Source: Microtetraspora fusca
GTDB lineage: Bacteria > Actinomycetota > Actinomycetes > Streptosporangiales > Streptosporangiaceae
DNA length: 64,000 bases
Assembly: GCF_001570365.1 (NCBI RefSeq)
Contig: NZ_BBYK01000077.1
Coordinates: 1-64,000, forward strand
Direction of reading: 5' to 3'
Shown: positions 1 through 64,000 of the stretch, in pieces
Layout of the letters: the number at the start of each line of letters is the position of its first letter
Numbering within the stretch: the stretch's first letter is position 1
Notes under the pieces: generated by a model
Told to the model about the DNA's origin: nothing
What the model saw: only the letters and a program-made list of their open reading frames with translations
Databases searched by the model: none
Program-made: the position numbers and the translations under genes

Positions 1-36
1 CCTCAGCCCGGCGTCGTGGCCGGTGAAACCGCTTGT

Positions 37-51
37 CTGAATTTCATTCAT
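37..51. promoter_or_regulatory. Degenerate copy of the CTGAA-N5-TTCAG inverted repeat
   Basis: The sequence CTGAATTTCATTCAT matches the half-site arrangement of the two better copies at 236-250 and 2608-2622, with one arm base changed. No gene is visible between base 1 and the GTG at 295. This copy may be a second operator for the gene at 295 or may serve a gene to the left of the window. It is a motif match only. Confidence 0.4.
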
Positions 52-235
52 TGCCGCTGAGGGCAACGGTGTCCCGCATGTCGGACCGCCACCGATGCTC
101 TCATCCGGCATTGAAGAAGCTAAACACGCTGTTCGGCGGGTGGTCAACCGTCGCAGGCCGTACCGTGCCGGGTTGCGGGGATGTAACGCACAGGTGTCCG
201 TTGACGCCCTTCTCGGCCCCGTGCTAGACATCGTC

Positions 236-250
236 CTGAATGACATTCAG
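236..250. promoter_or_regulatory. Perfect 15-bp palindromic operator upstream of the acyl-CoA dehydrogenase operon
   Basis: CTGAATGACATTCAG is a perfect inverted repeat around a single central base, 45 bp before the GTG start at 295. The same arm arrangement recurs 28 bp before the transporter gene at 2650. The TGAATG/CATTCA arms resemble sites of TetR-type fatty-acid-degradation repressors (Bacillus FadR type). A TetR-family acyl-CoA-responsive repressor is inferred, but its gene is not in the nearby sequence. Confidence 0.7.
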
Positions 251-294
251 TCATGTGCCGCCCCTGGAACATCAGGGGCTTGGGAGGTGCAGTA

Positions 295-1341
295 GTGCTC
301 GCTCTACTCAGTGACGAGCAGCAGATGCTCAAAGATGTGGCCGCCCAGCTCGCCGGTTCCGCCGGTCCGGCGAACCCCGGCGACCTCCGTACCCTCGACC
401 GGGACGCGGCCTGGCGGTCCCTGGCCCAGTCCGGCCTGCTGGCCCTGCGCACCAGGGACGACGGGCGTCCGGCCGGGTCAGGGGTTGAAGTCGCGGTGGT
501 GGCCGAGGCTCTGGGCGCGGGCCTGGTCCCGGTGCCCTATCTCGGCTCGGCCGTGCTGGCCACCGAACTGCTCGCTCTGGCCGGCGCGCACGACGAGGCC
601 GAAGCCCTCGCCGAGGGCGCGGCCCGCACCGGCGTCCTGCTCGACCGCGACCTGTCCGCGCTCGCGGTGCTGCCCGCGGACCAGACCGTGTACGGCTGGG
701 ACGTGGACGGGGCCGCCGACGCGCTGGCGCTGACCGTCGTGCCCGGCGGCCACCAGGTGGTACGTGTCTCCCTGGCGACCGGGTTCACCGCCGCGAATGG
801 AGCCGACCTCACCCGGACGCTGCTCCGCTCCGACGGCCCGATCGACGCCGCCGCGCTCACCCCCGTCGGCGGCCCGCTGTCGGACGAGCACCTGCGGCGC
901 TGGGAGGCCCTGGCGCTCACCGCGCTCAGCGCCGACACGGTCGGCGTCATGCGGTCCGCCGTGGACAGGGCCGTCGCCTACACCAAGGAGCGGGTGCAGT
1001 ACGGCGTGCTCATCGGCTCCTTCCAGGCGGTTCAACACATGTGCGCCGAGGCGTACGTCCAGGCGGAGGCGGCGGCGAGCGCCGTGAACTACGCGGCATG
1101 GGCGGTGGACGAGCTGGACCCGGACGAGGCGCTGCTGGCCGCCCGCACGGCGAAGGCGCAGTGCGCGACCGTGGCCCGCGAGGTGACCGAGACCGTCATG
1201 CAGGTGTTCGGCGGCATCGGCCAGACCTACGAGCACATCGCGCACGTCCACACCCGGCGGGCGCTGACCAACCGCCAGGTCCTCGGCGACGAGGGCGTCC
1301 ACCTGCTGCGCATCGCCGACGTCCGACTGACGGGAGAGTGA
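295..1341 (+). CDS. Acyl-CoA dehydrogenase family protein, probable partner subunit of the next gene
   Basis: This flavoprotein oxidises acyl-CoA to enoyl-CoA and should pass electrons to the ETF encoded at 14.5-16.2 kb. At 348 aa it is a short member of the family. The C-terminal FAD-binding helical domain is clear, with GGIGQTYEHIAHVHTRRA near residues 305-322. The N-terminal half is divergent and carries few canonical substrate-loop motifs. The GTG at 295 is chosen because GGAGGTG lies just before it. An upstream in-frame ATG at 253 would place coding sequence right after the palindrome and has no ribosome site. The gene is 2 bp from the next ACAD gene. Such unequal pairs form alpha2beta2 enzymes (ChsE1/ChsE2 type) in actinobacterial steroid side-chain degradation. 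The substrate is not evident. Confidence 0.85.
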   Translation: MLALLSDEQQMLKDVAAQLAGSAGPANPGDLRTLDRDAAWRSLAQSGLLALRTRDDGRPAGSGVEVAVVAEALGAGLVPVPYLGSAVLATELLALAGAHDEAEALAEGAARTGVLLDRDLSALAVLPADQTVYGWDVDGAADALALTVVPGGHQVVRVSLATGFTAANGADLTRTLLRSDGPIDAAALTPVGGPLSDEHLRRWEALALTALSADTVGVMRSAVDRAVAYTKERVQYGVLIGSFQAVQHMCAEAYVQAEAAASAVNYAAWAVDELDPDEALLAARTAKAQCATVAREVTETVMQVFGGIGQTYEHIAHVHTRRALTNRQVLGDEGVHLLRIADVRLTGE

Positions 1342-1343
1342 CC

Positions 1344-2471
1344 ATGGACTACCGCGACACCCCCGAGGAGGCGGAGTTCCGCGCCTCTCTGCGCGCGTGG
1401 CTGAGCGCCACCATCCCGGCCGGCTGGGACAAGATCGACGACGAGGAGGAGGCCGTCCAACTCCGCAAGGAGTGGCACCGCACCCTCTACCGGGCCGGAT
1501 ACATGGGCCTGAGCTGGCCGGAGGAGTACGGCGGCCGGGGCCTGAGCCCGATCTACGACGCCATACTCAACGAAGAGTGCGGCAACCTGAACTCCCCGCC
1601 GCTGCCCGCCGTCGGCTACATCGGCCGGGCCATCTTCATGTACGCGAGCGACGAGCAGAAGCGGCGTTTCCTGCCGCCGCTGCTGTCCGGCGAGACGAAC
1701 TGGTGCCAGGGCTTCAGCGAGCCGGAGGCCGGGTCTGACCTGGCGTCGTTGCGGACCACCGCCAGGCTCGACGGCGACCACTACGTGGTCAACGGGCAGA
1801 AGATGTGGACCAGCGGCGGCCAGTACGCCGACTGGTGCCTGCTGCTGGCCAGGACCGATCCGGACGCCCCCAGGCACAAGGGCATCTCGGCGTTCCTGGT
1901 CTCGATGACCGAGCCCGGCGTCACGTGTCGTCCCATCGTGATCGCCAGCGGCGAGGCGGAGACCAGCGAGGTCTTCTGGGACGACGTGCGCATCCCGGTG
2001 GACCAGCGGCTCGGCGCGCCCGGCGAGGGCTGGCGGATCGCGATGACCACGGTCACCTACGAGCGCGGCCCCGCCGACATCGGCTTCATCGCGAGCTACC
2101 GGCGCACGCTGCGCAAGGTCGAGGCGCTGGCGGCCGGGCGCGGGCTGCTCGACCAGCCGGAGACCCGCAAGGCGCTGGCCCGCGCGTACGTGCGGGGTGA
2201 GGTGCTGCGGCTCAACTGCATGGAGCAGCTGTCCCTGCGTGTCTCGGGACGGCCGCCGGGCCCGGAGGGCTCCGTCGCCAAGCTGCTGTGGGCCGACGCC
2301 GAGCAGTCGTTGCAGCACCTGGCGATGGACATCCTCGGCGCCGACGAGATGACCGGCGTCGCCGACGGCTGGCTCAGCTCCTATTTCACGTCCCGCCCCG
2401 TCAGCGTGTACGGCGGGTCGTCGCAGATCCAGAAGAACATCATCGCCCGCATGCTCGACATGCCCCGCTGA
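1344..2471 (+). CDS. Acyl-CoA dehydrogenase, second subunit
   Basis: A full ACAD fold of 375 aa. The N-terminal helical domain contains WPEEYGGRG. The middle beta domain has the FAD/substrate signatures CQGFSEPEAGSDLASL and GQKMWTSGGQYADWCLLLART. The C-terminal domain ends YGGSSQIQKNIIARML. In medium-chain enzymes the catalytic base is the Glu of a YEG motif. Here that site reads YGG, so the base must be elsewhere or come from the partner subunit. This fits a heteromeric enzyme with the preceding gene, whose stop lies 2 bp upstream. The role is alpha,beta-desaturation of an acyl-CoA early in the pathway encoded downstream. Confidence 0.9.
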   Translation: MDYRDTPEEAEFRASLRAWLSATIPAGWDKIDDEEEAVQLRKEWHRTLYRAGYMGLSWPEEYGGRGLSPIYDAILNEECGNLNSPPLPAVGYIGRAIFMYASDEQKRRFLPPLLSGETNWCQGFSEPEAGSDLASLRTTARLDGDHYVVNGQKMWTSGGQYADWCLLLARTDPDAPRHKGISAFLVSMTEPGVTCRPIVIASGEAETSEVFWDDVRIPVDQRLGAPGEGWRIAMTTVTYERGPADIGFIASYRRTLRKVEALAAGRGLLDQPETRKALARAYVRGEVLRLNCMEQLSLRVSGRPPGPEGSVAKLLWADAEQSLQHLAMDILGADEMTGVADGWLSSYFTSRPVSVYGGSSQIQKNIIARMLDMPR

Positions 2472-2607
2472 TCCGTCCGGCGTCCCGCCCCGGCGACGTC
2501 GGTGGCCGCATCGCTGTGATCTTCCGGTGGCCGGTGACACCAGGCCCGGCCACCCCCGACATCCCCCAGACACGGTGCCGTTTCGCGGGCACACGTGTCC
2601 TCTCCTC

Positions 2608-2622
2608 CTGAACATCATTCAG
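2608..2622. promoter_or_regulatory. CTGAA-N5-TTCAG operator upstream of the ABC transporter genes
   Basis: CTGAACATCATTCAG has the same 5-bp arms and spacing as the perfect palindrome at 236-250, and both sit in the context CCTGAA...ATTCAGTC. It lies 28 bp before the start of the substrate-binding protein. The likely meaning is co-regulation of the ACAD genes and the transporter by one repressor, inferred from the shared site. Confidence 0.65.
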
Positions 2623-2649
2623 TCGCATCGCTCGGCTGAGGAGGCCGCT

Positions 2650-3891
2650 ATGAGATCACGCCACATCCGTCTTTCCGCGATATCGCTCAGTGCGCTGCTC
2701 GCGCTCACCCTGTCCGCGTGCGGCGCCTCCGGGAGTGACGGCGCGTCCGGCGACGACGCGGACAAGCCCTTCATCGTCTACTTCACCGGGGACTACTCCG
2801 GGGCGGTCTCCACCAACAACGCGAGCTTGGACGCGGGCATCAAGATCGCTGCCGAGGAGTTCAACGCCGCCGGGGGGATCAACGGTCGCAAGATCGTCGT
2901 CGAGACGGCCAACGACCAGAACGACCCGACAAAGGCGGTCAGCCTGCTCCAGCAGCGGCTCTCCTCCGGGGCCAAGCCGGACCTCGTCTACCCCGGCAGC
3001 TCAAGCGCGGTCTCCCTGTCGCTGCTGCCCATCCTGAGCAGGCAGAAGATCCTGTCCGTCGGCGGCACCGTGAGCACCCTGCTCAACGACCCGGCCAAGT
3101 TCCCGTACCACTTCGGGATCTCCTCGCCCGGCAAGGACTACGCGCCCGCGCTGATCAGCGAGGCGAAGGCCAAGGGCTACCAGAAGATCGCGATGCTGTA
3201 CTCCAACGACGCCACCGGGCAGAGTTCGGCCGAGATCTACAAGAAGGCCGTGGAGGGCGCGGGCATGCAGTTCGTCGAGGCCCGCTACGAGGCCACCGCG
3301 CTCGACATGACCTCCCAGCTCAACCAGCTCCGCGCGCAGGACCCCGACGCGCTCGTCCTCAACGGGTACGGCGCCGCCGCCCTGTACGTGATGCGCAGCC
3401 GCGCCCAGATCGGCTGGGACATCCCGTCGTACTGCGACCAGCTCGCCTCCGGCTTCCCGTACATGAAGAACCTGGACGCCGGACAGCTGAAGAACATCAA
3501 CGTGGTCGTCTCCACCGCGACCCTGGCCTCCACCGAGCCCCACCCGGGCCTCGCCGGCTTCATCGAGAAGATCAAGAAGGGCCCGGCGGCCGATGGGATC
3601 TCCAGCACCGGCGTGGGCCTGTACACCACCGGGCACGACGCGCTCGCGCTCATCGTCTACGCGGCGCAGCAGGCCGGGGCCACCGACTCCGACAAGGTCA
3701 AGGCCGAACTGGAGAAGCTGCCCCAGCCCACCGGAGCACCCCTGTGGTACTCCGGCGGACCGGCGGGACAGTACGTGAAGTTCGCCTACACGGCGCAGGA
3801 CCACTTCCCGACCGCGAGCGAGGAGACCTTCCAGTACGTCGCGCCCGGCGTGTTCGACGGCGACGGCTTCTACGCGTCCGGCAAGGCGTGA
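2650..3891 (+). CDS. ABC transporter substrate-binding lipoprotein, branched-chain amino acid (LivJ) type
   Basis: The 413-aa protein starts with a lipoprotein signal: basic MRSRH, a hydrophobic stretch, and a lipobox LSAC that would anchor the mature Cys to the membrane. The mature part is a type I periplasmic-binding protein. FIVYFTGDYSG near residue 40, the AAEEFNAAGGINGRKI block and NDQNDPTKAVSLLQQ are typical of LivJ/HAAT proteins. The ATG at 2650 follows GAGGAGGCC. It is the first gene of a LivJ-H-(M+G)-F set. Because acyl-CoA metabolism genes surround it, the ligand is more likely a carboxylic or aromatic acid than leucine; that is inference. Confidence 0.93.
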   Translation: MRSRHIRLSAISLSALLALTLSACGASGSDGASGDDADKPFIVYFTGDYSGAVSTNNASLDAGIKIAAEEFNAAGGINGRKIVVETANDQNDPTKAVSLLQQRLSSGAKPDLVYPGSSSAVSLSLLPILSRQKILSVGGTVSTLLNDPAKFPYHFGISSPGKDYAPALISEAKAKGYQKIAMLYSNDATGQSSAEIYKKAVEGAGMQFVEARYEATALDMTSQLNQLRAQDPDALVLNGYGAAALYVMRSRAQIGWDIPSYCDQLASGFPYMKNLDAGQLKNINVVVSTATLASTEPHPGLAGFIEKIKKGPAADGISSTGVGLYTTGHDALALIVYAAQQAGATDSDKVKAELEKLPQPTGAPLWYSGGPAGQYVKFAYTAQDHFPTASEETFQYVAPGVFDGDGFYASGKA

Positions 3892-3898
3892 GGTCCCG

Positions 3899-4765
3899 AT
3901 GACGACGGTCTGGGCCGGACTGGCGACCGGCGCGATCTACTCCCTGATCGCGATCGGGTACAACGTCGTGCTGCTCGCCTCCGGGACGTTCAACTTCGCC
4001 CACGCGCAACTCCTGATGGTGGGAACGTTCCTCGCCTACACGGGGGCGGTCACCTTCGGGCTGCCCGTGCTGCCGACCGTGCTGCTGGCCGCCGCCGGGG
4101 TGGCGGTCATCGCCCTCGTGGAGGAGCGGGTCGCCATCCGGCCCCTGCTCGGCCGTACCGACAGCCACGGCACGCTGATCACCACGGTCGGCGCGGCCAC
4201 CGTCCTCGACGGCCTGGCCGCGGCCATCTGGGGCAGGCAGCCGCTGACCGTGCCCTCGGTCCTGCCCGACGAGCCGCTCACCCTGCTCGGCGGCACCGTA
4301 CGGCCGGTGGACCTGGCGCTGATCGGATTCACCCTCGTCGTCGGCGTCGGCCTGCACCTGTGGTCGCGGCACACGCTGACCGGCCTGGCGTCCCTGGCCT
4401 CCGCCGAGGACAGGGACGCCGCCTCGGCCCGTGGCATCAACGTGCGGCTGCTCGGCGTCGGCGCGTTCGCCGTCGCCGGGGCCGTGGCCGGCGTGTTCGG
4501 GCTGCTGGTCGGGGCACGCACGTACGCCGTCTTCGACCTCGGCCACTCCCTGGCGCTGTTCGGGTTCGTGGCCATCGCGATCGGCGGCTCCGGCAGCCAG
4601 CTCGGCGGGCTGATCGGAGGTTTCGCCACCGGACTCGTCTACGCGTTCGCCGCCAGGTACATCGGCGCGGCGTACCCGCAGATCGTGGTCTTCGGGGTGT
4701 TCCTCCTCATCCTGTTCCTGCGACCGCGCGGGCTATTCGGCGCCGCGCTCGAACGGCGGGTGTAG
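3899..4765 (+). CDS. Branched-chain-type ABC transporter permease, LivH family
   Basis: A 288-aa integral membrane protein with about eight hydrophobic segments, beginning WAGLATGAIYSLIAIGYNVV, the usual LivH opening. The motif ASAEDRDAASARGINVRLLGVGAFAVAG is the cytoplasmic coupling loop that contacts the ATPase. The C-terminal FLRPRGLFGA is typical. It starts 7 bp after the binding-protein gene and ends 2 bp before the LivM-LivG fusion, so the three are one transcript. It forms half of the membrane channel. Confidence 0.93.
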   Translation: MTTVWAGLATGAIYSLIAIGYNVVLLASGTFNFAHAQLLMVGTFLAYTGAVTFGLPVLPTVLLAAAGVAVIALVEERVAIRPLLGRTDSHGTLITTVGAATVLDGLAAAIWGRQPLTVPSVLPDEPLTLLGGTVRPVDLALIGFTLVVGVGLHLWSRHTLTGLASLASAEDRDAASARGINVRLLGVGAFAVAGAVAGVFGLLVGARTYAVFDLGHSLALFGFVAIAIGGSGSQLGGLIGGFATGLVYAFAARYIGAAYPQIVVFGVFLLILFLRPRGLFGAALERRV

Positions 4766-4767
4766 CC

Positions 4768-6615
4768 ATGAACGCACTCATCCACCGGTTCCGCCCGCTG
4801 GGCGTGCTTCTCCTGCTGGTCCTGCTGCTGGTCGCGCCCACCGTCGGCCTGCTCGACGGCTACTGGTCCCGTACGGTCATGCTGATCGCGATCCTCAGCC
4901 TGCTGGTCAGCGGTCTGAACGTGGTCCTCGGCTACGCCGGGGAGCTGGCCATGGGCCAGGTCGCCCTGTACGCCGTGGGCGCCTATGTCGCCGGATACCT
5001 CGGGGTCGAGTTCGGCCTGACGAACGTGCTGGTCGCCCTGGTCGCCGCCATGCTCGCCGCGGTCGTCGTCGGGCTGATCACCGGCATACCCGGGCTGCGG
5101 CTCGGCGGCTGGTCCCTGGCCATGGTGACCTTCTTCCTGGTCACACTGGTGCCGAACCTGGTGGACGTCTTCTCCGACGTCACCGGCGGCACGCTCGGCA
5201 TGGCCACCGCCGTACCGACCCTGTTCGGCATCGAGATCGTCGGCGACCGGCTGTACTGGCTGGTCATCCTGGTCGTGATCGCCTGGTTCACGGTCGCCCG
5301 GAACCTGCTGCTGTCCCGGCACGGCAACATGTTCCTCGTCCTGCGGCAGAGCCCGATCCTCGCGTCGGTGCTCGGCGTCTCGGTATACCGGCTGAAACTG
5401 CTGGTCTACGTCGTCGGCGCGATCCCCGCGGCGCTGGCCGGCGCGCTGTTCTCCATGCTGGACGGGTTCATCGCGCCCGACACCTTCACCTTCGCGCTGG
5501 CGCTCAGTGTGCTCGCCGCCTCCGTCGTCGGCGGCGCGACCTCCGTGTACGGCGCCATCGCCGGTGCGGCGGTCATGCAACTCGGCCAGCAGACCTTCAC
5601 CCAGTTCCAGACCTGGCAGCTCGTCATCTACGGAGCCTTCCTGCTGATCGCCGGGATCGCCTTCAACCGGGGGCTGGTCGGGCTCGCCCAGGACGGGCTG
5701 GCCGCCGCCCGCCGCAGGGGATGGCTGCCCAACCGCCCGGCCACGGCCGCCGCACCCGGTGGGGACGAACCGGTGAAGACCCCGCTGGAACCGCTGGACG
5801 GCGTGGTACTGCGCACCGAGGGACTGAGCAAGTCCTTCGGCGGCAACCGGGCGCTCGACGACGTCACCATCGAGGCCCGCCCCGGCGAGGTCACCGCGCT
5901 CATCGGCCCCAACGGGTCGGGCAAGACCACCCTGCTCAACCTGATCTGCGGCCTGTACAAGCCCTCGGGCGGCCGGTTGCTGCTCGGCGACCAGCAGATC
6001 GGCGGGCAGCCGACGTACCGGATCGCACGGTACGGCGTCGCCCGTACCTTCCAGACGCCGCTCATTCCCAAGGACATGTCCACGCTCGCCTTCGTCGCGA
6101 CCGGCAGGTACATGAACCACAAGGTCGGCATCCTGCCCGCGATCCTGCGGCTGCCGGTGTTCCGCCGTGGGTACGCGGCCGACGACGAGCGGGCCATGGC
6201 ACTGCTGCGGCTGGTCGGCATCGCCGACGTCGCGGGTAAGCAGGTGAACTCCCTGGCTCTCGGCACCCGGCGGCTGGTCGAGGTGGCCCGCTCGCTCGCC
6301 TCGGGGGCGCGGGTCTTCCTCTTCGACGAGGTCGGCTCCGGCCTGGACGAGAGCGACCTCGCCGTACTCGAACGGGCCATCGGCATGATCCGCGAGGCCG
6401 GTGGGACCGTGATCCTCGTCGAGCACAACTTCCCGCTGGTGCTCAAGCTGGCCGACCGGATCCACGTGCTCAGCCAGGGCAAGCTGCTCGCCTCCGGCCC
6501 CCCGGCCCATATCCAGGCCGACCGGAGGGTCCTCGCCGAGTACACCGGCGCGACCGACCTGCCCGAGGAGCCGGACGACGCGCACGCCCCCGCGACGCCG
6601 AAGGGAGCCAACTGA
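4768..6615 (+). CDS. Fused LivM permease and LivG ATPase of the branched-chain-type ABC transporter
   Basis: One 615-aa chain carries two subunits that are often separate. Residues 1 to about 320 are a LivM permease (GLNVVLGYAGELAMGQVALYAVGAY early, VYGAIAGAAVMQLGQQ late). A linker of about 25 residues follows. From about residue 345 comes a LivG ATPase: LSKSFGGNRALDDV, Walker A GPNGSGKTT near 383, a degenerate signature LALGTRRLVEVARSLA near 495, and Walker B VFLFDE near 520. The switch histidine is in LVEHNFPLVLKLADRI. The stop overlaps the ATG of the LivF gene by one base (TGATG). The fusion guarantees 1:1 assembly of channel and motor. Confidence 0.93.
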   Translation: MNALIHRFRPLGVLLLLVLLLVAPTVGLLDGYWSRTVMLIAILSLLVSGLNVVLGYAGELAMGQVALYAVGAYVAGYLGVEFGLTNVLVALVAAMLAAVVVGLITGIPGLRLGGWSLAMVTFFLVTLVPNLVDVFSDVTGGTLGMATAVPTLFGIEIVGDRLYWLVILVVIAWFTVARNLLLSRHGNMFLVLRQSPILASVLGVSVYRLKLLVYVVGAIPAALAGALFSMLDGFIAPDTFTFALALSVLAASVVGGATSVYGAIAGAAVMQLGQQTFTQFQTWQLVIYGAFLLIAGIAFNRGLVGLAQDGLAAARRRGWLPNRPATAAAPGGDEPVKTPLEPLDGVVLRTEGLSKSFGGNRALDDVTIEARPGEVTALIGPNGSGKTTLLNLICGLYKPSGGRLLLGDQQIGGQPTYRIARYGVARTFQTPLIPKDMSTLAFVATGRYMNHKVGILPAILRLPVFRRGYAADDERAMALLRLVGIADVAGKQVNSLALGTRRLVEVARSLASGARVFLFDEVGSGLDESDLAVLERAIGMIREAGGTVILVEHNFPLVLKLADRIHVLSQGKLLASGPPAHIQADRRVLAEYTGATDLPEEPDDAHAPATPKGAN

Positions 6616-7367
6616 TGTTGTCCGTCACCGGAGTCACCGGCGGATACGGCGACCTGCGCGTTCTGTGGGACGTGGAGGCGACCGTACGGCCCGGACGGAT
6701 CACCGTCGTGCTCGGCCGCAACGGCGCGGGGAAGACCTCGCTGCTGTCGGCCGTCGCGGGCCTGCTGCCCACCGTGAGCGGGGGCAGGATCGAGCTGGAC
6801 GGCCAGGACCTGGCCGGCGCCCCCGCGCACCGCAGGGTGCGGGCCGGGCTCGCCCTCGTCCAGGAGAACAAGCGGGTCTTCCGCGCCAGGACCGTCGAGG
6901 AGAACCTGCTCCTCGGCGGCTACACCCTCGGCGGGTTCGGCCTGCGTGGAGGCGCCCGCCGGGCGGCTCTGGAACAGGCGTACGAGCGGTTCCCCGTCCT
7001 GCGGCAGCGGCGGCGCGCCCTGGCGGGCAGCCTGTCCGGCGGCCAGCAGCAGATGCTCGCCATCGGCCAGGCGCTGATGCCGGGACCAAAACTGCTGATG
7101 CTCGACGAACCCTCCGCCGGGCTCGCCCCCTCCATCGTCAACGAGGTCCTCGCGATGGTGGCGGCGCTGCGCGACCAGGAGGGGCTGTCGATCCTCCTCG
7201 TCGAGCAGCGGATCGAGCACGCCCTGGAGATCGCCGACGACGTCGCGGTCATGGAGAACGGGCGCATCATCACCGCCGGTCCCAAGTCCGTCTTCGACGA
7301 CGGCGCGGTGATCCGCGAGGTGTACCTGGGCCGGTCCGGCGAAGAGCTGACCACCGGCAATCAATGA
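6615..7367 (+). CDS. ABC transporter ATP-binding protein, LivF family
   Basis: The second ATPase of the importer, 250 aa. Walker A is GRNGAGKTS near residue 36, the signature is LSGGQQQMLAIGQALM near 140, and Walker B is LLMLDEPSAGLAP. The C-terminus LLVEQRIEHALEIADDVAVMENGRI is typical of LivF. The start overlaps the stop of the fused permease/ATPase gene, so the two ATPases should be made in step. It closes the transporter block; the next gene starts 13 bp later behind GAGAGGAG. Confidence 0.94.
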   Translation: MLSVTGVTGGYGDLRVLWDVEATVRPGRITVVLGRNGAGKTSLLSAVAGLLPTVSGGRIELDGQDLAGAPAHRRVRAGLALVQENKRVFRARTVEENLLLGGYTLGGFGLRGGARRAALEQAYERFPVLRQRRRALAGSLSGGQQQMLAIGQALMPGPKLLMLDEPSAGLAPSIVNEVLAMVAALRDQEGLSILLVEQRIEHALEIADDVAVMENGRIITAGPKSVFDDGAVIREVYLGRSGEELTTGNQ

Positions 7368-7380
7368 GAGGAGTGAACGC

Positions 7381-8127
7381 ATGCGTTTGAAGGACAGGGT
7401 CGCCGTGGTGACCGGCGCCGCGCAGGGCATCGGCCGTGCCGTCGCCGAGCTGTACGCCAGGGAGGGCGCGCGGGTCGCGGTCGTGGACGTTCAGGCCGAG
7501 GCCGCGGAGAAGGTCGCCGCGGGCATCCGCGCCTCCGGCGGCGCCGCCGTCGCCGTGGTGTGCGACGTGTCGAACCGGGCGGCGGTGAACGAGGCCGCCG
7601 CCACGGTCAGGGAGACGTACGGCCCGATCGACATCCTGGTGAACAACGCGGGGGTGACCCGCCCGGCGATGCTGCACAAGATGACCGAGGAGCAGTGGGA
7701 GACCGTGCTCGCGGTCCACCTGCACGGCTCGTTCCACTGGTTGCAGGCCGTGGTCCACGACATGATCGAACGGGAGACCGGCCGGATCATCTTCACCTCC
7801 TCCTCCACGGCGCAGAACGGCTCGATCGGCCAGATCAACTACGCCGCCGCCAAGTCCGGCATGCTCGGCATGGTCCGCACCGCCGCCCGTGAACTGGGCC
7901 GTTACAACATCCTGGTCAACGCGGTCGCCCCGGCGGCGGCGACCGAGATGACGCTCAAGGTGCGCACCGACCCGCGCTTCGCCGACGCGGTCAAGCGGCT
8001 GCCGCTGCGCCGCCACGCCGACCCTGAGGAGATCGCGCCGACCTTCGTCTACCTGGCCTGCGCCGAGTCCGGCTACATGACGGGCCAGGTCCTCTCGGTG
8101 GACGGCGGCGGAATGATGGTGCGTTGA
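7381..8127 (+). CDS. SDR family oxidoreductase, 3-hydroxyacyl-CoA dehydrogenase / FabG-like
   Basis: A classical short-chain dehydrogenase of 248 aa. The dinucleotide motif is VTGAAQGIGRA near residue 11, and VVDVQ at the end of beta-2 has an acidic residue favouring NAD(H). NNAGV, the catalytic Ser in SSSTAQNGS, and YAAAKSG (Tyr and Lys near 155-160) complete the active site. The end LSVDGGGMMVR is standard. In this set it most plausibly oxidises the 3-hydroxyacyl-CoA formed by the MaoC or crotonase hydratases; the substrate is inferred from context. Confidence 0.9.
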   Translation: MRLKDRVAVVTGAAQGIGRAVAELYAREGARVAVVDVQAEAAEKVAAGIRASGGAAVAVVCDVSNRAAVNEAAATVRETYGPIDILVNNAGVTRPAMLHKMTEEQWETVLAVHLHGSFHWLQAVVHDMIERETGRIIFTSSSTAQNGSIGQINYAAAKSGMLGMVRTAARELGRYNILVNAVAPAAATEMTLKVRTDPRFADAVKRLPLRRHADPEEIAPTFVYLACAESGYMTGQVLSVDGGGMMVR

Positions 8128-8129
8128 CG

Positions 8130-8393
8130 GTGACGGCAAGCCTGCGGGGCCCGCTCGGCGGAGCACGGGTGGTGACCTCCGCCCCGCGCAACGGTGGGCC
8201 GTACGTGACGACGCCGCCGGCCGAGCTCGGCGCGGACGTCGTCGCGGTCGAACGGCCGCGCACTCGCGACGGTGCCCGTGCCCAATACCCCGAACCCGAA
8301 CCAGGCCCGCCCCCCGAGCCGGGCGCGCACACCGCTTCGCTCCTTCGTGAGCCGGACGACCCGTCACCCCACCCCGAGGAGGTACAGCCATGA
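8130..8393 (+). pseudogene. Remnant of a CaiB/BaiF (type III) CoA-transferase
   Basis: The first 45 or so residues match the N-terminus of CaiB-family CoA-transferases: GPLGGARVVTSAP, then GPYVTTPPAELGADVVAVERP, then GDGAR-like TRDGARAQ. A full enzyme is about 380-400 aa. Here the frame runs into a Pro-rich 40-residue tail and stops after 87 codons. The catalytic Asp region is absent. The gene could start at GTG 8130 or TTG 8124, which overlaps the SDR stop. Its stop overlaps the ATG at 8390, so the remnant may persist because it couples translation to the synthetase gene. The CoA-transfer step is probably now done by that NDP-forming synthetase. Confidence 0.75.
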
Positions 8394-10498
8394 CCCCGAC
8401 CCAGGACCGGCCGGCGCTCGACCGGCTGCTCTCGCCCCGCTCGATCGCGATGGTCGGCGCGTCGAACAGCCCGGCCCGCATCGGCGGCACCGTGTTCGGC
8501 AACCTGCTGCGGAACTTCCCCGGCGAGGTGTACCCGGTGCACCCCAAGGACGAGGTCGTCCAGGGCCGTGCCGCCTACCGCAGCGTGCGCGACCTGCCGG
8601 AGGCCGTGGACATGGCGGTGATCGCGGTGCCCGCCCCGGCCGTCGTGGACGTCGTCGCCGAGTGCGCGGCCCGCGGCGTCGGCGGCGCGACCGTCATCAC
8701 CTCCGGCTTCGCCGAGGCGGGGCCGGAGGGCCGCGCGCTCCAGGACCGGCTCACCGCCGTGGCCCGCGAGACCGGCATCCGCGTCGTCGGCCCCAACTGC
8801 ATCGGCTACATGAACACGCACGGCGGCGTGATGGCCAACTTCATGCTCACCCCGGACCAGCCGATGCCGGAGGCGGGCCCGGTGGCGCTCGTCTCGCAGA
8901 GCGGCGGCTTCGGGTCGTACATCACCAACAAGGCCGTGCTCGCCGGGCTGCGGCTCGGCTGGTTCGTCTCCACCGGCAACGAGGCCGACGTGAACGTGGC
9001 CGCCGTGCTGCGCCACCTGGTGGAACGGCCCGAGGTCGGGGTGCTGCTCTCGTTCGTCGAGACGCTGCGCGACCCCGAGGTGTTCGTGGACACCGCCCGC
9101 CGCGCCGCGGAACTGGACAAGCCGCTGGTGTTGCTCAAGGCGGGCCGCTCGGAGGAGGCCGCGCGGGCCGCGATGAGCCACACCGCCTCCATCGTCGGCT
9201 CCGCCCAGGTGCTCGACGCGGTCTGCCGCCAGTACGGCGTGTACATCGCCTCCACCATGGAGGAGCTGCTCGACCTCGGCACCATCTTCCAGGACGGCCG
9301 CCGGGCCGGCGGTGACCGGGTGATCGTCATGACCTCCTCCGGCGGCGCGGGTGTCCTGCTCGCCGACGAGGCCGGGCAGGCCGGGCTGGCGGTGCCGGAA
9401 CTCCCGCAGGACGAGCAGGCCGCCCTCGCCGCGGACATGCCCGTGCCGTTCTACGGCAGCACGGCCAACCCGGTGGACACCACCGCGCAGACCACCGCCA
9501 TGCCCGACGCGTACCGGAAGGTGCTCGACGCGGTCGCGGCCAGCCCGTCCGCCGACATGCTGGCCGCCGTCACCTGGGCGGGCCCCGGACCGGCCAACGA
9601 CGCGATCGTCGAGATGTACCGGACCACCACCAAGCCGGTCGCCATCCTGTCCACCGCCTGGTCCCCGCAGTTCCAGCAGGCCGGGGTGCCGACCTTCACC
9701 GACCCGCGCCGCGCCATGGTCGCCCTCGCCGCGCTGGCCGGGCAGTCGGCCCGCGGCCCGCTGCCGCCCGACCCCGCCGCGTTCACCGCCGACGCCGGCC
9801 GCGTACGACGGGCCCGCGAGCTGATCGCCGAGGCCGGGCGGGAGACCACGCTGCTGGAGTCCACCGGCAAGCGCATCCTCGCGATGTACGGCGTCCCGGT
9901 CACCCGCGAGGAACTGGTCACCGGTGAGGACGCGGCGGTCGAGGCGGCCGAGCGGATCGGCGGTCCCGTCGCGATCAAGGTGATGTCCTATCAACTGCCG
10001 CACAAGTCCGACGCCGGGGCGATCCGGCTCGGCCTGCGCGGCCCGGACGCCGTACGCGCCGGATACCGGGAGATGCTCGCCGAGGTCGCGCGCCGGGAGC
10101 CCGGCGCGGTCGCCGAGGGCGTGCTCGTGCAGCAGATGGCCCCCGCCCGGCTCGAACTGACCTGCGGAGTGCAGCGCGACCCGGTCTTCGGGCCCATGGT
10201 CGCGATCGGGCTCGGCGGAGTCCTGGTCGAGGTGCTGAGCGAGGCCGTGCTGCTGCGTCCCCCGTTCGACGTGGACACGGCGCTCGCCGCGCTGGGCGAT
10301 CTGCTCGGCGGGCGGCTGATCACCGGGCGGCGCGGCCTGTCGGAAGAGGAGCAGCGGGCCGCCGCCCAGGTCATGACCGGGCTCGGCGCTCTGGCGCTGG
10401 AGCTGGACGAGGTCGCCGAGGTCGACGTCAACCCGCTGCGCGTCGCCGACGGCGTCGTGCTCGCGGCCGACGCGCTGATCGTGGTGAACCATGACTGA
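8390..10498 (+). CDS. NDP-forming acyl-CoA synthetase (acetate--CoA ligase family, single chain)
   Basis: This 702-aa enzyme activates a carboxylic acid to its CoA thioester using ATP, with ADP and phosphate released through a phosphohistidine. The N-terminal CoA-binding domain (LLSPRSIAMVGASNSPARIGG) is followed by a succinyl-CoA-ligase-like domain (VVGPNCIGYMNT, LVSQSGGFGSYI, and AAMSHTASIVGS, which carries the catalytic His). The ATP-grasp half begins near residue 490 (GKRILAMYGVPVTREELV, IAIKVMSYQLPHKSD-like) and ends EVDVNPL. The start overlaps the CoA-transferase remnant, and the stop overlaps the next gene by 8 bp. It likely activates the imported acid. Confidence 0.9.
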   Translation: MTPTQDRPALDRLLSPRSIAMVGASNSPARIGGTVFGNLLRNFPGEVYPVHPKDEVVQGRAAYRSVRDLPEAVDMAVIAVPAPAVVDVVAECAARGVGGATVITSGFAEAGPEGRALQDRLTAVARETGIRVVGPNCIGYMNTHGGVMANFMLTPDQPMPEAGPVALVSQSGGFGSYITNKAVLAGLRLGWFVSTGNEADVNVAAVLRHLVERPEVGVLLSFVETLRDPEVFVDTARRAAELDKPLVLLKAGRSEEAARAAMSHTASIVGSAQVLDAVCRQYGVYIASTMEELLDLGTIFQDGRRAGGDRVIVMTSSGGAGVLLADEAGQAGLAVPELPQDEQAALAADMPVPFYGSTANPVDTTAQTTAMPDAYRKVLDAVAASPSADMLAAVTWAGPGPANDAIVEMYRTTTKPVAILSTAWSPQFQQAGVPTFTDPRRAMVALAALAGQSARGPLPPDPAAFTADAGRVRRARELIAEAGRETTLLESTGKRILAMYGVPVTREELVTGEDAAVEAAERIGGPVAIKVMSYQLPHKSDAGAIRLGLRGPDAVRAGYREMLAEVARREPGAVAEGVLVQQMAPARLELTCGVQRDPVFGPMVAIGLGGVLVEVLSEAVLLRPPFDVDTALAALGDLLGGRLITGRRGLSEEEQRAAAQVMTGLGALALELDEVAEVDVNPLRVADGVVLAADALIVVNHD

Positions 10499-10937
10499 CC
10501 GCAGCCATCTCGTCGGGCACACCTACACGCCGTACACGTTCCCGGTGGAACACGGCAAGGTGCGCGAGTTCGCCCAGGCCGTCAAGGACGAGGACCCGGT
10601 CTATCGCGACGTCGTGGCGGCCCGGGACGCCGGATACCGGCACCTCCCCGCGCCGCCGACCTTCTCCGCCGTCACCTCGCACTGGGCGGTGCGGGACGCG
10701 GACGTGCTCCGGCTCGATCTGCGCCGGGTGCTGGCCGGCGGCGCGGAGTGGGAGTACATGAGCGAGATCGTCGCCGGTGACGTGCTCACCGTGCGGTCGC
10801 ACATCGCCGAGGTGCGGAAGAAGACCGGAAGCCGCGGCCCGATGACCCTGATCATCACCGAGTACGACTTCGTCAACCAACACGAGGAGACCGTGATGCG
10901 GCTGCGCAGCACGGTGATCGAAATGGGGGAGCAGTGA
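10491..10937 (+). CDS. MaoC-family hydratase, FAS1-type N-terminal-like subunit
   Basis: A 148-aa single hot-dog-fold protein. VGHTYTPYTFPVEHGKVREFAQAVKDEDPVY and HLPAPPTF match the non-catalytic N-terminal MaoC domain (HadA/HadC or ChsH2-N type). The catalytic Asp-His hydratase motif is not obvious here, but it is present in the next protein. The pair probably forms a heterodimeric enoyl-CoA hydratase. The ATG lies 8 bp inside the synthetase gene and its stop overlaps the next start. Confidence 0.88.
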   Translation: MTDRSHLVGHTYTPYTFPVEHGKVREFAQAVKDEDPVYRDVVAARDAGYRHLPAPPTFSAVTSHWAVRDADVLRLDLRRVLAGGAEWEYMSEIVAGDVLTVRSHIAEVRKKTGSRGPMTLIITEYDFVNQHEETVMRLRSTVIEMGEQ

Positions 10938-11395
10938 CAGAGCCGGACACCGCGCCGGTGACGGTCGCCGGGCCGGTGCCGGCGGCCCCGGAGCGCCGGA
11001 TCGGGCCGCTGACCCGCACCGACTTCGTGAGGTACGCCGGAGCGGGCGGAGACTTCAACCCGATCCACCACGACGAGACCTTCGCCCGATCCGCCGGATA
11101 TCCGGCCGTCTTCGGGCACGGGCTGCTCACCGCCGGGATCCTCGGCGGCTATGTGGCTTCGTGGCTCGGACGGCGCAACCTGCGCCGGTTCAACGTCCGC
11201 TATGTCGGCCAGGTCTGGCCGGGCGACACCCTCGTCCTCAGCGGCGAGGTGCTGCGGACCGGGACGGGTCCGGACGGCTCGGTCGAGGTCGAGGTCGGCT
11301 TGGCCGTCCACAGCGAGGCCGACGGGCGCGAGCCACGGCTGGTGTTGCGCGGCGGGGCCACCGCCGCCTACCCGGCCCCCGGGAGCGAGATATGA
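10934..11395 (+). CDS. MaoC-family dehydratase/hydratase, catalytic subunit
   Basis: A 153-aa hot-dog-fold hydratase with the R-specific hydratase signature: RYAGAGGDFNPIHHDETFARSAGYP gives the Asp and His pair near residues 37-42, followed by FGHGLLTAGIL. It starts with GTG overlapping the stop of the preceding MaoC gene (GTGA) and should be its catalytic partner, as in HadAB or ChsH1/ChsH2. It adds water to the enoyl-CoA. An upstream Pro/Ala-rich stretch of about 20 residues precedes the domain. Confidence 0.9.
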   Translation: MTEPDTAPVTVAGPVPAAPERRIGPLTRTDFVRYAGAGGDFNPIHHDETFARSAGYPAVFGHGLLTAGILGGYVASWLGRRNLRRFNVRYVGQVWPGDTLVLSGEVLRTGTGPDGSVEVEVGLAVHSEADGREPRLVLRGGATAAYPAPGSEI

Positions 11396-11775
11396 CCCAG
11401 TCCGCGCCGCATCGCGAGTACACCGACCGGGTCGCCACCGGGAGCCTGCCGTACCAGAGCTGCGACGGATGCCTGTCCGCCGTCTTCCCGCCCCGGGTGA
11501 TCTGCCCGTTCTGCGGGGCCACCGACCTGAGCTGGCGGGAGAGCGCCGGACTCGGCACGGTCTACTCGGCCAGCGTCATCGCGCCCCGCGACGCCGAGCC
11601 CTACTCCGTCGTCCTGGTCGATCTCGACGAGAGATTCCGGATCATGAGCACCGTCGTGGACCTCCCCGCGCGGGACGTGCGGATCGGGATGCGGGTCCGC
11701 GCCGGCGTCGACCCCGACGGGCCGACCGGCCCCCGGGTCGTATTCACGCCCGAGGAACGGGAGGCCGCGTCATGA
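11392..11775 (+). CDS. Zn-ribbon / OB-fold protein (DUF35 family)
   Basis: A 127-aa protein with a rubredoxin-like zinc ribbon, CDGC-x9-CPFC near residues 21-36, and a following OB-fold (YSASVIAPRDAEPYSVVLVDLDERFRIMSTV). DUF35 proteins bind and support thiolase-fold partners. In steroid degradation the DUF35 domain of ChsH2 is required by the aldolase Ltp2. The Ltp2-like gene follows directly with a 4-bp overlap, and two MaoC genes precede it. This supports a hydratase-aldolase complex. The start ATG overlaps the upstream stop (ATGA). Confidence 0.9.
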   Translation: MTQSAPHREYTDRVATGSLPYQSCDGCLSAVFPPRVICPFCGATDLSWRESAGLGTVYSASVIAPRDAEPYSVVLVDLDERFRIMSTVVDLPARDVRIGMRVRAGVDPDGPTGPRVVFTPEEREAAS

Positions 11776-12938
11776 CTCTGCCCGACCTGCGGGGTTCGAC
11801 CGCGATCGTGGGGGTCGCCGAGTCCGATCTGGGCGAGGTGGGACCCGACAGGTACGCCATCGAACTGGCCGCCCAGGCCGCCGGAGCCGCGCTCGCCGAG
11901 GCGGGACTGACCACCCGCGACGTGGACGGGCTGTTCTGCGCCATCGCCGGGCGCGGGATGGCGCCGCTCGACGTGGCCGAATACCTCGGCATCCGGCCCC
12001 GATACACCGACGGCACGATGGTCGGCGGCAGCTCCTTCATCTCCCATCTGCACCACGCCGCGCTGGCCATCACCACCGGGGCCTGCGACGTCGCCCTGAT
12101 CACGTACGGCAGCACCGCCCGCTCCGACAGCGGACACGGCAGGCTCGCCATGGGCCCGCCCGAGCTGCCGTCGTACGAGGCCGCCTACCGGCCACGCCCG
12201 CCGATTACCGGGTACGCGCTGGCCGCCGCCCGGCACATGCACCGGTACGGCACCACCCGTACCCACCTGGCCGAGGTCGCCGTCGCCGCCCGGCAGTGGG
12301 CCGCGCTCAACCCGAAGGCGTTCGCCCGCGACCCGCTGACCGTGGAGGACGTGCTGGCCGCCCGCATGGTGTCCAGCCCGCTGAGCACCCTGGACTGCTG
12401 CCTGGTCACCGACGGCGGCGGCGCGGTCGTGGTCACCAGCGCGGAACGAGCCCGCGACCTGCCCAGACCGCCCGTCTACCTGCTGGGCGCGGGCGAGGCG
12501 CACTGGCACCGCGCGATCTCCCAGATGCCCGACCTGACCGTCACCGCCGCAACCGAGTCCTCCGCCCGCGCCTACCGGATGGCCGGGATCGGGCCGCGGG
12601 ACGTGAACCTGGTGCAGCTCTACGACGCCTTCACCATCAACACCATCCTGTTCCTCGAAGACCTCGGCTTCTGCGCGAAGGGCGAGGGCGGCGACTTCGT
12701 CTCCGGCGGCCGGATCGCGCCCGGCGGCGATCTGCCGGTCAACACCAACGGCGGCGGCCTGTCGTACTGCCATCCCGGGATGTACGGCATCTTCCCCCTC
12801 ATCGAGGCGACCCGGCAGATCCGCGGCGAGGCGGGCGACCGGCAGCAGCCCGGCGTGACGATCGCGCTCGCCCACGGCAACGGCGGCCAGCTGTCCAGCC
12901 AGGTCACCGCCGTCCTCGGAGGAGGGGACAGCCTGTGA
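11772..12938 (+). CDS. Thiolase-fold lipid-transfer protein, Ltp2-like aldolase candidate
   Basis: A 388-aa thiolase-superfamily protein of the SCPx/lipid-transfer type. It opens STAIVGVAESDLGEV and ends GVTIALAHGNGGQLSSQVTAVL. The region where thiolases carry the nucleophilic Cys reads GTMVGGSSFISHLHHAALAI, with no Cys, so ordinary thiolysis is unlikely. NTNGGGLSYCHPGMYGI replaces the thiolase GHPxGxSG motif and keeps a Tyr. Ltp2-type retro-aldolases use Tyr residues and need a DUF35 partner, which is encoded just upstream. The likely reaction is cleavage of a beta-hydroxyacyl-CoA to a ketone or aldehyde plus a short acyl-CoA. Confidence 0.85.
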   Translation: MTLPDLRGSTAIVGVAESDLGEVGPDRYAIELAAQAAGAALAEAGLTTRDVDGLFCAIAGRGMAPLDVAEYLGIRPRYTDGTMVGGSSFISHLHHAALAITTGACDVALITYGSTARSDSGHGRLAMGPPELPSYEAAYRPRPPITGYALAAARHMHRYGTTRTHLAEVAVAARQWAALNPKAFARDPLTVEDVLAARMVSSPLSTLDCCLVTDGGGAVVVTSAERARDLPRPPVYLLGAGEAHWHRAISQMPDLTVTAATESSARAYRMAGIGPRDVNLVQLYDAFTINTILFLEDLGFCAKGEGGDFVSGGRIAPGGDLPVNTNGGGLSYCHPGMYGIFPLIEATRQIRGEAGDRQQPGVTIALAHGNGGQLSSQVTAVLGGGDSL

Positions 12939-13699
12939 GCCCCGTACTCACCGAACACGACGGCCCGGTGCTGACCGTCACGCTGAACCGGCCGCAGGTG
13001 CTCAACGCCCTGGACGCCGCCACCCTGCACGCGCTCGCCGACGCCTGGCAGGAGGCGGCGGACCCCGAGGTCAGGGCCGTCGTCGTCACCGGCGCCGGCC
13101 GGGGCTTCTGCGCCGGGGCCGACCTGCGCGCACCGGCCGACCCGTCCCCGCCCGGCGGGCTGCGCCGCGCCTATCACCCGCACGTGCTGGCGATGGCCGC
13201 GCTGGACAAACCCGTGATCGCCGCGGTGAACGGCCCCGCCGCAGGAGCCGGCCTGTCCCTCGCCGCCGCCGCCGACGTGCGGATCGCCGCCGACACGGCC
13301 AGATTCGTCCCGGCCTTCGCCGCGATCGGGCTGGTGCCCGACGCCGGGGGCGCGTACTTCCTGCCCCGGCTGCTCGGCTACGCCCGTACGTACGAGTGGC
13401 TGGCCACCGGTCGCCCGCTCGAGGCCGAGGAGGCCCTGCGCTGGGGGCTGGTGTCGCAGGTCGTTCCGGGGCACGACCTGCTCGCCACCGCCCTCGACCT
13501 GGCCCACCGGATGGCCGCCGTACCGGGGGCCGCGCTCGGGCTCACCAAACGACTGCTCGACTACGGCCTGACCCACGGCCTGGCCGACCTGCTGAACGAG
13601 GAGGAGCGGCTCCAGGCTCGCGCCGTGGCCGACCCCGCCAGGCAGCGAGCCCGCGCCGAGACGGTCGGCCGCCTTTCCCGCGAAAAGGAGAACCGATGA
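12935..13699 (+). CDS. Enoyl-CoA hydratase/isomerase (crotonase family), first copy
   Basis: A 254-aa crotonase. VTLNRPQVLNALDA opens the fold, and the CoA oxyanion hole is GRGFCAGADLRAP near residues 55-67. The second loop GPAAGAGLSLAAAADVRIAA and the AAIGLVPDAGGAYFLPRLLGYAR block are typical, with an Asp at the position equivalent to the second catalytic acid. It starts with GTG overlapping the Ltp2-like stop. A ribosome site GGAGGGG lies at the end of that gene. The final residues are basic. Confidence 0.9.
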   Translation: MSPVLTEHDGPVLTVTLNRPQVLNALDAATLHALADAWQEAADPEVRAVVVTGAGRGFCAGADLRAPADPSPPGGLRRAYHPHVLAMAALDKPVIAAVNGPAAGAGLSLAAAADVRIAADTARFVPAFAAIGLVPDAGGAYFLPRLLGYARTYEWLATGRPLEAEEALRWGLVSQVVPGHDLLATALDLAHRMAAVPGAALGLTKRLLDYGLTHGLADLLNEEERLQARAVADPARQRARAETVGRLSREKENR

Positions 13700-14502
13700 G
13701 CGACTACACGACTTTGCTGGTGGACGTGGACGACGACGGGCTCGCCACCATCTCGCTGAACCGCCCCGACCGGCTGAACGCCATCGGCGGCGGACTGGAA
13801 CGGGAGCTGGCCCAGGTGCTCAGAGACGTCGCCGCCCGCCGGGACGTGCGGGCCGTCCTGCTGCGCGGCGAGGGACGTGCGTTCTGCGTCGGCGGCGACG
13901 TCAAGGAGATGGCCGTACGCGCGGAGGGCGAGGAGGGACCCAGCGCCGGACAGCAGGTCTACCAGCTCCTGCACGGCCGCGACATCCTGGAGACCATCCT
14001 GTCCGTGCCGCAGCCGATCGTGGCCGCCGTCCACGGGTACGCGATGGGGCTGGGCGCGACGATCGCGCTGTTCTGCGACGTCGTGATCGCCGCCGAGGAC
14101 GCGCGGTTCGCCGACACCCACGTCGCGGTCGGCCTGGTCGCCGGGGACGGCGGGGCCGTCGCCTGGCCGCTGGCCATGCCGCTCGGCGCGGCCAAGTACT
14201 ACCTGATGACCGGCGACCGGCTCGACGGCGCGGAGGCCGCCCGGCTCGGGCTCGCCCTGCGGGCCGTACCCGCTGAGGACCTGCGGGCCGAGGCGACCGC
14301 CGTCGCCCGCAGGCTGGCCGCCGCCGCACCGCTCGCGGTGCAGGGAACCAAGGCCACGGTCAACAAGATCGTGCGCGAGCGGATGAATCTGGTACTCGAC
14401 TTCGGGCTGGCCCTGGAGGGCGGCACGTTCGTCAGCGACGACCACAAGGAGGCCGCCGCCGCGTTCGTGGCGAAGCGCGCCCCCGTCTTCCGGGGCCGGT
14501 GA
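13696..14502 (+). CDS. Enoyl-CoA hydratase/isomerase (crotonase family), second copy
   Basis: A 268-aa crotonase, clearly different from its neighbour. ISLNRPDRLNAIGG opens it and GRAFCVGGDVKEMA forms the oxyanion hole. A longer insertion (EGEEGPSAGQQVYQLL) precedes HGYAMGLGATIALFCDVVIA. The block ADTHVAVGLVAGDGGAVAWPL has Asp where many hydratases have Glu, so isomerase or specialised hydratase activity is possible. AAKYYLMTGDRLDGAEAARLGL is standard. The ATG is preceded by AAAAGGAG inside the upstream gene, with a 4-bp overlap. Confidence 0.9.
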   Translation: MSDYTTLLVDVDDDGLATISLNRPDRLNAIGGGLERELAQVLRDVAARRDVRAVLLRGEGRAFCVGGDVKEMAVRAEGEEGPSAGQQVYQLLHGRDILETILSVPQPIVAAVHGYAMGLGATIALFCDVVIAAEDARFADTHVAVGLVAGDGGAVAWPLAMPLGAAKYYLMTGDRLDGAEAARLGLALRAVPAEDLRAEATAVARRLAAAAPLAVQGTKATVNKIVRERMNLVLDFGLALEGGTFVSDDHKEAAAAFVAKRAPVFRGR

Positions 14503-14507
14503 CGCCG

Positions 14508-15281
14508 ATGAACATCGTGGTCTGCGTCAAATACGTCCCCGACTTGGCCGCCCAGCCCCGGTTCACCGCCGACCACCGGGTGGACCGGGCGGGTGGACAG
14601 CTCTCCGAACTCGACGAGTACGCGGTCGAACAGGCGTTGCGTGTCGCCGACACCGTGCCGGGCACACACGTCACCCACCTGACCGTCGGTCCGCCCCCCG
14701 CTGCCGAGGCGCTGCGCCGCGCACTGGCCATGGGCGGCGACGCCGCCGTCCACGTCAGCGACGCCGGCATCGCCGGATCCGACGCGCCCGCGACCGCGCT
14801 GATCCTGGCCGCCGCGTTGCGCCGCCTCACCCCCGACCTCGTCCTGTGCGCGATGGCCTCCACCGACGGCGGCACGTCACTGGTCCCGGCCATGCTGGCC
14901 GAGCACCTGGAGTGGCCCCAGCTCACCTTCGCCGCCGAGATGACGCTCGACCAGGGCGGCACCGTACAGATCAGGCGGGAGGCCACAGGGGAGGTGCGGC
15001 ACCTCGCGGCGGAACTGCCCGCCGTCGTGTCGGTGACCGACCGGATCGGCGACCCGCGCTACCCGTCCTTCAAGGGGATCATGGCGGCCAAGAAGAAACC
15101 CCTGGACACCTGGACCCTCGCCGACCTCGGCGTGCCCGCCGACCGGGTCGGCCCGGCCGCCCGCACGGTCGTGGACGGGATCACCGCCAGGCCGCCCCGG
15201 GCCGCCGGGACGATCGTGCCCGCCGAAGGCGAAGGAGGACGGCGGCTCGCCGACTTCCTGTCCACGCAGAAGTTCATCTGA
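14508..15281 (+). CDS. etfB: Electron transfer flavoprotein subunit beta
   Basis: A 257-aa ETF beta. NIVVCVKYVPDLAAQPRF is the usual start, DEYAVEQALRVAD follows, and AMASTDGGTSLVPAMLAEHLEWPQ is the family core. GIMAAKKKPLDTW near residue 190 is the conserved loop that contacts the dehydrogenase and AMP. The ATG at 14508 gives the standard N-terminus. A GTG at 14499 overlapping the crotonase stop is an alternative start. The protein takes electrons from the acyl-CoA dehydrogenase pair at the start of the region. Confidence 0.93.
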   Translation: MNIVVCVKYVPDLAAQPRFTADHRVDRAGGQLSELDEYAVEQALRVADTVPGTHVTHLTVGPPPAAEALRRALAMGGDAAVHVSDAGIAGSDAPATALILAAALRRLTPDLVLCAMASTDGGTSLVPAMLAEHLEWPQLTFAAEMTLDQGGTVQIRREATGEVRHLAAELPAVVSVTDRIGDPRYPSFKGIMAAKKKPLDTWTLADLGVPADRVGPAARTVVDGITARPPRAAGTIVPAEGEGGRRLADFLSTQKFI

Positions 15282-15287
15282 GGAGGG

Positions 15288-16253
15288 ATGGCCGTGTCGG
15301 ATGTTCTGGTGCTCGTCGGGCACCTCGCGGGACCGGTCGGCAAAGCCGGCCTGGAACTGCTCACCCTGGCCCGACGCCTGGGCGACCCGGTCGCCGTCTG
15401 CGCGGGTACGGTCGACGAGCGGGCCGTGGAAACGCTCGGCAGGTACGGCGCGCGGCGGATCCACGTCATCGAATCCGACGATGTGCGGGAGTACCCGGTG
15501 GCCTGGGTACGCGCTCTGGCCGACCTCGCCGCCGGCACCCGGCCGGTGGCCGTACTGACCGAATCCACCCCGGACGGCAGGGAGACGGCGGCCCGCCTGT
15601 CCATAAGGCTGGACGGTGGCGTCCTCACCGACGCCGTGGACGTCCAGCCGGGACCGGACGGACCGGTCATCACCCAGTGGGCGTTCGCCGCGGGCTACAC
15701 CGTCACCTCCCGGGTGGTCGGCGGCATCCCGATCATCGCGGTCAAGTCCAACGCCGCCGTGCCCGAGGAGGCCCCGGCCACGCCGATGGTCACCCGGAGT
15801 CCGCTCGTGCTCGACGAGGCGGACCGCCGTACCAGGGTGGTGTCCCGCGAACCCCGGGAGAGCACCGGCCGGCCCCAGCTCACCGAGGCCGACATCGTCG
15901 TGTCGGGTGGCCGGGGCCTCGGCGGGGCCGAGCAGTTCGAGCTGATCGAACGGCTCGCCGACGCGCTGGGCGCCGCGGTCGGCGCGTCCCGCGCGGCGGT
16001 GGACGCGGGCTGGTACGCGCACACCCACCAGGTCGGGCAGACCGGCGTCACCGTGTCCCCGCAGCTCTACATCGCCGTCGGGATCTCCGGCGCGATCCAG
16101 CACCGCGCCGGAATGCAGACCAGCAAGACCATCGTGGCCGTGAACAAGGACGCGGAGGCGCCCATCTTCGAACTCGCCGACTACGGCGTGGTCGGCGACC
16201 TGTTCGAGGTGGTGCCGCAGCTTCTGGACGAGGTCACCAGGCGGCGGGCCTAG
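15288..16253 (+). CDS. etfA: Electron transfer flavoprotein subunit alpha
   Basis: A 321-aa ETF alpha behind a good GGAGG site, 6 bp after etfB. The N-terminal domain ([12 protein letters not shown]) is followed by the FAD-binding C-terminal domain. Its motifs are [68 protein letters not shown] and [29 protein letters not shown]. With EtfB it shuttles electrons to an ETF-quinone oxidoreductase, which is not encoded in this window. Confidence 0.94.
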
Positions 16254-17486
16254 ATGGGCGGCTTCCGGGAGCTGCCGCGCGAAGTCAAGATCCTGACCGC
16301 CGTCGCGTTCACGGTGGCGGTCGGGTTCGGCATCCAGTCACCGGCCATCCCCGTGTTCGCGGGGGAGTTCGGGGTGGGCAGCGCGGCGGTCGGCGCGGTG
16401 GTCTCGGCGTTCGCGTTCATGCGCCTGGCCACCGGCCTGCCCGGCGGACGGCTGGTCAACCGGTTCGGGGAGCGGGCGGTGCTGACCACCGGCATGGTGC
16501 TGCTCGCGGTGACCAGCATCCTGGCCGGGCTCTCCTGGAACTACCCGCAACTGCTGATCTTCCGGGGCGCGTGCGGGGTCGGGTCCGCGTTGTACACCGT
16601 GTCCGCGATGAACATGCTGCTGCGGGTCACGCCGGCTTCGCACCGCGGACGGGCCACCGGCTACTTCCAGGGCGGCTACTACCTCGGCACGGTGACCGGG
16701 CCCGCCCTCGGTGGCGGGCTGCTCGGCGTCTCACCCCGGCTGCCGTTCTTCGTGTACGGCGTGGCGGTCGCGATCGCGGGGGCCATCGCGACCGTCGCCC
16801 TCTCCAAGGCCGTGCCGATCATCGATGCCGTGGCCCGGACCGGGAGCGCGGCGGAGAGCGGGACGGGGAGTGGAGCCGGACCCGGGGCCGGCGCCGGGGA
16901 CGGCCGGCCAGGGATCACCCTGGGCCGGGCGCTCCGGCACCGGTCGTACCTGGCGGCGCTGACCAGCAACTTCGGGCTCGGCTGGGCGGTCTTCGGCGTC
17001 CGCGTCTCCGTGTTGCCGCTCTACCTCATGTTCGTGATCAAGGCAGACGCCACCTGGATCGGGGCCGGGCTCGCGGTGGGCGCGATCACGCAGGCGGTCA
17101 CCCTGCCGGTCGCCGGGCGGGTGGCCGACCTGTGGGGCCGCCGCCCCTCCTTGCTGGTCGGCCAGGGGCTCATCCTCGGCTGCCTCGTCATGGTCATCAC
17201 CTGGCAGACCCTCGTGGCGTACCTGGCCGCGTTCGCGCTGATGGGACTCGGCACCGCCTTCTGCACCACGGGCGGGGCGGCCACCGTGGGCGACGTCACC
17301 CGGGGACGCGGCGGCACCGTGGTGGCGGGCTACCAGATGACCGCCGACCTCGGTATGACCGTCGGCCCCCTGGTGGCCGGTCAGCTCGCCGCGTCGTACT
17401 CGTACGAGGTGGCCTTCCTGGCCACCGGCGCGGTCGTGCTGATCGGATGGATCACGGCCCTCGTCATGCCGCCCCGCCCCACCTGA
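16254..17486 (+). CDS. MFS transporter
   Basis: A 410-aa major facilitator with about 12 hydrophobic segments. The motif-A-like loop is GGRLVNRFGERAVL near residue 65, its counterpart in the second half is GRVADLWGRRPSL, and RGRATGYFQGGYYLG lies in TM5. A Gly/Ala-rich central loop (around residues 200-220) separates the halves. The ATG follows the etfA stop directly. As the last gene of the catabolic series it may import a substrate or export an intermediate; the substrate is not evident. Confidence 0.88.
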   Translation: MGGFRELPREVKILTAVAFTVAVGFGIQSPAIPVFAGEFGVGSAAVGAVVSAFAFMRLATGLPGGRLVNRFGERAVLTTGMVLLAVTSILAGLSWNYPQLLIFRGACGVGSALYTVSAMNMLLRVTPASHRGRATGYFQGGYYLGTVTGPALGGGLLGVSPRLPFFVYGVAVAIAGAIATVALSKAVPIIDAVARTGSAAESGTGSGAGPGAGAGDGRPGITLGRALRHRSYLAALTSNFGLGWAVFGVRVSVLPLYLMFVIKADATWIGAGLAVGAITQAVTLPVAGRVADLWGRRPSLLVGQGLILGCLVMVITWQTLVAYLAAFALMGLGTAFCTTGGAATVGDVTRGRGGTVVAGYQMTADLGMTVGPLVAGQLAASYSYEVAFLATGAVVLIGWITALVMPPRPT

Positions 17487-17627
17487 GCGCCGCCGACGCG
17501 GGGCACCGCCTGGCCCGTCAGCTCAACGGCTCGGCGAGTGACGGCCGGTTCGGTCTCCGGCTGTGCGACGCGCTCGCGGGCGGCTACCGGTTCGGTCAGG
17601 TGACAGTTCCACGGAAGGTGGGGCGCA

Positions 17628-18264
17628 TCAGCTCGCTTGACCGTTCAGGAGGATTTCGCGGTTGACAGGCACTCGGCTGAGAAAGGCCTGTCGATCGTCT
17701 GGAGAACCGATGGTGGATGCCTTGTCCATGACAACTTTGTCCGCGCGGTCGCGCCACAACGCGGCCTCGCCGGTGTGCCCGATCGCGGCGAACACCTGGG
17801 CGTGCGCCCAGAAGACCTCTTCGGTGCGAAGGGCGGGCATGGTCCCGGCTTCGGCAAGGCGTCGCCGGCGCCTTCAAACTGAGCGCGGCGACCTCGCTGT
17901 TCACCGCGAGGTTACCTGTGGTGGAGATTCGTTTCCAGGACGCCAGAAGCGGGGCTTCTGCGTCACCCGCGCGATCCCACTCCAGATACAGCTTGCCGAG
18001 CAATCCCAGGTTGTACGCCTGATGGCTGCTCAGATCCGCGTCTTGGGACAGTCGCTCCAAAGCCTGGAAGAGCAGCCGCTCTGCCTCTTCGAACCGCCCG
18101 GCAGCGGTGAGGATCCGGGGAGGCTGCGGCAAGGTACCCCAGGATTTTCTCGGTTCTGCGGAACTCCGCTCTTTAGAGAGGCCGAGGCCGGCGAGGACAT
18201 GGGGCAGGACGTCGAGTCGGTCACCGGCGCCTCGGACGAGACGATCGCCGCCCCCGCTGATCAC
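17628..18264 (-). pseudogene. Decayed C-terminal part of a large TPR regulatory protein
   Basis: Two reading frames join into one TPR protein. The upstream frame (about 18150-17880) reads GRFEEAERLLFQALERL, then SSHQAYNLGLLGKLYLEWDR, then NLAVNSEVAALSL, each a TPR-like helix pair. The frame then shifts by about 17860. The downstream frame (17840-17628) continues RTEEVFWAHAQVFAAIGHTGEAALWRDRADKVV and ends in a normal stop. No intact N-terminal domain is present upstream. TPR tails like this occur in SARP and AfsR-type or NB-ARC regulators, but the head is lost. Confidence 0.7.
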
Positions 18265-18311
18265 CCACGCGGCGGCAGCGCGGCCTACGCCGGGCCACCG
18301 CCGGGCGTGCG

Positions 18312-20333
18312 TCAGGGGTGGGTGACCCGGGTGAGCCGGACCAGCTCGCTCATGGTGTCGAAGGGCAGCGGCCGGGGCAGGCCGTGGCTCATCAGGACGG
18401 CGCCGTGGTGCAGCGCCCCGGTCTCCTCGTCGCGGTAGAGCCCGTCCGGATCGAGTGCTCTGAGCCGCACCGGGGAGGTGACGCGGCGCAGGGCGGTGGG
18501 CTGCCAGACGAACACCACGGTCTCCGGGCCGCGCGTGTACTGCACCGCCCAGTCCCCGAGGCGATACATCCGGCCGCCGTGCACGATCGGGCGGATGCGC
18601 TTGTACTGCTCCACGAGCATCGCCGCCCAGCGCAGGTCGTCCTCGCTCCAGGTGCGCAGGTCACCGCCGATGCCGAGCGCCCCCGCCATCGCGACGTGGA
18701 AGCGGTAGCGGACGGGGGACAGGCGGGCCGTGATCCGGTTCGGGCTGTCGGTGACCCAGGCCCCCATCGTGCAGGCGGGATAGATCTGCGTGTACCCGTG
18801 CTGGATGGCGACCCGCTGCAGGGCGTCGGTGTTGTCCGAGGTCCAGATCTGGTCGGTACGGGCCAGCATCCCGAGGTCCGCCCGGCCGCCGCCGCTCGCG
18901 CACCCCTCGATGAGCAGGTCCGGGTGGTCGGCGCGCAGCCGGTCCATGACGGCGTACACGTTGCGGATGTACGGGATCCAGACGTCGTCCCCGGCCTCGG
19001 TGAAGGGACGGTTCATGTCCCACTTCAGGAAGGAGATGTCGTTCCTGGTCAGCAGGTCGTCCAGCCAGCCGTGCGCCCACTCGGCGACGTCGGAGCGGGA
19101 GAAGTCGAGCAGGAGCTGTTCGCGCACCTCCGTCCGCGCGCGGTTCGGCTGGTGCAGCACCCACTCCGGACGCGCGCGGTGGAGGTCGCTGTCGGGGTTG
19201 ACCGACTCGGGCTCCACCCAGATGCCGAACCTCATGCCGAGCCGCTGCACGTGATCGATCAGGGGTGTGAGGCCGTTCGGGAAGCGGTCCGGGTTGGGCC
19301 ACCAGTCGCCCAGCCCCGCGTGCTCGCCGGTCCGCCCGCCGAACCACGCGTCGTCCATCACGAACAGTTCGACGCCGACGCCCGCCGCCCGCTCCGCGAG
19401 CTTCATCTGCTGCGTCTCGGAGATGTCGAACTCTGTCGCCTCCCACGAGTTGTAGATCACCGGGCGGACGCGGTCGGGAGCGGGCAGGACATGGCGGCGG
19501 ATGTGGTCGTGCCAGCGGCGGCTGGTGCCTCCGAAGCCGTCCGGCGCGTACATGCCGGTGAAGACCGGTGTCTCGAGCTCCTCGCCCGGCCCGAGCCGCC
19601 AGGTCAGCCCCTCGTGGCCGAACCCGCCGGTCCAGCCGGCGCGGCCGTCCTGGTCGCGGCCGAGGGTCATCCGCCAGCTCCCGCTCCAGGCGAGCGCGGC
19701 GCTCCACACCTCGCCGTGGTCCTCGGTCGCGTCGCCCGCGTCGATCATCAGCCACGGGTTCACCTGGTGACCGCTGTGCCCGCGTCTGCTGGTCAGCACG
19801 GTCTCAGCTTCGGGTACGGGCCCGCGTCTGAGCTGGAACTCCCGCCCCCAGTCGCCGACGACGTGGGTCATCCGGTAGTCCTCACGCGGCGGCGCCGTCC
19901 ACGCCGCCGAGTCGCAGCGCAGGATGGTGATCGGCTCGGTTCCGGCGTTGCGCAGCCGGGTCCGGCGTTCGACCGCGTCGCTGCCGGGCCGTACCCGGTA
20001 GTGCAACGTGATCTCCAGCGGGTAGTGCCGGTCGGCCATCCGGATCGAGAGCCGCCCGCCGCCCGACTCTTCGTGGATGTCGTGTCCGAGGTGGCGCCAC
20101 TCCACGCCGCGTACGGCGTCGCCGTACCTGATCTGGAGCGACGCCGCGCCGAACCGCCCGCCGCCCTCTGCCGGGAGTTCCTCGCGGTCCGGCGGCAGGG
20201 TGCGCGCCTGCTCGATCGTGAGCGGCCGGCCCCAGTGGGCGTTGTACAGCGCGTCACCGGAGCCGAGCCGTACGGCGTAGCTGCTCGACGGCGTGGACAG
20301 CAGCCACAGCCGTGCTTCTGCGTCGTAGATCAT
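18312..20333 (-). CDS. Alpha-galactosidase, glycoside hydrolase family 36
   Basis: A 673-aa enzyme of usual GH36 length, hydrolysing terminal alpha-1,6-galactosides such as melibiose or raffinose. An N-terminal beta-sandwich runs to about residue 270. The TIM barrel follows, with PVIYNSWEATEFDI, a nucleophile Asp in FLKWDMNR near residue 440, and an acid/base Asp in IWTSDNTDALQR near 510. LIEGCASGGGRADLGML is the diagnostic family motif (usually SCSSGGGR). No signal peptide is seen, so it acts on imported sugar. It is the third gene of an MFS-GH13-GH36 operon, 24 bp after the GH13 gene. Confidence 0.93.
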   Translation of the reverse strand: MIYDAEARLWLLSTPSSSYAVRLGSGDALYNAHWGRPLTIEQARTLPPDREELPAEGGGRFGAASLQIRYGDAVRGVEWRHLGHDIHEESGGGRLSIRMADRHYPLEITLHYRVRPGSDAVERRTRLRNAGTEPITILRCDSAAWTAPPREDYRMTHVVGDWGREFQLRRGPVPEAETVLTSRRGHSGHQVNPWLMIDAGDATEDHGEVWSAALAWSGSWRMTLGRDQDGRAGWTGGFGHEGLTWRLGPGEELETPVFTGMYAPDGFGGTSRRWHDHIRRHVLPAPDRVRPVIYNSWEATEFDISETQQMKLAERAAGVGVELFVMDDAWFGGRTGEHAGLGDWWPNPDRFPNGLTPLIDHVQRLGMRFGIWVEPESVNPDSDLHRARPEWVLHQPNRARTEVREQLLLDFSRSDVAEWAHGWLDDLLTRNDISFLKWDMNRPFTEAGDDVWIPYIRNVYAVMDRLRADHPDLLIEGCASGGGRADLGMLARTDQIWTSDNTDALQRVAIQHGYTQIYPACTMGAWVTDSPNRITARLSPVRYRFHVAMAGALGIGGDLRTWSEDDLRWAAMLVEQYKRIRPIVHGGRMYRLGDWAVQYTRGPETVVFVWQPTALRRVTSPVRLRALDPDGLYRDEETGALHHGAVLMSHGLPRPLPFDTMSELVRLTRVTHP

Positions 20334-20357
20334 CGTGGTTCTCCTGGGGTGGGGCGG

Positions 20358-22004
20358 TCAGGCGCCGGTCCGCAGCCACACGGCGGTGTCGGCGGGAAGC
20401 AGGTCGCCGTCGAGCGGTCCGCCGGCGAGCAGCACCTCGTCGTGCGCGGGCAACGCGATCGGCTCCGCGCCGAGGTTGGCGACGAGGACGAAGCCCGGCT
20501 CGCGCCCGAACGCGAGCACGTCGGGGCCGAGGTCCAGCCAGGTCATGTCGCCGTCGCCGAGGGCGGGATGGCGGCGGCGTTCCGCCAGCGCGGCCCGGTA
20601 GAGGGCGAGCATCGAGCCCGGGTCGGCCCGCTGGCGCTCGACCGTCAGCTCCGCCCAGTCGTCCGGTTGCGGCAGCCAGGTCCGGACCGGCCGGTCGGCG
20701 AAGCCGTACGGCGCGGCGGTGCCGGACCAGGGGAGCGGCACGCGGCAGCCGTCCCTGCCCATGAAAGTCCGGGCCGTACGCTCGAACATCGGGTCCTGGC
20801 GCTCGTCGTCCGGGATGGTCAGGTGCTCGGGCAGGCCCAGCTCGTCGCCCTGGTAGATGTAGGCGGCGCCCGGCAGCGCGAGCAGGATCAGCGCGGCGGC
20901 GCGGGCGCGGCGGGTCCCCAGCTCGCGGTCCACGTCGATCCGGCCGAGCAGCACGTCCGGGGTGGGGTTGCGGACGAGGGCCTGGTCGACGCCGTACCGG
21001 GTGACCATGCGGGGCACGTCGTGGTTGCCGAGCACCCACGGGACCGAACCGCGGGTCTCGACGGCGAGCCGGTGCGAGTCCTCGATGACCGCGCGGAACT
21101 CCGCCGCGGACCACGGCGTCGGCATCAGCCGGAAGTTGAACAGCTGCCCCAGCCCGTCCCCGGCCAGGTATGGCGCGGCCCTGGTGGTGTCGTCGAACCA
21201 GATCTCGGCCACTGTGCCGCGCGGCCCAGGGAACGCGTCGGCGGGGTAGGAGTCCAGGATCTTCCGCCAGGACCGGTAGAGCTCGAGCAGCTCGGGCTGG
21301 TGCTCGTACGGCACCGGCGACCCGTCCGGGACGAGGTAGGCCGTCTGGCGGTCGGGCGGCAGGTCGGGCAGGCCCTCCTGCTTGTACAGCATGGCGGCCA
21401 CGTCGATACGGAAGCCCGCGACGCCCCGGTCCAGCCAGAAACGCAGCACCTGCTCGAACATCGCCACCACGTCGGGGTTGCGCCAGTTCCAGTCGGGCTG
21501 TCCCGAGTCGAACAGGTGCAGATACCATTGGCCGTCGGCGACCCGGGTCCAGGCGCGGCCGCCGAAGTTCGACTGCCAGTTGTTGGGTTCGTCGCGGAAG
21601 ATGAACCGGTCGCGTTCGGGGCTGCCCGGGGGTGCCGCCAGCGCCTGCCTGAACCAGGGATGCTCAGAGGAGCAGTGGTTGGGCACGATGTCCACGATCA
21701 CCCGGATCCCACGCTCCGCCGCCTCGGCCACGAGGGTGTCGAAGTCGGCCAGCGTGCCGTAACGGGGGTCCACGTCGCAATAGTCGGCGACGTCGTAGCC
21801 GCCGTCGGCCATCGGCGAGGGATAGAACGGGCTGATCCAGACGGCGTCCACGCCCAGGTCGGCCAGGTGGTCCAGCCGCGCCCGCACACCGCGCAGGTCT
21901 CCCTCGCCGTCGCCGTCCGCGTCGGCGAAGCTGCGCGGATACACCTGGTAGACGACGGCGTCACGCCACCACGGGGCGGATGTCGGATCGGTCATCTCGG
22001 GCAT
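20358..22004 (-). CDS. Alpha-glucosidase / alpha-amylase family protein, GH13
   Basis: A 548-aa GH13 enzyme, probably an oligo-alpha-glucosidase. WWRDAVVYQVYPRSFADADGDGEGD opens it. The four conserved regions are DIVPNH, GFRIDVAAML (nucleophile Asp), TVAEIWF (acid/base Glu) and LGNHDVPR (transition-state Asp). The ATG at 22004 follows a GAGGAAGAGAG site. The second in-frame Met, nine bases later, is possible. There is no signal peptide. It is cotranscribed with a sugar permease upstream (41 bp) and a GH36 enzyme downstream, suggesting use of galacto- and gluco-oligosaccharides. Confidence 0.92.
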   Translation of the reverse strand: MPEMTDPTSAPWWRDAVVYQVYPRSFADADGDGEGDLRGVRARLDHLADLGVDAVWISPFYPSPMADGGYDVADYCDVDPRYGTLADFDTLVAEAAERGIRVIVDIVPNHCSSEHPWFRQALAAPPGSPERDRFIFRDEPNNWQSNFGGRAWTRVADGQWYLHLFDSGQPDWNWRNPDVVAMFEQVLRFWLDRGVAGFRIDVAAMLYKQEGLPDLPPDRQTAYLVPDGSPVPYEHQPELLELYRSWRKILDSYPADAFPGPRGTVAEIWFDDTTRAAPYLAGDGLGQLFNFRLMPTPWSAAEFRAVIEDSHRLAVETRGSVPWVLGNHDVPRMVTRYGVDQALVRNPTPDVLLGRIDVDRELGTRRARAAALILLALPGAAYIYQGDELGLPEHLTIPDDERQDPMFERTARTFMGRDGCRVPLPWSGTAAPYGFADRPVRTWLPQPDDWAELTVERQRADPGSMLALYRAALAERRRHPALGDGDMTWLDLGPDVLAFGREPGFVLVANLGAEPIALPAHDEVLLAGGPLDGDLLPADTAVWLRTGA

Positions 22005-22045
22005 CGTTTCTCTCTTCCTCGTGCTCCAGCGAGCTTCCGCGTGAT

Positions 22046-23359
22046 CTAGCGAACGCCGCGGATCTTCCAGACGAGTACGGCTCCGCACGCGGCGAACGCC
22101 GCCGCGACGCCGTACATCAGGGGGTAACCGCCGGCGGAGGTGACCAGGGGCGCGGCGATCACCGGCCCGAGGACGCCGGCGGCGGAGTTCGCCAGGCTCA
22201 CCACCCCGAGGTCCTTGGCCCGGTCGGTGGCGGCGGGGAGCAGCTGGGTGACCATGGCCTGGTCCACCGACGCGAACATCCCGGTGCCCGCGCCGAGGAG
22301 CGCCGCGGCGGCGATGGCGGCCGGCCAGCTCGTCAGGGTGGTGAGCACCAGCGCGGAGGCGCCCATGGTCAGGCCGCCCGCGAAGACGACGGGCCGGCGG
22401 CGCCCGATCCGGTCCGACAGCCATCCCGCGAGCAGGCCCGGCGCGACGCTGCTCAGCGTGAACACCGTCACCAGGACGAGCACGCCCTGCTCGGCCGTGG
22501 AGCCGGGGAAGAGCCGCTCGTACCGCACGGCGTCCCGCAGGAAGAAGAGCAGGTAGCCGATCCCCATCGAGAGCGTGAGGTTGATCAGGAACCTGCTCAG
22601 CCAGGCCCAGGCGAAGTCAGGGTGGCGGCGCGGGCTGATCCAGAATCCGGTGACGAAGGCGCGCGGGTCGAATCCACGTCCGGGCGAGCGCGTGATCGGC
22701 GCTTCACGGGTGAACAGGCCGAAGGGCAGCACCGACAGCAGGACCAGCGCCGCCACCGCCACGTAGCCGGGGAACAGCCCGGTGACCGCCATCGTCACGA
22801 CCAGCCCGCCGAGCAGCGGCCCGGTGAGCTGGCCGACGCCCGCGAGCGCGGACACCTTGCCCCGCTGCGGTACGGGCACCTGGTCGGGGACGGTCGCCAC
22901 GGCCGTGGCCATCATCGCGGTGAAGGAGAGCTGGGCCAGGCACCAGCCCACCACCAGGCCGCCCAGTGAGTTCTGCCCGCCGAGGAAGACCAGGGAGGCC
23001 GCGCAGAGCAGCGCGCCCGCCACGATCCAGGGGCGGCGGCGGCCGAACCGGCCGACGGTGCGGTCCGACAGCGCGCCGAACACCGGATTGGCGACGGCGG
23101 TGAACACGGCGCCCGCGGCGAAGACCACGGCGAGCGACGCCTCCTTGTGCAGAGGGTCGATGCGTTCCACGTGGGACGGCAGCAGGATCTGGCCTCCGGT
23201 GGTGGAGGCCATGATGATCCCCATCTGGACCATGGCGAGCAGGGACATCCAGCCGACGGAGACCTTCCGGGTGGGCTCCCCGGGGACGGCGCCGCCCTCT
23301 GCGTCACCTCCGGTATCGCGTCCGGTGCCGGGTCCGGGTGTGGTGCGCCGATCGGCCAC
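22046..23359 (-). CDS. MFS sugar transporter
   Basis: A 437-aa, 12-helix major facilitator. The loop GALSDRTVGRFGRRRPWIVAG is characteristic of disaccharide/H+ or cation symporters, and WLSDRIGRRRPVVFAGG is the matching loop of the second half. The GTG at 23359 is chosen because AGGAGGGG sits just upstream on this strand. A longer start at 23395 would extend into the palindrome region. It is the first gene of the glycosidase operon and is divergent from the TetR gene. It probably imports the alpha-galactoside cleaved by the two enzymes. Confidence 0.87.
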   Translation of the reverse strand: MADRRTTPGPGTGRDTGGDAEGGAVPGEPTRKVSVGWMSLLAMVQMGIIMASTTGGQILLPSHVERIDPLHKEASLAVVFAAGAVFTAVANPVFGALSDRTVGRFGRRRPWIVAGALLCAASLVFLGGQNSLGGLVVGWCLAQLSFTAMMATAVATVPDQVPVPQRGKVSALAGVGQLTGPLLGGLVVTMAVTGLFPGYVAVAALVLLSVLPFGLFTREAPITRSPGRGFDPRAFVTGFWISPRRHPDFAWAWLSRFLINLTLSMGIGYLLFFLRDAVRYERLFPGSTAEQGVLVLVTVFTLSSVAPGLLAGWLSDRIGRRRPVVFAGGLTMGASALVLTTLTSWPAAIAAAALLGAGTGMFASVDQAMVTQLLPAATDRAKDLGVVSLANSAAGVLGPVIAAPLVTSAGGYPLMYGVAAAFAACGAVLVWKIRGVR

Positions 23360-23400
23360 GGACGCCCCTCCTGTCCTAAGGTGAGTGGGCGCCACGTTAG

Positions 23401-23421
23401 AACATGACGGGGTGTCATGTT
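23401..23421. promoter_or_regulatory. 21-bp palindromic operator between the sugar operon and the TetR gene
   Basis: AACATGAC-GGGGT-GTCATGTT has perfect 8-bp arms. It lies 41 bp from the GTG of the MFS gene on one side and 21 bp from the TTG of the TetR gene on the other. This is the expected position for a TetR repressor controlling both itself and the glycosidase operon. The pairing of regulator and site is inferred from position. Confidence 0.8.
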
Positions 23422-23442
23422 AAGACCCTGGAGGGATCTACC

Positions 23443-24066
23443 TTGACCAGTCACGGCGTCCGTCGCAGACCGGTGCAGAAACGCAGCATCGAACGCGTCG
23501 AGCGGATCCTCGACGCCTGCGCCGGGCTCCTGGACGAGGTCGGCTTCGATTCCCTCACCACCTCGGAGGTCGCCCGCCGCGCCGGTGTGCCGAGCGGTAC
23601 GGTCTACCAGTTCTTCGACGGCAAGCCCGGCATGATGCGCGAGCTCGCCATGCGGAACCTGGAGCTGCTGATCGAGCGGCTCCGGCGCCGCGCCGCCGGT
23701 GAGGCCATGCTCACGTGGCCTCGGGCGGCCGAGATCGTCATCGAGGAGACGATCGAGATGCGGCGCACCGTCCCCGGCTTCACCGTGGTCGACTTCGCCG
23801 ACACCCGCCCCGGTGGCCCGTCCTTCCTGCCCGACGGCGAGACGGAGGAGGGCGGTGACGTGCTGGCCGACCGGCTCTACGCCTTCGCCGTCGGGGAGGT
23901 CGGTCTGCCTCCGCTGCCCGACCCGCATCGCGTCATGCGGCTCGCGATCGAGGCCACGTCTGTGGCTCTCGCGCTGGCCTTCCGCGCCTCGCGCCAGGGA
24001 GACCCGGCGATGATCGACCAGGGGCGGCGGCTGCTGCGCGCCTACTTCGCCGACGTCTCCCGCTGA
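23443..24066 (+). CDS. TetR/AcrR family transcriptional regulator
   Basis: A 207-aa repressor. The N-terminal HTH is RVERILDACAGLLDEVGFDSLTTSEVARRAGVPSGTVYQFFDGKPGMM, a full TetR DNA-binding domain. The C-terminal half is a variable helical ligand domain with EEGGDVLADRLYAFAVGEVG. TTG at 23443 is preferred because GGAGGG lies 7 bp before it. The in-frame ATG at 23404 would lie inside the palindrome. It is divergent from the MFS/GH13/GH36 operon and is likely its local repressor. Confidence 0.88.
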   Translation: MTSHGVRRRPVQKRSIERVERILDACAGLLDEVGFDSLTTSEVARRAGVPSGTVYQFFDGKPGMMRELAMRNLELLIERLRRRAAGEAMLTWPRAAEIVIEETIEMRRTVPGFTVVDFADTRPGGPSFLPDGETEEGGDVLADRLYAFAVGEVGLPPLPDPHRVMRLAIEATSVALALAFRASRQGDPAMIDQGRRLLRAYFADVSR

Positions 24067-24164
24067 CCCACGCGGGCTTCGGTTCGGTTGCCTACAGCGG
24101 CAGGGGCTTCTCGAGGTGGCGGTGGATGGGAGGGCGGGTGCGTACAGCGTGAACTGGCCCGTGC

Positions 24165-25076
24165 TCACGCCTCGTTCAGCGCTGCCGCCTGATCGCGGAG
24201 GGCCTGGATGAGCGTCGTGACCTGGGGGTGGTCACGTCGGCGGCCGATCGTGGCGACGCCGATGTGCCGGGTCGGAACCGGTGGCGTGATCGGGACGGTG
24301 TGCAGGCCCGGCACCTCGGGGGCCAGTGCGATGGAGGGGATCAGGGAGATTCCCATGCCCGCGGCGACGAGCGAGCGGGCGAAGAAGTAGTCGGTGGTCG
24401 TGCCGCGCACCTCCAGGTCGAAGCCGGCGCGCTCGGCGTAGCGGCGGAGGTACGCCTCGGTCTTGAGGCAGCCGAGCACCCAGGGCTCGTCCGCCAACTC
24501 GGCGAGGTCGAGCGCGTCGCGTTCGGCGAGTGGATGGCCTTCCGGCAGGACGACGTGCAGTGGGTCTTCCATGAGCGCGGTCCACTGCAGGCTGTGGCTC
24601 CGTCCTTGCTGTCCGGGCAGCGGGCCGTCGAAGTGGTAGGCGAGTGCGAGGTCCACGGCGCCCTGGCGGACCAGGGGCAGGCTGTCTTCGGGCTCGTTCT
24701 CCGTGACGTGGAGCACGGTGTCGGGATGGGCGGTCGTGAGCCGAGCAAACGCGCCGGGGAGGAGCAGCCTGCCGCCGCTGGTGAAGGTGGCGATGGTGAG
24801 CTGGATGCGTCCGGTGCTGAGCCGGTCGACCTGCTGTTTTGCGTGTTCGAGCTCGGCGGCGACCGATTCCGCGGCGCTGACCATGATCTGGCCGGATCGG
24901 GTGAGGGTGACGCCGCGGGTGCTGCGGGTGACGACCTGGGCGCCGAGGCTGCGCTCCAGGGCGGCCACGTGCTGGGAGACGGCCGAGGGGGTGAGGTGCA
25001 GGGCGGTGGCCGCCTGGTTGAAGCTGCCGTGTTCCGCCACCGCCCGCAGGACGCGGAGCCGCTGCACATCGATCAA
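24165..25076 (-). CDS. LysR family transcriptional regulator
   Basis: A 303-aa regulator. The N-terminal winged helix is LRVLRAVAEHGSFNQAATALHLTPSAVSQHVAALERSLGAQVVTRSTRGVTLT. A linker helix follows, then a periplasmic-binding-like effector domain from about residue 90. It is divergent from the truncated epimerase and aldo-keto reductase genes, with a 70-bp intergenic region. By the usual LysR arrangement it likely controls the aldo-keto reductase. Its effector is unknown. Confidence 0.92.
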   Translation of the reverse strand: MIDVQRLRVLRAVAEHGSFNQAATALHLTPSAVSQHVAALERSLGAQVVTRSTRGVTLTRSGQIMVSAAESVAAELEHAKQQVDRLSTGRIQLTIATFTSGGRLLLPGAFARLTTAHPDTVLHVTENEPEDSLPLVRQGAVDLALAYHFDGPLPGQQGRSHSLQWTALMEDPLHVVLPEGHPLAERDALDLAELADEPWVLGCLKTEAYLRRYAERAGFDLEVRGTTTDYFFARSLVAAGMGISLIPSIALAPEVPGLHTVPITPPVPTRHIGVATIGRRRDHPQVTTLIQALRDQAAALNEA

Positions 25077-25146
25077 CAGTTTTCCTTAATGCGTGTCCAG
25101 CAAGTCGGCACTTCTGCTGATGACCATAGATCTCCAGGATGGGGGC

Positions 25147-25290
25147 ATGCAAAAGATCTGCGTCATCGGCGGAAGCCGGTACGTCGTAAAGCTCCTGGTG
25201 GAGCGCCTGCAGGCGGCCGGCCATCAGGTCACTGTGATCAATCGCGGCTCCGTCCAGCCCCTCACCACATCCGCCGTCCCCACCATCTGA
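25147..25290 (+). pseudogene. N-terminal fragment of an NAD-dependent epimerase/dehydratase
   Basis: The first 35 residues are a Rossmann start: KICVIGGSRYV, then LLVERLQAAGHQVTVINRG. This is the usual opening of extended SDR epimerases of about 300 aa. The frame stops after 47 codons with unrelated residues, and no continuation is seen before the next gene at 25305. It sits at the first position downstream of the divergent LysR gene, so a former target gene was probably deleted internally. Confidence 0.65.
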
Positions 25291-25304
25291 GGAACAGAGC
25301 CACC

Positions 25305-26189
25305 ATGCAGTACCGCCGTATCGGAAACACCACCGTCAGTGCCGTCGGCCTGGGCGCCATGCCGCTGTCCATCGAGCACCGCCCGGACGAACAGCGAGCC
25401 ATCGCCACCGTCCACGCCGCACTCGACGCCGGGGTCACGCTCATCGACACCGCCGACAGCTACCACTGGCACGCCGGTGAGACAGGGCACAACGAGCTCC
25501 TCATCGCCCGCGCCCTGGCCCGCTACGGCGGCGACACCTCCGGCGTCCTCGTGGCCACCAAGGGTGGCCGCGGCCGCCCCGGCGACGGCAGCTGGACCGT
25601 CACCGGAACCCCGGATCACCTCAAGCGCGCCGCCGAGGCCTCCGCCAAGCGCCTGGGCGTCGAGGCCATCGGCCTGTACCAGCTGCACAAGCCGGACCCG
25701 GCCGTGCCCTGGGCTGACTCCGTCGGCGCACTGCGCGAGCTGCTCGACGCCGGCACGATCCGCGCCGCCGGGATCTCCAACGTGACCACCGTCCAGATCC
25801 GCGAGGCGCACGCGATCCTCGGGGACGGGCTCGTCTCCGTGCAAAACCAGTACTCGCCGGCGGTCCGCGACAGTGAGCCCGAGCTGCGGCTGAGCACCGA
25901 GCTGGGCCTGGCCTTCCTGACCTGGAGTCCCCTCGGCGGCATCTCCCGCAGCTCCCTCGACGGCCCCTACGGCTCGACCTCGGCAGGCACCGCATTCCAC
26001 CACATCGCCGCCGAGCGTGGCGTCAGCCCGCAACGGCTCGCCCTGGCCTGGCTGCTGGCCCGCTCCCCGGTGGTGATCCCGGTGCCGGGAGCCAGCCGCC
26101 CGGCCTCCATCCGGGACTCGGCTCAGGCCGTGCAGGTCAAGCTGAGCACGGCGGAGCTGACACGGCTTGAGGCGGCGCTGCCGAGCTGA
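25305..26189 (+). CDS. Aldo/keto reductase
   Basis: A 294-aa AKR. It begins YRRIGNTTVSAVGLGAMPLS. The catalytic tetrad is visible: Asp in LIDTADSYHW with Tyr four residues on, Lys in VLVATKGGRG, and His in LYQLHKPDP. The NADPH-binding C-terminal part is VVIPVPGASRPASIRDS. The ATG at 25305 is preceded by GAGGAACAGAG. Transcription probably starts in the LysR-facing intergenic region and passes through the epimerase fragment. The substrate is unknown. Confidence 0.93.
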   Translation: MQYRRIGNTTVSAVGLGAMPLSIEHRPDEQRAIATVHAALDAGVTLIDTADSYHWHAGETGHNELLIARALARYGGDTSGVLVATKGGRGRPGDGSWTVTGTPDHLKRAAEASAKRLGVEAIGLYQLHKPDPAVPWADSVGALRELLDAGTIRAAGISNVTTVQIREAHAILGDGLVSVQNQYSPAVRDSEPELRLSTELGLAFLTWSPLGGISRSSLDGPYGSTSAGTAFHHIAAERGVSPQRLALAWLLARSPVVIPVPGASRPASIRDSAQAVQVKLSTAELTRLEAALPS

Positions 26190-26230
26190 ATCGAGTCCCG
26201 GGGCGTCGTCGCTGAAAGTTGGGGCGCTCG

Positions 26231-27991
26231 TTACTCTTGCTGACCGGCACGGCGTCCTCGGCGGGCATCGGCCAACTCTGTCCGGCGAGTGCCGGAGGGT
26301 ACGGCGCCGCGCCGCGGAGCTACTACGCCTGTGACTTCCTCGTTGCCGCGCTGTGGGGCTTGCTGCCGATTGCCTTCCCGCTTGGCGCGCGCGGAGACGG
26401 TTCGCTGCTCCTCGACAGGGACTCTTGTCACGGTGAGGTGCACGCTGCCTTGGTTGTTGCCGTAGAAACCCCAGGCGTCGTTCGCGAAGGCATATAGATA
26501 CCCGCTCCTGGTGACACGGCAGCTTGTGCCGGCCCCGACGGCAATCCGCTCGTGGACCTTGTACTCACCGTCGACCGATATCGCGTCGTTGGCGACGACA
26601 CCGACCAGCGACATCCAGGGCAGGTCCTCCTCCCGGCGCGCACCGATGAAATCCGCCACCCTGTTCCGGGTCACGAGCCGAAACAGCTCCTCGCCCTGAC
26701 CCAGCAGCGTGCCCACGAGTCGGAGCTTCTCGACCAGAGGATTGAAGCGGCCCAGACCTGTGGTGCCGGCGGGCCCGGACAGGATCCCGGCGTCGCGCCA
26801 CTGGCCCTCGGCGGTGAAGCGATAGTCGCCGGCCTCGAGGTAGAGTCCGGTTTCGTTCCACGGCTCGTGGGCGAACACCTCGACCGTCCTGCTCTGTCCC
26901 GGAGCAAGCACCTGGGTCGGCCGGTAGGGCCCGCTTGTGATGGGCGGGTTGAGGTACCGGTCGTACACCGACTGGTGGATCAGGGGAGTCATCGCGTCCG
27001 GATCGATTCTCGGCACGGCACGCGGTCGCGGCTGTAGGAAGATCTCACGTACTGGCTCGAACTGCGGCTCGATCAACGGCTCCAGCACGCCGAACGCACC
27101 ATGGTCGTCGTCATGCAGAACGTCGAGTGGATCGGGCTTGATCTGGTCTTCCACCGTCGACTTGTAGAAACCGATACCGACCGCCTCGCGCGCTTCGTCG
27201 ATCATCCACAGCAGTGCGCAGTCGCTCAACCCCCGCTGAGAATGACCGCCGCCGACGTCCACGTGGCTACCGGCGAACCACACCTGCTTGACGACCTGCG
27301 CGGGCCCATACGGCTCCGACCACAGAGCGGGCGTATAGGGACTGCGGCGCTCGTCCATGGCCACGGCGTGGCGACCGTGCTTGATGTACGGGTTGAGCCG
27401 CATGTCGTGGAAGTCGTACCGGTGCAACGGGTCCAGAAGACTGAGCCACCCCATGTAGGCCGGAATGCCGAGCGCGCCGACTGTCTCCCATACCCCGATG
27501 AAGTGAATGGGGATCTGCTCGAAATTGTCCGGGGCCCAGCGAAAGGTGAGCCCGTTCCGCCATTCACGACCGTGCGGGTCGTGCTTTCTCTGCCGATACC
27601 CACGGTTATATATTTCTTTGATCTGAGGCCAGAGCTTCGCCTCGTCCATCTTCGTGGTGTCGATCAGTCCGCACGCCGAAATCATTCCGGCAAGGCTTCG
27701 GGCAGTGTAGGCGCCGCGGCTGAACCCGAACAGAGAGATGCGATCCCCCGGGGAATATCGCATGGTCAGCCAGAGGTAGGCATCCATCACATTGTCGGAC
27801 AGTCCGAGCCCGAAAGCTCCACCCAGCAGCCTGTTGCGCAGAGTCCCCACACCGGGCTGGTAGTAGGCCAGTTGGCGGTCGCCGTTCAAGTCCTTCTCAT
27901 TGAGAGCGTTATACAGTCGGCGAACATTGGTGACCGACTCCATCTCCGGAGTATTCCAGGTACCGTCGCAGCACACGATGAGATGGGTCAT
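26231..27991 (-). CDS. DUF2235 alpha/beta hydrolase (Tle1-like phospholipase fold) with C-terminal beta domain
   Basis: A 586-aa protein. It starts LIVCCDGTWNTP, the DUF2235 signature, and contains the nucleophile elbow GFSRGAYTARSLAGM near residue 97. An Asp in VWETVGALGIP and SHVDVGGGHS fit the family triad. Residues from about 370 form a second part ending YLYAFANDAWGFYGNNQGSVHLTV, which resembles carbohydrate-binding beta-sandwich (PA-IL-like) sequences. There is no signal peptide and no secretion locus nearby. The ATG follows GGGGGGAT. Known relatives include T6SS lipases, but the role here is open. The last 25 residues are basic. Confidence 0.8.
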   Translation of the reverse strand: MTHLIVCCDGTWNTPEMESVTNVRRLYNALNEKDLNGDRQLAYYQPGVGTLRNRLLGGAFGLGLSDNVMDAYLWLTMRYSPGDRISLFGFSRGAYTARSLAGMISACGLIDTTKMDEAKLWPQIKEIYNRGYRQRKHDPHGREWRNGLTFRWAPDNFEQIPIHFIGVWETVGALGIPAYMGWLSLLDPLHRYDFHDMRLNPYIKHGRHAVAMDERRSPYTPALWSEPYGPAQVVKQVWFAGSHVDVGGGHSQRGLSDCALLWMIDEAREAVGIGFYKSTVEDQIKPDPLDVLHDDDHGAFGVLEPLIEPQFEPVREIFLQPRPRAVPRIDPDAMTPLIHQSVYDRYLNPPITSGPYRPTQVLAPGQSRTVEVFAHEPWNETGLYLEAGDYRFTAEGQWRDAGILSGPAGTTGLGRFNPLVEKLRLVGTLLGQGEELFRLVTRNRVADFIGARREEDLPWMSLVGVVANDAISVDGEYKVHERIAVGAGTSCRVTRSGYLYAFANDAWGFYGNNQGSVHLTVTRVPVEEQRTVSARAKREGNRQQAPQRGNEEVTGVVAPRRGAVPSGTRRTELADARRGRRAGQQE

Positions 27992-28481
27992 GATCCCCCC
28001 GCGATGAGAAGAGCCTCGTCGAGGCCGTGCTCGCACCATTCCCGAGCGATGTTCCTTGGAAACTGGTCAACAATTCAAGGTTGGGGTTCGAAAGCTACGA
28101 CATGAGTCCACCCGGCGTCTCTCGATGAAACGATGTAAAAATTGGCCCCAGAAATGTCCGCACAAGACCAGGGTCGTCTGCTTGCCGGGATAGCCATGGG
28201 CCGTAAGCCGCCTACTCGAGCGGAGGAGGCATGGTCCTTGCGCCCAGGAGCCCTGCGTTCATCGCTGCGGTTCAAGCGTCGGCGGCCGGCCAGCCAGGAG
28301 ACCGAGCGCTCAACGACATCCAGCGGTAGCGCCCAACCGCCGGCTGGATTCGACCCCCGTCCCAAGCCCCTTGGCGACCGCCTCGGCAGGGAACTCGGCG
28401 TGCGTCCGAGGGGGCGCGCTCGCCGACGTCGGCGTGCTCCGGCCACGCGACGTGGACGCCATGACCGACCCGGTGGCCCAC
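27992..28481. other. Gap without a recognisable gene
   Basis: The 490 bp between the DUF2235 start and the transposase remnant contain only compositionally biased frames with no recognisable domains. The first 100 bases are less GC-rich and should hold the promoter of the DUF2235 gene. The rest is probably decayed mobile-element DNA. Confidence 0.5.
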
Positions 28482-28640
28482 GTCGTGGTCACCGTCGCCT
28501 CAGGCAGCAAGCACCACCTGATTATTGACTCCGCCGGCATCCCTCTCGCCGTCATCGTGACCGGCGGCAACCGCGACGATGTCACTCAGCTGGTGCCACT
28601 GCCGGAGGCCATCCTGCCCGTGCGGGGCAAGCGCGGCTGA
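28482..28640 (+). pseudogene. IS5-family transposase remnant
   Basis: The frame reads SGSKHHLIIDSAGIPLAVIVTGGNRDDVTQLVPLPEAI, then PVRGKRG and a stop. This matches the internal DDE region of IS5-group actinobacterial transposases (GSKHH..D..G.PL......GN.ND). The regions normally before and after it are missing, and I saw no terminal inverted repeats. It marks past insertion and decay between the DUF2235 and DUF5997 genes. Confidence 0.7.
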
Positions 28641-28686
28641 TTCGACGGGCTCGTCTCGGGTCGGAGACGTGCAGGATCTCAGCTGT

Positions 28687-29058
28687 CTAGCGTTCCTTGA
28701 GGCGGAGTGCTTCTTTGCGGATCTCGGCGTGGATGGACCGCTCGCGCTCCAGCCACTCCGGGTTCTCCGCTTTCAGCGCATCGATCTCAGCGGTGGTGAG
28801 CGGTCCGGTGATCCCGCCTCTGGCCAGGCCGGAAATGGAGACCCTGAGCTTCGCGGCGATGACCTGCTTGGGGTGCGGGCCGTTGCGGCGCAGATCAGCG
28901 AGCCAGGCGGGTGGCGTCGACTGCAACTCGTTCAGCTCGTCCCTGGAGACGACACCCGCCTGGAACTCGGCGGGAGTGGCCGAGAGGAGGACACCCAGCT
29001 TCTTTGCCGCGGTCGCGGGCTTCATCGTCTGGGTGGTCTTCGGTTTGGGCGAGGTCAT
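28687..29058 (-). CDS. DUF5997 family protein
   Basis: A 123-aa protein. KPATAAKKLGVLLSATPAEFQAGVVSRDELNELQSTPPAWL and then KLRVSISGLARGGIT define the family. It is a conserved actinobacterial protein of unknown function. The start at 29058 is within 55 bp of the divergent start at 29113. The partner across that gap is a LysR effector-domain protein, an arrangement I recognise for this family. It looks soluble, with a charged C-terminal helix (LERERSIHAEIRKEALRLKER). Confidence 0.85.
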   Translation of the reverse strand: MTSPKPKTTQTMKPATAAKKLGVLLSATPAEFQAGVVSRDELNELQSTPPAWLADLRRNGPHPKQVIAAKLRVSISGLARGGITGPLTTAEIDALKAENPEWLERERSIHAEIRKEALRLKER

Positions 29059-29112
29059 GGCGCCAAGAGTAGTCAGTCGGAACCGGTTACCTGACATCGG
29101 TACCCTGAGGAA

Positions 29113-29841
29113 GTGACTGATGGGGAGACCGGCAGGGTGTTCCGGCTGGCGTACGTGCCCGGGGTGACGCCCGCGAAATGGGTCAACGTCTGGACCGAGA
29201 GGATGCCCGACGTGCCGGTTACCCTGGTCGCGGTTTCCGCCGCCGAGGTGGTGAAACTCCTGCGGGATGGCGGCGCCGACGCCGCATTCGTCAGGCTGCC
29301 GGTCGACCGGGACGGGCTCAGCGTGATTCCTCTCTACGTGGAGACCACGGTGGTCGTGGTGCCCAAGGACCACGCGGTGGCCGCCGTCGACGAGGTGGCC
29401 ATCGCCGATCTGAGCGACGACGAGGTGTTGCATCCTCTGGACGACACCATCGAGTGGACGGTCCGACCCGGGCTGCCCGCGTTCACCCGCCCGGCCACAA
29501 CGGCGGGCGCGGTCGAGTTGGTGGCGGCCGGCACTGGGCTTCTCCTGGTTCCGCAGTCGCTGGCACGCCTTCACCACCGCAAGGATCTCACTTACCGGCC
29601 GATGCTGGACGCGCCGCAGTCTCAGGTCGCGCTGGCCTGGCCCACGGACGCGACCACCGATCTGGTGGAAGATTTCATCGGCATCGTCCGCGGCCGGACA
29701 GTGAACAGCTCGCGGGGCCGTACCCCCGCCTCCCCTGCGAAGAAACCCGCACAGCGGCAGGCACCAAAACCCGCGCAGAACGGCTCCGGCCGCCGCGCCG
29801 TGCCGGCCCGCCGTAAAGGGAGGGGTCACCGGCCTCGGTGA
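29113..29841 (+). CDS. LysR substrate-binding-domain protein lacking an HTH
   Basis: A 242-aa protein made of a LysR-type effector domain alone. FRLAYVPGVTPAKWVNVWTERMPDVPVTLV begins at residue 9, and VVVPKDHAVAAVDEVAIADL is the typical hinge segment. No winged helix precedes it. The last 50 residues are a Lys/Arg/Ala/Pro-rich basic tail (SSRGRTPASPAKKPAQRQ) that could bind nucleic acid nonspecifically. It starts at GTG 29113, divergent from the DUF5997 gene. It may sense a ligand on behalf of DUF5997; that is inference. Confidence 0.85.
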   Translation: MTDGETGRVFRLAYVPGVTPAKWVNVWTERMPDVPVTLVAVSAAEVVKLLRDGGADAAFVRLPVDRDGLSVIPLYVETTVVVVPKDHAVAAVDEVAIADLSDDEVLHPLDDTIEWTVRPGLPAFTRPATTAGAVELVAAGTGLLLVPQSLARLHHRKDLTYRPMLDAPQSQVALAWPTDATTDLVEDFIGIVRGRTVNSSRGRTPASPAKKPAQRQAPKPAQNGSGRRAVPARRKGRGHRPR

Positions 29842-29887
29842 CATGCAGCCCCGGACCTCCGGTTGCCAGTAGTCGAAGATCGTGTTT

Positions 29888-30001
29888 CATGGTGCGGGCG
29901 TGGTCAACGGCGGGACAGCGGCGACCGAAGCGGTCTACCGCGAGCAGATCCGCCCTGTCCTCCTCGGCGGAGCTGAGGTCATGGACCGCGTCTTCTCGTG
30001 A
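29888..30001 (+). pseudogene. Possible C-terminal scrap of a tyrosine recombinase
   Basis: The frame contains TAATEAVYREQIRPVLLGGAEVMDRVFS followed by a stop. The T-E-x-VYR-x-x-IRPV pattern resembles the C-terminal tail of some actinobacterial phage-type integrases, just after the catalytic Tyr segment. No catalytic residues are present, and the preceding codons hit a stop within 20 residues. The match is from memory of the family and is weak. Confidence 0.3.
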
Positions 30002-30304
30002 CCAGGTCGCCATGCCTGCGGTCGACGTTCTGCGAGCAGGTTCGAGTGGCTGAGCGTCACGCCCAGTGCCACGCCTGACTGTACGAGCCGCGATGGAGCC
30101 CCGGGGGGCCGGGGTGAAACCGCGTCATCGCCAACCGCGCCGGCTGGTTCCACTCCGGCTTCGGCGAGGGTTTCCACTGCGGCGCCGTCTCGAACGCGGC
30201 CTTTCCGTGCCCCGACCAGGGCTCCGCTCCGACCTCCTCCGCCACCTTGCGACGCATCCACCTGGATGCGCGCTCGCTGCGGCAGCATTTGTCAGGACAT
30301 TCCC
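30002..30304. other. Gap without a recognisable gene
   Basis: About 300 bp between the integrase-like scrap and the stop of the GlxA-type regulator. The frames here are short and show no domain. Together with the scrap and the IS5 remnant this looks like eroded mobile DNA. Confidence 0.5.
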
Positions 30305-31243
30305 TTAACGGAAGGAGCGCCGGTAGGCGGCGGGGGTGGTGTTCAGCGCGTTGTGGAAATGGCGGCGCAGGTTCACCGCCGAGGACAGGCCGACGCGCTG
30401 GGCGATGGTCTCGACGGACAGGTCGGTCTCCTCCAGGAAGGCGCGGGCACCGGCTATGCGACGGTCGAGCAGCCAGCGGCCGGGGGAGATGCCGAGCTGG
30501 TCGGTGAAGTGACGGCTGAAGGTACGGCAGGACAGGCCGGAACGGGCCGCCATGTTCTCGATCGTCAGCGGCCGGTCCAGGTTGGCGGTGATCCAGTCCA
30601 GCAGCGGGGCGAGCGAGTCGGGCACCGGGCCGGTGGTCGGCAGTTCGGGATACTGGCGCTGGCAGCCCTCCCGGTGCGGGGCGGCCGACAACTGGCGGCC
30701 GATGCGCATCGCCAGGGCGGCGCCGTACTCGCGCCGGACCTGGTTCAGGCAGAGGTCGACGGTCGTGGCGGTGGCACCGGCCGTCGCCACGTCGCCGTGA
30801 TCCACGTAGAGCACGGACGCGTCGGGCCGGATGCGGGGGAAACGTACGGCGATCTCGGCGGTCTGTTCCCAGTGGGTGGCGGCGGTGCGGCCGTCCAGGA
30901 GGCCGAGGCTCGCCGGGATGTAGATCCCCGAGCAGATGGCCATGATCCGCATACCGCGGGCGTGGCCCGCGAGGATCGCGGCGCCGAGGTCGGGGGAGAC
31001 CTCCACCGTTGAGCACCAGCCCGCGATGAGAAGGGTGTCGGCCTCGGCGAGGGTCTCCGGCCCGCGCTCGACGATGATGTCGACGCCCATGGTCGTCCGG
31101 ATCGGCCCCGGGCGTTCGGCGCAGAGCGTGAAGTCGTAGTGCTCGGGGATGTCCGGGCCGTGGTAGCCGAAGACCGCGGAGGCGCTGGTCACCGGATACA
31201 GCTCCTGGAGCGGGCTCACCAGGGCGACCACGCGATGCTTCAT
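30305..31243 (-). CDS. GlxA-family regulator: DJ-1/PfpI domain plus AraC HTH
   Basis: A 312-aa two-domain regulator. The N-terminal DJ-1/PfpI-like domain (residues 1-180) has the elbow MAICSGIYIPASLGLLDGRTAATHW with its Cys and the following His. The C-terminal AraC domain (about 205-312) has PLTIENMAARSGLSCRTFSRHFTDQLGISPGRWLLDRRI and a second HTH at ETIAQRVGLSSAVNLRRHFHNAL. The ATG at 31243 is used; a longer frame reaches 31339 but would run through the divergent promoter. It is 86 bp from the divergent MFS gene and likely controls it. Confidence 0.9.
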   Translation of the reverse strand: MKHRVVALVSPLQELYPVTSASAVFGYHGPDIPEHYDFTLCAERPGPIRTTMGVDIIVERGPETLAEADTLLIAGWCSTVEVSPDLGAAILAGHARGMRIMAICSGIYIPASLGLLDGRTAATHWEQTAEIAVRFPRIRPDASVLYVDHGDVATAGATATTVDLCLNQVRREYGAALAMRIGRQLSAAPHREGCQRQYPELPTTGPVPDSLAPLLDWITANLDRPLTIENMAARSGLSCRTFSRHFTDQLGISPGRWLLDRRIAGARAFLEETDLSVETIAQRVGLSSAVNLRRHFHNALNTTPAAYRRSFR

Positions 31244-31258
31244 GGCATGAATGTACCT

Positions 31259-31303
31259 AATGATGTCATTGTGGACACCTGTGCCGACCTTGCTGGATGT
31301 CCA
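31259..31303. promoter_or_regulatory. Divergent promoter region with inverted repeats between GlxA-type and MFS genes
   Basis: The gap holds AATGA-TG-TCATT (31259-31270) and a second pair, TGGACA and TGTCCA, separated by 20 bp (31272-31303). Either could be the regulator binding site. The region is AT-richer than its surroundings, as expected for promoters. No precise -10 is assigned. Confidence 0.4.
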
Positions 31304-31329
31304 GAGTAGATGGTCATGGAGTTCACGAA

Positions 31330-32553
31330 ATGACCGCAATTTACGACTGCGAACAGTCCCTCGCCGCCCCGGCCAGGCTCTGGACCAGGAACTTCGTCCT
31401 GTATTTCGGCGCCAGAGCGGTGTCGTTGCTCGGTGACGCGATGATGCCCGTCGCGACCGCGCTGGCCGTCGGCGCGATTTACGGGGTGTCCGGCGTCGGC
31501 TACGTGCTGGCCATCTATACCGCCCCGTTCGTGCTCTTCATCCCGTTCGGCGGAGTGTTCGCTGACCGGTTGGGCGCCCGGACCATGATGGTCGGCGCGG
31601 ACATCATCCGGATCTTCACCCAGACCGCGGTGGCCGTCGCCTTCTTCACCGGCACCCCGCCGCTCTGGCTGCTGCTGTCCGCCTCGTTCCTGTCCGGTAC
31701 GGCAAGCGCGATGTTCCAGCCCGGTGTCAACGGCATGGTCCCCCTTGTCGCCAAGGACCCGCAGCGCGCCAACGGCACCTTGAAGATCGCCGATGCGGCC
31801 ACCCAACTCGGCGGGCCCGTCCTCGCGGGCCTACTGATAACGCTGACCGGCGCGGGCGCCGTCTACGCGGTCGATGCGGGAACCTTCCTGCTCAGCGGCC
31901 TGTGCCTGGTCCTCGTCCGGCTGGCCTCGGCCACCGGGGCCAAGGAACGCTCGACGGTCATGGTGGACCTGCGCCGCGGCTGGCTGGAGTTCCGCTCCCG
32001 CAGCTGGATGTGGTCGGTGATCCTCATCTGGGTGTTCTTCGGCATCCTGGTCTTCGGCCCCTACATCCCGCTGGGCTCGCGCCTGATCGGCGACCGCCTC
32101 GGCGACGCCGCCTACGGCTGGGTGATGGCCGGCCTCGGCTCCGGCACCGTTCTCGGCGGGCTGATCGCGATCAAGATCCGGCCGTCACGACCGCTCGCCG
32201 CCGGTGGCGCGGCCATCTTCGGGTTCGGGTTCATCCCGCTGACGGTGGCGCTGGAACTGCCGCTGCCGCTGCTGATGGCGGGCCACCTGCTGGGCGGGAT
32301 GTCCTGGGCGTTCTGGTCGGTGATGTGGTCGACGAGCGTGCAGACCCAGGTCGCCCCCGACGTCCTCAACCGGGTCACCGCCTACGAGATCGCCGGATCG
32401 GTGTCCGGGATCGCCGTCGGGCAGGCACTGGTGGGACCGGTCTCGGAGATCGTCAGCCCTCGGGACCTGCTGTTCGTCTCCACCGGCGTCAGCTTCGCGG
32501 TCTGCGCGGCCCTGTTGCTGACGCGTCCGATCCGCCGACTCCGCCGGGCTTGA
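31330..32553 (+). CDS. MFS transporter, MFS_3 / exporter type
   Basis: A 407-aa, 12-helix transporter. FVLYFGARAVSLLGDAMMPVATALAV and the loop GGVFADRLGARTMMVGAD place it with the enterobactin-exporter-like MFS_3 group. RANGTLKIADAATQLGGPVLAGLL is typical of that group. The ATG at 31330 has GGAG 8 bp before it. It is divergent from a GlxA-type regulator, a layout common for inducible drug or metabolite exporters. The substrate is unknown. Confidence 0.88.
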   Translation: MTAIYDCEQSLAAPARLWTRNFVLYFGARAVSLLGDAMMPVATALAVGAIYGVSGVGYVLAIYTAPFVLFIPFGGVFADRLGARTMMVGADIIRIFTQTAVAVAFFTGTPPLWLLLSASFLSGTASAMFQPGVNGMVPLVAKDPQRANGTLKIADAATQLGGPVLAGLLITLTGAGAVYAVDAGTFLLSGLCLVLVRLASATGAKERSTVMVDLRRGWLEFRSRSWMWSVILIWVFFGILVFGPYIPLGSRLIGDRLGDAAYGWVMAGLGSGTVLGGLIAIKIRPSRPLAAGGAAIFGFGFIPLTVALELPLPLLMAGHLLGGMSWAFWSVMWSTSVQTQVAPDVLNRVTAYEIAGSVSGIAVGQALVGPVSEIVSPRDLLFVSTGVSFAVCAALLLTRPIRRLRRA

Positions 32554-32689
32554 TCACCGCAAGGAGGATTCGACCACGTCCGCGCCGTCAATCGGAACCG
32601 ACCACGTGGGCGCACGTCCTCACCACACCCGCGCCGGTAAGGCCGTTGATCGTTTGAACGGTCGTGACGATGTCTAAGATGATCAGATC

Positions 32690-33514
32690 ATGCTTTCGAC
32701 CACCGTCATCCAAGTACCGCAGTGGCAGGGATCGAGCGTCGCCGATGCCCGGCGCCTCGCACGCGGCTCCGCGCTGCTCGCGTCTCTGGTGCAGCCCACC
32801 CGTATCGTCGAGGTACCCGTCCCTGACGCCGAGGGTGTCGAACGGGACGGCGTGCGCGCCCTGGACGTGCTGACGACCGTCGCCGCCCGGACCCGCGCCG
32901 CCCTTGAGAAGGCGGATGCGGCCGCGGTGGTGACGGTCGGCGGCGACTGCGGGGTCGAGCTGGAGCCCGTGTCGGCCGCGCTGGCCCGGTACGGGGACGC
33001 GCTCGCCGTCGTGTGGTTCGACGCCCACGGCGACCTCAACACCCCCGCTTCCTCACCCTCGCACGCCTTCCACGGCATGGTCCTCCGCACTCTGCTGGGC
33101 GAGGGGCACCCCGATCTGGTTCCCGCACGAGCGCTCCGGCCCGAGCAGGTGATCCTCGCGGGTGTCCGCGCGCTGGATCCGGCAGAGCTGGCCTACGTCG
33201 CCGACGCGAAGATCGCCTGGCATGACGTCGCCGACCTGGCGTCCTCGCCCGACGCCCTGGTCGCGGCAGTGGCCGCGACCGGGGCCACGGCCGTCTACAT
33301 CCACATCGATCTCGACGTCCTCGACCCGGGAGGATTCGGCTCGCTGAGCTGCCCCGAGGCCGGCGGCCTCACTGTCGGGGCGCTGCGTGACGCCGTACGG
33401 GCGCTCACTGCCCGCTGCGCGCCGGCGGGCCTGGGCATCACCGAGTACGCCCCGCACAGTGAGGAGGACCAGGCCGTCCTCGCCTCACTGGTACCGGCAC
33501 TCTTGCACAGCTGA
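32690..33514 (+). CDS. Arginase/agmatinase/formiminoglutamase family hydrolase
   Basis: A 274-aa ureohydrolase. The binuclear Mn ligands are visible: GGDCGVE near residue 85, VVWFDAHGDLNTP near 108, and HIDLDVLDP near 205. The first motif has Cys where arginases have His (GGDH), which weakens one metal ligand, though GGDC also occurs in some family members. There is no clear ribosome site before ATG 32690. It stands alone between an MFS gene and a secreted-protein gene, so the substrate (arginine, agmatine, guanidino acid or formiminoglutamate) cannot be set. Confidence 0.87.
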   Translation: MLSTTVIQVPQWQGSSVADARRLARGSALLASLVQPTRIVEVPVPDAEGVERDGVRALDVLTTVAARTRAALEKADAAAVVTVGGDCGVELEPVSAALARYGDALAVVWFDAHGDLNTPASSPSHAFHGMVLRTLLGEGHPDLVPARALRPEQVILAGVRALDPAELAYVADAKIAWHDVADLASSPDALVAAVAATGATAVYIHIDLDVLDPGGFGSLSCPEAGGLTVGALRDAVRALTARCAPAGLGITEYAPHSEEDQAVLASLVPALLHS

Positions 33515-33531
33515 TCGTCCGGCCCGGCGGC

Positions 33532-33559
33532 CGCGGTCACCGGCGCTCGGCCGACCGCG
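33532..33559 (+). terminator. Hairpin after the arginase-family gene
   Basis: CGCGGTC and GACCGCG form 7-bp arms around a 14-nt loop, 18 bp past the stop codon. There is no U tract, as is common in high-GC actinomycetes. Confidence 0.4.
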
Positions 33560-33880
33560 CCAGCAGCAGCTCGCGGGCCTGGAGGAACGGCGCGCGCAGA
33601 AAGGCCATGTGGTCCTCCTGCCCGTGCCTGTGGCAGGCCTGGCCGGGCCACACAGCCTCCTCGCCCTCAACGAGAAGAACGGCCCGGCCCGCGGCGACGG
33701 GTGAGACGGGGCCGCGGAGCGCCGCACAGAACCGGCGAGGCCCGCCCGATACGGCAGGGCCGCGCCGGTCACCCGGCCGGGTTCCGCCTCCGCGCCGCCG
33801 TCCGGCGGCCGTCGGCCTCGGACCGTGAGTTTCCCGTGCTTCACCGTCCGCGCCCGGGGACGAATACCGCTGACCATGAC

Positions 33881-33912
33881 GACCGGCGCGCTCCAGTAAG
33901 ACCGCGCCGGTC
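33881..33912. terminator. Hairpin between convergent genes
   Basis: GACCGGCGCG and CGCGCCGGTC are perfect 10-bp arms with a 12-nt loop. It lies about 120 bp beyond the stop of the minus-strand secreted protein and could work from either side. Confidence 0.5.
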
Positions 33913-34033
33913 GCCACGGGCCGCGCCGCCCCGGCTGCCCTGCCGGGCGGGGCTCAGAGGTGGCGGGTCAGGCAGTCGCCCATGGTCCTGAATGCCGCGC
34001 CGGCTGGGCGCGAGGACCGGGGAAGGCGGCGGG

Positions 34034-34507
34034 TCAGCAGTGGCCGACGTACGGGCGAGTGTGGACCTGATAGATGTAGCTGTCGCCGGGCAGGCCGCTG
34101 ATCTCGCCCCAGGCCGTGATGCACCGGCCGACGCCGTTCACGCGGGCGGGGCCAGCGTAGTACTGGTAGTTTCCGGCGTCGGATTTGCTGGCGATGGTGT
34201 TGCAGTAGTTCTTGCCCTTGTCGGACAGGGGGCATGAGGAGATCGAGGCGACCATCCACTTCCGCTGGCCCCACGTGGCACCGGCAGACTGCATCTCGGC
34301 GCAGTTGTTGGTGCCGTCCCAGTAGACGTTGAGCCAGCCGATCGTCGTCCCGGAAACGTTCTTCAGAGCTTGGGATTCGACCCGCGTCCCGGAGCAGGCC
34401 GCGCCCGCCGACGCGGGGGCGCTCCACGCCACGACGGATCCCGCCATCAAACCGACGCCCAGGGCGACCGCGGCGACCTTCCGCAGCACCTTCCGAAAGG
34501 CGTGCAT
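34034..34507 (-). CDS. Small secreted protein, unknown function
   Basis: A 157-aa protein with a Sec signal: MHAFRKVLRKVAAVALGVGLMAG then AWSAPASAGA, with cleavage after ASA likely. The mature part (about 125 aa) has six Cys residues, probably forming disulfides, and is rich in Asn, Gly, Ser and Tyr (NVYWDGTNNCAEM, YQYYAGPARVNGVGRC). It starts 10 bp after AAAGGAG. No family is recognised. It resembles small extracellular actinomycete proteins of unknown role. Confidence 0.82.
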   Translation of the reverse strand: MHAFRKVLRKVAAVALGVGLMAGSVVAWSAPASAGAACSGTRVESQALKNVSGTTIGWLNVYWDGTNNCAEMQSAGATWGQRKWMVASISSCPLSDKGKNYCNTIASKSDAGNYQYYAGPARVNGVGRCITAWGEISGLPGDSYIYQVHTRPYVGHC

Positions 34508-34650
34508 CGGCGACTCCTTTCATGATCAAGATAGAGCGATCATCCTAGGGTCACCGCCTGCCCGCCCACCAGCCCCAGGGGCAGACGTGGAGCGCTCCGG
34601 CAACCGATCGAAGGGATCGCCAACTCCTCACGTAACCCCTGAACTGCGGA

Positions 34651-34682
34651 AACCCCGTCTTCCGGTAGCGGAAGGCGGGGTT
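34651..34682. terminator. Strong bidirectional-looking hairpin
   Basis: AACCCCGTCTTCCG and CGGAAGGCGGGGTT pair over 14 positions with a single G-T mismatch and a 4-nt GTAG loop. It stands alone in the gap between the divergently arranged secreted-protein and winged-helix genes, about 140 bp from the former start. It may be a terminator of a lost gene or an insulator. Confidence 0.65.
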
Positions 34683-34780
34683 CGCTGTCTCAGGATGCCG
34701 AACGCCAAACGATCACTCTTCCCTCCGTGTCCCATGAGCGCGCCAGTGCCTGAGTTGACGGTGCGGGATGTCACCTGTCA

Positions 34781-34804
34781 GTGTTGACTAACAGGGTGCA
34801 ACAC
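34781..34804. promoter_or_regulatory. Inverted repeat GTGTTG-N12-CAACAC before the winged-helix gene
   Basis: Perfect 6-bp arms separated by 12 bp, located 21-44 bp before CTG 34825. TTGACG upstream (34754-34759) could serve as a -35 element. This is a good candidate autoregulatory site for the winged-helix regulator. Confidence 0.5.
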
Positions 34805-34842
34805 GGAAATACCGCGGAGGGGTTCTGACCAGTGAGGAGCTG

Positions 34843-35208
34843 TTGGCGGTGCTCGCAGCCCTTGGGCATCCGCAGCGGTTGAGGATCATCGCCAGGCTCG
34901 CCGAGGGTCGGGTGCACGTGAGCGAGCTCGCCCGGCGGATGGGTATCTCCCGTCCGCTGCTCTACATGCACCTGGAGCGAATGGAGAAGGCCGGGCTGGT
35001 CACCGGCGACCTGGAGCTTTCGCCGGACGGCAAGGCGATGAAGTACTTCCAGCTGGTGCCGTTCGACGTGCGCCTGTCGGTGGACACAGTCCTTGACGCC
35101 CTTCGGGCCGACGAGGTCGCGCAGAGGGATGAGGCGGCGCGGATGGATCAAGGTTCACGGAACGACGACCGGGAAGGACCCGATGACATGCAGGAGCCAC
35201 GGAGTTGA
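34843..35208 (+). CDS. Winged-helix (ArsR-type) transcriptional regulator
   Basis: A 121-aa regulator. LAALGHPQRLRIIARLAEGRVHVSELARRMGISRPLLYMHLERMEKAGLV is an ArsR-like winged helix, and the C-terminal 40 residues are acidic and probably disordered. The start is uncertain. TTG 34843 is the first usual start codon. The family normally has an extra EELLAVLAALGHP helix, which would need CTG 34825, and that codon is preceded by GGAGGGG. No metal-binding Cys pair is seen. The stop overlaps the TTG of the next gene (TTGA), so the membrane protein downstream is translationally coupled to it. Confidence 0.85.
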   Translation: MAVLAALGHPQRLRIIARLAEGRVHVSELARRMGISRPLLYMHLERMEKAGLVTGDLELSPDGKAMKYFQLVPFDVRLSVDTVLDALRADEVAQRDEAARMDQGSRNDDREGPDDMQEPRS

Positions 35209-35438
35209 AGGAGATCATCATTCCCAGCGTGGTCTTCCTGTTCCTCACTGTCATGGTCGTGGCCGGCATGGTCTTCTACTTCCGGCTGACGCTCCACCGC
35301 ACCGAGATCGCGGCCATGTCCGAGTACCGCCGGCTGGCCGAGCTGACCGTACGCAACCAGGAGCAGCTCCAGGGGCAACTGGCCGAGCTCGCCACTCGGT
35401 TGACCGATGTCGAGCGGATCCTCCGGAGCGTCGAATGA
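35205..35438 (+). CDS. Small membrane protein with coiled coil, coupled to the regulator
   Basis: A 77-aa protein. Residues 5-27 form one transmembrane helix (IIIPSVVFLFLTVMVVAGMVF). Residues 30-77 are a charged heptad-like helix (YRRLAELTVRNQEQLQGQLAELATRLTDVERIL), likely a cytoplasmic coiled coil. The TTG start overlaps the regulator stop. It may tether or sense for the regulator, or act with the MMPL transporter downstream; neither role is shown by sequence. Confidence 0.75.
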   Translation: MKEIIIPSVVFLFLTVMVVAGMVFYFRLTLHRTEIAAMSEYRRLAELTVRNQEQLQGQLAELATRLTDVERILRSVE

Positions 35439-35472
35439 CTACGTGATCAGGGATAGCCCGGACGGCGCCGAA

Positions 35473-35490
35473 CGCGAGCTGGCACTCGCG
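35473..35490. repeat. Hairpin CGCGAG-ctggca-CTCGCG, first of two with the same loop
   Basis: The core GCGAGCTGGCACTCGC occurs here and again inside the stronger hairpin at 35595-35622. Two hairpins with identical loops 120 bp apart in one non-coding stretch suggest a binding site or RNA element rather than chance. Confidence 0.45.
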
Positions 35491-35594
35491 GCCGACGCCG
35501 GAGGGGCCGTCATTTCATGAAACCGGTGAGACGGAGTGGGCCGCGTGGCGGCACTCGTCGTCCAGGCTCTGATGAGCGGCCGGTCGTGCAGAGC

Positions 35595-35622
35595 GGGGTG
35601 GCGAGCTGGCACTCGCCACCCC
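35595..35622. terminator. Strong hairpin GGGGTGGCGAG-ctggca-CTCGCCACCCC
   Basis: Perfect 11-bp arms with a 6-nt loop, followed by GGAAACG. It lies between the coiled-coil gene and the MMPL leader ORF, 78 bp before the leader start. It could end the regulator transcript or, with the identical-loop copy at 35473, act as a control element for the exporter. Confidence 0.65.
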
Positions 35623-35699
35623 GGAAACGAAGTCGCGTGACCCACGCCTCGACGGCGTGCCTTCAACGCACACGAACCTCAAGGAAAGGAGAGCAGCTC

Positions 35700-35762
35700 A
35701 TGCTGCTCGAATGCAAATCGTCCCGCAGGGCCGTCGCTGAGCCGAACGGCGCGGGCCGGTGA
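35700..35762 (+). CDS. 20-codon leader ORF overlapping the MMPL start
   Basis: ATG at 35700 sits behind a strong AAAGGAGAGCAG site and encodes MLLECKSSRRAVAEPNGAGR. Its TGA overlaps the GTG start of the MMPL gene (GTGA), and that GTG has no good ribosome site of its own. The exporter is therefore probably translated by reinitiation after this leader. Whether the peptide itself matters is unknown. Confidence 0.6.
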   Translation: MLLECKSSRRAVAEPNGAGR

Positions 35763-37936
35763 ACGGCGAGACGAGGCGGCCGCTGACCGTACGGGTCGCG
35801 GGCTGGAGCGCCGCCCATCCGTGGCGGGCCATCATCGGCTGGTTCCTGTTCGTCGCGCTCTGTCTCGGTGCCGGCGCCGCAGTGGGCACCCGCAGCGCGT
35901 CCACCGAGGACTACCGGGTCGGCGAGGCGGGCCGGGCCGAGGCGATGGTCGCCGCGGGCGACCTGCAGCGCAGGCCCGTGGAGTACGTCACGGTCCGGGC
36001 CAGGTCCGGTCCGCTGGACGTGGCGGTGGCCCGCACCGTCGTGAAGGACCTCACCGCCCGCATGACGGCCCTACCCGAGGTCGCCCACGTCGACCCGCCG
36101 GTGCGATCGGCGGACGGCTCGGTACTCCGGGTGGACGTGACGATGAAGGGCGAGGAACTCGACGCCCGCAAGCACGTCGACGCGCTGCTGGACCAGACCT
36201 CGCAGGTGCAGAAAGAGCACCCGAACCTGGTCGTTGAGGAGACCGGCGGCCCCTCGATCAGCAGGGGCGTCGAGAAGCAGCGCGGCGACGACCTGGCGCT
36301 CTCCGAGACGCTCACGTTGCCGATCACGCTGGTGACCCTGCTGCTTGTCTTCGGCTCGGTGGTCATGGCAGGCGTGCCGCTACTGCTGGCACTTTCGTCG
36401 ATCGCCGCCGCGATGGGGCTCGGAATGATGGTCTCGCACATCGTCCCGGACGCCGGTGTGGGCAATAACGTGATCCTGCTGATCGGCATGGCGGTCGGGG
36501 TCGACTACACGCTGTTCTACCTCAAGCGGGAACGTGAGGAGCGTGCCCGTGCCGGGGGGCGGCTCAGTCCGGAGGCGGTGGTGGAGATCGCGACGGCCAC
36601 CTCGGGCCACGCGGTCGTGGTCTCCGGCCTCGCGGTGATCATCTCGACCGCCACGCTGTACCTGGCTGGGGACATCGTCTTCGCCTCCCTCGCGACGGGC
36701 ACGATCGTCGTGGTCCTGGTCGCGGTGATCAGCTCGCTCACCGTGCTGCCCGCGCTACTGGTCAAGATCGGCCGGCGAGCGGCCCGCAGGCGCAGGCCGG
36801 TCGCGCCCGAGAGGGCCGGCACGAGCCGGGTCTGGAGCGCCCTGCTGCGTCCTGCGAGCAAGCATCCGGCGATCACGCTGTGCCTGTCGGTACTGGTCAT
36901 GGTCGCACTGGCGCTTCCCGCGCTGGGCATGCAGTTGAGGGTCCTGAACAAGGACAGCCACTCACGCGAGATCCCCGCGTTGCAGGTGTACGACCGGCAG
37001 ACCGCCGCGTTCCCTGAGCTGCGCGTCCAGCACCAGGTCGTCGTACGGTCCGAGCCGGGACAGGCGGCCGAGGTCGCACGGGCGCTGCAGGATCTCGCGC
37101 GACGCGCGCAGGCGGACCCGTTGTTCGCCAAGCATGCGAACGCACGCGAGTCGGCAGACGGGCGCATCAGTGTGCTGGAACTGTCCACTCCGTTCCGGTT
37201 GAGTTCGCAAAAGGCCCGGGAGTCGCTCGACCGGCTCCGTAACGACTATCTGCCCGTCACGGTCAGTCGGCTGCCGGGGGTGGAGGCGGCCGTCACGGGG
37301 GACGTGGCCCGCGACGCCGACTATCTCGCCAACCAGGACGCCAAGCTGCCACTCGTCGTGGGGTTCCTGCTGCTTGCGACCTTCGTGATGACGGTCGTGA
37401 TGTTCCGCTCGCTGGTGCTCGGGCTGGTCGGGATCGCACTCAACCTGCTGTCCGCAGCCGGAGCGTTCGGGCTGCTTGTGGTGTTCTTCCAGCACGGCTT
37501 GGCGTCGGTGCTGTTCGGCTTCGACCCGAGCGCCACGAGCGCGATCGGGTCCCGGGTGCCGCTGTTCCTCTTCGTGATCCTGTTCGGGCTGTCGATGGAC
37601 TACCAGGTGTTCGTGGTGAGCCGGATCAGGGAGGCCGTGATGCGCGGGGTGCCCACCCGCCAGGCCGTCGTCGACGGCATCGGCACGTCCGCCGGTGTCG
37701 TGACCAGCGCCGCAGCCGTGATGGTGACCGTGTTCGCCGCCTTCGTTTTCCTTCACCTGGCCGAGATGAAGCAGATCGGCTTCAGCCTTGCGACCGCCGT
37801 GCTGCTGGACGCCTTCGTCATCCGCGTTCTGATCCTTCCGTCGGCGATGACGCTTCTCGGCCGGGTGGCGTGGTGGCCGTTCCATCCGGCGCCGCGCGGT
37901 GTGCCCGCCCCCGGAGGAGTCACGGCGCGCGTGTGA
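35759..37936 (+). CDS. MMPL/RND family transporter
   Basis: A 725-aa membrane protein with the MMPL plan: TM1 (AIIGWFLFVALCLGAGAAVG), a large extracytoplasmic domain, TM2-6, a second domain from about residue 390, and TM7-12. MAVGVDYTLFYLKREREERA and LFGLSMDYQVFVVSRIREAV are the paired MMPL TM4/TM10 signatures, with Asp residues for proton coupling. The C-terminus is short. Start GTG 35759 is coupled to a leader ORF. It lies in the same direction as the winged-helix regulator gene. The cargo is unknown, a lipid or natural product by family. Confidence 0.9.
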   Translation: MNGETRRPLTVRVAGWSAAHPWRAIIGWFLFVALCLGAGAAVGTRSASTEDYRVGEAGRAEAMVAAGDLQRRPVEYVTVRARSGPLDVAVARTVVKDLTARMTALPEVAHVDPPVRSADGSVLRVDVTMKGEELDARKHVDALLDQTSQVQKEHPNLVVEETGGPSISRGVEKQRGDDLALSETLTLPITLVTLLLVFGSVVMAGVPLLLALSSIAAAMGLGMMVSHIVPDAGVGNNVILLIGMAVGVDYTLFYLKREREERARAGGRLSPEAVVEIATATSGHAVVVSGLAVIISTATLYLAGDIVFASLATGTIVVVLVAVISSLTVLPALLVKIGRRAARRRRPVAPERAGTSRVWSALLRPASKHPAITLCLSVLVMVALALPALGMQLRVLNKDSHSREIPALQVYDRQTAAFPELRVQHQVVVRSEPGQAAEVARALQDLARRAQADPLFAKHANARESADGRISVLELSTPFRLSSQKARESLDRLRNDYLPVTVSRLPGVEAAVTGDVARDADYLANQDAKLPLVVGFLLLATFVMTVVMFRSLVLGLVGIALNLLSAAGAFGLLVVFFQHGLASVLFGFDPSATSAIGSRVPLFLFVILFGLSMDYQVFVVSRIREAVMRGVPTRQAVVDGIGTSAGVVTSAAAVMVTVFAAFVFLHLAEMKQIGFSLATAVLLDAFVIRVLILPSAMTLLGRVAWWPFHPAPRGVPAPGGVTARV

Positions 37937-38182
37937 GCCATCCGGGCGCGGGGCGGTAAGTACAGGCGACTGTGGAACACGGAACCCCTTGGCACGGCCT
38001 TCGGGTACGACGACGGCCAGTCCCAGTCGCGGTTCCGGTTTCCGCGGTCGCCTTCACCCCAGCCGATGGCCTGGTGCCGGCGGCAGTGTGTCGCGGAAGA
38101 CCACCAACTCTCTCGAGCAGCCGGCAGGGGAACGGGAGGCTCATCGATCACAGACGATGCGCCGGACGGCCGGCGCCGAGAC

Positions 38183-38413
38183 GATCTGGACCCCGGAGAC
38201 GCCCGGCACCTCGATGTTCCCGAAACCGCCCTGCCGCACATCTTCGACCGCTTCACCAAAGGCGACGCGGCCCGGGCCCGCAGCGAGGGCAGCGGCCTCG
38301 GTCTCGCCATCGCCGCCGAGAACGCGCGCCTGCACGGCGGCACTTTCACCGCCGCCAACGCGACGGGTGGGGGAGCGGTGTTCACACTCATGCTGCCCCG
38401 GCACCCGGTGTGA
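38183..38413 (+). pseudogene. C-terminal fragment of a sensor histidine kinase
   Basis: VPETALPHIFDRFTKGDAARARSEGSGLGLAIAAENARLHGG is the F and G2 box region of a HATPase_c domain, ending TLMLPRHPV. The H box, the N box and the sensor are missing. The upstream frame is random. The remnant implies loss of a two-component system next to the MMPL gene. No matching response regulator is nearby. Confidence 0.75.
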
Positions 38414-38526
38414 GTTTCGATCTTGATGTCGACCCTGGAAGCTTCCAGGTTGTCGTATCTCCTGCTCGCGCCTGAGCATCTCACTGGAGAAAGAAGCATC
38501 TGCGATCACCTCTTGTGGGAGGATTC

Positions 38527-38802
38527 ATGGCACTGGCGAGGAAAATCTTCGCGGCGGCGGCTCTGACTGCGTCAGCGCTCGTGGTCCCGCTCGCTGTCGC
38601 GCCGGCACCGGCATTCGCGGCGAACACCTGCAACTTCCCGTCACAGGCCACGCCGCCCAGCAGGTTCATCAAGAGTTACAGCAACTGCAGCGACTGCCGC
38701 ACCGAGGCCTACAAGAGGTCGCAGAACATCCTCGGCTTCCGGTACTACTGCACCTACAACCCGAGCAACAACCTGAACGACCTGCACCAATACCTCGGCT
38801 AG
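38527..38802 (+). CDS. Small secreted Cys-containing protein
   Basis: A 91-aa protein. The signal peptide MALARKIFAAAALTASALVVPLAV is followed by a likely cleavage after AFA. The mature 57 aa has four Cys (NTCNFPSQ, NCSDCRTEAYKRSQNI, YYCTYNPSNNLNDL) and is rich in Asn, Ser and Tyr. ATG 38527 follows GGGAGGATTC. No family is recognised. It is compact enough to be a disulfide-stabilised extracellular peptide or inhibitor. Confidence 0.75.
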   Translation: MALARKIFAAAALTASALVVPLAVAPAPAFAANTCNFPSQATPPSRFIKSYSNCSDCRTEAYKRSQNILGFRYYCTYNPSNNLNDLHQYLG

Positions 38803-38814
38803 CCGCAAGAGCCG

Positions 38815-38861
38815 GTGGTCCGGGGCCGACGTCCGGAGGGCCGCCGGCGGTACCGGACCAC
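38815..38861 (+). terminator. Hairpin after the small secreted protein
   Basis: GTGGTCCGG and CCGGACCAC are perfect 9-bp arms around a GC-rich 29-nt loop, 12 bp past the stop codon. Confidence 0.5.
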
Positions 38862-39659
38862 AGGGCATCTCGTGGTCCCGTACCGCTTCGCCCACCGGCC
38901 GTTCCGCCGGAAGCGGTCGGCTTCCGGTCAGCGGTCGGGATCTCCGGCCGCCTGCGGGCGATGGTCGATTCGCCATGTCCAATGAATCGCCATGTCGAGG
39001 CCTGCGGCCGCGCCGGTAAATTCGCGTGTCAATATCAGATGCCCGGCCGGCCATGGAAAAGGGAATGCCATTCGCGACAAGGGCTACGCCTGGATGTGGA
39101 CCGCACGACCACGCCTAACCGGAAATCGCCACCGCCGAATTGGGGGAAATGTCATTTCGCTGTATAGCGGAGATGCATCACCCTCTATTTGACTGCGGCC
39201 GGTTCGGGCGTGTCATTCCGTTGACGGCGAAAAGCCGGTGCTCGCCGGAGGTTGCGAGGTGGACCGGGGCCCGCCCGGGTGGTCTTCCCGTGACACGACG
39301 GCGGCCTGCCGACGTGCTCCGCGGGCGATCCGTGAGGGGATCCGCCGGGCAGTAGGGGAGACGATCCCATGGCGGACAGTGCACGCCTTGATAATCCCCT
39401 ACGGGCCGTAGCGACTTTCTTCGGGATGGGTAATCGCTTTCCCGATGGCCGTGGAGGTCACGGAACGCTTTCACGTCACTACAACTCACGGCATCGGCCG
39501 TCCCCCAAGGCGGAAATCTCGCTTATTGGGTACCGTGTCCGAATAGATACATTCAGGTAACAAAACGGTTTTTGCCCTCTCTTGGGCAAGTCGCGTTTGC
39601 CACTCTTACCCTCGTACGACTTGAGCCTCCTTTACGGACATCGCGAGGAGACCCCCTAA
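38862..39659. other. Long non-coding interval before the NRPS genes
   Basis: About 800 bp with no credible gene on either strand; the frames are short and without domains. Parts of it (38950-39200 and 39480-39600) are AT-richer than the rest of the window. The hairpin TTGCCC-TCTCTT-GGGCAA lies at 39572-39589, 70 bp before the NRPS start. The region probably holds the NRPS promoter and a long 5' leader. Confidence 0.55.
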
Positions 39660-42600
39660 GTGGTTGGCAAGCTTGAACTGCTCGAACCGGTCCATAAGGC
39701 CTTTGAGCAGCAGGTAAGACGAACTCCTGACCGGACAGCGGTCATCGCCGGGACGGCCCGAACGGTCTACACCGACCTCAACGCCCGGGCCAACCGGATC
39801 GCCCACGAACTCATCGCCCAAGGAGTGGGGCGAGGTTCGACCGTCGGCGTGTGCCTGGACCGCGATGAGAGGCTGATCGCGGCGCTTCTGGCCGTCTGGA
39901 AGACCGGCGCCGCCTACGTGCCGCTCGACGCGACCTACCCGGCCGACCGCCTGGAGTTCATCATCGAGGACGCCGGGGTGTCGCACACGGTGACCTCGGC
40001 GGCGCTGTCGGAGCGGCTTCCGGAGCGTGGCCTCGTCCTGGTGGAGACCGTCGGCCACCGCCCTGACCACGATCCGGATCTGCCGAGCGACCCGGCCGAC
40101 CTGGCGTACATCATGTACACCTCCGGCTCGACCGGGCGGCCCAAGGGCGTGTCGATCGAACACAGCAACGTGATGACGCTGCTGCGCTGGGACGCCGACT
40201 ACTTCACCGCCGAAGAACTGGCCGGATTCCTCGCCTCGACGTCGGTCTGCTTCGATCCGTCCGTTCCCCAGCTCTATCTCCCCCTGCTGCTCGGCGGCAC
40301 GGTGATCATCGCCGAAAACCCCCTCGCCCTGCACACCCTGCCCGCCAAGGACGAGGTCACGATGATCAGCGCGGCGGCCTCGGCGCTGACCGCGATGCTG
40401 CGGGAGCCGCTGCCCCCGAACGTGCGCACGGTGCTCTCCAGCGGCGAACCGGTGAGCCGCGCGCTGGCCGACCGCGTCTTCGTCAACCCCGGCGTGCGGC
40501 GCATGGTCAACCTGTACGGGCCGACCGAGTGCACCGTGCACTGCTGCGCGTCCGAGATCTCCAGAGACGAGACCGGCGAGCCGCCGATCGGCACGCCCTA
40601 CGCCTGGTCGCAGCTGTCGGTGCGCGGCGGCGACGGCGAGGCGCTCGGCGACGGAGAGCTCGGCGAACTCTGGGTGGCCGGCCCATTGGTCGGCCGAGGC
40701 TACCTGAACCGGCCCGAGCTGACCGCCGAGCGGTTCGTGACCGACGCCGACGGCGTGCGCCACTACCGCACCGGAGACCTGGTCCGCAGGGAGAACAGCC
40801 TCTACTTCTACGAAGGCCGGATCGACGACCAGGTGAAGGTCGCGGGCTTCCGCGTCGAGCTGGGCGAGGTGCAGGGCAGACTGGCGCGTCACCCGCTGGT
40901 GAACCACGCCGTCGTGCTCGCCCCCACCGACGAGGAGGGGACCCGGCGGCTGGTCGCCTACATCGAGCCGTCCGGCCCGGGCCTCGACGACGGGCGGTTG
41001 CGGTCCTGGCTGCGCGAATGGCTGCCCGACTACATGGTCCCCTCCCGCTTCGTGTTCCTCGACGCGATCCCGGTGGGCCCCACGGGGAAGGCGGACCGTT
41101 CCCGGCTGCCCGCGGTGACCTTCTTCACCGCGCCGACCTCGTCCGCCGACGGGGGTGGCCCCACGGCCGAGTACGTCGCCCCCCGGGACGAGACCGAGGA
41201 GCGGCTCGCCGCCATCACCGCCGAGGTGCTCGGCGTCGAACGGGTCGGCGTCCACGACCACTTCCTCGACCTGGGCGGGCACTCCCTGGCCGCCGCCAAG
41301 ATCTGCGCCAGGATCGAGCACACGCTCGGCGTCCACGTGGCGCTGACGACGTTCCTGGCCCGGCCCACCGTCGCCGAGCTGGCGTCGTACATCGCCGAGG
41401 CCGCACCCACCGCGACGACCCCGCTGACCCGCCACGCGGGCCGCGGCAGCTATCCGCTGTCCACCGGCCACCGCGCCATGCAGCTGATGCGTGAGGTCAG
41501 CCAGAACATGGGCGCCACCGCGATCGCGTTCCGGCTCGGGCTGCGCGGCCTCACCTCGGCCGAGCCGGTGCGAGCCGCCCTGGACGCGATCGTGCGCCGC
41601 CACGAGGCGCTCCGCTCCGTCGTGGTGGACGGCGTCACGGCGGTGGTCAGGCCGCCGCTGCCCGTGCCGTTCGAAGAGCACCGCCCGGCTTCCGACAACG
41701 AGGCGGACGAGCTGCGGCGGGCCGCGGTCGACCATGACTTCGACATCGCCGAGGAGTCGCCGCTGCTGCGGGCCACCCTGCTGTGGTCCGGGCCGGACAG
41801 CGCGGAACTGGTGCTCCTCACCGACCACACCGCGTTCGACGGCTGGTCGCTGGGGGTCGTCATGGAGGAGCTTCTCGACGGGCTCGCCAACGGCGGCGAC
41901 ATCCGGTTGCCGGAACCGCGGTTCCAGATCGGCGACGTCGCGCTGCGCGAGCAGGCGACCGTCCTGGACACCGAGGCCCTGCGGGCCTTCTGGGCCGAGG
42001 AGCTCGCCGGCGCCGTCCCGCCGTTCGAGCTGCTTCCCCGCGCGCACGACCGCCTCAGCCGCCTGAACGGTGAGCGACTGGTACGCGGGATTGACCCGTC
42101 GACGGCCGCCCGGGTCGCCGAACTGGCGGCCGACTGCGGCGCGACCCCGTTCGCCATCTACCTGACCGTGCTCGGCATGCTGGTCGCCGGGCTGACCGAT
42201 CGGCGGGACGTCGTCCTCGGCGCCGCCGTGGCGGATCGCGCCGACCCCGGCCTGGAGTCCGTGGTCGGCATGCTGGTCGACGTGATCCCGGTGCGGTTGC
42301 GCCTGGAGGACGGGCTGTCCCTGCGCGAGGCCGTACGGCACGCCGGAGCCGTGACCGCCCGTGCGATGGACCACCACGCGCTGTCGGGGCCGGAGCGGGC
42401 CGAGGCGAGTGGCGTGGAGCGCCCGCCCGGCGCGGTGCTGACGCCGGTCACGCTGTCGATCCAGCCGTCGGAGGTGCCCCTCTCCCTGGAGCGCGAGGGT
42501 GTGGCCGTGGATCTGATCGGCGAGCTGGACGCGGGCAGCGCCCAGGCGCCGCTGATCGTCTATGTCAACGACACGGCCGCCGGGCTCCAGCTTCAGGTCG

Positions 42601-44504
42601 AGTGGGACGTGGAGCACCTGGACCGGCCCGGCGCCGAGGTCCTCACCGAGCGCCTGGTCCGTCTGCTGGAAGACGCCCTGGCCCACCCCGATCGGCCGCT
42701 GTCGGCGTTCGAGGTGGTCGGCGCCGAGGAGCGGGCGGAGCTGCTGGCCGCCGGAACCGGCGTACCGCTGCCCGGCGACGCGCCGCGCACCGTGGTGGAG
42801 GCCGTGCTGGAGCAGGCCGTACGGCGCCCGCACGCACCGGCGGTCGTCGACGCCGAGGGCGCCCTCACCTACGGCGAGCTGGCCGACGTGGCGCGACGGG
42901 TCGCGACGGCGCTCGGCCCGGCCGCCGCGGGTACCTGCGTCGGCGTCTGCCTGCCCCGCGACCGGTACCTCCCGGCGGCGCTCGTGGGCGTGCTGCTCGC
43001 CGGCGCCGCCTACGTCCCGCTCGACCCCGGCAACCCGTTCCAGCGGCTCGGGGACCAGGTCGAGGACGCCGGCATCAAGATGATCGTCGCGGCGGGCGAG
43101 GCGCTGGCGGTGGCCGAGCGGCTGGGCGTCGCCGTCGTCGACCTCGCCGGGCTGTCGTCGGCGCAAGCCGTACCGGTTGAGGTGGACCCCGCCGACCTCG
43201 CGGCGGTGGAACCCGACGGCGTGGCCTACGTCCTCTACACCTCCGGCTCCACCGGCAGGCCGAAGGGAGTCGAGGTCACGCACGCCAACCTCGCGGCGTT
43301 CGTCACCTCGATGACGATCGCCCCCGGGGTCCGGCCCGACGACGTCATGCTCGGCCTGACGCCGTTCTCGTTCGACGTGTTCGGCTTCGACCTGTGGGTG
43401 AGCCTGTGCCACGGCCTGCGGCTGGAGATGCTCGGCCGTGAGGACGCGCTCGACGGGCGGGCCGTCGCGCGGCGGATCGAGGAGGCCGGGGTCACCCTGA
43501 TGACGGCCACCCCGACGAGCCTGCGCATGCTGGTCGCCTCCGGCTGGCGTGGCGGGAACGTGCGCGTGGTCAGCATCGGCGAGGTGCTCGACGCGCCCCT
43601 CGCCGGCGACCTGCTGGAGCGGGTGGCCGAGCTGTGGAACGCCTACGGCCCCACCGAGACCACGATCTACTCCACGATGATCCGGGTGACGGCCCCGGTC
43701 GGCGACCCGGTGTCGATCGGCACGCCGCTGGCGGGGGAGCGCGCCTACGTGCTCGACCGGGCGGGCCGCATGCTGCCCGCCGGAGCCGTCGGCGACCTGT
43801 GGATCGGCGGCGTGGGCGTGGCGAGGGGGTACCGGGGGCGGCCCGAGCTGACCGCCGCCGCCTTCACCGAGGACCCGCTGGGCGGGCGCCGGTACCGTAC
43901 CGGTGACCTGGCCCGCTGGCGGCCGGACGGCACGCTCGACTTCCTCGGCCGCCGCGACCACCAGGTCAAGGTGCGCGGTCACCGGATCGAGCTGGGCGAG
44001 ATCGAGACCGCGCTCCGGGAGAACGTCGCCGACGCGGCCGTGATCGTGCACGGTGGCGACCACCTGGTCGGCTATCTCGCGGCGCCGGCGGGGACCGACA
44101 CGGGCGAGCTGGAGCGGCGCCTGAGCTCCCGGCTCCCGGACTACATGGTTCCCCGCCGCTGGGTGCTCCTGGACGCCCTGCCGCTCACGGCCTCCGGCAA
44201 GGTGGACCGGACCGCGCTGCCCGAGCCCGGCGACGACACCCCGCGGGTGCCGCCGAGCACCGAGGCCGAGTTGCTGGTCGCCGACGTGTGGGCCGCCGTG
44301 TCGAGCCGTTCCGACCTCGGCGCGCACGACGACTTCTTCGCCCTCGGCGGCCACTCCGCCACCGCCGCCCTCGTGGCGGCCCGGCTGAGCGACGCCCTCG
44401 GCCTGCGCGTGCCCGTGCGCCTGCTGTTCGAACGGCGGAGGCTCGCGGACTACGCCGCGCAGATAGAGGTCCTGCTCCTGGCCGACATGGAGGAGGCCCG
44501 GTGA
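39660..44504 (+). CDS. Non-ribosomal peptide synthetase, modules 1-2 (A-T-C-A-T)
   Basis: A 1614-aa synthetase. Adenylation domain 1 spans about 8-500 (YTSGSTGRPKG near 153, YGPTECT, PTGKADR). Carrier 1 has LGGHSLA with its Ser near 541. The condensation domain spans about 595-1010; its motif is DHTAFDG near 721, so the first His of HHxxxDG is Asp while the catalytic His remains. A2 spans about 1045-1510 (YTSGSTGRPKG near 1192, YGPTETT, RTGDLARW). Carrier 2 has LGGHSAT near 1562. With no starter condensation domain it loads the first residue directly. A1 is unusual at motif A4 (CFDPSVPQLYLPLLLGG). The start is GTG after GAGGAG. No MbtH gene is in the window. Confidence 0.95.
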   Translation: MVGKLELLEPVHKAFEQQVRRTPDRTAVIAGTARTVYTDLNARANRIAHELIAQGVGRGSTVGVCLDRDERLIAALLAVWKTGAAYVPLDATYPADRLEFIIEDAGVSHTVTSAALSERLPERGLVLVETVGHRPDHDPDLPSDPADLAYIMYTSGSTGRPKGVSIEHSNVMTLLRWDADYFTAEELAGFLASTSVCFDPSVPQLYLPLLLGGTVIIAENPLALHTLPAKDEVTMISAAASALTAMLREPLPPNVRTVLSSGEPVSRALADRVFVNPGVRRMVNLYGPTECTVHCCASEISRDETGEPPIGTPYAWSQLSVRGGDGEALGDGELGELWVAGPLVGRGYLNRPELTAERFVTDADGVRHYRTGDLVRRENSLYFYEGRIDDQVKVAGFRVELGEVQGRLARHPLVNHAVVLAPTDEEGTRRLVAYIEPSGPGLDDGRLRSWLREWLPDYMVPSRFVFLDAIPVGPTGKADRSRLPAVTFFTAPTSSADGGGPTAEYVAPRDETEERLAAITAEVLGVERVGVHDHFLDLGGHSLAAAKICARIEHTLGVHVALTTFLARPTVAELASYIAEAAPTATTPLTRHAGRGSYPLSTGHRAMQLMREVSQNMGATAIAFRLGLRGLTSAEPVRAALDAIVRRHEALRSVVVDGVTAVVRPPLPVPFEEHRPASDNEADELRRAAVDHDFDIAEESPLLRATLLWSGPDSAELVLLTDHTAFDGWSLGVVMEELLDGLANGGDIRLPEPRFQIGDVALREQATVLDTEALRAFWAEELAGAVPPFELLPRAHDRLSRLNGERLVRGIDPSTAARVAELAADCGATPFAIYLTVLGMLVAGLTDRRDVVLGAAVADRADPGLESVVGMLVDVIPVRLRLEDGLSLREAVRHAGAVTARAMDHHALSGPERAEASGVERPPGAVLTPVTLSIQPSEVPLSLEREGVAVDLIGELDAGSAQAPLIVYVNDTAAGLQLQVEWDVEHLDRPGAEVLTERLVRLLEDALAHPDRPLSAFEVVGAEERAELLAAGTGVPLPGDAPRTVVEAVLEQAVRRPHAPAVVDAEGALTYGELADVARRVATALGPAAAGTCVGVCLPRDRYLPAALVGVLLAGAAYVPLDPGNPFQRLGDQVEDAGIKMIVAAGEALAVAERLGVAVVDLAGLSSAQAVPVEVDPADLAAVEPDGVAYVLYTSGSTGRPKGVEVTHANLAAFVTSMTIAPGVRPDDVMLGLTPFSFDVFGFDLWVSLCHGLRLEMLGREDALDGRAVARRIEEAGVTLMTATPTSLRMLVASGWRGGNVRVVSIGEVLDAPLAGDLLERVAELWNAYGPTETTIYSTMIRVTAPVGDPVSIGTPLAGERAYVLDRAGRMLPAGAVGDLWIGGVGVARGYRGRPELTAAAFTEDPLGGRRYRTGDLARWRPDGTLDFLGRRDHQVKVRGHRIELGEIETALRENVADAAVIVHGGDHLVGYLAAPAGTDTGELERRLSSRLPDYMVPRRWVLLDALPLTASGKVDRTALPEPGDDTPRVPPSTEAELLVADVWAAVSSRSDLGAHDDFFALGGHSATAALVAARLSDALGLRVPVRLLFERRRLADYAAQIEVLLLADMEEAR

Positions 44505-44569
44505 CCGAGATCGCCGAGGCCCGCAAGAGACACGACACCGCGGTCACGCGACCGACGGAGGAGATCTGA
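44501..44569 (+). CDS. 22-codon ORF bridging the two NRPS genes
   Basis: GTG 44501 overlaps the stop of the first NRPS gene (GTGA). The ORF encodes MTEIAEARKRHDTAVTRPTEEI, and its TGA overlaps the ATG of the second (TGATG). A strong GGAGGAG for the second NRPS lies inside it. The double overlap suggests ribosomes can pass from one synthetase gene to the next, keeping their ratio. The sequence could also be a docking-peptide remnant; I see no family. Confidence 0.45.
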   Translation: MTEIAEARKRHDTAVTRPTEEI

Positions 44570-47500
44570 TGACCATCAGCGACGAGCGCCAGAGCGCTCT
44601 CGCCGCCAGGCTGTCGGCGGCACGCCGCGCCGCCGCCCAGGCCGCCCCGGCCATCCCCGTCAGAGGGGCGGCCGACGGCCCTGCCGCTCTGTCCCCCACC
44701 CAGGCCCGGCTGTGGTTCCTTTCCCAGCTCGACGACCTGGCCGCGTACAACGTGCCCGCCGCCGTGCGGCTGCGCGGCCCGCTCGACGCCGACGCGCTGC
44801 TGAGCGCCGTACGGGATCTCGCCGACCGGCACGAGGTGCTGCGCAGCCTGGTCACCGACGACGGCGCCACCCCGGTCGAGGCCGACCGGGTCCCGGTCAC
44901 GGTCGAGGACCTCGACGACCCCGACCGGCTGGAGACGCGGCTGCGGGAGGAGCTGGCGCGGCCGTTCGCGCTGGAGTCCGAACCGCCCACCCGCGCCCTG
45001 CTGCTCCGCCTTCCCGGCGGCGAGGAGCACGTGCTCGCGCTGACCGTGCACCACATCGCCTTCGACGCGTGGTCGCGGAACCTCGCGCTGGCCGAACTGG
45101 CCGCCCTCTATGCGGCACGGCTCGGCCTGGCCGAGCCGCCCGCGCCGCCCCGGGTGCAGTACGCCGACTACGCGGCGTGGCTCGCCGGGCAGCCGGAGGG
45201 CGACCTCGCCTGGTGGACCGAACGGCTGGCAGGACTCGAACCCGTCCTGGACCTGCCGGTGGACCGGACGCGGCCGTCGATCGCGGACTGGTCGGGCGCG
45301 TCCATCCCCGTACGGCTGACGGCCGAGCGGACCGCCAGGATCCGGGAGGTCGCCGCCGAGAACGGCTGCACGCCGTTCATGGTGCTGCTGGCCGCGTGGC
45401 AGGAACTGCTCGGCCGGATCTCCGGAACCGACGACGTGCCGGTCGGCGTGCCGGAGGCGGGGCGGCTCCATCCCGAGACCGCGCGCATGTTGGGCTGCTT
45501 CGTCAACACGCTCGTCCTGCGCGGCGACAGGTCCGGCGAGCCGACCGGTCGCGAGCTGCTGGCCCGGACCAAGGACGCGGCGCTGGACGCGCTCACCCAC
45601 CGGGACGTGCCCTTCGACCGGATCGTGGAGCACCTGCACCCCGAGCGCAACCTCGCCACCACGCCGATCTTCCAGGTGATGCTCAACGTCCTGGAGGACC
45701 GTCCCCAGGCGCTGGAGTTCCCCGGCCTGACCGCCGAGCCGGTGCAGGCCCAGCTCCACACCACCAAGTACGACCTCAACCTCGCCTTCGTCAACGGCGG
45801 CGAGGAGTACGACGGCGAGCTCACCTACCGCACGGACCTGTTCGACGAGTCGACCGCGCGGCGCATGGTCGGCTGGTATCTGAACCTGCTGGAGGGCATG
45901 CTCGCCGACCTGGACGCGCCTGTGGCGGCCGTGCCGCTGGAGCCGGTGGGCGGGCCCGTCGTCGCGGGCACCCGGATGCAGATGGACCTGACGCGGCCGC
46001 TGCACGAGGTCATCGGCGACTGGGTCCGGCGCACGCCGGAGGCGGTCGCGGCGGTGGACGCCACCGGATCGCTGACCTACGGAGAGGTGGACCGGCTGGC
46101 CAACCGCCTGGCCCACCACCTCGTGGCGGCCGGGGTACGGCCCGACGAGCCGGTCGGCGTGCTCGTCGACCGGCACCGTGGCCTGGTCCCCGCGCTCCTT
46201 GGCGTGCTGCGGGCCGGCGGCGCGTACATGCCGATGGAACCCGCCTACCCCGACGACCGTCTCGCGTACATGATGGAGACGGCCGGCGCGCGCGTGGTGC
46301 TGGCCGACGCCGAGCACGCCGCCCGGGTCCCCGGTGCGCTGGTCCTGCCCGATCTCCTGGCCGACGGGCCCGACGACCCCCTGGACGTCGACGTCACCCC
46401 CGGCCACCTCGTACACGTGATCTTCACGTCCGGCTCCACCGGGCGGCCCAAGGGGGCCGGGATCGAGCATCGGTCGGCGATGCACTACCTGCATGGCCTC
46501 GCGGAACTGGTGCCCGACACCTACGCGTCCTACGCCGTGGTCTCCACGATCGCCTCCGACCTGGTCATGACCTGCCTGTACGGCGCGCTCGTCCGGGGCG
46601 CCGCGGTCCACCTGGTGGACCAGGACGCGGCCACCGACCCGGAGGCGTACGCCGCCTACCTCGAGGCGCATCCGGTCGACGCCATCAAGATGGTGCCCAG
46701 CCACCTTGAGCTGCTCGCCGCCCACGGCGACCTGGCCCGGATGCTGCCGCGCCGGATGCTGATCCTCGCCGGTGAGGCGACGTCGTGGGAGCTGGCCGCG
46801 CGCATCCGCGCCGCCCGTCCGGATCTGGAGGTGCAGATCCACTGCGGGCCGACGGAGACGATGGTCTCGGTCCTCGGCGGCCGGCTGCCCGACACGCCGA
46901 CGGGGTCCGGGTCGGCCCCGCTGGGCCGCCCGTTTCCCGGTGTCGACTGCTACATCGTCGACCCGGCGGGACGTCCGCTGCCCGCCGGGGTGCCGGGTGA
47001 CCTGTGGGTCGCCGGCCCGAGCCTGGCCCGCGGCTATCTGAACCGGCCCGACCTGACCACCGATCGGTTCGTCCCCGATCCGGTGACGGGGACCAGCCGC
47101 TGCTACCGGACCGGCGACCGGGTCCGGCTCAACTCCGCCGGGCTGGTGGAGTTCCTCGGCCGGGTCGACGACCAGGTCAAGATCAGGGGCTTCCGGGTGG
47201 AGCTGGGCGAGGTGAAGGCCGCCCTGCAGGAGCAGCCCGGGGTCCGGGAGGCGGCGGTGCTGCCGGTCGGCGAGGGCCGCTCCCGGCGGCTGGCCGCCTG
47301 GGTCGCGCCGGCCTCCGTGGATGTCGCCGAGATCCGCGCGGGACTGCGTGATCGGTTGCCCGACTACATGGTCCCGAACGCGATCGTCGTCCTCGACGAG
47401 CTGCCGCTCACCCCGCTGGGCAAGGTCGACCGGGCCCGCCTGCCGGTCCCCGAGGCGACGCCCGCCGGAGAGCGGGTCGCGCCGAGCACGCCCACCGAGC

Positions 47501-49905
47501 AGCGGATCGCCGCGGTGTGGGCCGGCATCCTCGACCTGGACGCCGACGACTTCGGCGTCGACGACGACTTCTTCGCCCTGGGAGGCGACTCCTTCCGCGC
47601 GGTACGTGCCGTCCGCGAGATCGATCCGGCCCTGCGGGTGATCGACCTGTTCACCCGGCCCACGATCCGTGAGCTGGCCGCCCACGTCGACGGCGGCGAC
47701 GAGGCCGCGGCCGGGCTGCTGCACCGCCTGTCCGGTCCGCGCACGGCCACCCGCACCGTTGTCTGCCTGCCGTACGGCGGCGGATCGGCCGCCGCCTACC
47801 AGCCGCTCGCGGCCGAGCTGGGCCGTACCTCGCCCGGCACGGCGGTGCTCGCCGTCGAGCTGCCCGGCCACGACCCGGCCCGGCCCGACGAGGCCATGCT
47901 CTCGATGCCGGAGCTGACCGACCGGCTCGCGGCCGAGCTGGCCGACGTGTCCGGTCCGATCGCGCTGTACGGCCACTGCGTCGGCTCGGCCGCCGCGACC
48001 GAGCTGGCGCTGCGGCTGGAAGCGTCCGGAAAGCAGGTCGCCGGCGTCTTCGTCGGCGGCAGCTTCCCCGACGCGCGGCTGCCCGGACGGCTGTCGGCCT
48101 GGTGGAACAAGAAGTTCCCCGCGCACCGCTGGGCCAACGACCGCGTCCAGCGGGACTTCCTGCGGACCCTCGGCGCTCTCGACGAGGACTTCGGCGACAC
48201 CGAGATCATGCTGCGCGGCCTGCGGCACGACGTCGGTGAGGCCCAGGCGTGGTTCGGCAGCCGCCTCGACTCTTCCGCCGAGGAACGCAGGCTCACGGCG
48301 CCGCTGGTGTGCGTGATCGGTGAGCGCGACCGCGCGACCGAGCTCTACCAGGAGCGCTACCGCGAGTGGGGGGCGTTCGCCGAGCGGGTCGGGCTGGCCA
48401 CGATCCCGCGGGCCGGTCACTACTTCCTCAAGCACCAGGCCGAGACTCTGGCCCGGCTGATCGAGGAGCACCTGGACCGCTGGGCCGGCGGCGACCTGCC
48501 CGAGCCCGTCGGAGAGATCGAGGTCTCCGGTCAGAGCGCCCGGCGGGACCTGCGCCGCTTCTACACGGTCGCGGCCGGTCAGACCGTCTCGCTCCTCGGC
48601 GCGGCGCTGACCTCGTTCGCGCTGGGCGTGTGGGCGTACCAGGAGAACGGCCGCGTGCTCGACTACGCCGTCGTCACCATGCTCGCCCTGCTGCCGTCGA
48701 TGCTGGGAGCGCCGCTGGGCGGCGCGGTCGCCGACCGCGTGGACCGGCGGCTCGTCATGCTGGTGTGCGACGGCGTCTCCGCCGTGGCCACCGCGGCCCT
48801 GGTGATCCTGCTGTGGCTGGGACGGCTGGAAGTCTGGCAGGTGGGCATCATCGCCGGACTGCTGTCGCTGGTGTCGGCCTTCCACCGGCCCGCCTACCTC
48901 GCGGCGGTGGCGCAGTTGGTGCCCAAGCCGTACCTCATGCAGGCCAACGCGCTGGCGAACCTCGGCACCGGCCTGGGCATGCTCATCGGACCGCTGGCCG
49001 GCGCCGCGCTCATCACGTTGATCGGGCTGCACGGCGTGGTGGCCGTGAACATCGTCACCTTCCTCGCCGGGCTCGGCACGCTGCTGATGGTGCGCTTCCC
49101 CGACCGGCTGTTCCACCGCCTGGAGGAGTCCTTCGGTCAGGCCATCGTCGGCGGCTGGCGCTTCCTCATCCGGCGTCGCCCCCTGATGATCATGATCGGG
49201 TTCTTCGTCGTGATGAACTACCTGAACATGCTCGGGGTGGCCGTGACGGTGCCCGCGGTGCTGTCGTTCAGCGACGTCGCCGGCGTCGGTACGGTCACCG
49301 CGATGCAGGGCCTGGGCGCGGTGGTCGGCTCCCTCGTCATGGTGTTCTGGGGCGGCACCGAACGGCGCGCGATCGGCATGGTCGGCTTCGTGATCGGTTT
49401 CGGGACCGGAGTGCTGCTCGTCGGGTTGCGGCCCTCGCTCGTGCTGGCCGCCTTCGGCGGGCTGATGGCGTGGGTGTTCCTCAGCGTGCTGAACGCGCAC
49501 TGGCTCGCCCTCATCCAGCTCAAGGTCGGCCTGGAGCTGCAGGGCCGGGTGCTGGCCACCAACCAGATGCTCGCGGTTTCGATGACGCCGCTGGCGTTCC
49601 TCACCGCGCCGCTGCTGGCGGACGACGTCTTCGGCCCGCTGCTCGTCAAGGGTGGCCCCCTCGCGGACACCGTGATCGGCGACATCGTCGGGGTGGGGCC
49701 GGGGCGCGGCGTCGGACTGCTGCTGGCCCTCTGTGGCGGGTTGCTGATCCTCTGGGGCGCGCTGGGGCTCTGGTACCGGCCGCTGCGGCTCATGGAGGAC
49801 GCGCTGCCCGACGCGGTGGCGGGCGCCGAGATCGCCGATGATCTGGACGGCGTCCAGGTCGAGGCCGACGCCGCCCTGCTGGAGGGGGCCGGCCGAGCCC
49901 GGTGA
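44569..49905 (+). CDS. Non-ribosomal peptide synthetase module 3 with thioesterase and fused MFS exporter (C-A-T-TE-MFS)
   Basis: A 1778-aa protein. The condensation domain spans about 40-455, with HHIAFDAWS near 161 (Ala for the usual Gly). The adenylation domain spans about 475-960 (FTSGSTGRPKG near 619, CGPTETM, LGKVDRARL). The carrier has LGGDSFR near 1005. The thioesterase, about 1060-1310, has VVCLPYGGGSAAAYQPLA, a nucleophile elbow YGHCVGS with Cys at 1137 instead of Ser, an Asp in VIGERDRA and a His in RAGHYF. From about 1325 to 1745 a complete 12-helix MFS transporter follows in frame (GQTVSLLGAALTSFALGVWAY, GGAVADRVDRRLVM). The C-terminal 30 residues are acidic. Release and export of a tripeptide by one membrane-bound protein is the natural reading. 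Confidence 0.93.
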   Translation: MTISDERQSALAARLSAARRAAAQAAPAIPVRGAADGPAALSPTQARLWFLSQLDDLAAYNVPAAVRLRGPLDADALLSAVRDLADRHEVLRSLVTDDGATPVEADRVPVTVEDLDDPDRLETRLREELARPFALESEPPTRALLLRLPGGEEHVLALTVHHIAFDAWSRNLALAELAALYAARLGLAEPPAPPRVQYADYAAWLAGQPEGDLAWWTERLAGLEPVLDLPVDRTRPSIADWSGASIPVRLTAERTARIREVAAENGCTPFMVLLAAWQELLGRISGTDDVPVGVPEAGRLHPETARMLGCFVNTLVLRGDRSGEPTGRELLARTKDAALDALTHRDVPFDRIVEHLHPERNLATTPIFQVMLNVLEDRPQALEFPGLTAEPVQAQLHTTKYDLNLAFVNGGEEYDGELTYRTDLFDESTARRMVGWYLNLLEGMLADLDAPVAAVPLEPVGGPVVAGTRMQMDLTRPLHEVIGDWVRRTPEAVAAVDATGSLTYGEVDRLANRLAHHLVAAGVRPDEPVGVLVDRHRGLVPALLGVLRAGGAYMPMEPAYPDDRLAYMMETAGARVVLADAEHAARVPGALVLPDLLADGPDDPLDVDVTPGHLVHVIFTSGSTGRPKGAGIEHRSAMHYLHGLAELVPDTYASYAVVSTIASDLVMTCLYGALVRGAAVHLVDQDAATDPEAYAAYLEAHPVDAIKMVPSHLELLAAHGDLARMLPRRMLILAGEATSWELAARIRAARPDLEVQIHCGPTETMVSVLGGRLPDTPTGSGSAPLGRPFPGVDCYIVDPAGRPLPAGVPGDLWVAGPSLARGYLNRPDLTTDRFVPDPVTGTSRCYRTGDRVRLNSAGLVEFLGRVDDQVKIRGFRVELGEVKAALQEQPGVREAAVLPVGEGRSRRLAAWVAPASVDVAEIRAGLRDRLPDYMVPNAIVVLDELPLTPLGKVDRARLPVPEATPAGERVAPSTPTEQRIAAVWAGILDLDADDFGVDDDFFALGGDSFRAVRAVREIDPALRVIDLFTRPTIRELAAHVDGGDEAAAGLLHRLSGPRTATRTVVCLPYGGGSAAAYQPLAAELGRTSPGTAVLAVELPGHDPARPDEAMLSMPELTDRLAAELADVSGPIALYGHCVGSAAATELALRLEASGKQVAGVFVGGSFPDARLPGRLSAWWNKKFPAHRWANDRVQRDFLRTLGALDEDFGDTEIMLRGLRHDVGEAQAWFGSRLDSSAEERRLTAPLVCVIGERDRATELYQERYREWGAFAERVGLATIPRAGHYFLKHQAETLARLIEEHLDRWAGGDLPEPVGEIEVSGQSARRDLRRFYTVAAGQTVSLLGAALTSFALGVWAYQENGRVLDYAVVTMLALLPSMLGAPLGGAVADRVDRRLVMLVCDGVSAVATAALVILLWLGRLEVWQVGIIAGLLSLVSAFHRPAYLAAVAQLVPKPYLMQANALANLGTGLGMLIGPLAGAALITLIGLHGVVAVNIVTFLAGLGTLLMVRFPDRLFHRLEESFGQAIVGGWRFLIRRRPLMIMIGFFVVMNYLNMLGVAVTVPAVLSFSDVAGVGTVTAMQGLGAVVGSLVMVFWGGTERRAIGMVGFVIGFGTGVLLVGLRPSLVLAAFGGLMAWVFLSVLNAHWLALIQLKVGLELQGRVLATNQMLAVSMTPLAFLTAPLLADDVFGPLLVKGGPLADTVIGDIVGVGPGRGVGLLLALCGGLLILWGALGLWYRPLRLMEDALPDAVAGAEIADDLDGVQVEADAALLEGAGRAR

Positions 49906-49916
49906 ACCACGTGTGT

Positions 49917-49963
49917 CCACCCCGGCACCCGCGCTCCTTGGTCAGGGGCCGGGGCCGGGGTGG
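49917..49963 (+). terminator. Hairpin after the NRPS-MFS gene
   Basis: CCACCCCGGC and GCCGGGGTGG are perfect 10-bp arms around a 27-nt loop, beginning 12 bp after the stop. It is the likely end of the NRPS transcript. Confidence 0.5.
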
Positions 49964-50112
49964 CCCCTGCTCCGGCCCACGGCCTCAGCCCCGTCGATGA
50001 AGCCCTCGACCCAGACGACGGACTCCTCGTTCAGGCCGAAGGGCACGTCGCTGAGCGGGCCGAGTTTCTCGATCGCGAACGCGACGTTGGCCTCGATCTT
50101 CTCCATGCTCAT
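49942..50112 (-). pseudogene. N-terminal fragment of a conserved hypothetical protein
   Basis: On the minus strand, codons from 50112 read SMEKIEANVAFAIEKLGP, then LSDVPFGLNEESVVWVEGFIDGAE, a natural-looking helical sequence. It then runs into Gly/Pro repeats at the NRPS terminator and stops. The pattern FGL-x-x-ESV-x-WVEGFI recalls a family of small conserved proteins that normally continues for another 60 residues or more. I cannot name the family. Truncation by the arrival or rearrangement of the NRPS end is likely. Confidence 0.5.
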
Positions 50113-50275
50113 CTCGGCATGGTCGCACCCGATCGGGACGCGCCGTACCGCCCCCGGGGGAGAGGAGACAATCCCGCATGCACCGGGACCTCAAGCTCTG
50201 CTGCCCGGGACCGGGGGCGACGACTGTGAGAGCGACAACGACACAGTCGGGCTCTTAGTCCACAGGAGACAGACC

Positions 50276-50968
50276 ATGGACATTCGCACCGCTTCCCGCG
50301 TCGCGGGCGCAGTCTCACTGATCGTCGGATCATTGGCCCTCGCCATCCCGATCGAGATCACCGACGACGACGCCCCGATCGCGGCTCAGCTCCAGGACTA
50401 CGCGAACCACTCCGCTCTCGCGATGCTGTCGAACATCGTCCTCCTTCCCGTGATCTTGATGGTCCCCGCGGTGATCTATGCCGCCCGGCTGGCACGCCGT
50501 GGTGCGCCGAGCCTGGCCTTCGTCGGCGGTGGACTGTCGGCGCTCGGCTGGCTCGCCGGCTTCATGAGCATTGGCACGGGACAGATCGCGCTCTACCAGG
50601 GCTCCAAGCTCGCCGACCAGGCAGGCGCGGCGGCGTTGATCGACAAGATGAACGGCGATCCGGTTTACGGCACGCTCGTGGGCATCTTCGTCTTCGGACA
50701 CGCGATCGGCATGATCGTGCTTGGCATCGGGCTGTGGCGCTCACGAGCGGTCGCGCCCTGGGTCGCCGCGCTGTTCATCGCCTATCCGGTCGGGCACCTC
50801 GTCGGACACGCGATCAGCCCGGTCGTCGACGCGATCTCCAGCGTGCTCCTGCTGGTCAGCGCCGTGGCCGTCGCAGCCAAGATCCTGCGCATTCCGAACG
50901 AGCAGTGGGACCTGCCGGCGGGCGAAGGCGTCGCCGCAGCCGAGCCCGTCGCCGGTGTGGCGGCGTAG
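50276..50968 (+). CDS. Multi-pass membrane protein, possibly DUF4386-like
   Basis: A 230-aa protein with about six hydrophobic helices (AGAVSLIVGSLALAIPI, LAMLSNIVLLPVILMVPAVIY, GGGLSALGWLAGFMSIG, TLVGIFVFGHAIGMIVLGIGL, VAALFIAYPVGHLVGHA, VVDAISSVLLLVSAVAVAA). A short extracytoplasmic loop lies near residue 110. Conserved-looking His residues occur in helices four and five. ATG 50276 follows CAGGAGAC. The fold resembles DUF4386 proteins, but the match is loose. It lies 170 bp before a histidine kinase gene on the same strand and may be its partner or target. Confidence 0.7.
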   Translation: MDIRTASRVAGAVSLIVGSLALAIPIEITDDDAPIAAQLQDYANHSALAMLSNIVLLPVILMVPAVIYAARLARRGAPSLAFVGGGLSALGWLAGFMSIGTGQIALYQGSKLADQAGAAALIDKMNGDPVYGTLVGIFVFGHAIGMIVLGIGLWRSRAVAPWVAALFIAYPVGHLVGHAISPVVDAISSVLLLVSAVAVAAKILRIPNEQWDLPAGEGVAAAEPVAGVAA

Positions 50969-51139
50969 CCCTGCGGTGGCGTGATGATCTCCGGCGAAGC
51001 CACCTTCACCGAGGCGCACAACACACGCGATCAGGCCGGCATCGGCCTGATCGCAGGTCGTGTCACCGCCTCGCTCAGCGGTACACGAACGCCCCGGGAC
51101 ACTTTCCGGCGACCCGCCTTTGGCGCACAATCAACGCTG

Positions 51140-53101
51140 ATGGCTTCGAAGCTCAGACTTGTCGTCTCGGCCACCGTGACGCTGGCCGTGCTCTTCGCTG
51201 CCGTAGGCGTGGCATTGATCGGCACCGGTCACCTGAGCCGGCTGTCCATCCTGATTTCGGTGACCGCAGTGGTGTACCTGGCGGTCGCTTTCGTCGGCGC
51301 GGCGATACTGCGAACACAGCCGCACAGCCGGACCGGCTGGATCTTCCTCATCTCCGGCACGGCGGCGCCGATCGCGTCCGCGCTCAATGCCGCCGCCGAT
51401 GTCGGGGCGCAGGTCGGCAGGATCGACGCCGCATCGTGGATTTACCTGGCGCAGACTCCGTTCAGCCTTCTCAGCGTGCCCCTGATGGCGACCTTCGGGA
51501 TCCTGCTCTTCCCCGACCGCCGCCTGGACACACGGCGTCGGCGTGTGCTCGGGCGAGTCTTCGCTGTCGAGCTTCTCGTGCTTCTGGTGTGGGCGCTGCT
51601 CTCGCCGGAATCGATTGACGTGCCAGGGCTCTACAACCCCATCGGGGTGCCGGGCGCCGACGTGCTGGTGATCAGCATCCTTCTCGTCGGACCGCTCAGC
51701 CTGCTGGCGTGTATCTCGCTGTGGCGCTTCGCCCGGCGCGACACCGGCCCGTACACACCTGCCCTGCGTACGGCCGCTCGGGTTTCGTTCGTCGTGCCCG
51801 CCTCGTACATCGCGTGTGTGATCGCGGGATTCACCTCCGGAGACACGGCGCCCATCGCTGTCCTGGAGAACTGCGCGGCGATCGCGGTTGGAGCCGCGGC
51901 GTGGATCGGCATCGCGAGGCACGGACTGTTCGACACCCGTACGGTGCTCAATCGGGCACTGGTGTACGGGTTTCTGAGCTTGGCGCTCGTCGCGGTCTAC
52001 CTCATCGTGGTCGTTTCACTCGGCCTGTTCTTCGGCGGTCTCGTGCCGCAGGTCGTCGCCGCGGTCATGGCCGCCCTTGCGGTGTTGCCACTGCGTGACC
52101 TGGTGCAACGCCGGATCAACCAGCTTGTTTACGGGCTTCGAGACGATCCGGCGGCCGCGTTCGCCCGACTCGGCGACCGGCTGGACGCGGCCGGGGCGCC
52201 CGAGGACATCCTCCCGGCCGCCGTTCGTACGGTTGCCGAGGCTCTTCGACTCCCGTACGTGGCGATCGAAGTGGGCGGCGAGGTGCTGTGCCGTCACGGG
52301 CGCGCGCTGCCCGGCGAGACGGAGGCACTGCCGCTGCCCTTCGCCGGTGAGACGATCGGGCATCTGATGCTGCAGACCCGCAGCGGCGGCGACTTTTCGG
52401 CGGACGAACGACGGCTGCTGGCGGACTTGACGAAGCAGGTAGCCGTGGCGGCCCGAGCAGTAGTGCTGACCCAGGCGCTGCAGTCCTCCCGGCAGCGGCT
52501 GGTGACGACGCGTGAAGAGGAGAGGCGGCGGCTGCGCCGCGACCTGCACGATGGTCTCGGCCCCACGCTCGCCGGCATCGCGCTGGGCATCGACACAGTA
52601 CGCCGGGCGACGCCGCCGGACGGGTCTGTCGCGGAACTGCTGGCGAGGCTTCGCGAAGCCACCGAGTCGGCGGTCCACGACATCCGCCGCCTCGTCTATG
52701 ACTTGCGGCCTCCGATCCTCGACGAGCTGGGCCTCGCAGGGGCCGTACGGGAACAGGCAGTGCGACTGGGCGTGGCGAGCATCGACGTTCCCGAGGCACT
52801 TCCATCGCTGCCCGCCGCGGTGGAGGTGGCGGCGTACCGCATCGCCGTCGAGGCCCTGACCAACGCGGCGCGCCACGCGCCGGGAACGCCGGTGTCGGTC
52901 CAGCTCGCGGTGAACAGCTGCCTTGAGCTGTCGATCGCGGACGGTGGCGCCGGTCTGCCGGACGGATATCGCGCGGGCGTCGGCCTCAACTCGATGCGGG
53001 AACGGGCCGCGGAGCTCGGTGGCTTGTGTGTGGTGAGCCGGCGTGACCCGTGCGGAACAATCGTGCGCGCGGAGTTCCCGCTGTTCGAGGAGGCGCTGTG
53101 A
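51140..53101 (+). CDS. Membrane sensor histidine kinase, NarL-system type
   Basis: A 653-aa kinase. Residues 5-300 hold about eight or nine transmembrane helices. A GAF-like segment (residues about 350-460) follows. The HisKA_3 dimerisation domain has the phospho-acceptor His in EEERRRLRRDLHDGLGPTLAGIAL near 465. The HATPase_c domain has the N box ALTNAARHA and ends in GVGLNSMRERAAELGG. ATG 51140 is preferred; an extension to 50981 has no membrane or sensor character. Its stop overlaps the response-regulator start (GTGA). The large membrane input domain suggests sensing of membrane or envelope stress. Confidence 0.9.
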   Translation: MASKLRLVVSATVTLAVLFAAVGVALIGTGHLSRLSILISVTAVVYLAVAFVGAAILRTQPHSRTGWIFLISGTAAPIASALNAAADVGAQVGRIDAASWIYLAQTPFSLLSVPLMATFGILLFPDRRLDTRRRRVLGRVFAVELLVLLVWALLSPESIDVPGLYNPIGVPGADVLVISILLVGPLSLLACISLWRFARRDTGPYTPALRTAARVSFVVPASYIACVIAGFTSGDTAPIAVLENCAAIAVGAAAWIGIARHGLFDTRTVLNRALVYGFLSLALVAVYLIVVVSLGLFFGGLVPQVVAAVMAALAVLPLRDLVQRRINQLVYGLRDDPAAAFARLGDRLDAAGAPEDILPAAVRTVAEALRLPYVAIEVGGEVLCRHGRALPGETEALPLPFAGETIGHLMLQTRSGGDFSADERRLLADLTKQVAVAARAVVLTQALQSSRQRLVTTREEERRRLRRDLHDGLGPTLAGIALGIDTVRRATPPDGSVAELLARLREATESAVHDIRRLVYDLRPPILDELGLAGAVREQAVRLGVASIDVPEALPSLPAAVEVAAYRIAVEALTNAARHAPGTPVSVQLAVNSCLELSIADGGAGLPDGYRAGVGLNSMRERAAELGGLCVVSRRDPCGTIVRAEFPLFEEAL

Positions 53102-53775
53102 CGGTACGAGTCGTCGTGGCGGACGACCATCCGCTGTTCCGCGAGGGGCTGCGGTCGCTCATCTGCGACTCGGCCGAGACCGAACTGGCCGGGGTGGCCG
53201 CCGATGGCGACGAGGCCGTCGCCGTCACGCTCGAGCAGCGTCCCGACGTGGTCGTCATGGACCTGCGGATGCCCGGTCTCAACGGTGTCGACGCGACCCG
53301 CAAGATAGTTGCCGCGCTGCCCGATGTCGCCGTGCTGGTGTTGACGATGGTGGAAGAGGACGCATCGATATTCGCGGCGATGCGTGCGGGCGCACGGGGT
53401 TATGTCCTCAAGGGCGCCGAACCCGAGACCATTCTGCGCTCGATCCTCGTTGTCGCGGCAGGTGAGGTGATCTTCGGTTCCGCGATCGCCTCGCGCCTGA
53501 CCCAGTTCTTCGCGGTCGGCGGCAGCACCACTGTGACGCCCTTCCCCAACCTCACCAGCCGCGAACGCGACATCCTCGCGCTCATGGCGACAGGCGTGAA
53601 CAACAGGACGATCGCGATGCGCATCGGAGTGACCGAGAAGACGGTGCGCAACAATGTGTCGAACATCTTCGCCAAACTGCGCGTCGCTGACCGAGCGGCG
53701 GCCGTGGCGCGGGCGCGTGACGCCGGGTTGGGTTCGTTGCCACCGCAGCGCGGGTCTCCGGCTCTTCCGGCTTGA
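53098..53775 (+). CDS. NarL/FixJ-family response regulator
   Basis: A 225-aa regulator. The receiver domain has the acidic pair in VVVADDHPLFREGL, the phospho-acceptor Asp in VVVMDLRMPGLNGVD near 53, a Thr in VLVLTMVEED and a Lys in GYVLKGA. The LuxR-type HTH is LTSRERDILALMATGVNNRTIAMRIGVTEKTVRNNVSNIFAKL. It is coupled to the kinase by a GTGA overlap. The target is unknown; the membrane protein at 50276 is the nearest candidate. Confidence 0.93.
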   Translation: MTVRVVVADDHPLFREGLRSLICDSAETELAGVAADGDEAVAVTLEQRPDVVVMDLRMPGLNGVDATRKIVAALPDVAVLVLTMVEEDASIFAAMRAGARGYVLKGAEPETILRSILVVAAGEVIFGSAIASRLTQFFAVGGSTTVTPFPNLTSRERDILALMATGVNNRTIAMRIGVTEKTVRNNVSNIFAKLRVADRAAAVARARDAGLGSLPPQRGSPALPA

Positions 53776-53805
53776 ACGCGCGGCGAGTTCGGCCGCAGGG
53801 ACAGC

Positions 53806-53886
53806 CAGCCCGCAGAGCTGCACAAGCGCGCGGTGCGGATGGTCGCCGAGGTCTGCCCCGACTACCCGACCGAATGGGCCACGATC
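53806..53886 (+). pseudogene. IS3-family OrfA scrap
   Basis: The frame reads PAELHKRAVRMVAEVCPDYPTEWATI, matching the N-terminal HTH region of IS3-group transposase OrfA proteins (ELRERAVRMV.E..PDY.SEW..I). Nothing after it continues the element, and no terminal repeats are seen. It sits 30 bp after the response-regulator stop. Confidence 0.7.
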
Positions 53887-53982
53887 ACACGCCGGATCGC
53901 TTACCTGCCAGGTAATCGCCCTCCACGGAAGGGGCGTGTCAGGATCGGCAGCGCACCGAGCACGACCCCACGGGAGGACACC

Positions 53983-54342
53983 ATGCCCGCCTACGTCATC
54001 GCCCACCTGCGGGAGGCGGCCCCGCACCCGGAGATCGCCGAGTACATGGAGCGGCTCCCGGCCACCTTCGAGCCGTACGGCGGCCGCTACCTCGTGCACG
54101 CCACCCAGCATGAGGTGAAGGAGGGCGACTGGTCCGGGCATGTCGTGATGATCGGGTTCCCGGGGATCGCCGAGGCGCGGGCGTGGTGGGATTCTCCCGC
54201 GTACCGCGAGATCGCGCCGCTGCGCTCGCGGCACATCGAGGGCGACATCATCATGGTCGACGGCGTGCCCGAGGACTACGTCCCGACGGCGGCCGTCACC
54301 GCCATACGGGAGGCGGCAAGGATCGGGGACGATGAGCCGTAG
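53983..54342 (+). CDS. DUF1330 family protein
   Basis: A 119-aa ferredoxin-like (dimeric alpha-beta barrel) protein. AYVIAHLREAAPHPEIAEYMERLPATFEPYGGRYLVHA and VVMIGFPGIAEARAWWDSPAYREIAPLR are diagnostic. ATG 53983 follows GGGAGGAC. DUF1330 proteins are of unknown function, related to monooxygenase-like barrels. The C-terminal 20 residues go beyond the domain. It stands alone. Confidence 0.9.
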   Translation: MPAYVIAHLREAAPHPEIAEYMERLPATFEPYGGRYLVHATQHEVKEGDWSGHVVMIGFPGIAEARAWWDSPAYREIAPLRSRHIEGDIIMVDGVPEDYVPTAAVTAIREAARIGDDEP

Positions 54343-54461
54343 TGAGTCTGTGACCTGCGACGTGACGGTGAAAAGGTTCACTGTTGCTCCGCCGATCGCG
54401 AACCCCTTCAACGCGGCAAAAACGGTATGAACCTCGCCGGATTCGGTGCAAGGCTGAGCGC

Positions 54462-55022
54462 GTGAACCATACACACACCGTGGTCCTGGTCGAGGGGATC
54501 AGTGACAAGTCGGCCATCGAAGCGTTGGCCGAGCGCCGGGGCCGAAACCTCGCGGCCGAAGGCATCTCCCTCGTGGCGATGGGCGGTGCCACGAGCATCG
54601 GGACGTATATCGGCAAGTTCGGACCTCCCGGTCGCGATCTCCGGCTGGCCGGTCTGTGCGACGCCGGAGAAGAAGGCGCCTTCCGGAAGGGGCTTGAGCG
54701 CGCTGGCCTCGGATCCGATCTCAACAGAAGCGATCTGGAGGCGCTCGGATTCTTCGTGTGCGTGGCCGACCTGGAAGACGAGCTGATCCGCGCCCTCGGC
54801 ACCGCCGCGGTTGAACGCGTCATCGATGCCGAGGGCGAACTCGGTTCGTTTCGCACACTTCAGAAGCAACCCACATGGCGCGGGCGCAGCACTCACGACC
54901 AACTGCGCCGGTTCATGGGAGCAGGCGGCGGCCGCAAGATCCGCTACTCGGCCCTGCTCGTCGCGGCACTGGAGCTCGATCGAGTGCCCCGACCGCTGGA
55001 CGGACTGCTGGCCCACCTGTGA
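54462..55022 (+). CDS. TOPRIM-domain protein (OLD-nuclease-like), stand-alone
   Basis: A 186-aa protein. The TOPRIM fold opens TVVLVEGISDKSAIEALAER with the conserved Glu, then IGTYIGKFG, LAGLCDAGEEGAF (a Cys-Asp in place of DxD) and FFVCVADLEDELIRALG. The second half is helical and ends LELDRVPRPLDGLLAHL. OLD and RecR-type TOPRIM domains normally sit beside an ABC ATPase; none is present here. GTG 54462 has no strong ribosome site. Possible roles are DNA repair or RNA/DNA cleavage, with ATP-independent action if it works alone. Confidence 0.82.
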   Translation: MNHTHTVVLVEGISDKSAIEALAERRGRNLAAEGISLVAMGGATSIGTYIGKFGPPGRDLRLAGLCDAGEEGAFRKGLERAGLGSDLNRSDLEALGFFVCVADLEDELIRALGTAAVERVIDAEGELGSFRTLQKQPTWRGRSTHDQLRRFMGAGGGRKIRYSALLVAALELDRVPRPLDGLLAHL

Positions 55023-55069
55023 GTCTGCTCGGACAGGTCCTTGAACGATCGTGGTTTTGGGGACGCATG

Positions 55070-55516
55070 TCAGCAGGAGGACGGGCCATGGCGGTCCTCC
55101 GCGGCAAGGCCGGCGAAGGGGATGGGACAGCAAGGGGTTTCCGCGCAGACGGTCAGGTCATCGCAGCCCGCCTGTACGGCCGCGGCCAGAACGGTGCGGA
55201 TGGTGATGAGGTCGCCGATCTTCGCCTCGACCTCGGCGAGTTTCGCGGACGCGCGCTCCTGGAGGCCGGTCGCGGGGCGGCCGTGCCGGTCGCGGCCCGC
55301 TTTCAGCAGGTTGCCGACCTCCTCCAGCGTGAACCCCAGACGCTGGGCGGCCTTGATCACACGCAACACGGTCACCGCCTCGCTTTCGTACAGGCGATGA
55401 CCGCCCGGGCTGCGCTGAGGCTCGGGGAGCAGGCCGCGCCGCTCGTAGTAGCGCAAGGTCTGGATGTTCACCCCGGCCGCCTGGGCGACCTGCCCAATGC
55501 GCAGGCCCGCGCTCAC
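55070..55516 (-). CDS. MerR-family metal-responsive regulator
   Basis: A 148-aa regulator. The HTH is LRIGQVAQAAGVNIQTLRYYERRGLLPEPQRSPGGHRLY. A dimerisation helix follows (KLAEVEAKIGDLITIRTVLAAAV). The effector tail CDDLTVCAETPCC supplies four Cys, in the pattern used by thiophilic or soft-metal MerR proteins. The start overlaps the end of the upstream CC-motif gene by 4 bp, so both are one unit driven by the MerR-type promoter at 55895-55925. Confidence 0.92.
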   Translation of the reverse strand: MSAGLRIGQVAQAAGVNIQTLRYYERRGLLPEPQRSPGGHRLYESEAVTVLRVIKAAQRLGFTLEEVGNLLKAGRDRHGRPATGLQERASAKLAEVEAKIGDLITIRTVLAAAVQAGCDDLTVCAETPCCPIPFAGLAAEDRHGPSSC

Positions 55517-55866
55517 CGCGCCTCACCGGCGGCGGGCGCCGGCAGGGCCGGCGCGTCCAGGACCGGCGCGTGCGCCTGCTCCACCGCGCCCTTCGGCAGG
55601 ACGGCGCCGCGGTCGGCGGTAAGGGTGAAGGTGAACAACGAGCAGCAGCGGGTCTCCCGCTCCGTCGGGTCCCGGACCTGTCCCTCGATCTCGGTGCCGG
55701 AACCGAAATCCAGGCGCAGGCGCAGCGGATCCGGCCGGGACACGCGACTGAGCCGCTCGGTGAACACCGCATCCCACTCCGCCACCCGTGAGGGCCGCTC
55801 GGTGGTGGGCAAGGTGCACGAGGGTGGCATCCCGTCCATGCCGGTCATCGTGATCACTCCCGTCAT
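55513..55866 (-). CDS. Conserved CC-motif protein cotranscribed with MerR
   Basis: A 117-aa protein. CTLPTTERPSRVAEWDAVFTERLSRVSRP is followed by a beta-rich part with TERETRCCSLFTFTLT and a Pro/Ala-rich end. A Cys near residue 17 and the vicinal CC near 80 could bind a soft metal ion. I recognise the layout as a conserved actinobacterial companion of MerR regulators, without a known function. ATG 55866 is used; the frame extends to 56007 but crosses the promoter. It is the first gene of the MerR operon. Confidence 0.75.
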   Translation of the reverse strand: MTGVITMTGMDGMPPSCTLPTTERPSRVAEWDAVFTERLSRVSRPDPLRLRLDFGSGTEIEGQVRDPTERETRCCSLFTFTLTADRGAVLPKGAVEQAHAPVLDAPALPAPAAGEAR

Positions 55867-55894
55867 CGGGCCCTTCGGGTGGGGACGTCTCCGA

Positions 55895-55925
55895 CGGTAA
55901 GCCTGTACCTGGGTACCGGTCGCAA
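55895..55925 (-). promoter_or_regulatory. MerR-type promoter with stretched spacer and palindromic operator
   Basis: On the minus strand TTGCGA (-35, 55925-55920) and TTACCG (-10 region, 55900-55895) are 19 bp apart. The spacer contains the palindrome GTACC-CA-GGTAC. An over-long 19-20 bp spacer with a centred dyad is the hallmark of promoters activated by MerR proteins through DNA untwisting. It lies 29 bp before the CC-motif gene and should be controlled by the MerR protein encoded second in the operon. Confidence 0.75.
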
Positions 55926-56127
55926 GTGCCGGCGGAGGCGATTTCGGCTCAGTGCCGTCCCCCGCCGGGAGCCGGCCGCTGGTCGGATCGGCGGCCTTCC
56001 TGATCATCCACTCGAGGCGGCGACCGATGGCATGCCGTCGGTCGCCCGTCCTGGTCTCGGTACATCGCGTGACACGGTGGCCGTCACCTTGGGGTCGGCG
56101 AGGGGACCGGCACCGTGATCGTATGGG

Positions 56128-57177
56128 CTACTGCTGCACGGAAGAGATCCCGGCCCGGTGGATGGGGCCGTGCGGGTCGGCGCAGTGGCGCCGGCTGTCC
56201 GTAGCGGGGAGGAGGTCCTCGGGGGCGTGGTCGACCTGCAGGGTCGTGTGCTCGATGCCGTATTCCTCGCGCATCAGACGCTCGGCGGCCTGGCGTACGG
56301 CATGGCAGTCGGCGCCCGGCCGCACCAGGATGTGCGCCGACAAGGAGGCGTAACCGGAGGTGACCTCCCACACGTGCAGGTCGTGGACCTCTGTCACATG
56401 CTCCAGGGCGGCGGTTTTCTGCCCGATCTCGGCGGGGTTCATGTTGGCGGGCGCGGCCTCCATGAAGACGCGGCCGGCGTCGCGGACCAGTCCCCAGCCC
56501 GCCTTGAGCATCAGCGCGGCGACGACCAGCGCGGCGATGGCGTCCGCACGTCCCCACCCGGTGAGCCACACGACGGCGCCGGCGACGGTGGTGGCGATGA
56601 AGGCGAACAGGTCGTTGAGGATGTGCTGGAAGGCGCCCTCGACGTTGAGGCTCGACCGGTTGGCCTTGCTGAGGAGCCAGGTGGCGGCGAGGTTGACGAC
56701 GATGCCGGCCAGCCCGGTCGCCACCATGTAGACGCCCGCGACATCCGGTGGCGTGATCAGCCGTTGAACGCCTTCGTACACGAAGTACACGCTGAGGAGC
56801 AGCAGGGTGATGCCGTTGATCTGCGCGGAGATGATCTCTGCGCGTTTGAGGCCGTAGGTGAAACCGCCCTGGGGTGGCCGGGCGGCGATCCGCATGGCGA
56901 CCATGGCGAAGACGATGGCGATGGCGTCGGTGAGCATGTGGCCCGCGTCGGAGATGAGCGCGAGAGATCGGGCGATGAAGCCGATCACCACCTCGACCAT
57001 CATGAAGCCGACGATCAGCAGCAGGGCGCCGGTGAGGTAGCGGCGGTCCGCCTGAGCGCTCACCGCGTGCCCATGCCCATGCCCATGCCCATGACCGTGA
57101 CCGGACCCGTGTCCGCGCCCACTTTCGTGTTGATGTCCGTGGCCGAGGTCCGCGGCGCCGCGCTGATCAGTCGTCAT
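56128..57177 (-). CDS. Cation diffusion facilitator (CDF) family metal exporter
   Basis: A 349-aa CDF protein with six transmembrane helices. The cytoplasmic N-terminus carries a His-rich tail (GHGHQHESGRGHGSGHGHGHGHGHGH, residues 12-38). The metal sites are SDAGHMLTDA in TM2 and FQHILNDLFA in TM5 (HxxxD pattern), typical of Zn/Cd/Co exporters of the CzcD group. The cytoplasmic C-terminal domain has HVTEVHDLHVWEVTSGYASLSAHILV. It follows the ArsR gene with an 11-bp overlap and should be induced when the repressor binds metal. Confidence 0.94.
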   Translation of the reverse strand: MTTDQRGAADLGHGHQHESGRGHGSGHGHGHGHGHGHAVSAQADRRYLTGALLLIVGFMMVEVVIGFIARSLALISDAGHMLTDAIAIVFAMVAMRIAARPPQGGFTYGLKRAEIISAQINGITLLLLSVYFVYEGVQRLITPPDVAGVYMVATGLAGIVVNLAATWLLSKANRSSLNVEGAFQHILNDLFAFIATTVAGAVVWLTGWGRADAIAALVVAALMLKAGWGLVRDAGRVFMEAAPANMNPAEIGQKTAALEHVTEVHDLHVWEVTSGYASLSAHILVRPGADCHAVRQAAERLMREEYGIEHTTLQVDHAPEDLLPATDSRRHCADPHGPIHRAGISSVQQ

Positions 57178-57571
57178 GGGGATCCCCTTCGTCGTGGCCG
57201 AGGTGGGCGATGGTGAGGTCGATCAGCATCCGCACATGGGAGTCCGCGAGCCGGTAGTAGGCCATCCGTCCTGTCCTGCGCACTTTCACTACGCGGTTGG
57301 CCCGCAGCAGCCGCAATGCGTGTGAGGCGGCGGACATGCTCTGCCCGGTCGCCGCCGCGAGGTCGCACACGCACATCTCTCCGCCCTCCAGCAGTGCGGA
57401 TATCAGCCGGAGGCGTCCGGGGTCGGAGAGCAGGCCGAAGATCTGGGCGAGATCCTGGATCGTCTGCTCGGTCGGCAGCGCCTGCCGGACGTCGGCGACC
57501 CGGTGCGCGTCGACGACAGGGGAGGAGCAGGCGTCGGCGGACAACGACACGATGTTTGAACGATTATTCAC
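57167..57571 (-). CDS. ArsR/SmtB-family metal-sensing repressor
   Basis: A 134-aa repressor. The winged helix is FGLLSDPGRLRLISALLEGGEMCVCDLAAATGQSMSAASHALRLLRANRVVKVRRTGRMAYYRL. CVCDL in alpha-3 resembles the CxC metal site of ArsR/CadC types. DSHVRMLIDLTIAHLGHDE is the alpha-5 Asp/His/His/Glu zinc site of SmtB, CzrA and AztR. The N-terminal extension carries another Cys. The GTG at 57571 overlaps a palindrome; an internal GTG at 57550 might be the real, leaderless start. It is translationally overlapped with the CDF gene and presumably represses both. Confidence 0.92.
   Translation of the reverse strand: MNNRSNIVSLSADACSSPVVDAHRVADVRQALPTEQTIQDLAQIFGLLSDPGRLRLISALLEGGEMCVCDLAAATGQSMSAASHALRLLRANRVVKVRRTGRMAYYRLADSHVRMLIDLTIAHLGHDEGDPHDD
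57557..57570. promoter_or_regulatory. SmtB/CzrA-like operator TGAA-N6-TTCA
   Basis: TGAACGATTATTCA is an inverted repeat matching the TGAA/TTCA arms of ArsR-SmtB operators. It overlaps the annotated GTG start of the repressor. On the minus strand AATAAT within it could be a -10 box, which would favour the downstream start at 57550. A related TTCACATGT string occurs here (57567) and at 57685, in front of the SH3-repeat gene on the other strand. Confidence 0.6.
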
Positions 57572-57801
57572 ATGTGAGAGTGTGAGCGGACCGAAGGCCC
57601 GCTGTCAAGACGGTCGGCGACATGCCCCTCACGAAGCGTCGCCATGCGAATACCAGTGCCGGGTAAAGAAATAGTTGATTGACTGTTCACATGTTTAAAC
57701 GAAGAGTAATCAGAGCACCACCCTTCGTGAGCATCGCTACGGAGACCCCCGACTCCCCGGCCCAGGTCAGGCGAACGCGATGCATCCGGAAGGGAGACCT
57801 C

Positions 57802-58644
57802 GTGTCCATCGCCAAGCAGATCACCCCCGCCCTGGTCGCCTGTGCCGCCGCAGGCTGGCTCGCCGCCGGCGCCGCGCCGGCGCAGGCCGCGGCCGCCCCC
57901 GTCAGCGCGGCCGCCGCCCACCCCGTCCGCGCCTGCACCTACCGGCTGGCCCACGTCCGGCCGAGCAGCTACCTCCGTGTCAGGAAGGGGCCGGGACTGC
58001 GCTTCCGGCCGATCGGTCGGCTCACGACGGCCGGCGGCCGGGTCGCCGGGTCCTGCACCACCACGAAGGGCTGGGTCGCGGTGAAGACCTCCGCCGGTCG
58101 CTCGGGTTGGGCCTGGGGCCACTACCTGCGCAAGGTCGCCAAGTCCCACCGCTCCGATATTGTCGCCAGCCCATCGTTGACCTGTACCTACCAGCTGGCC
58201 CACGTCCGGTCGACCAGCGCCCTCCGCGTCAGGAGGGGGCCGGGACTGCGCTTCCGGCCGATCGGTCGGCTTACGACGGCCGGCGGCCGGGTCGCCGGGT
58301 CCTGCACCACCACGAAGGGCTGGGTCGCGGTGAAGACCTCCGCCGGTCGCTCGGGTTGGGCCTGGGGCCACTACCTGCGCAAGGTCGCCAAGTCCCACTC
58401 CGCCGCTCCGGCCACGGTTCCGTCCCTGGGATGTACCTACCAGCTCCTCAACCAGGGGCCGGGCGGCTCCCTCACCGTCTACAACGGTCCTGGTACGGGC
58501 TACCAGCCGATCGGCACGCTGAACGCGGGCGGGCGATTCGCCGGGTCCTGCACCACCACGAACGGCTGGGTCGCGGTGAAGACCTCCACCGGCAAGGTCG
58601 GCTGGACTCCCGCCCAGAAGCTCCTGAAGATCGCCGGTAGGTAG
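57802..58644 (+). CDS. Secreted SH3-repeat protein
   Basis: A 280-aa protein. The signal peptide SIAKQITPALVACAAAGWLAAGAAPAQA follows GTG 57802, which has GGGAGACC before it. The mature part has three bacterial SH3-like repeats of about 83 aa: CTYRLAHVRPSSYLRVRKGPG, CTYQLAHVRSTSALRVRRGPG and CTYQLLNQGPGGSLTVYNGPG, each with GGRxAGSCTTTxGWVAVKTS. Repeats one and two are nearly identical also at DNA level. Each has two Cys, likely one disulfide. Such domains bind cell-wall material. There is no catalytic domain, so it is a wall-associated or adhesin-like protein. Confidence 0.85.
   Translation: MSIAKQITPALVACAAAGWLAAGAAPAQAAAAPVSAAAAHPVRACTYRLAHVRPSSYLRVRKGPGLRFRPIGRLTTAGGRVAGSCTTTKGWVAVKTSAGRSGWAWGHYLRKVAKSHRSDIVASPSLTCTYQLAHVRSTSALRVRRGPGLRFRPIGRLTTAGGRVAGSCTTTKGWVAVKTSAGRSGWAWGHYLRKVAKSHSAAPATVPSLGCTYQLLNQGPGGSLTVYNGPGTGYQPIGTLNAGGRFAGSCTTTNGWVAVKTSTGKVGWTPAQKLLKIAGR
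57988..58398 (+). repeat. Near-identical tandem duplication inside the SH3-repeat gene
   Basis: Bases 57988-58149 recur at 58237-58398 with a 249-bp offset and very few differences (one is CTCACG against CTTACG). The offset is exactly 83 codons, one SH3 unit. The third unit has diverged. Recent duplication or gene conversion explains this. Confidence 0.9.
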
Positions 58645-59010
58645 CCGTTTCGGCGAGTACCGCCGCCGGCGCATGCCAAGCACCCCGCCCTCGACCATCC
58701 CCCGTGCGCCGGGGGCGGGGACCCCTCTGGCCCGCACCAGAGCTGACGCGGCCGGCACCTTGGACTCGTAGTCAGCGCCGATCCGGCATATTCCGCACCA
58801 GCCAATGGTCGTGACGTCCGTCATTTCGACGTCTGCCCATCGAATGACTGCCGCGATTCCCTGGCAAAAGCATCGACGGTAAGCGCAAATCTTGCCGGAG
58901 GGCCGATGAAGCGATGGCATCAACGCTTCATCTCGTCCACGAAATCATCGCCGAGAGAGACGGAAAGCGGCCAGGAAGAAGCAGAAATCAATCGGGAGAT
59001 CGGAGCCCCT
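58645..59010. other. Gap without a clear gene
   Basis: 366 bp between the SH3-repeat gene and the His-rich gene. A plus-strand frame from ATG 58906 is continuous with the His-rich ORF but lacks a ribosome site and looks non-natural. The interval should hold the promoter of the His-rich gene. Confidence 0.5.
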
Positions 59011-59274
59011 GTGACCCAGCACGCACACGAGCACCCTCAGTCGTCCTGTCGCGACGCGATCGGCGTCGACGCGCCGGAACAGGACGACGGCAGCGCACAC
59101 GAACACAGGCACGGGCACGGGCATGAGCACGAGCACGAGCACGGGCACGGACGTGAGCACGGGCATGAGCACGAGCACGGACACGGACATGAGCACGAGC
59201 ACGGGCATGAGCACGAGCACGGGCACGGGCACGGGCACGAGGACGCATGCCACCTTGGCGTTGAAGGCGAATAG
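59011..59274 (+). CDS. Extremely His-rich small metal-binding protein
   Basis: An 87-aa protein in which residues about 28-77 are almost entirely His alternating with Gly and Glu (units like HEHEHGHGRE). The ends contain ordinary sequence (TQHAHEHPQSSCRDAIGVDAPEQDDGS and DACHLGVEGE) with two Cys. GTG 59011 follows GGAGATCGGAG; ATG 58906 is an alternative start. It should bind many Zn, Ni or Cu ions and act as a buffer or chaperone. It lies between a CDF exporter locus and a ZIP-like transporter. The repeat DNA will be unstable. Confidence 0.8.
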   Translation: MTQHAHEHPQSSCRDAIGVDAPEQDDGSAHEHRHGHGHEHEHEHGHGREHGHEHEHGHGHEHEHGHEHEHGHGHGHEDACHLGVEGE

Positions 59275-59454
59275 TCGCCGTCCGTCTATAGCGGCACATG
59301 CCACTGAACCAGCAACGCTCCCATGTTCTGAGAGCACGGCAGCCGGCCAAGCCTGGAAGAACCACACGGTCCTGGAAGCCGATATTCGTGCCATTTCGGC
59401 ACCGCATCAGCCGGACGCTCATCCGCCAAAACGTCGAAGGGTTGGTGGGGCGGA

Positions 59455-60234
59455 ATGACCAACAGACACGAACACGAACACGAACACGGTGAGCATGTCG
59501 CCCGCTTGGGCGGGCGTCATGGGCACGGGCACGCGGTTGGCGCGGCTGAGGTCGTATCACTCCCGCGAAACCGTCCACATCCATCTGAGAGCACGGGACT
59601 GCTGACTCCCGCCGGCGTCCGCAATCAGGTGTTCACCGTGGTCCGCCTGCGCGAGGGCTACGCCTTGGCCGAGGTCGACGCTTTCCTCAGTCAGGTCGAG
59701 GCCACCCTGACGAGACTCCTGAGGGAGAACGAGGAACTCCGAATCCTGCACGCCCAGGCCGACGAGAGGGCGCAGCAGGTGCGACTCTCGCCAGGGGAAA
59801 GAGCCGCACGCATCGTGGAGATCGCGCAGGAAAACGCCGACTGGACCATCTCCTCGGCCCGCCAGGAGGCCCAGACGATCCTCACGCGAGCCCGGGAAGA
59901 GGCGGAGGAAACGGTCGCCGATGCGCTCGACAGAGCCACAGCGCTGCAACGGGAGATCCAAGAGGGGCGGCGTGAGGCGCTGGACCAGCGGATCAGGTCC
60001 CTGAGCACCTTCATCACCGACTTCGACAGCCAGATGCAGGAGACCTTGAAAGGCCAGATCGGCCACCTACACCGCCTGATCACACAACTTCACGACGCTG
60101 ACGACAGCGCGGCGCCGCTCCCGCGCGCGCAGCATCTCAGCTCAGAGCACACGATCCGGGACGATGAGCGCGTGCTCGGCGTCCGTGCGCCAAGCACGGT
60201 GGCACCTCCAACTGGCCGGCGCTCGCACGACTGA
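59455..60234 (+). CDS. DivIVA-domain protein with a His-rich N-terminus
   Basis: A 259-aa protein. Residues 4-30 are His-rich (RHEHEHEHGEHVARLGGRHGHGHAVG). Residues 48-85 are a DivIVA/Wag31 lipid-binding segment: LTPAGVRNQVFTVVRLREGYALAEVDAFLSQVEATLTRLLRENEELR. A long coiled coil runs to about 215 (ARQEAQTILTRAREEAEETVADALDRATALQ). The C-terminus is low in order. DivIVA proteins gather at curved membrane and organise polar growth. A metal-binding head is unusual and, with the flanking metal genes, suggests a metal-dependent scaffold. ATG 59455 has GGTGGGG upstream. Confidence 0.83.
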   Translation: MTNRHEHEHEHGEHVARLGGRHGHGHAVGAAEVVSLPRNRPHPSESTGLLTPAGVRNQVFTVVRLREGYALAEVDAFLSQVEATLTRLLRENEELRILHAQADERAQQVRLSPGERAARIVEIAQENADWTISSARQEAQTILTRAREEAEETVADALDRATALQREIQEGRREALDQRIRSLSTFITDFDSQMQETLKGQIGHLHRLITQLHDADDSAAPLPRAQHLSSEHTIRDDERVLGVRAPSTVAPPTGRRSHD

Positions 60235-60362
60235 TCTTCACGCCGCCTGGCCGGCCGCGGGCACGAGGTCGCCTGCCGGCCTGATGGCGGAACCAACGGT
60301 GACGGTCATCCCCTCCACCCCTCACGGTCCTTCCCCCACAAATTGACCAGAGGTGTTCAACG

Positions 60363-61553
60363 ATGCCCTCATCGGACTGGGCACGGGCCGTAGGCCCGGC
60401 ACTTGAAGGACAACCCGCCAGCCGGGAGACATGGGTCGCAGTACTGCTGATCTGCGCCTCCACCCTCACAGGAGCCTGGCTGGCCCGCCGTAACTCCCAG
60501 CGGATGACGTTGTGGCTGGCAGTGGCCTCCGCCATGATGCTGGTGACCGCTCTCGTCGACCTGCTTCCCGACGCATGGTCGGAGTCGATACAAGCCGGCG
60601 TGCCGCTATGGGCGCCGGCGCTCGCCGCCACGTTCGGGTTCCTCGTCATCACCTACTTCACCCGCAAAGGGTGCGGACACGCACACGACCACTCCGAGAG
60701 GGAAGGCGGAGCCCATGCGCCGGGTCGGCATCGCCGCGTCAAGGAAGCCATCAACGCGGCCCTGTTCGGAGGCATGGGGACCGCTGCCGCACTCACGCTG
60801 CATCGCGCGATCGAGGGCGCCACACTCGCCCTGACCGCCTCCGTCGTCGTGGTGATCGCCCTCACCATCCACTCCGCCAGTGAAGGGCTGGCTCTCGCCG
60901 CGCTGCTCGACATGGCCAGGCAGCGCCTGGCTCCCTGGCTCGTCGTGTCCTGCGTCAGCCCGGCTGTCGGAGTGCTGCTCGCCACGCTGAGTCCGCTACC
61001 GGCTCCGCTGGTGCCGATCCTGCTCAGCATGGTGATGGGCGTTCTCCTGCGGACCGCCATCGTCGGCATGAAACTCGCCGCCGGCAGGCAGCGGAGCGGG
61101 CGGCTCTCCAAGCGCCAGGTCGCCGTGGCCGCCGCCGCTGCCGGCGTCGCCGGCACGCTGCTGGCCACCGCGAACATCCTGCATGCCGAAGATGGTGCCC
61201 TTCCGTCTTCACCGTCCACGGGCCTCGCCATGCAGGACTACGCGCGGCTGGCCCCCTCACAGCCCGCTTCCGGCGCATCATCGGCTCCTGCCGGGCCGTT
61301 CGCCGGCGCGAACGGCCAGGCGGAGTTCCAGGCGGCGATCGCTTCGGGACGGCTCACCTTGACCGAGGTGTTCCAGCGCAATGACGATCTCATCAAGCGC
61401 ACGCCGATCGGGCGGATCCTGCGTGTCCTACCTGGACACAGCAAGGACAAGGTCACCGCTCTCATCGCGGCCAGCGGGGTCGACGAGGAGCGGCAGGTGG
61501 CGGACCTGACCGAGCAGCAACGCCGGAAACTGCTGAAGGTGTTCGGCCGGTAG
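60363..61553 (+). CDS. ZIP-like metal transporter fused to an mIHF-like C-terminal domain
   Basis: A 396-aa protein. Residues 1-290 have about eight transmembrane helices. A cytoplasmic loop with HAHDHSEREGGAHAPGRHRR lies near residue 105. Helices four and five carry LHRAIEGATLAL and IHSASEGLALAAL, the HxxxEG metal motifs of ZIP transporters. After a Ser/Pro/Ala linker, residues 325-396 read SGRLTLTEVFQRNDD, then RILRVLPGHSKDKVTALI, then GVDEERQVADLTEQQRRKLLKVFG. This matches actinobacterial integration host factor (mIHF: LPGVGKVRAKQIM..LGI.E.RRV.GL...Q...L...F). The domain is likely cytoplasmic and may touch DNA or RNA. Confidence 0.8.
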   Translation: MPSSDWARAVGPALEGQPASRETWVAVLLICASTLTGAWLARRNSQRMTLWLAVASAMMLVTALVDLLPDAWSESIQAGVPLWAPALAATFGFLVITYFTRKGCGHAHDHSEREGGAHAPGRHRRVKEAINAALFGGMGTAAALTLHRAIEGATLALTASVVVVIALTIHSASEGLALAALLDMARQRLAPWLVVSCVSPAVGVLLATLSPLPAPLVPILLSMVMGVLLRTAIVGMKLAAGRQRSGRLSKRQVAVAAAAAGVAGTLLATANILHAEDGALPSSPSTGLAMQDYARLAPSQPASGASSAPAGPFAGANGQAEFQAAIASGRLTLTEVFQRNDDLIKRTPIGRILRVLPGHSKDKVTALIAASGVDEERQVADLTEQQRRKLLKVFGR

Positions 61554-61581
61554 CGTGAACCGGCATCTCCATGCCTTACGG

Positions 61582-61608
61582 GGCCCCTGCTGATGTGCAG
61601 CAGGGGCC
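61582..61608 (+). terminator. Strong hairpin after the ZIP-mIHF gene
   Basis: GGCCCCTGCTG and CAGCAGGGGCC are perfect 11-bp arms with a 5-nt loop, 28 bp past the stop. The 339-bp gap up to the next gene holds only this and the operator at 61855-61873. Confidence 0.7.
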
Positions 61609-61854
61609 GGTCGCCAGGTGCATCGTGTCATCGACACGGCTCACGGCCGGTGTTCCGCGTATGCGCGGACGCGGTCGCCTCGTTCCGTCAGTGGCGCCCT
61701 CTGTTGATCCATGGGTGCTGCCGCTTGTGGCTCCCAACGGACGGCTGTGATCCTCACGCGACAGGCGGGACCTTTTTCATGCTCGCGACTTCCGGCCGAC
61801 CCCTGACGCAACGTGCCTGCCGCGGGAGGTGTCCGGCCGACGATGGCCGGTAAT

Positions 61855-61873
61855 CTTCTACTTTCCGTAGATG
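61855..61873. promoter_or_regulatory. BlaI-type operator CTTCTAC-N5-GTAGATG before blaI-like gene
   Basis: CTTCTAC-TTTCC-GTAGATG is an inverted repeat 20 bp before the GTG at 61893. The same 7-bp arms, perfect this time, occur at 63304-63322. BlaI, MecI and CopY repressors bind dyads with TAC/GTA cores. This is the expected autoregulatory position. Confidence 0.8.
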
Positions 61874-61892
61874 TGCTCAAGGGGGCTGACGA

Positions 61893-62249
61893 GTGCGGCT
61901 CGGCAATCTGGAACGTTCGATCATGGAGCTCCTGTGGAGCCACCCTGACGGCATGCTGGCCCAAGAAGTCGCCCAGGCGCTCCCTTCGTCCCCCGCTGTC
62001 ACGACCGTTCTCACCGTGTTGGTCCGGCTCTCCCGGAAGGGCATGGTGTCCAGGCAACGGCTGGGAAGAGCACACCTCTACCAGGCCACAGCGACGAAGG
62101 ACGCCTTCGTCGCCGAAACCATGCGCGCCGCACTCGATGAGGCCACCGACCTCGCGGCCGCGGTGAACCGCTTCGTCGGCGTCGTCTCGCCTGAGGTCGC
62201 CGAGGTGCTCAGAGACGCGCTCAACGGACGAGACGGATCGGCTCCGTGA
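61893..62249 (+). CDS. BlaI/MecI/CopY-family transcriptional repressor
   Basis: A 118-aa winged-helix repressor. RLGNLERSIMELLWSHPDGMLAQEVAQALP and AVTTVLTVLVRLSRKGMVSRQRLGRAHLYQATAT are the family core. The C-terminal helices form the dimer and contain the region cleaved in BlaI proteins. It starts at GTG 61893 after AAGGGGGC and ends overlapping the M56 peptidase start (GTGA). Repressor and sensor protease form the usual BlaI/BlaR1-like pair. Confidence 0.92.
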   Translation: MRLGNLERSIMELLWSHPDGMLAQEVAQALPSSPAVTTVLTVLVRLSRKGMVSRQRLGRAHLYQATATKDAFVAETMRAALDEATDLAAAVNRFVGVVSPEVAEVLRDALNGRDGSAP

Positions 62250-63187
62250 ACTTCTGGCTGGTTGCCGCCGGCATCTCATTGGCTCCGATCATGCTTGGCG
62301 GCCGCTTGGCCGCACGCCTGGCCACTGCGCCGTGGACGCACCAAAGCCCGCGAGCGGCGCTCGCGCTGTGGCAGGCGATCGGCCTGGCGGGAGGGTTGGG
62401 AGCGATCGGCATCGGTTTGGTGGCAGCGGTGACTCCGCTGGCCGCGGTCTTCCCACATGGAGCGCACACCCTTATCGGCCAGATCATGGACGGTCGCGGA
62501 CTGGGCGGACTCAGCTGGATGCAGACTTCCGCGCTGGCCTGGTCGGTGGGACTGGCCGTGTGGCTGCTCATTCACACGATCAGGACCACCGTGAGAACGG
62601 TTGTCACGCAACGACGGCAGCGCCTTCTGGTGGACCTCGTCGCCGACCGCTGCCCCTCCCACAATGCCTACGTTCTGCCCGATGAGGGGCTGGCCGCCTA
62701 CTGCGTTCCAGGGTGGCGCAGTCGAATCGTGCTCACCCGGGGGACGTTGGAGCGGCTCGAACCCCAGGAGCTTTGCGCTGTTGTGGAACATGAGCGCGCT
62801 CACGCGGGAGGTCGTCATGACCTTGTCCTGCTCCCGTTCGTCGCACTGCATCAGGCGTTCCCCTGGATTCCCGCGGTACGAACCGCCCGCGAGGTCGTGC
62901 CCGTGCTCCTGGAGATGATGGCTGACGATCGTGCGTCGCGGGCTCATGGCGTACTGCCGTTGGCCCGTGCCCTGGTACAGATGGCCTCTCCTGCCGCCAC
63001 GGCCGCGGGAACCCCCGCTCTGGCGGAAACGGCAGTCGTGCACCGGGTGGAACGGCTTCTGCGCGGTGAGAGGCCGCAGTCGACATGGGTGCCGACGGCC
63101 GTTTACAGCACCGTGAGCCTCCTGCTCAGCGGACCGCTTGCCGTACTGATCGCCCCGTTGATCTGCATCGGGGTCCTGCAAGCCTGA
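62246..63187 (+). CDS. M56-family membrane metallopeptidase (BlaR1-like)
   Basis: A 313-aa protein. Hydrophobic helices lie near residues 2-25, 45-75, 95-115 and 290-312. The zinc motif is HERAH near 185 (ELCAVVEHERAHAGGRHD), and EMMADDRASR near 228 supplies the third ligand. There is no penicillin-binding sensor domain, so this is the short actinobacterial form. It is thought to cleave or signal to the cotranscribed BlaI-like repressor. GTG overlap with that gene indicates coupling. Metal or envelope stress are the likely inputs in this setting. Confidence 0.9.
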   Translation: MNFWLVAAGISLAPIMLGGRLAARLATAPWTHQSPRAALALWQAIGLAGGLGAIGIGLVAAVTPLAAVFPHGAHTLIGQIMDGRGLGGLSWMQTSALAWSVGLAVWLLIHTIRTTVRTVVTQRRQRLLVDLVADRCPSHNAYVLPDEGLAAYCVPGWRSRIVLTRGTLERLEPQELCAVVEHERAHAGGRHDLVLLPFVALHQAFPWIPAVRTAREVVPVLLEMMADDRASRAHGVLPLARALVQMASPAATAAGTPALAETAVVHRVERLLRGERPQSTWVPTAVYSTVSLLLSGPLAVLIAPLICIGVLQA

Positions 63188-63297
63188 GGGTCCTGCCAGG
63201 GTCTCGACGTTGCCCGTTCTTGCGAGCACGAGGCTTCTTGCCGAGGGCGGCTGAGCTTCCCCGTCCCGGCCCTTACAGCATTCATATTCGACGTGCT

Positions 63298-63322
63298 GTA
63301 GAACTTCTACGCAACGTAGAAG
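63298..63322. promoter_or_regulatory. Overlapping BlaI-type dyads before the DUF3105 gene
   Basis: CTTCTAC-GCAAC-GTAGAAG (63304-63322) has perfect 7-bp arms. It overlaps a second perfect dyad GTAGAA-C-TTCTAC (63298-63310), so three half-sites lie in tandem, 23-47 bp before ATG 63345. It shares its arms with the site before the blaI-like gene. Confidence 0.8.
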
Positions 63323-63344
63323 ATGCGTTGGGTGCGGGAGTCTC

Positions 63345-63956
63345 ATGAGCGGCGACAGACGTGAAGTGATCAGAGGGCGGCTCTCTGAACTGCGGTCCCG
63401 GCAGCGCAAGGCCGAAGGGCTGCGCCGTATCGCCGTGTCGGCAGCCGTGGTGGCACTCGTGAGCGGAGCGCTCGCGGCGGTCGCCGTCATCGTCCTCACT
63501 GAGCGGGGACGCACGTCCTTGGACGCGGTCAAGAGCTTCACCGTCACCGATCGCACACATACGACCGAGCCGGTGCGCTATCCGCAGACGCCGCCGGTCG
63601 GTGGGAACCATGACCCGGCGTGGCAGAACTGCGGCGTCTACAACCAGCCGATCAGGGATGAGAACGCGGTGCACGCCCAGGAACACGGTGCTGTCTGGAT
63701 CAGCTACCGGCCGGATGTTCCTCGGGCCGAGGTCGAAAAGGTGCTCACTGCGATGGCCGGCCGTGATTACATCCTTCTCTCCCCTCATCCCAAGCAGGCG
63801 GCACCCTTTGTCGCCAGCGCGTGGTCCAAGCAGTTGATGCTGGAGAGTGCCGATGACCCCCGACTGTCGGCTTTCCTGCGCGCCTACATCAAAGGCCCGG
63901 AAACGCCTGAGCCCGGCGCACCATGTGATGGCGGAGTGGGGGAGCCCCTCCTGTGA
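63345..63956 (+). CDS. DUF3105 family membrane-anchored protein
   Basis: A 203-aa protein. One transmembrane helix lies near residues 28-52 (IAVSAAVVALVSGALAAVAVIVL) after a basic N-terminus, so the rest is extracytoplasmic. DUF3105 follows: YPQTPPVGGNHDPAWQNCGVYNQP and AVHAQEHGAVWISYRPDVP, with conserved His and Cys that could bind metal. The end has another Cys (GAPCDGG). Its stop overlaps the next GTG start. Two dyads upstream suggest BlaI control. Confidence 0.9.
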   Translation: MSGDRREVIRGRLSELRSRQRKAEGLRRIAVSAAVVALVSGALAAVAVIVLTERGRTSLDAVKSFTVTDRTHTTEPVRYPQTPPVGGNHDPAWQNCGVYNQPIRDENAVHAQEHGAVWISYRPDVPRAEVEKVLTAMAGRDYILLSPHPKQAAPFVASAWSKQLMLESADDPRLSAFLRAYIKGPETPEPGAPCDGGVGEPLL

Positions 63957-64000
63957 GACGGATCTACTTGCTGGCGGGTGTCGCAGTGGCGTTGCTCGCG
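63953..64000 (+). CDS. Start of a secreted or membrane protein, cut by the window end
   Basis: GTG 63953 overlaps the DUF3105 stop (GTGA). The 16 visible codons read RRIYLLAGVAVALLA, a signal peptide or membrane anchor. In actinobacteria DUF3105 genes are often followed by a DUF305 gene, which is a reasonable guess, but nothing of the mature domain is visible. Confidence 0.6.
   Translation, partial: MRRIYLLAGVAVALLA

Follow-up and report, generated by a model that had tools for sequence, protein, structure and literature searches.

A nonribosomal peptide synthetase of Microtetraspora fusca ending in a fused thioesterase and MFS transporter: a recurrent architecture with a probable role in export-coupled release

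How a cell exports the products of its nonribosomal peptide synthetases (NRPSs) without being damaged by them is not well understood. A locus of Microtetraspora fusca, lying within the window analysed here (the whole stretch of 64,000 nucleotides), raises the question of whether the enzyme that frees a peptide from its assembly line and the pump that expels it may be parts of a single polypeptide, and whether such an arrangement is genuine, widespread and functional. The answer proposed below is drawn from domain architecture, comparative genomics and a structural model.

The synthetase and its neighbourhood

The assembly line is encoded by two genes on the forward strand, delineated from the open reading frames, Pfam domains and a reading of motifs. 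Gene 1 (39660..44504) begins with GTG and encodes a protein of 1614 residues with the order A-T-C-A-T, comprising modules 1 and 2, while gene 2 (44569..49905) begins with ATG and encodes 1778 residues ordered C-A-T-TE-MFS, comprising module 3, the release domain and a transporter. All of these domains score above their Pfam curated cut-offs, and the two-gene, three-module line described in the sequence-only reading is thereby confirmed. The genes are separated by 64 nucleotides and each is preceded by a Shine-Dalgarno-like sequence, that of gene 1 being AGGAG at about 39646-39650. Within gene 1, the A domains of modules 1 and 2 occupy 39690..41129 (+; code DPPSLSLVHK) and 42795..44234 (+; code DVFTVIAIYK), and gene 2 opens with the condensation domain C3 (44683..45933, +), followed by A3 (46021..47424, +; code DLTKIAHVSK) and the carrier domain T3 (47500..47688, +). 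The core motifs read as intact in all three A and all three T domains and both C domains keep their His motif (DHTAFDG and HHIAFDA), such that the line is a modular NRPS by its A, T and C domains and their core motifs; with three A domains, its product is likely to be a tripeptide.

The pair appears to form a self-contained unit. A blastn comparison with the orthologue of M. malaysiensis gives 95.5% nucleotide identity over 39040-49960 and then stops, and the blastn ends together with a reading of the sequence define a shared upstream region at 39040..39659 (+). Homology to Streptosporangium extends from about 39527 to 49895 and includes the upstream stretch of about 39527-39659. The two genes are thus conserved between genera whose flanks are unrelated, with homology ending just outside both of them, which is consistent with the minimal two-gene cluster initially envisaged. 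Across 17 orthologous loci (L050-L066), only four open reading frames of the window beyond the pair found matches, at 25-54% identity and all more than 8 kb upstream. Since the pair has no other conserved neighbour, the fused MFS domain is the only transporter that accompanies the synthetase in the loci seen. The initial statement that no separate exporter is visible holds for this conserved unit but not for the surroundings, where two transporters are encoded upstream, one of the MMPL kind (35759-37936) and one of MFS_3 type (31297-32553).

The MMPL gene was considered as a member of the cluster and rejected: with 11 of 12 genomes searched, its relatives in M. malaysiensis match at merely 32-44%, and the blastn homology ends at 39040. 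An 86% copy exists in Sphaerisporangium fuscum, with coordinates that would overlap the NRPS if both lay on the same contig, placing it elsewhere. The genome holds four MbtH genes, none of them on this contig, in agreement with the absence of an MbtH gene from the cluster noted earlier. A siderophore cluster was likewise discarded, as no DmdR/IdeR iron box was found in the window with up to three mismatches to a single consensus, which is weak evidence. Downstream of the pair and outside the conserved unit, 50981-53775 encodes a histidine kinase and a LuxR-type response regulator.

The divergence of gene 2 at synonymous sites was compared with that of housekeeping genes. Against M. malaysiensis it is 0.07, equal to that of ileS; across three Streptosporangium it is 0.22-0.27, below ileS (0.34-0.38) and gyrB (0.38-0.46); and for Nonomuraea and Sphaerisporangium it is 0.54, above the 0.37-0.44 of ileS and gyrB. 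These values hint at, and do not prove, some horizontal movement of the pair. The three module codes are conserved across Microtetraspora, Streptosporangium, Planomonospora and Microbispora, where module 2 alone varies, by no more than one change, and the module 1 code differs in Nonomuraea and Sphaerisporangium.

A thioesterase of the ObiF1/SulM type

The release domain lies at 47734..48498 (+) and bears a putative catalytic triad of Cys1137, Asp1254 and His1284 (numbering of the gene 2 protein). Its closest relative among solved structures is ObiF1 (E 1.7e-36), and a Foldseek search with the predicted structure places ObiF1 first and SulM second. The nucleophile motif is GHCVG, of the GxCxG form that presents a Cys. 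Of 102 fused sequences, 101 have the catalytic Cys (Ser in L086), and the catalytic Asp and His are likewise each found in 101 (the thioesterase of L112 is gapped at both). At position C+27, where EntF-like domains carry an earlier Asp, 90 of the same 102 sequences have Gly, 11 have Ala and one has Cys. An Asp at the later position without the earlier one is the pattern of the ObiF1/SulM type, and by these residues the domain is assigned to that cysteine-nucleophile class. Published work on these enzymes likewise places a Gly at the earlier Asp position of ObiF1 (Gly1173), attributes this active-site arrangement to both ObiF1 and SulM, and has both of them closing four-membered rings. The thioesterases of the obafluorin (ObiF1) and sulfazecin (SulM) pathways therefore share with this one a Cys nucleophile, a later Asp and a Gly at the position of Gly1173 of ObiF1, but here the thioesterase is followed by an MFS domain and the last module has an Asp-like A domain; neither ObiF1 nor SulM is known to carry a transporter.

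The A-domain codes were read by anchor motifs in GrsA numbering, and the Asp and Ser types were compared with published codes, among which DLTKVGHVGK is given as a code for Asp and Asn (PMC12283262). The A3 code, DLTKIAHVSK, reads as the Asp type. Of the last-module A domains, 87 distinct ones were compared: Lys occupies position 278 in 71, and nine are of the Ser type DVWH. An Asp-like A3 offers no beta-hydroxyl for the four-membered-ring chemistry of the ObiF1/SulM type, and this chemistry is hence not simply transferable to the present line. The chemistry would allow a beta-lactone in the Ser-type lines, whereas the Asp-type lines could yield an anhydride, another ring or a plain hydrolysis product. 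Most of the Ser-type last A domains occur in a second fused clade (L036-L044, L139-L148 and kin), many members of which have an extra residue at the nucleophile elbow (GHCGVG versus GHCVG).

The fused transporter: spread, origin and conservation

A short linker (48499..48543, +) joins the thioesterase to an MFS domain at 48544..49788 (+). The two domains share one frame in all 20 loci fetched with TE-MFS queries and, at the NRPS end, in all of the best 80 of 478 relatives from a species-level genome collection; the queries favour fused loci, and these counts measure the breadth of the fusion and not its frequency. The best 80 comprise 63 Actinomycetota, nine Chloroflexota, five Bacillota and one each from Pseudomonadota, Spirochaetota and SAR324. 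The search for this architecture elsewhere, suggested at the outset, thus returned the same fusion in six phylum-level groups, and TE-MFS is a family and no one-off gene. A stop masked between thioesterase and transporter, raised earlier as a possible refutation, is ruled out by the same frame across independent assemblies. That a sequencing or assembly artefact joined two genes has a negligible probability, given that the frame is also shared by other species and phyla and that codon use is even over the junction, with a third-position GC of 0.89-0.97 throughout gene 2, TE-MFS junction included.

The linker measures 8-108 residues in the 102 fused sequences, with a median of 16. Among the matches listed for 60 relatives, at least 14 genomes contain single-frame TE-MFS matches, all from the window's own taxonomic family, and 13 of these were examined by domain scan. 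A thin sample of the phylum, 396 genomes with two scored candidates each, showed the fusion at E up to 1e-40 in the source genome alone, and the family is therefore patchy. The source genome has five lines ending in TE-MFS, on contigs C76, C69, C75, C65 and C40; the four further lines, on C69, C75, C65 and C40 (L030, L039, L139 and L140), each end in a TE-MFS of their own. Fused copies are also present in plasmid records of Streptomyces clavuligerus and Embleya. In loci of Herpetosiphon and Paenibacillaceae, a glycosyltransferase-like gene lies between an A-T gene and a C-A-T-TE-MFS gene (L118:5160-6608 by Pfam match; kin in L096, L099, L106, L107, L116, L117 and L122 by blastp), a layout seen in two phyla. 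No bacterial NRPS TE-MFS or NRPS-MFS fusion was found by title in the open-access literature searched; each part is familiar, and it is their joining and its consequence that appear to be new.

The phylogeny of the MFS domain fits a single fusion event, with support that is good, not overwhelming. In a tree of 122 sequences, retained from 130 after dropping identical ones and those below about 330 residues or 30 bits, the 102 fused sequences form one side of a branch with an SH-aLRT of 89. In a more careful tree of 48, in which the fused sequences were thinned to 33 and the unfused ones of L020, L022, L023, L024, L101 and L137 were omitted, the 33 are separated from the unfused ones in 94% of 200 bootstraps (support 93/78). 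Among 11 loci of unfused relatives, seven have NRPS domains nearby, while four have none in the fetched stretch, two of the four lying either at the end of a contig or on a short one. The unfused MFS gene of a Trichormus plasmid begins 14 bp past the stop of an NRPS, and in L131, L145 and L149 the unfused relative directly adjoins an NRPS ending in a reductase domain (NAD_binding_4), which suggests peptides of the aldehyde or alcohol type and an exporter dedicated to them. The NRPSs of the unfused loci L132 and L172 end in Thioesterase domains with better Pfam scores than that of the window. In the loci examined, the fusion goes together with an ObiF1-type thioesterase; as the fusion probably arose once, this association is not replicated evidence.

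As first noted from the sequence, the MFS domain is complete, in frame after the thioesterase and equipped with an intact motif A. The frame is the same in its orthologues. The stretch from residue 1334 to 1733 of the gene 2 protein contains twelve hydrophobic segments, and an AlphaFold2 model built with 21 sequences (mean pLDDT 82.4, pTM 0.81), which comes without interdomain confidence, has twelve transmembrane helices by count. The Pfam models MFS_1 (81.5 bits; cut-off 33.4) and MFS_3 (52.4 bits; cut-off 27), together with the twelve helices and motif A (GAVADRVDRR at residue 1385), identify the domain as a member of the MFS. Foldseek also matches the model to MFS transporters such as LmrP and EfpA; among solved structures searched by sequence, no MFS relative was found at E up to 0.1. 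The nearest families are efflux pumps, namely Mef (MefA and MefB), Tap, Tet(V) and EntS, with scores below the curated cut-off of every NCBIfam transporter model matched. The domain is thus related to, but falls outside, the DHA3 H+ antiporter subfamily TIGR00900 (E 9.1e-51; 173.3 bits against a cut-off of 319.6) and the EntS exporter model (E 4.8e-19; 68.6 bits against 324). These DHA3-type pumps, of which EntS exports an NRPS product, resemble the domain in sequence across most of its length, but they are separate proteins, whereas here the pump belongs to the NRPS chain.

The strict motif A is kept in 100 of 102 fused sequences, and in four comparisons the MFS domain has the lowest dN/dS of the large domains, 0.20-0.26. 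Across 104 fused sequences, polar residues within or close to the transmembrane helices are conserved, among them Q1338, D1389, R1390, K1652 and R1660. Q1449 and E1520 are invariant in all 104 and are not the usual residue in 13 unfused relatives, and may thus have a function linked to the fusion. Pairwise distances of the thioesterase correlate more tightly with those of the MFS domain (0.927) than with those of the A (0.859) or C (0.790) domain in 90 of the 102 fused sequences, those with short A, C or TE domains having been dropped; with close pairs removed, the values are 0.895, 0.785 and 0.681, respectively. On these features the MFS domain looks like a working transporter.

Release, export and competing explanations

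The explanation favoured here, with a probability of about 0.68, is export-coupled release, in which the fused MFS domain exports the peptide freed by its own thioesterase. Gene 1 would load and join residues 1 and 2, and the terminal protein would add residue 3 according to its Asp-like A-domain code. The chain would then move onto the cysteine of the ObiF1/SulM-type thioesterase and be released by cyclisation or hydrolysis, and the MFS domain of the same polypeptide would export the product while holding the site of release against the membrane's inner face. This is considered the best explanation because the one-frame fusion recurs, the tree fits a single fusion, TE and MFS show the tightest co-divergence, the MFS domain is under purifying selection and the unit consists of two genes. 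That the MFS domain exports this particular product is probable, since motif A is intact, dN/dS is low and its relatives are found among efflux pumps and beside NRPS genes. A direct hand-off from thioesterase to transporter is a more tentative proposal, somewhat less likely than not; the co-divergence and conserved residues would also fit a rigid scaffold without channelling.

The strongest competitor to export-coupled release differs from it chiefly on this last point. The MFS domain may export the product or protect the producer without any channelling, the fusion merely fixing stoichiometry and co-expression and the product crossing the cytosol, a reading that falls somewhat short of even odds. 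It gains from the unfused relatives, which serve as separate genes beside NRPSs and indicate that such transporters do not generally require fusion; against it, no fused sequence falls among the unfused in either tree and no reversal was seen, which is weak evidence for channelling. The domain might instead have lost transport and act mainly as a membrane anchor for the NRPS, as any TE-MFS fusion would tether the protein. A whole MFS domain of twelve helices is needless for anchoring, however, and its low dN/dS, near-universal motif A and conserved polar transmembrane residues make this unlikely. Import or flipping of a synthetase substrate, as in LplT-Aas, is less probable still. LplT-Aas is an MFS transporter fused to an adenylate-forming enzyme, and in this it resembles the present protein, whose MFS domain gives weak matches to the LplT-Aas models PRK08633 and PRK06814. 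Efflux pumps match better, though, and Pfam finds no acyltransferase domain in the protein, which places it outside LplT-Aas; its transporter is joined to the release domain and not to the loading end.

Two other systems invite comparison. In mycobacteria, an interaction between the polyketide synthase PpsE and the transporter MmpL7 is put forward, in the title of one study, as a way of coupling synthesis to export; the likeness lies in a megasynthase coupled to a transporter, but MmpL7 and PpsE are two proteins with an RND-type transporter and a lipid product, whereas here an NRPS and an MFS transporter form one chain (PMC1238737). Two table entries for Verticillium list a polyketide synthase with the order KS-AT-ACP-ACP-TE-MFS; by this description a megasynthase there too finishes with TE-MFS, but it is a fungal polyketide synthase and not a bacterial NRPS (PMC9495618).

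A broader and rather speculative proposal is that one ancient fusion gave rise to NRPSs whose labile or reactive product, a lactone, an anhydride or a small ring formed on a Cys thioesterase, passes straight into their own transporter, bypassing the cytosol, and that the fusion was kept since the product would be hydrolysed by or harmful to its producer. As the release enzyme and exporter lie in one chain, whether they are coupled can be tested directly, by splitting the chain, by point mutation or by a transport assay. The TE-MFS architecture also provides a handle for genome mining, both for ObiF1-type thioesterases beyond the known beta-lactone and beta-lactam pathways and for autonomous peptide pathways of two genes with an exporter of their own, found here in six phylum-level groups.
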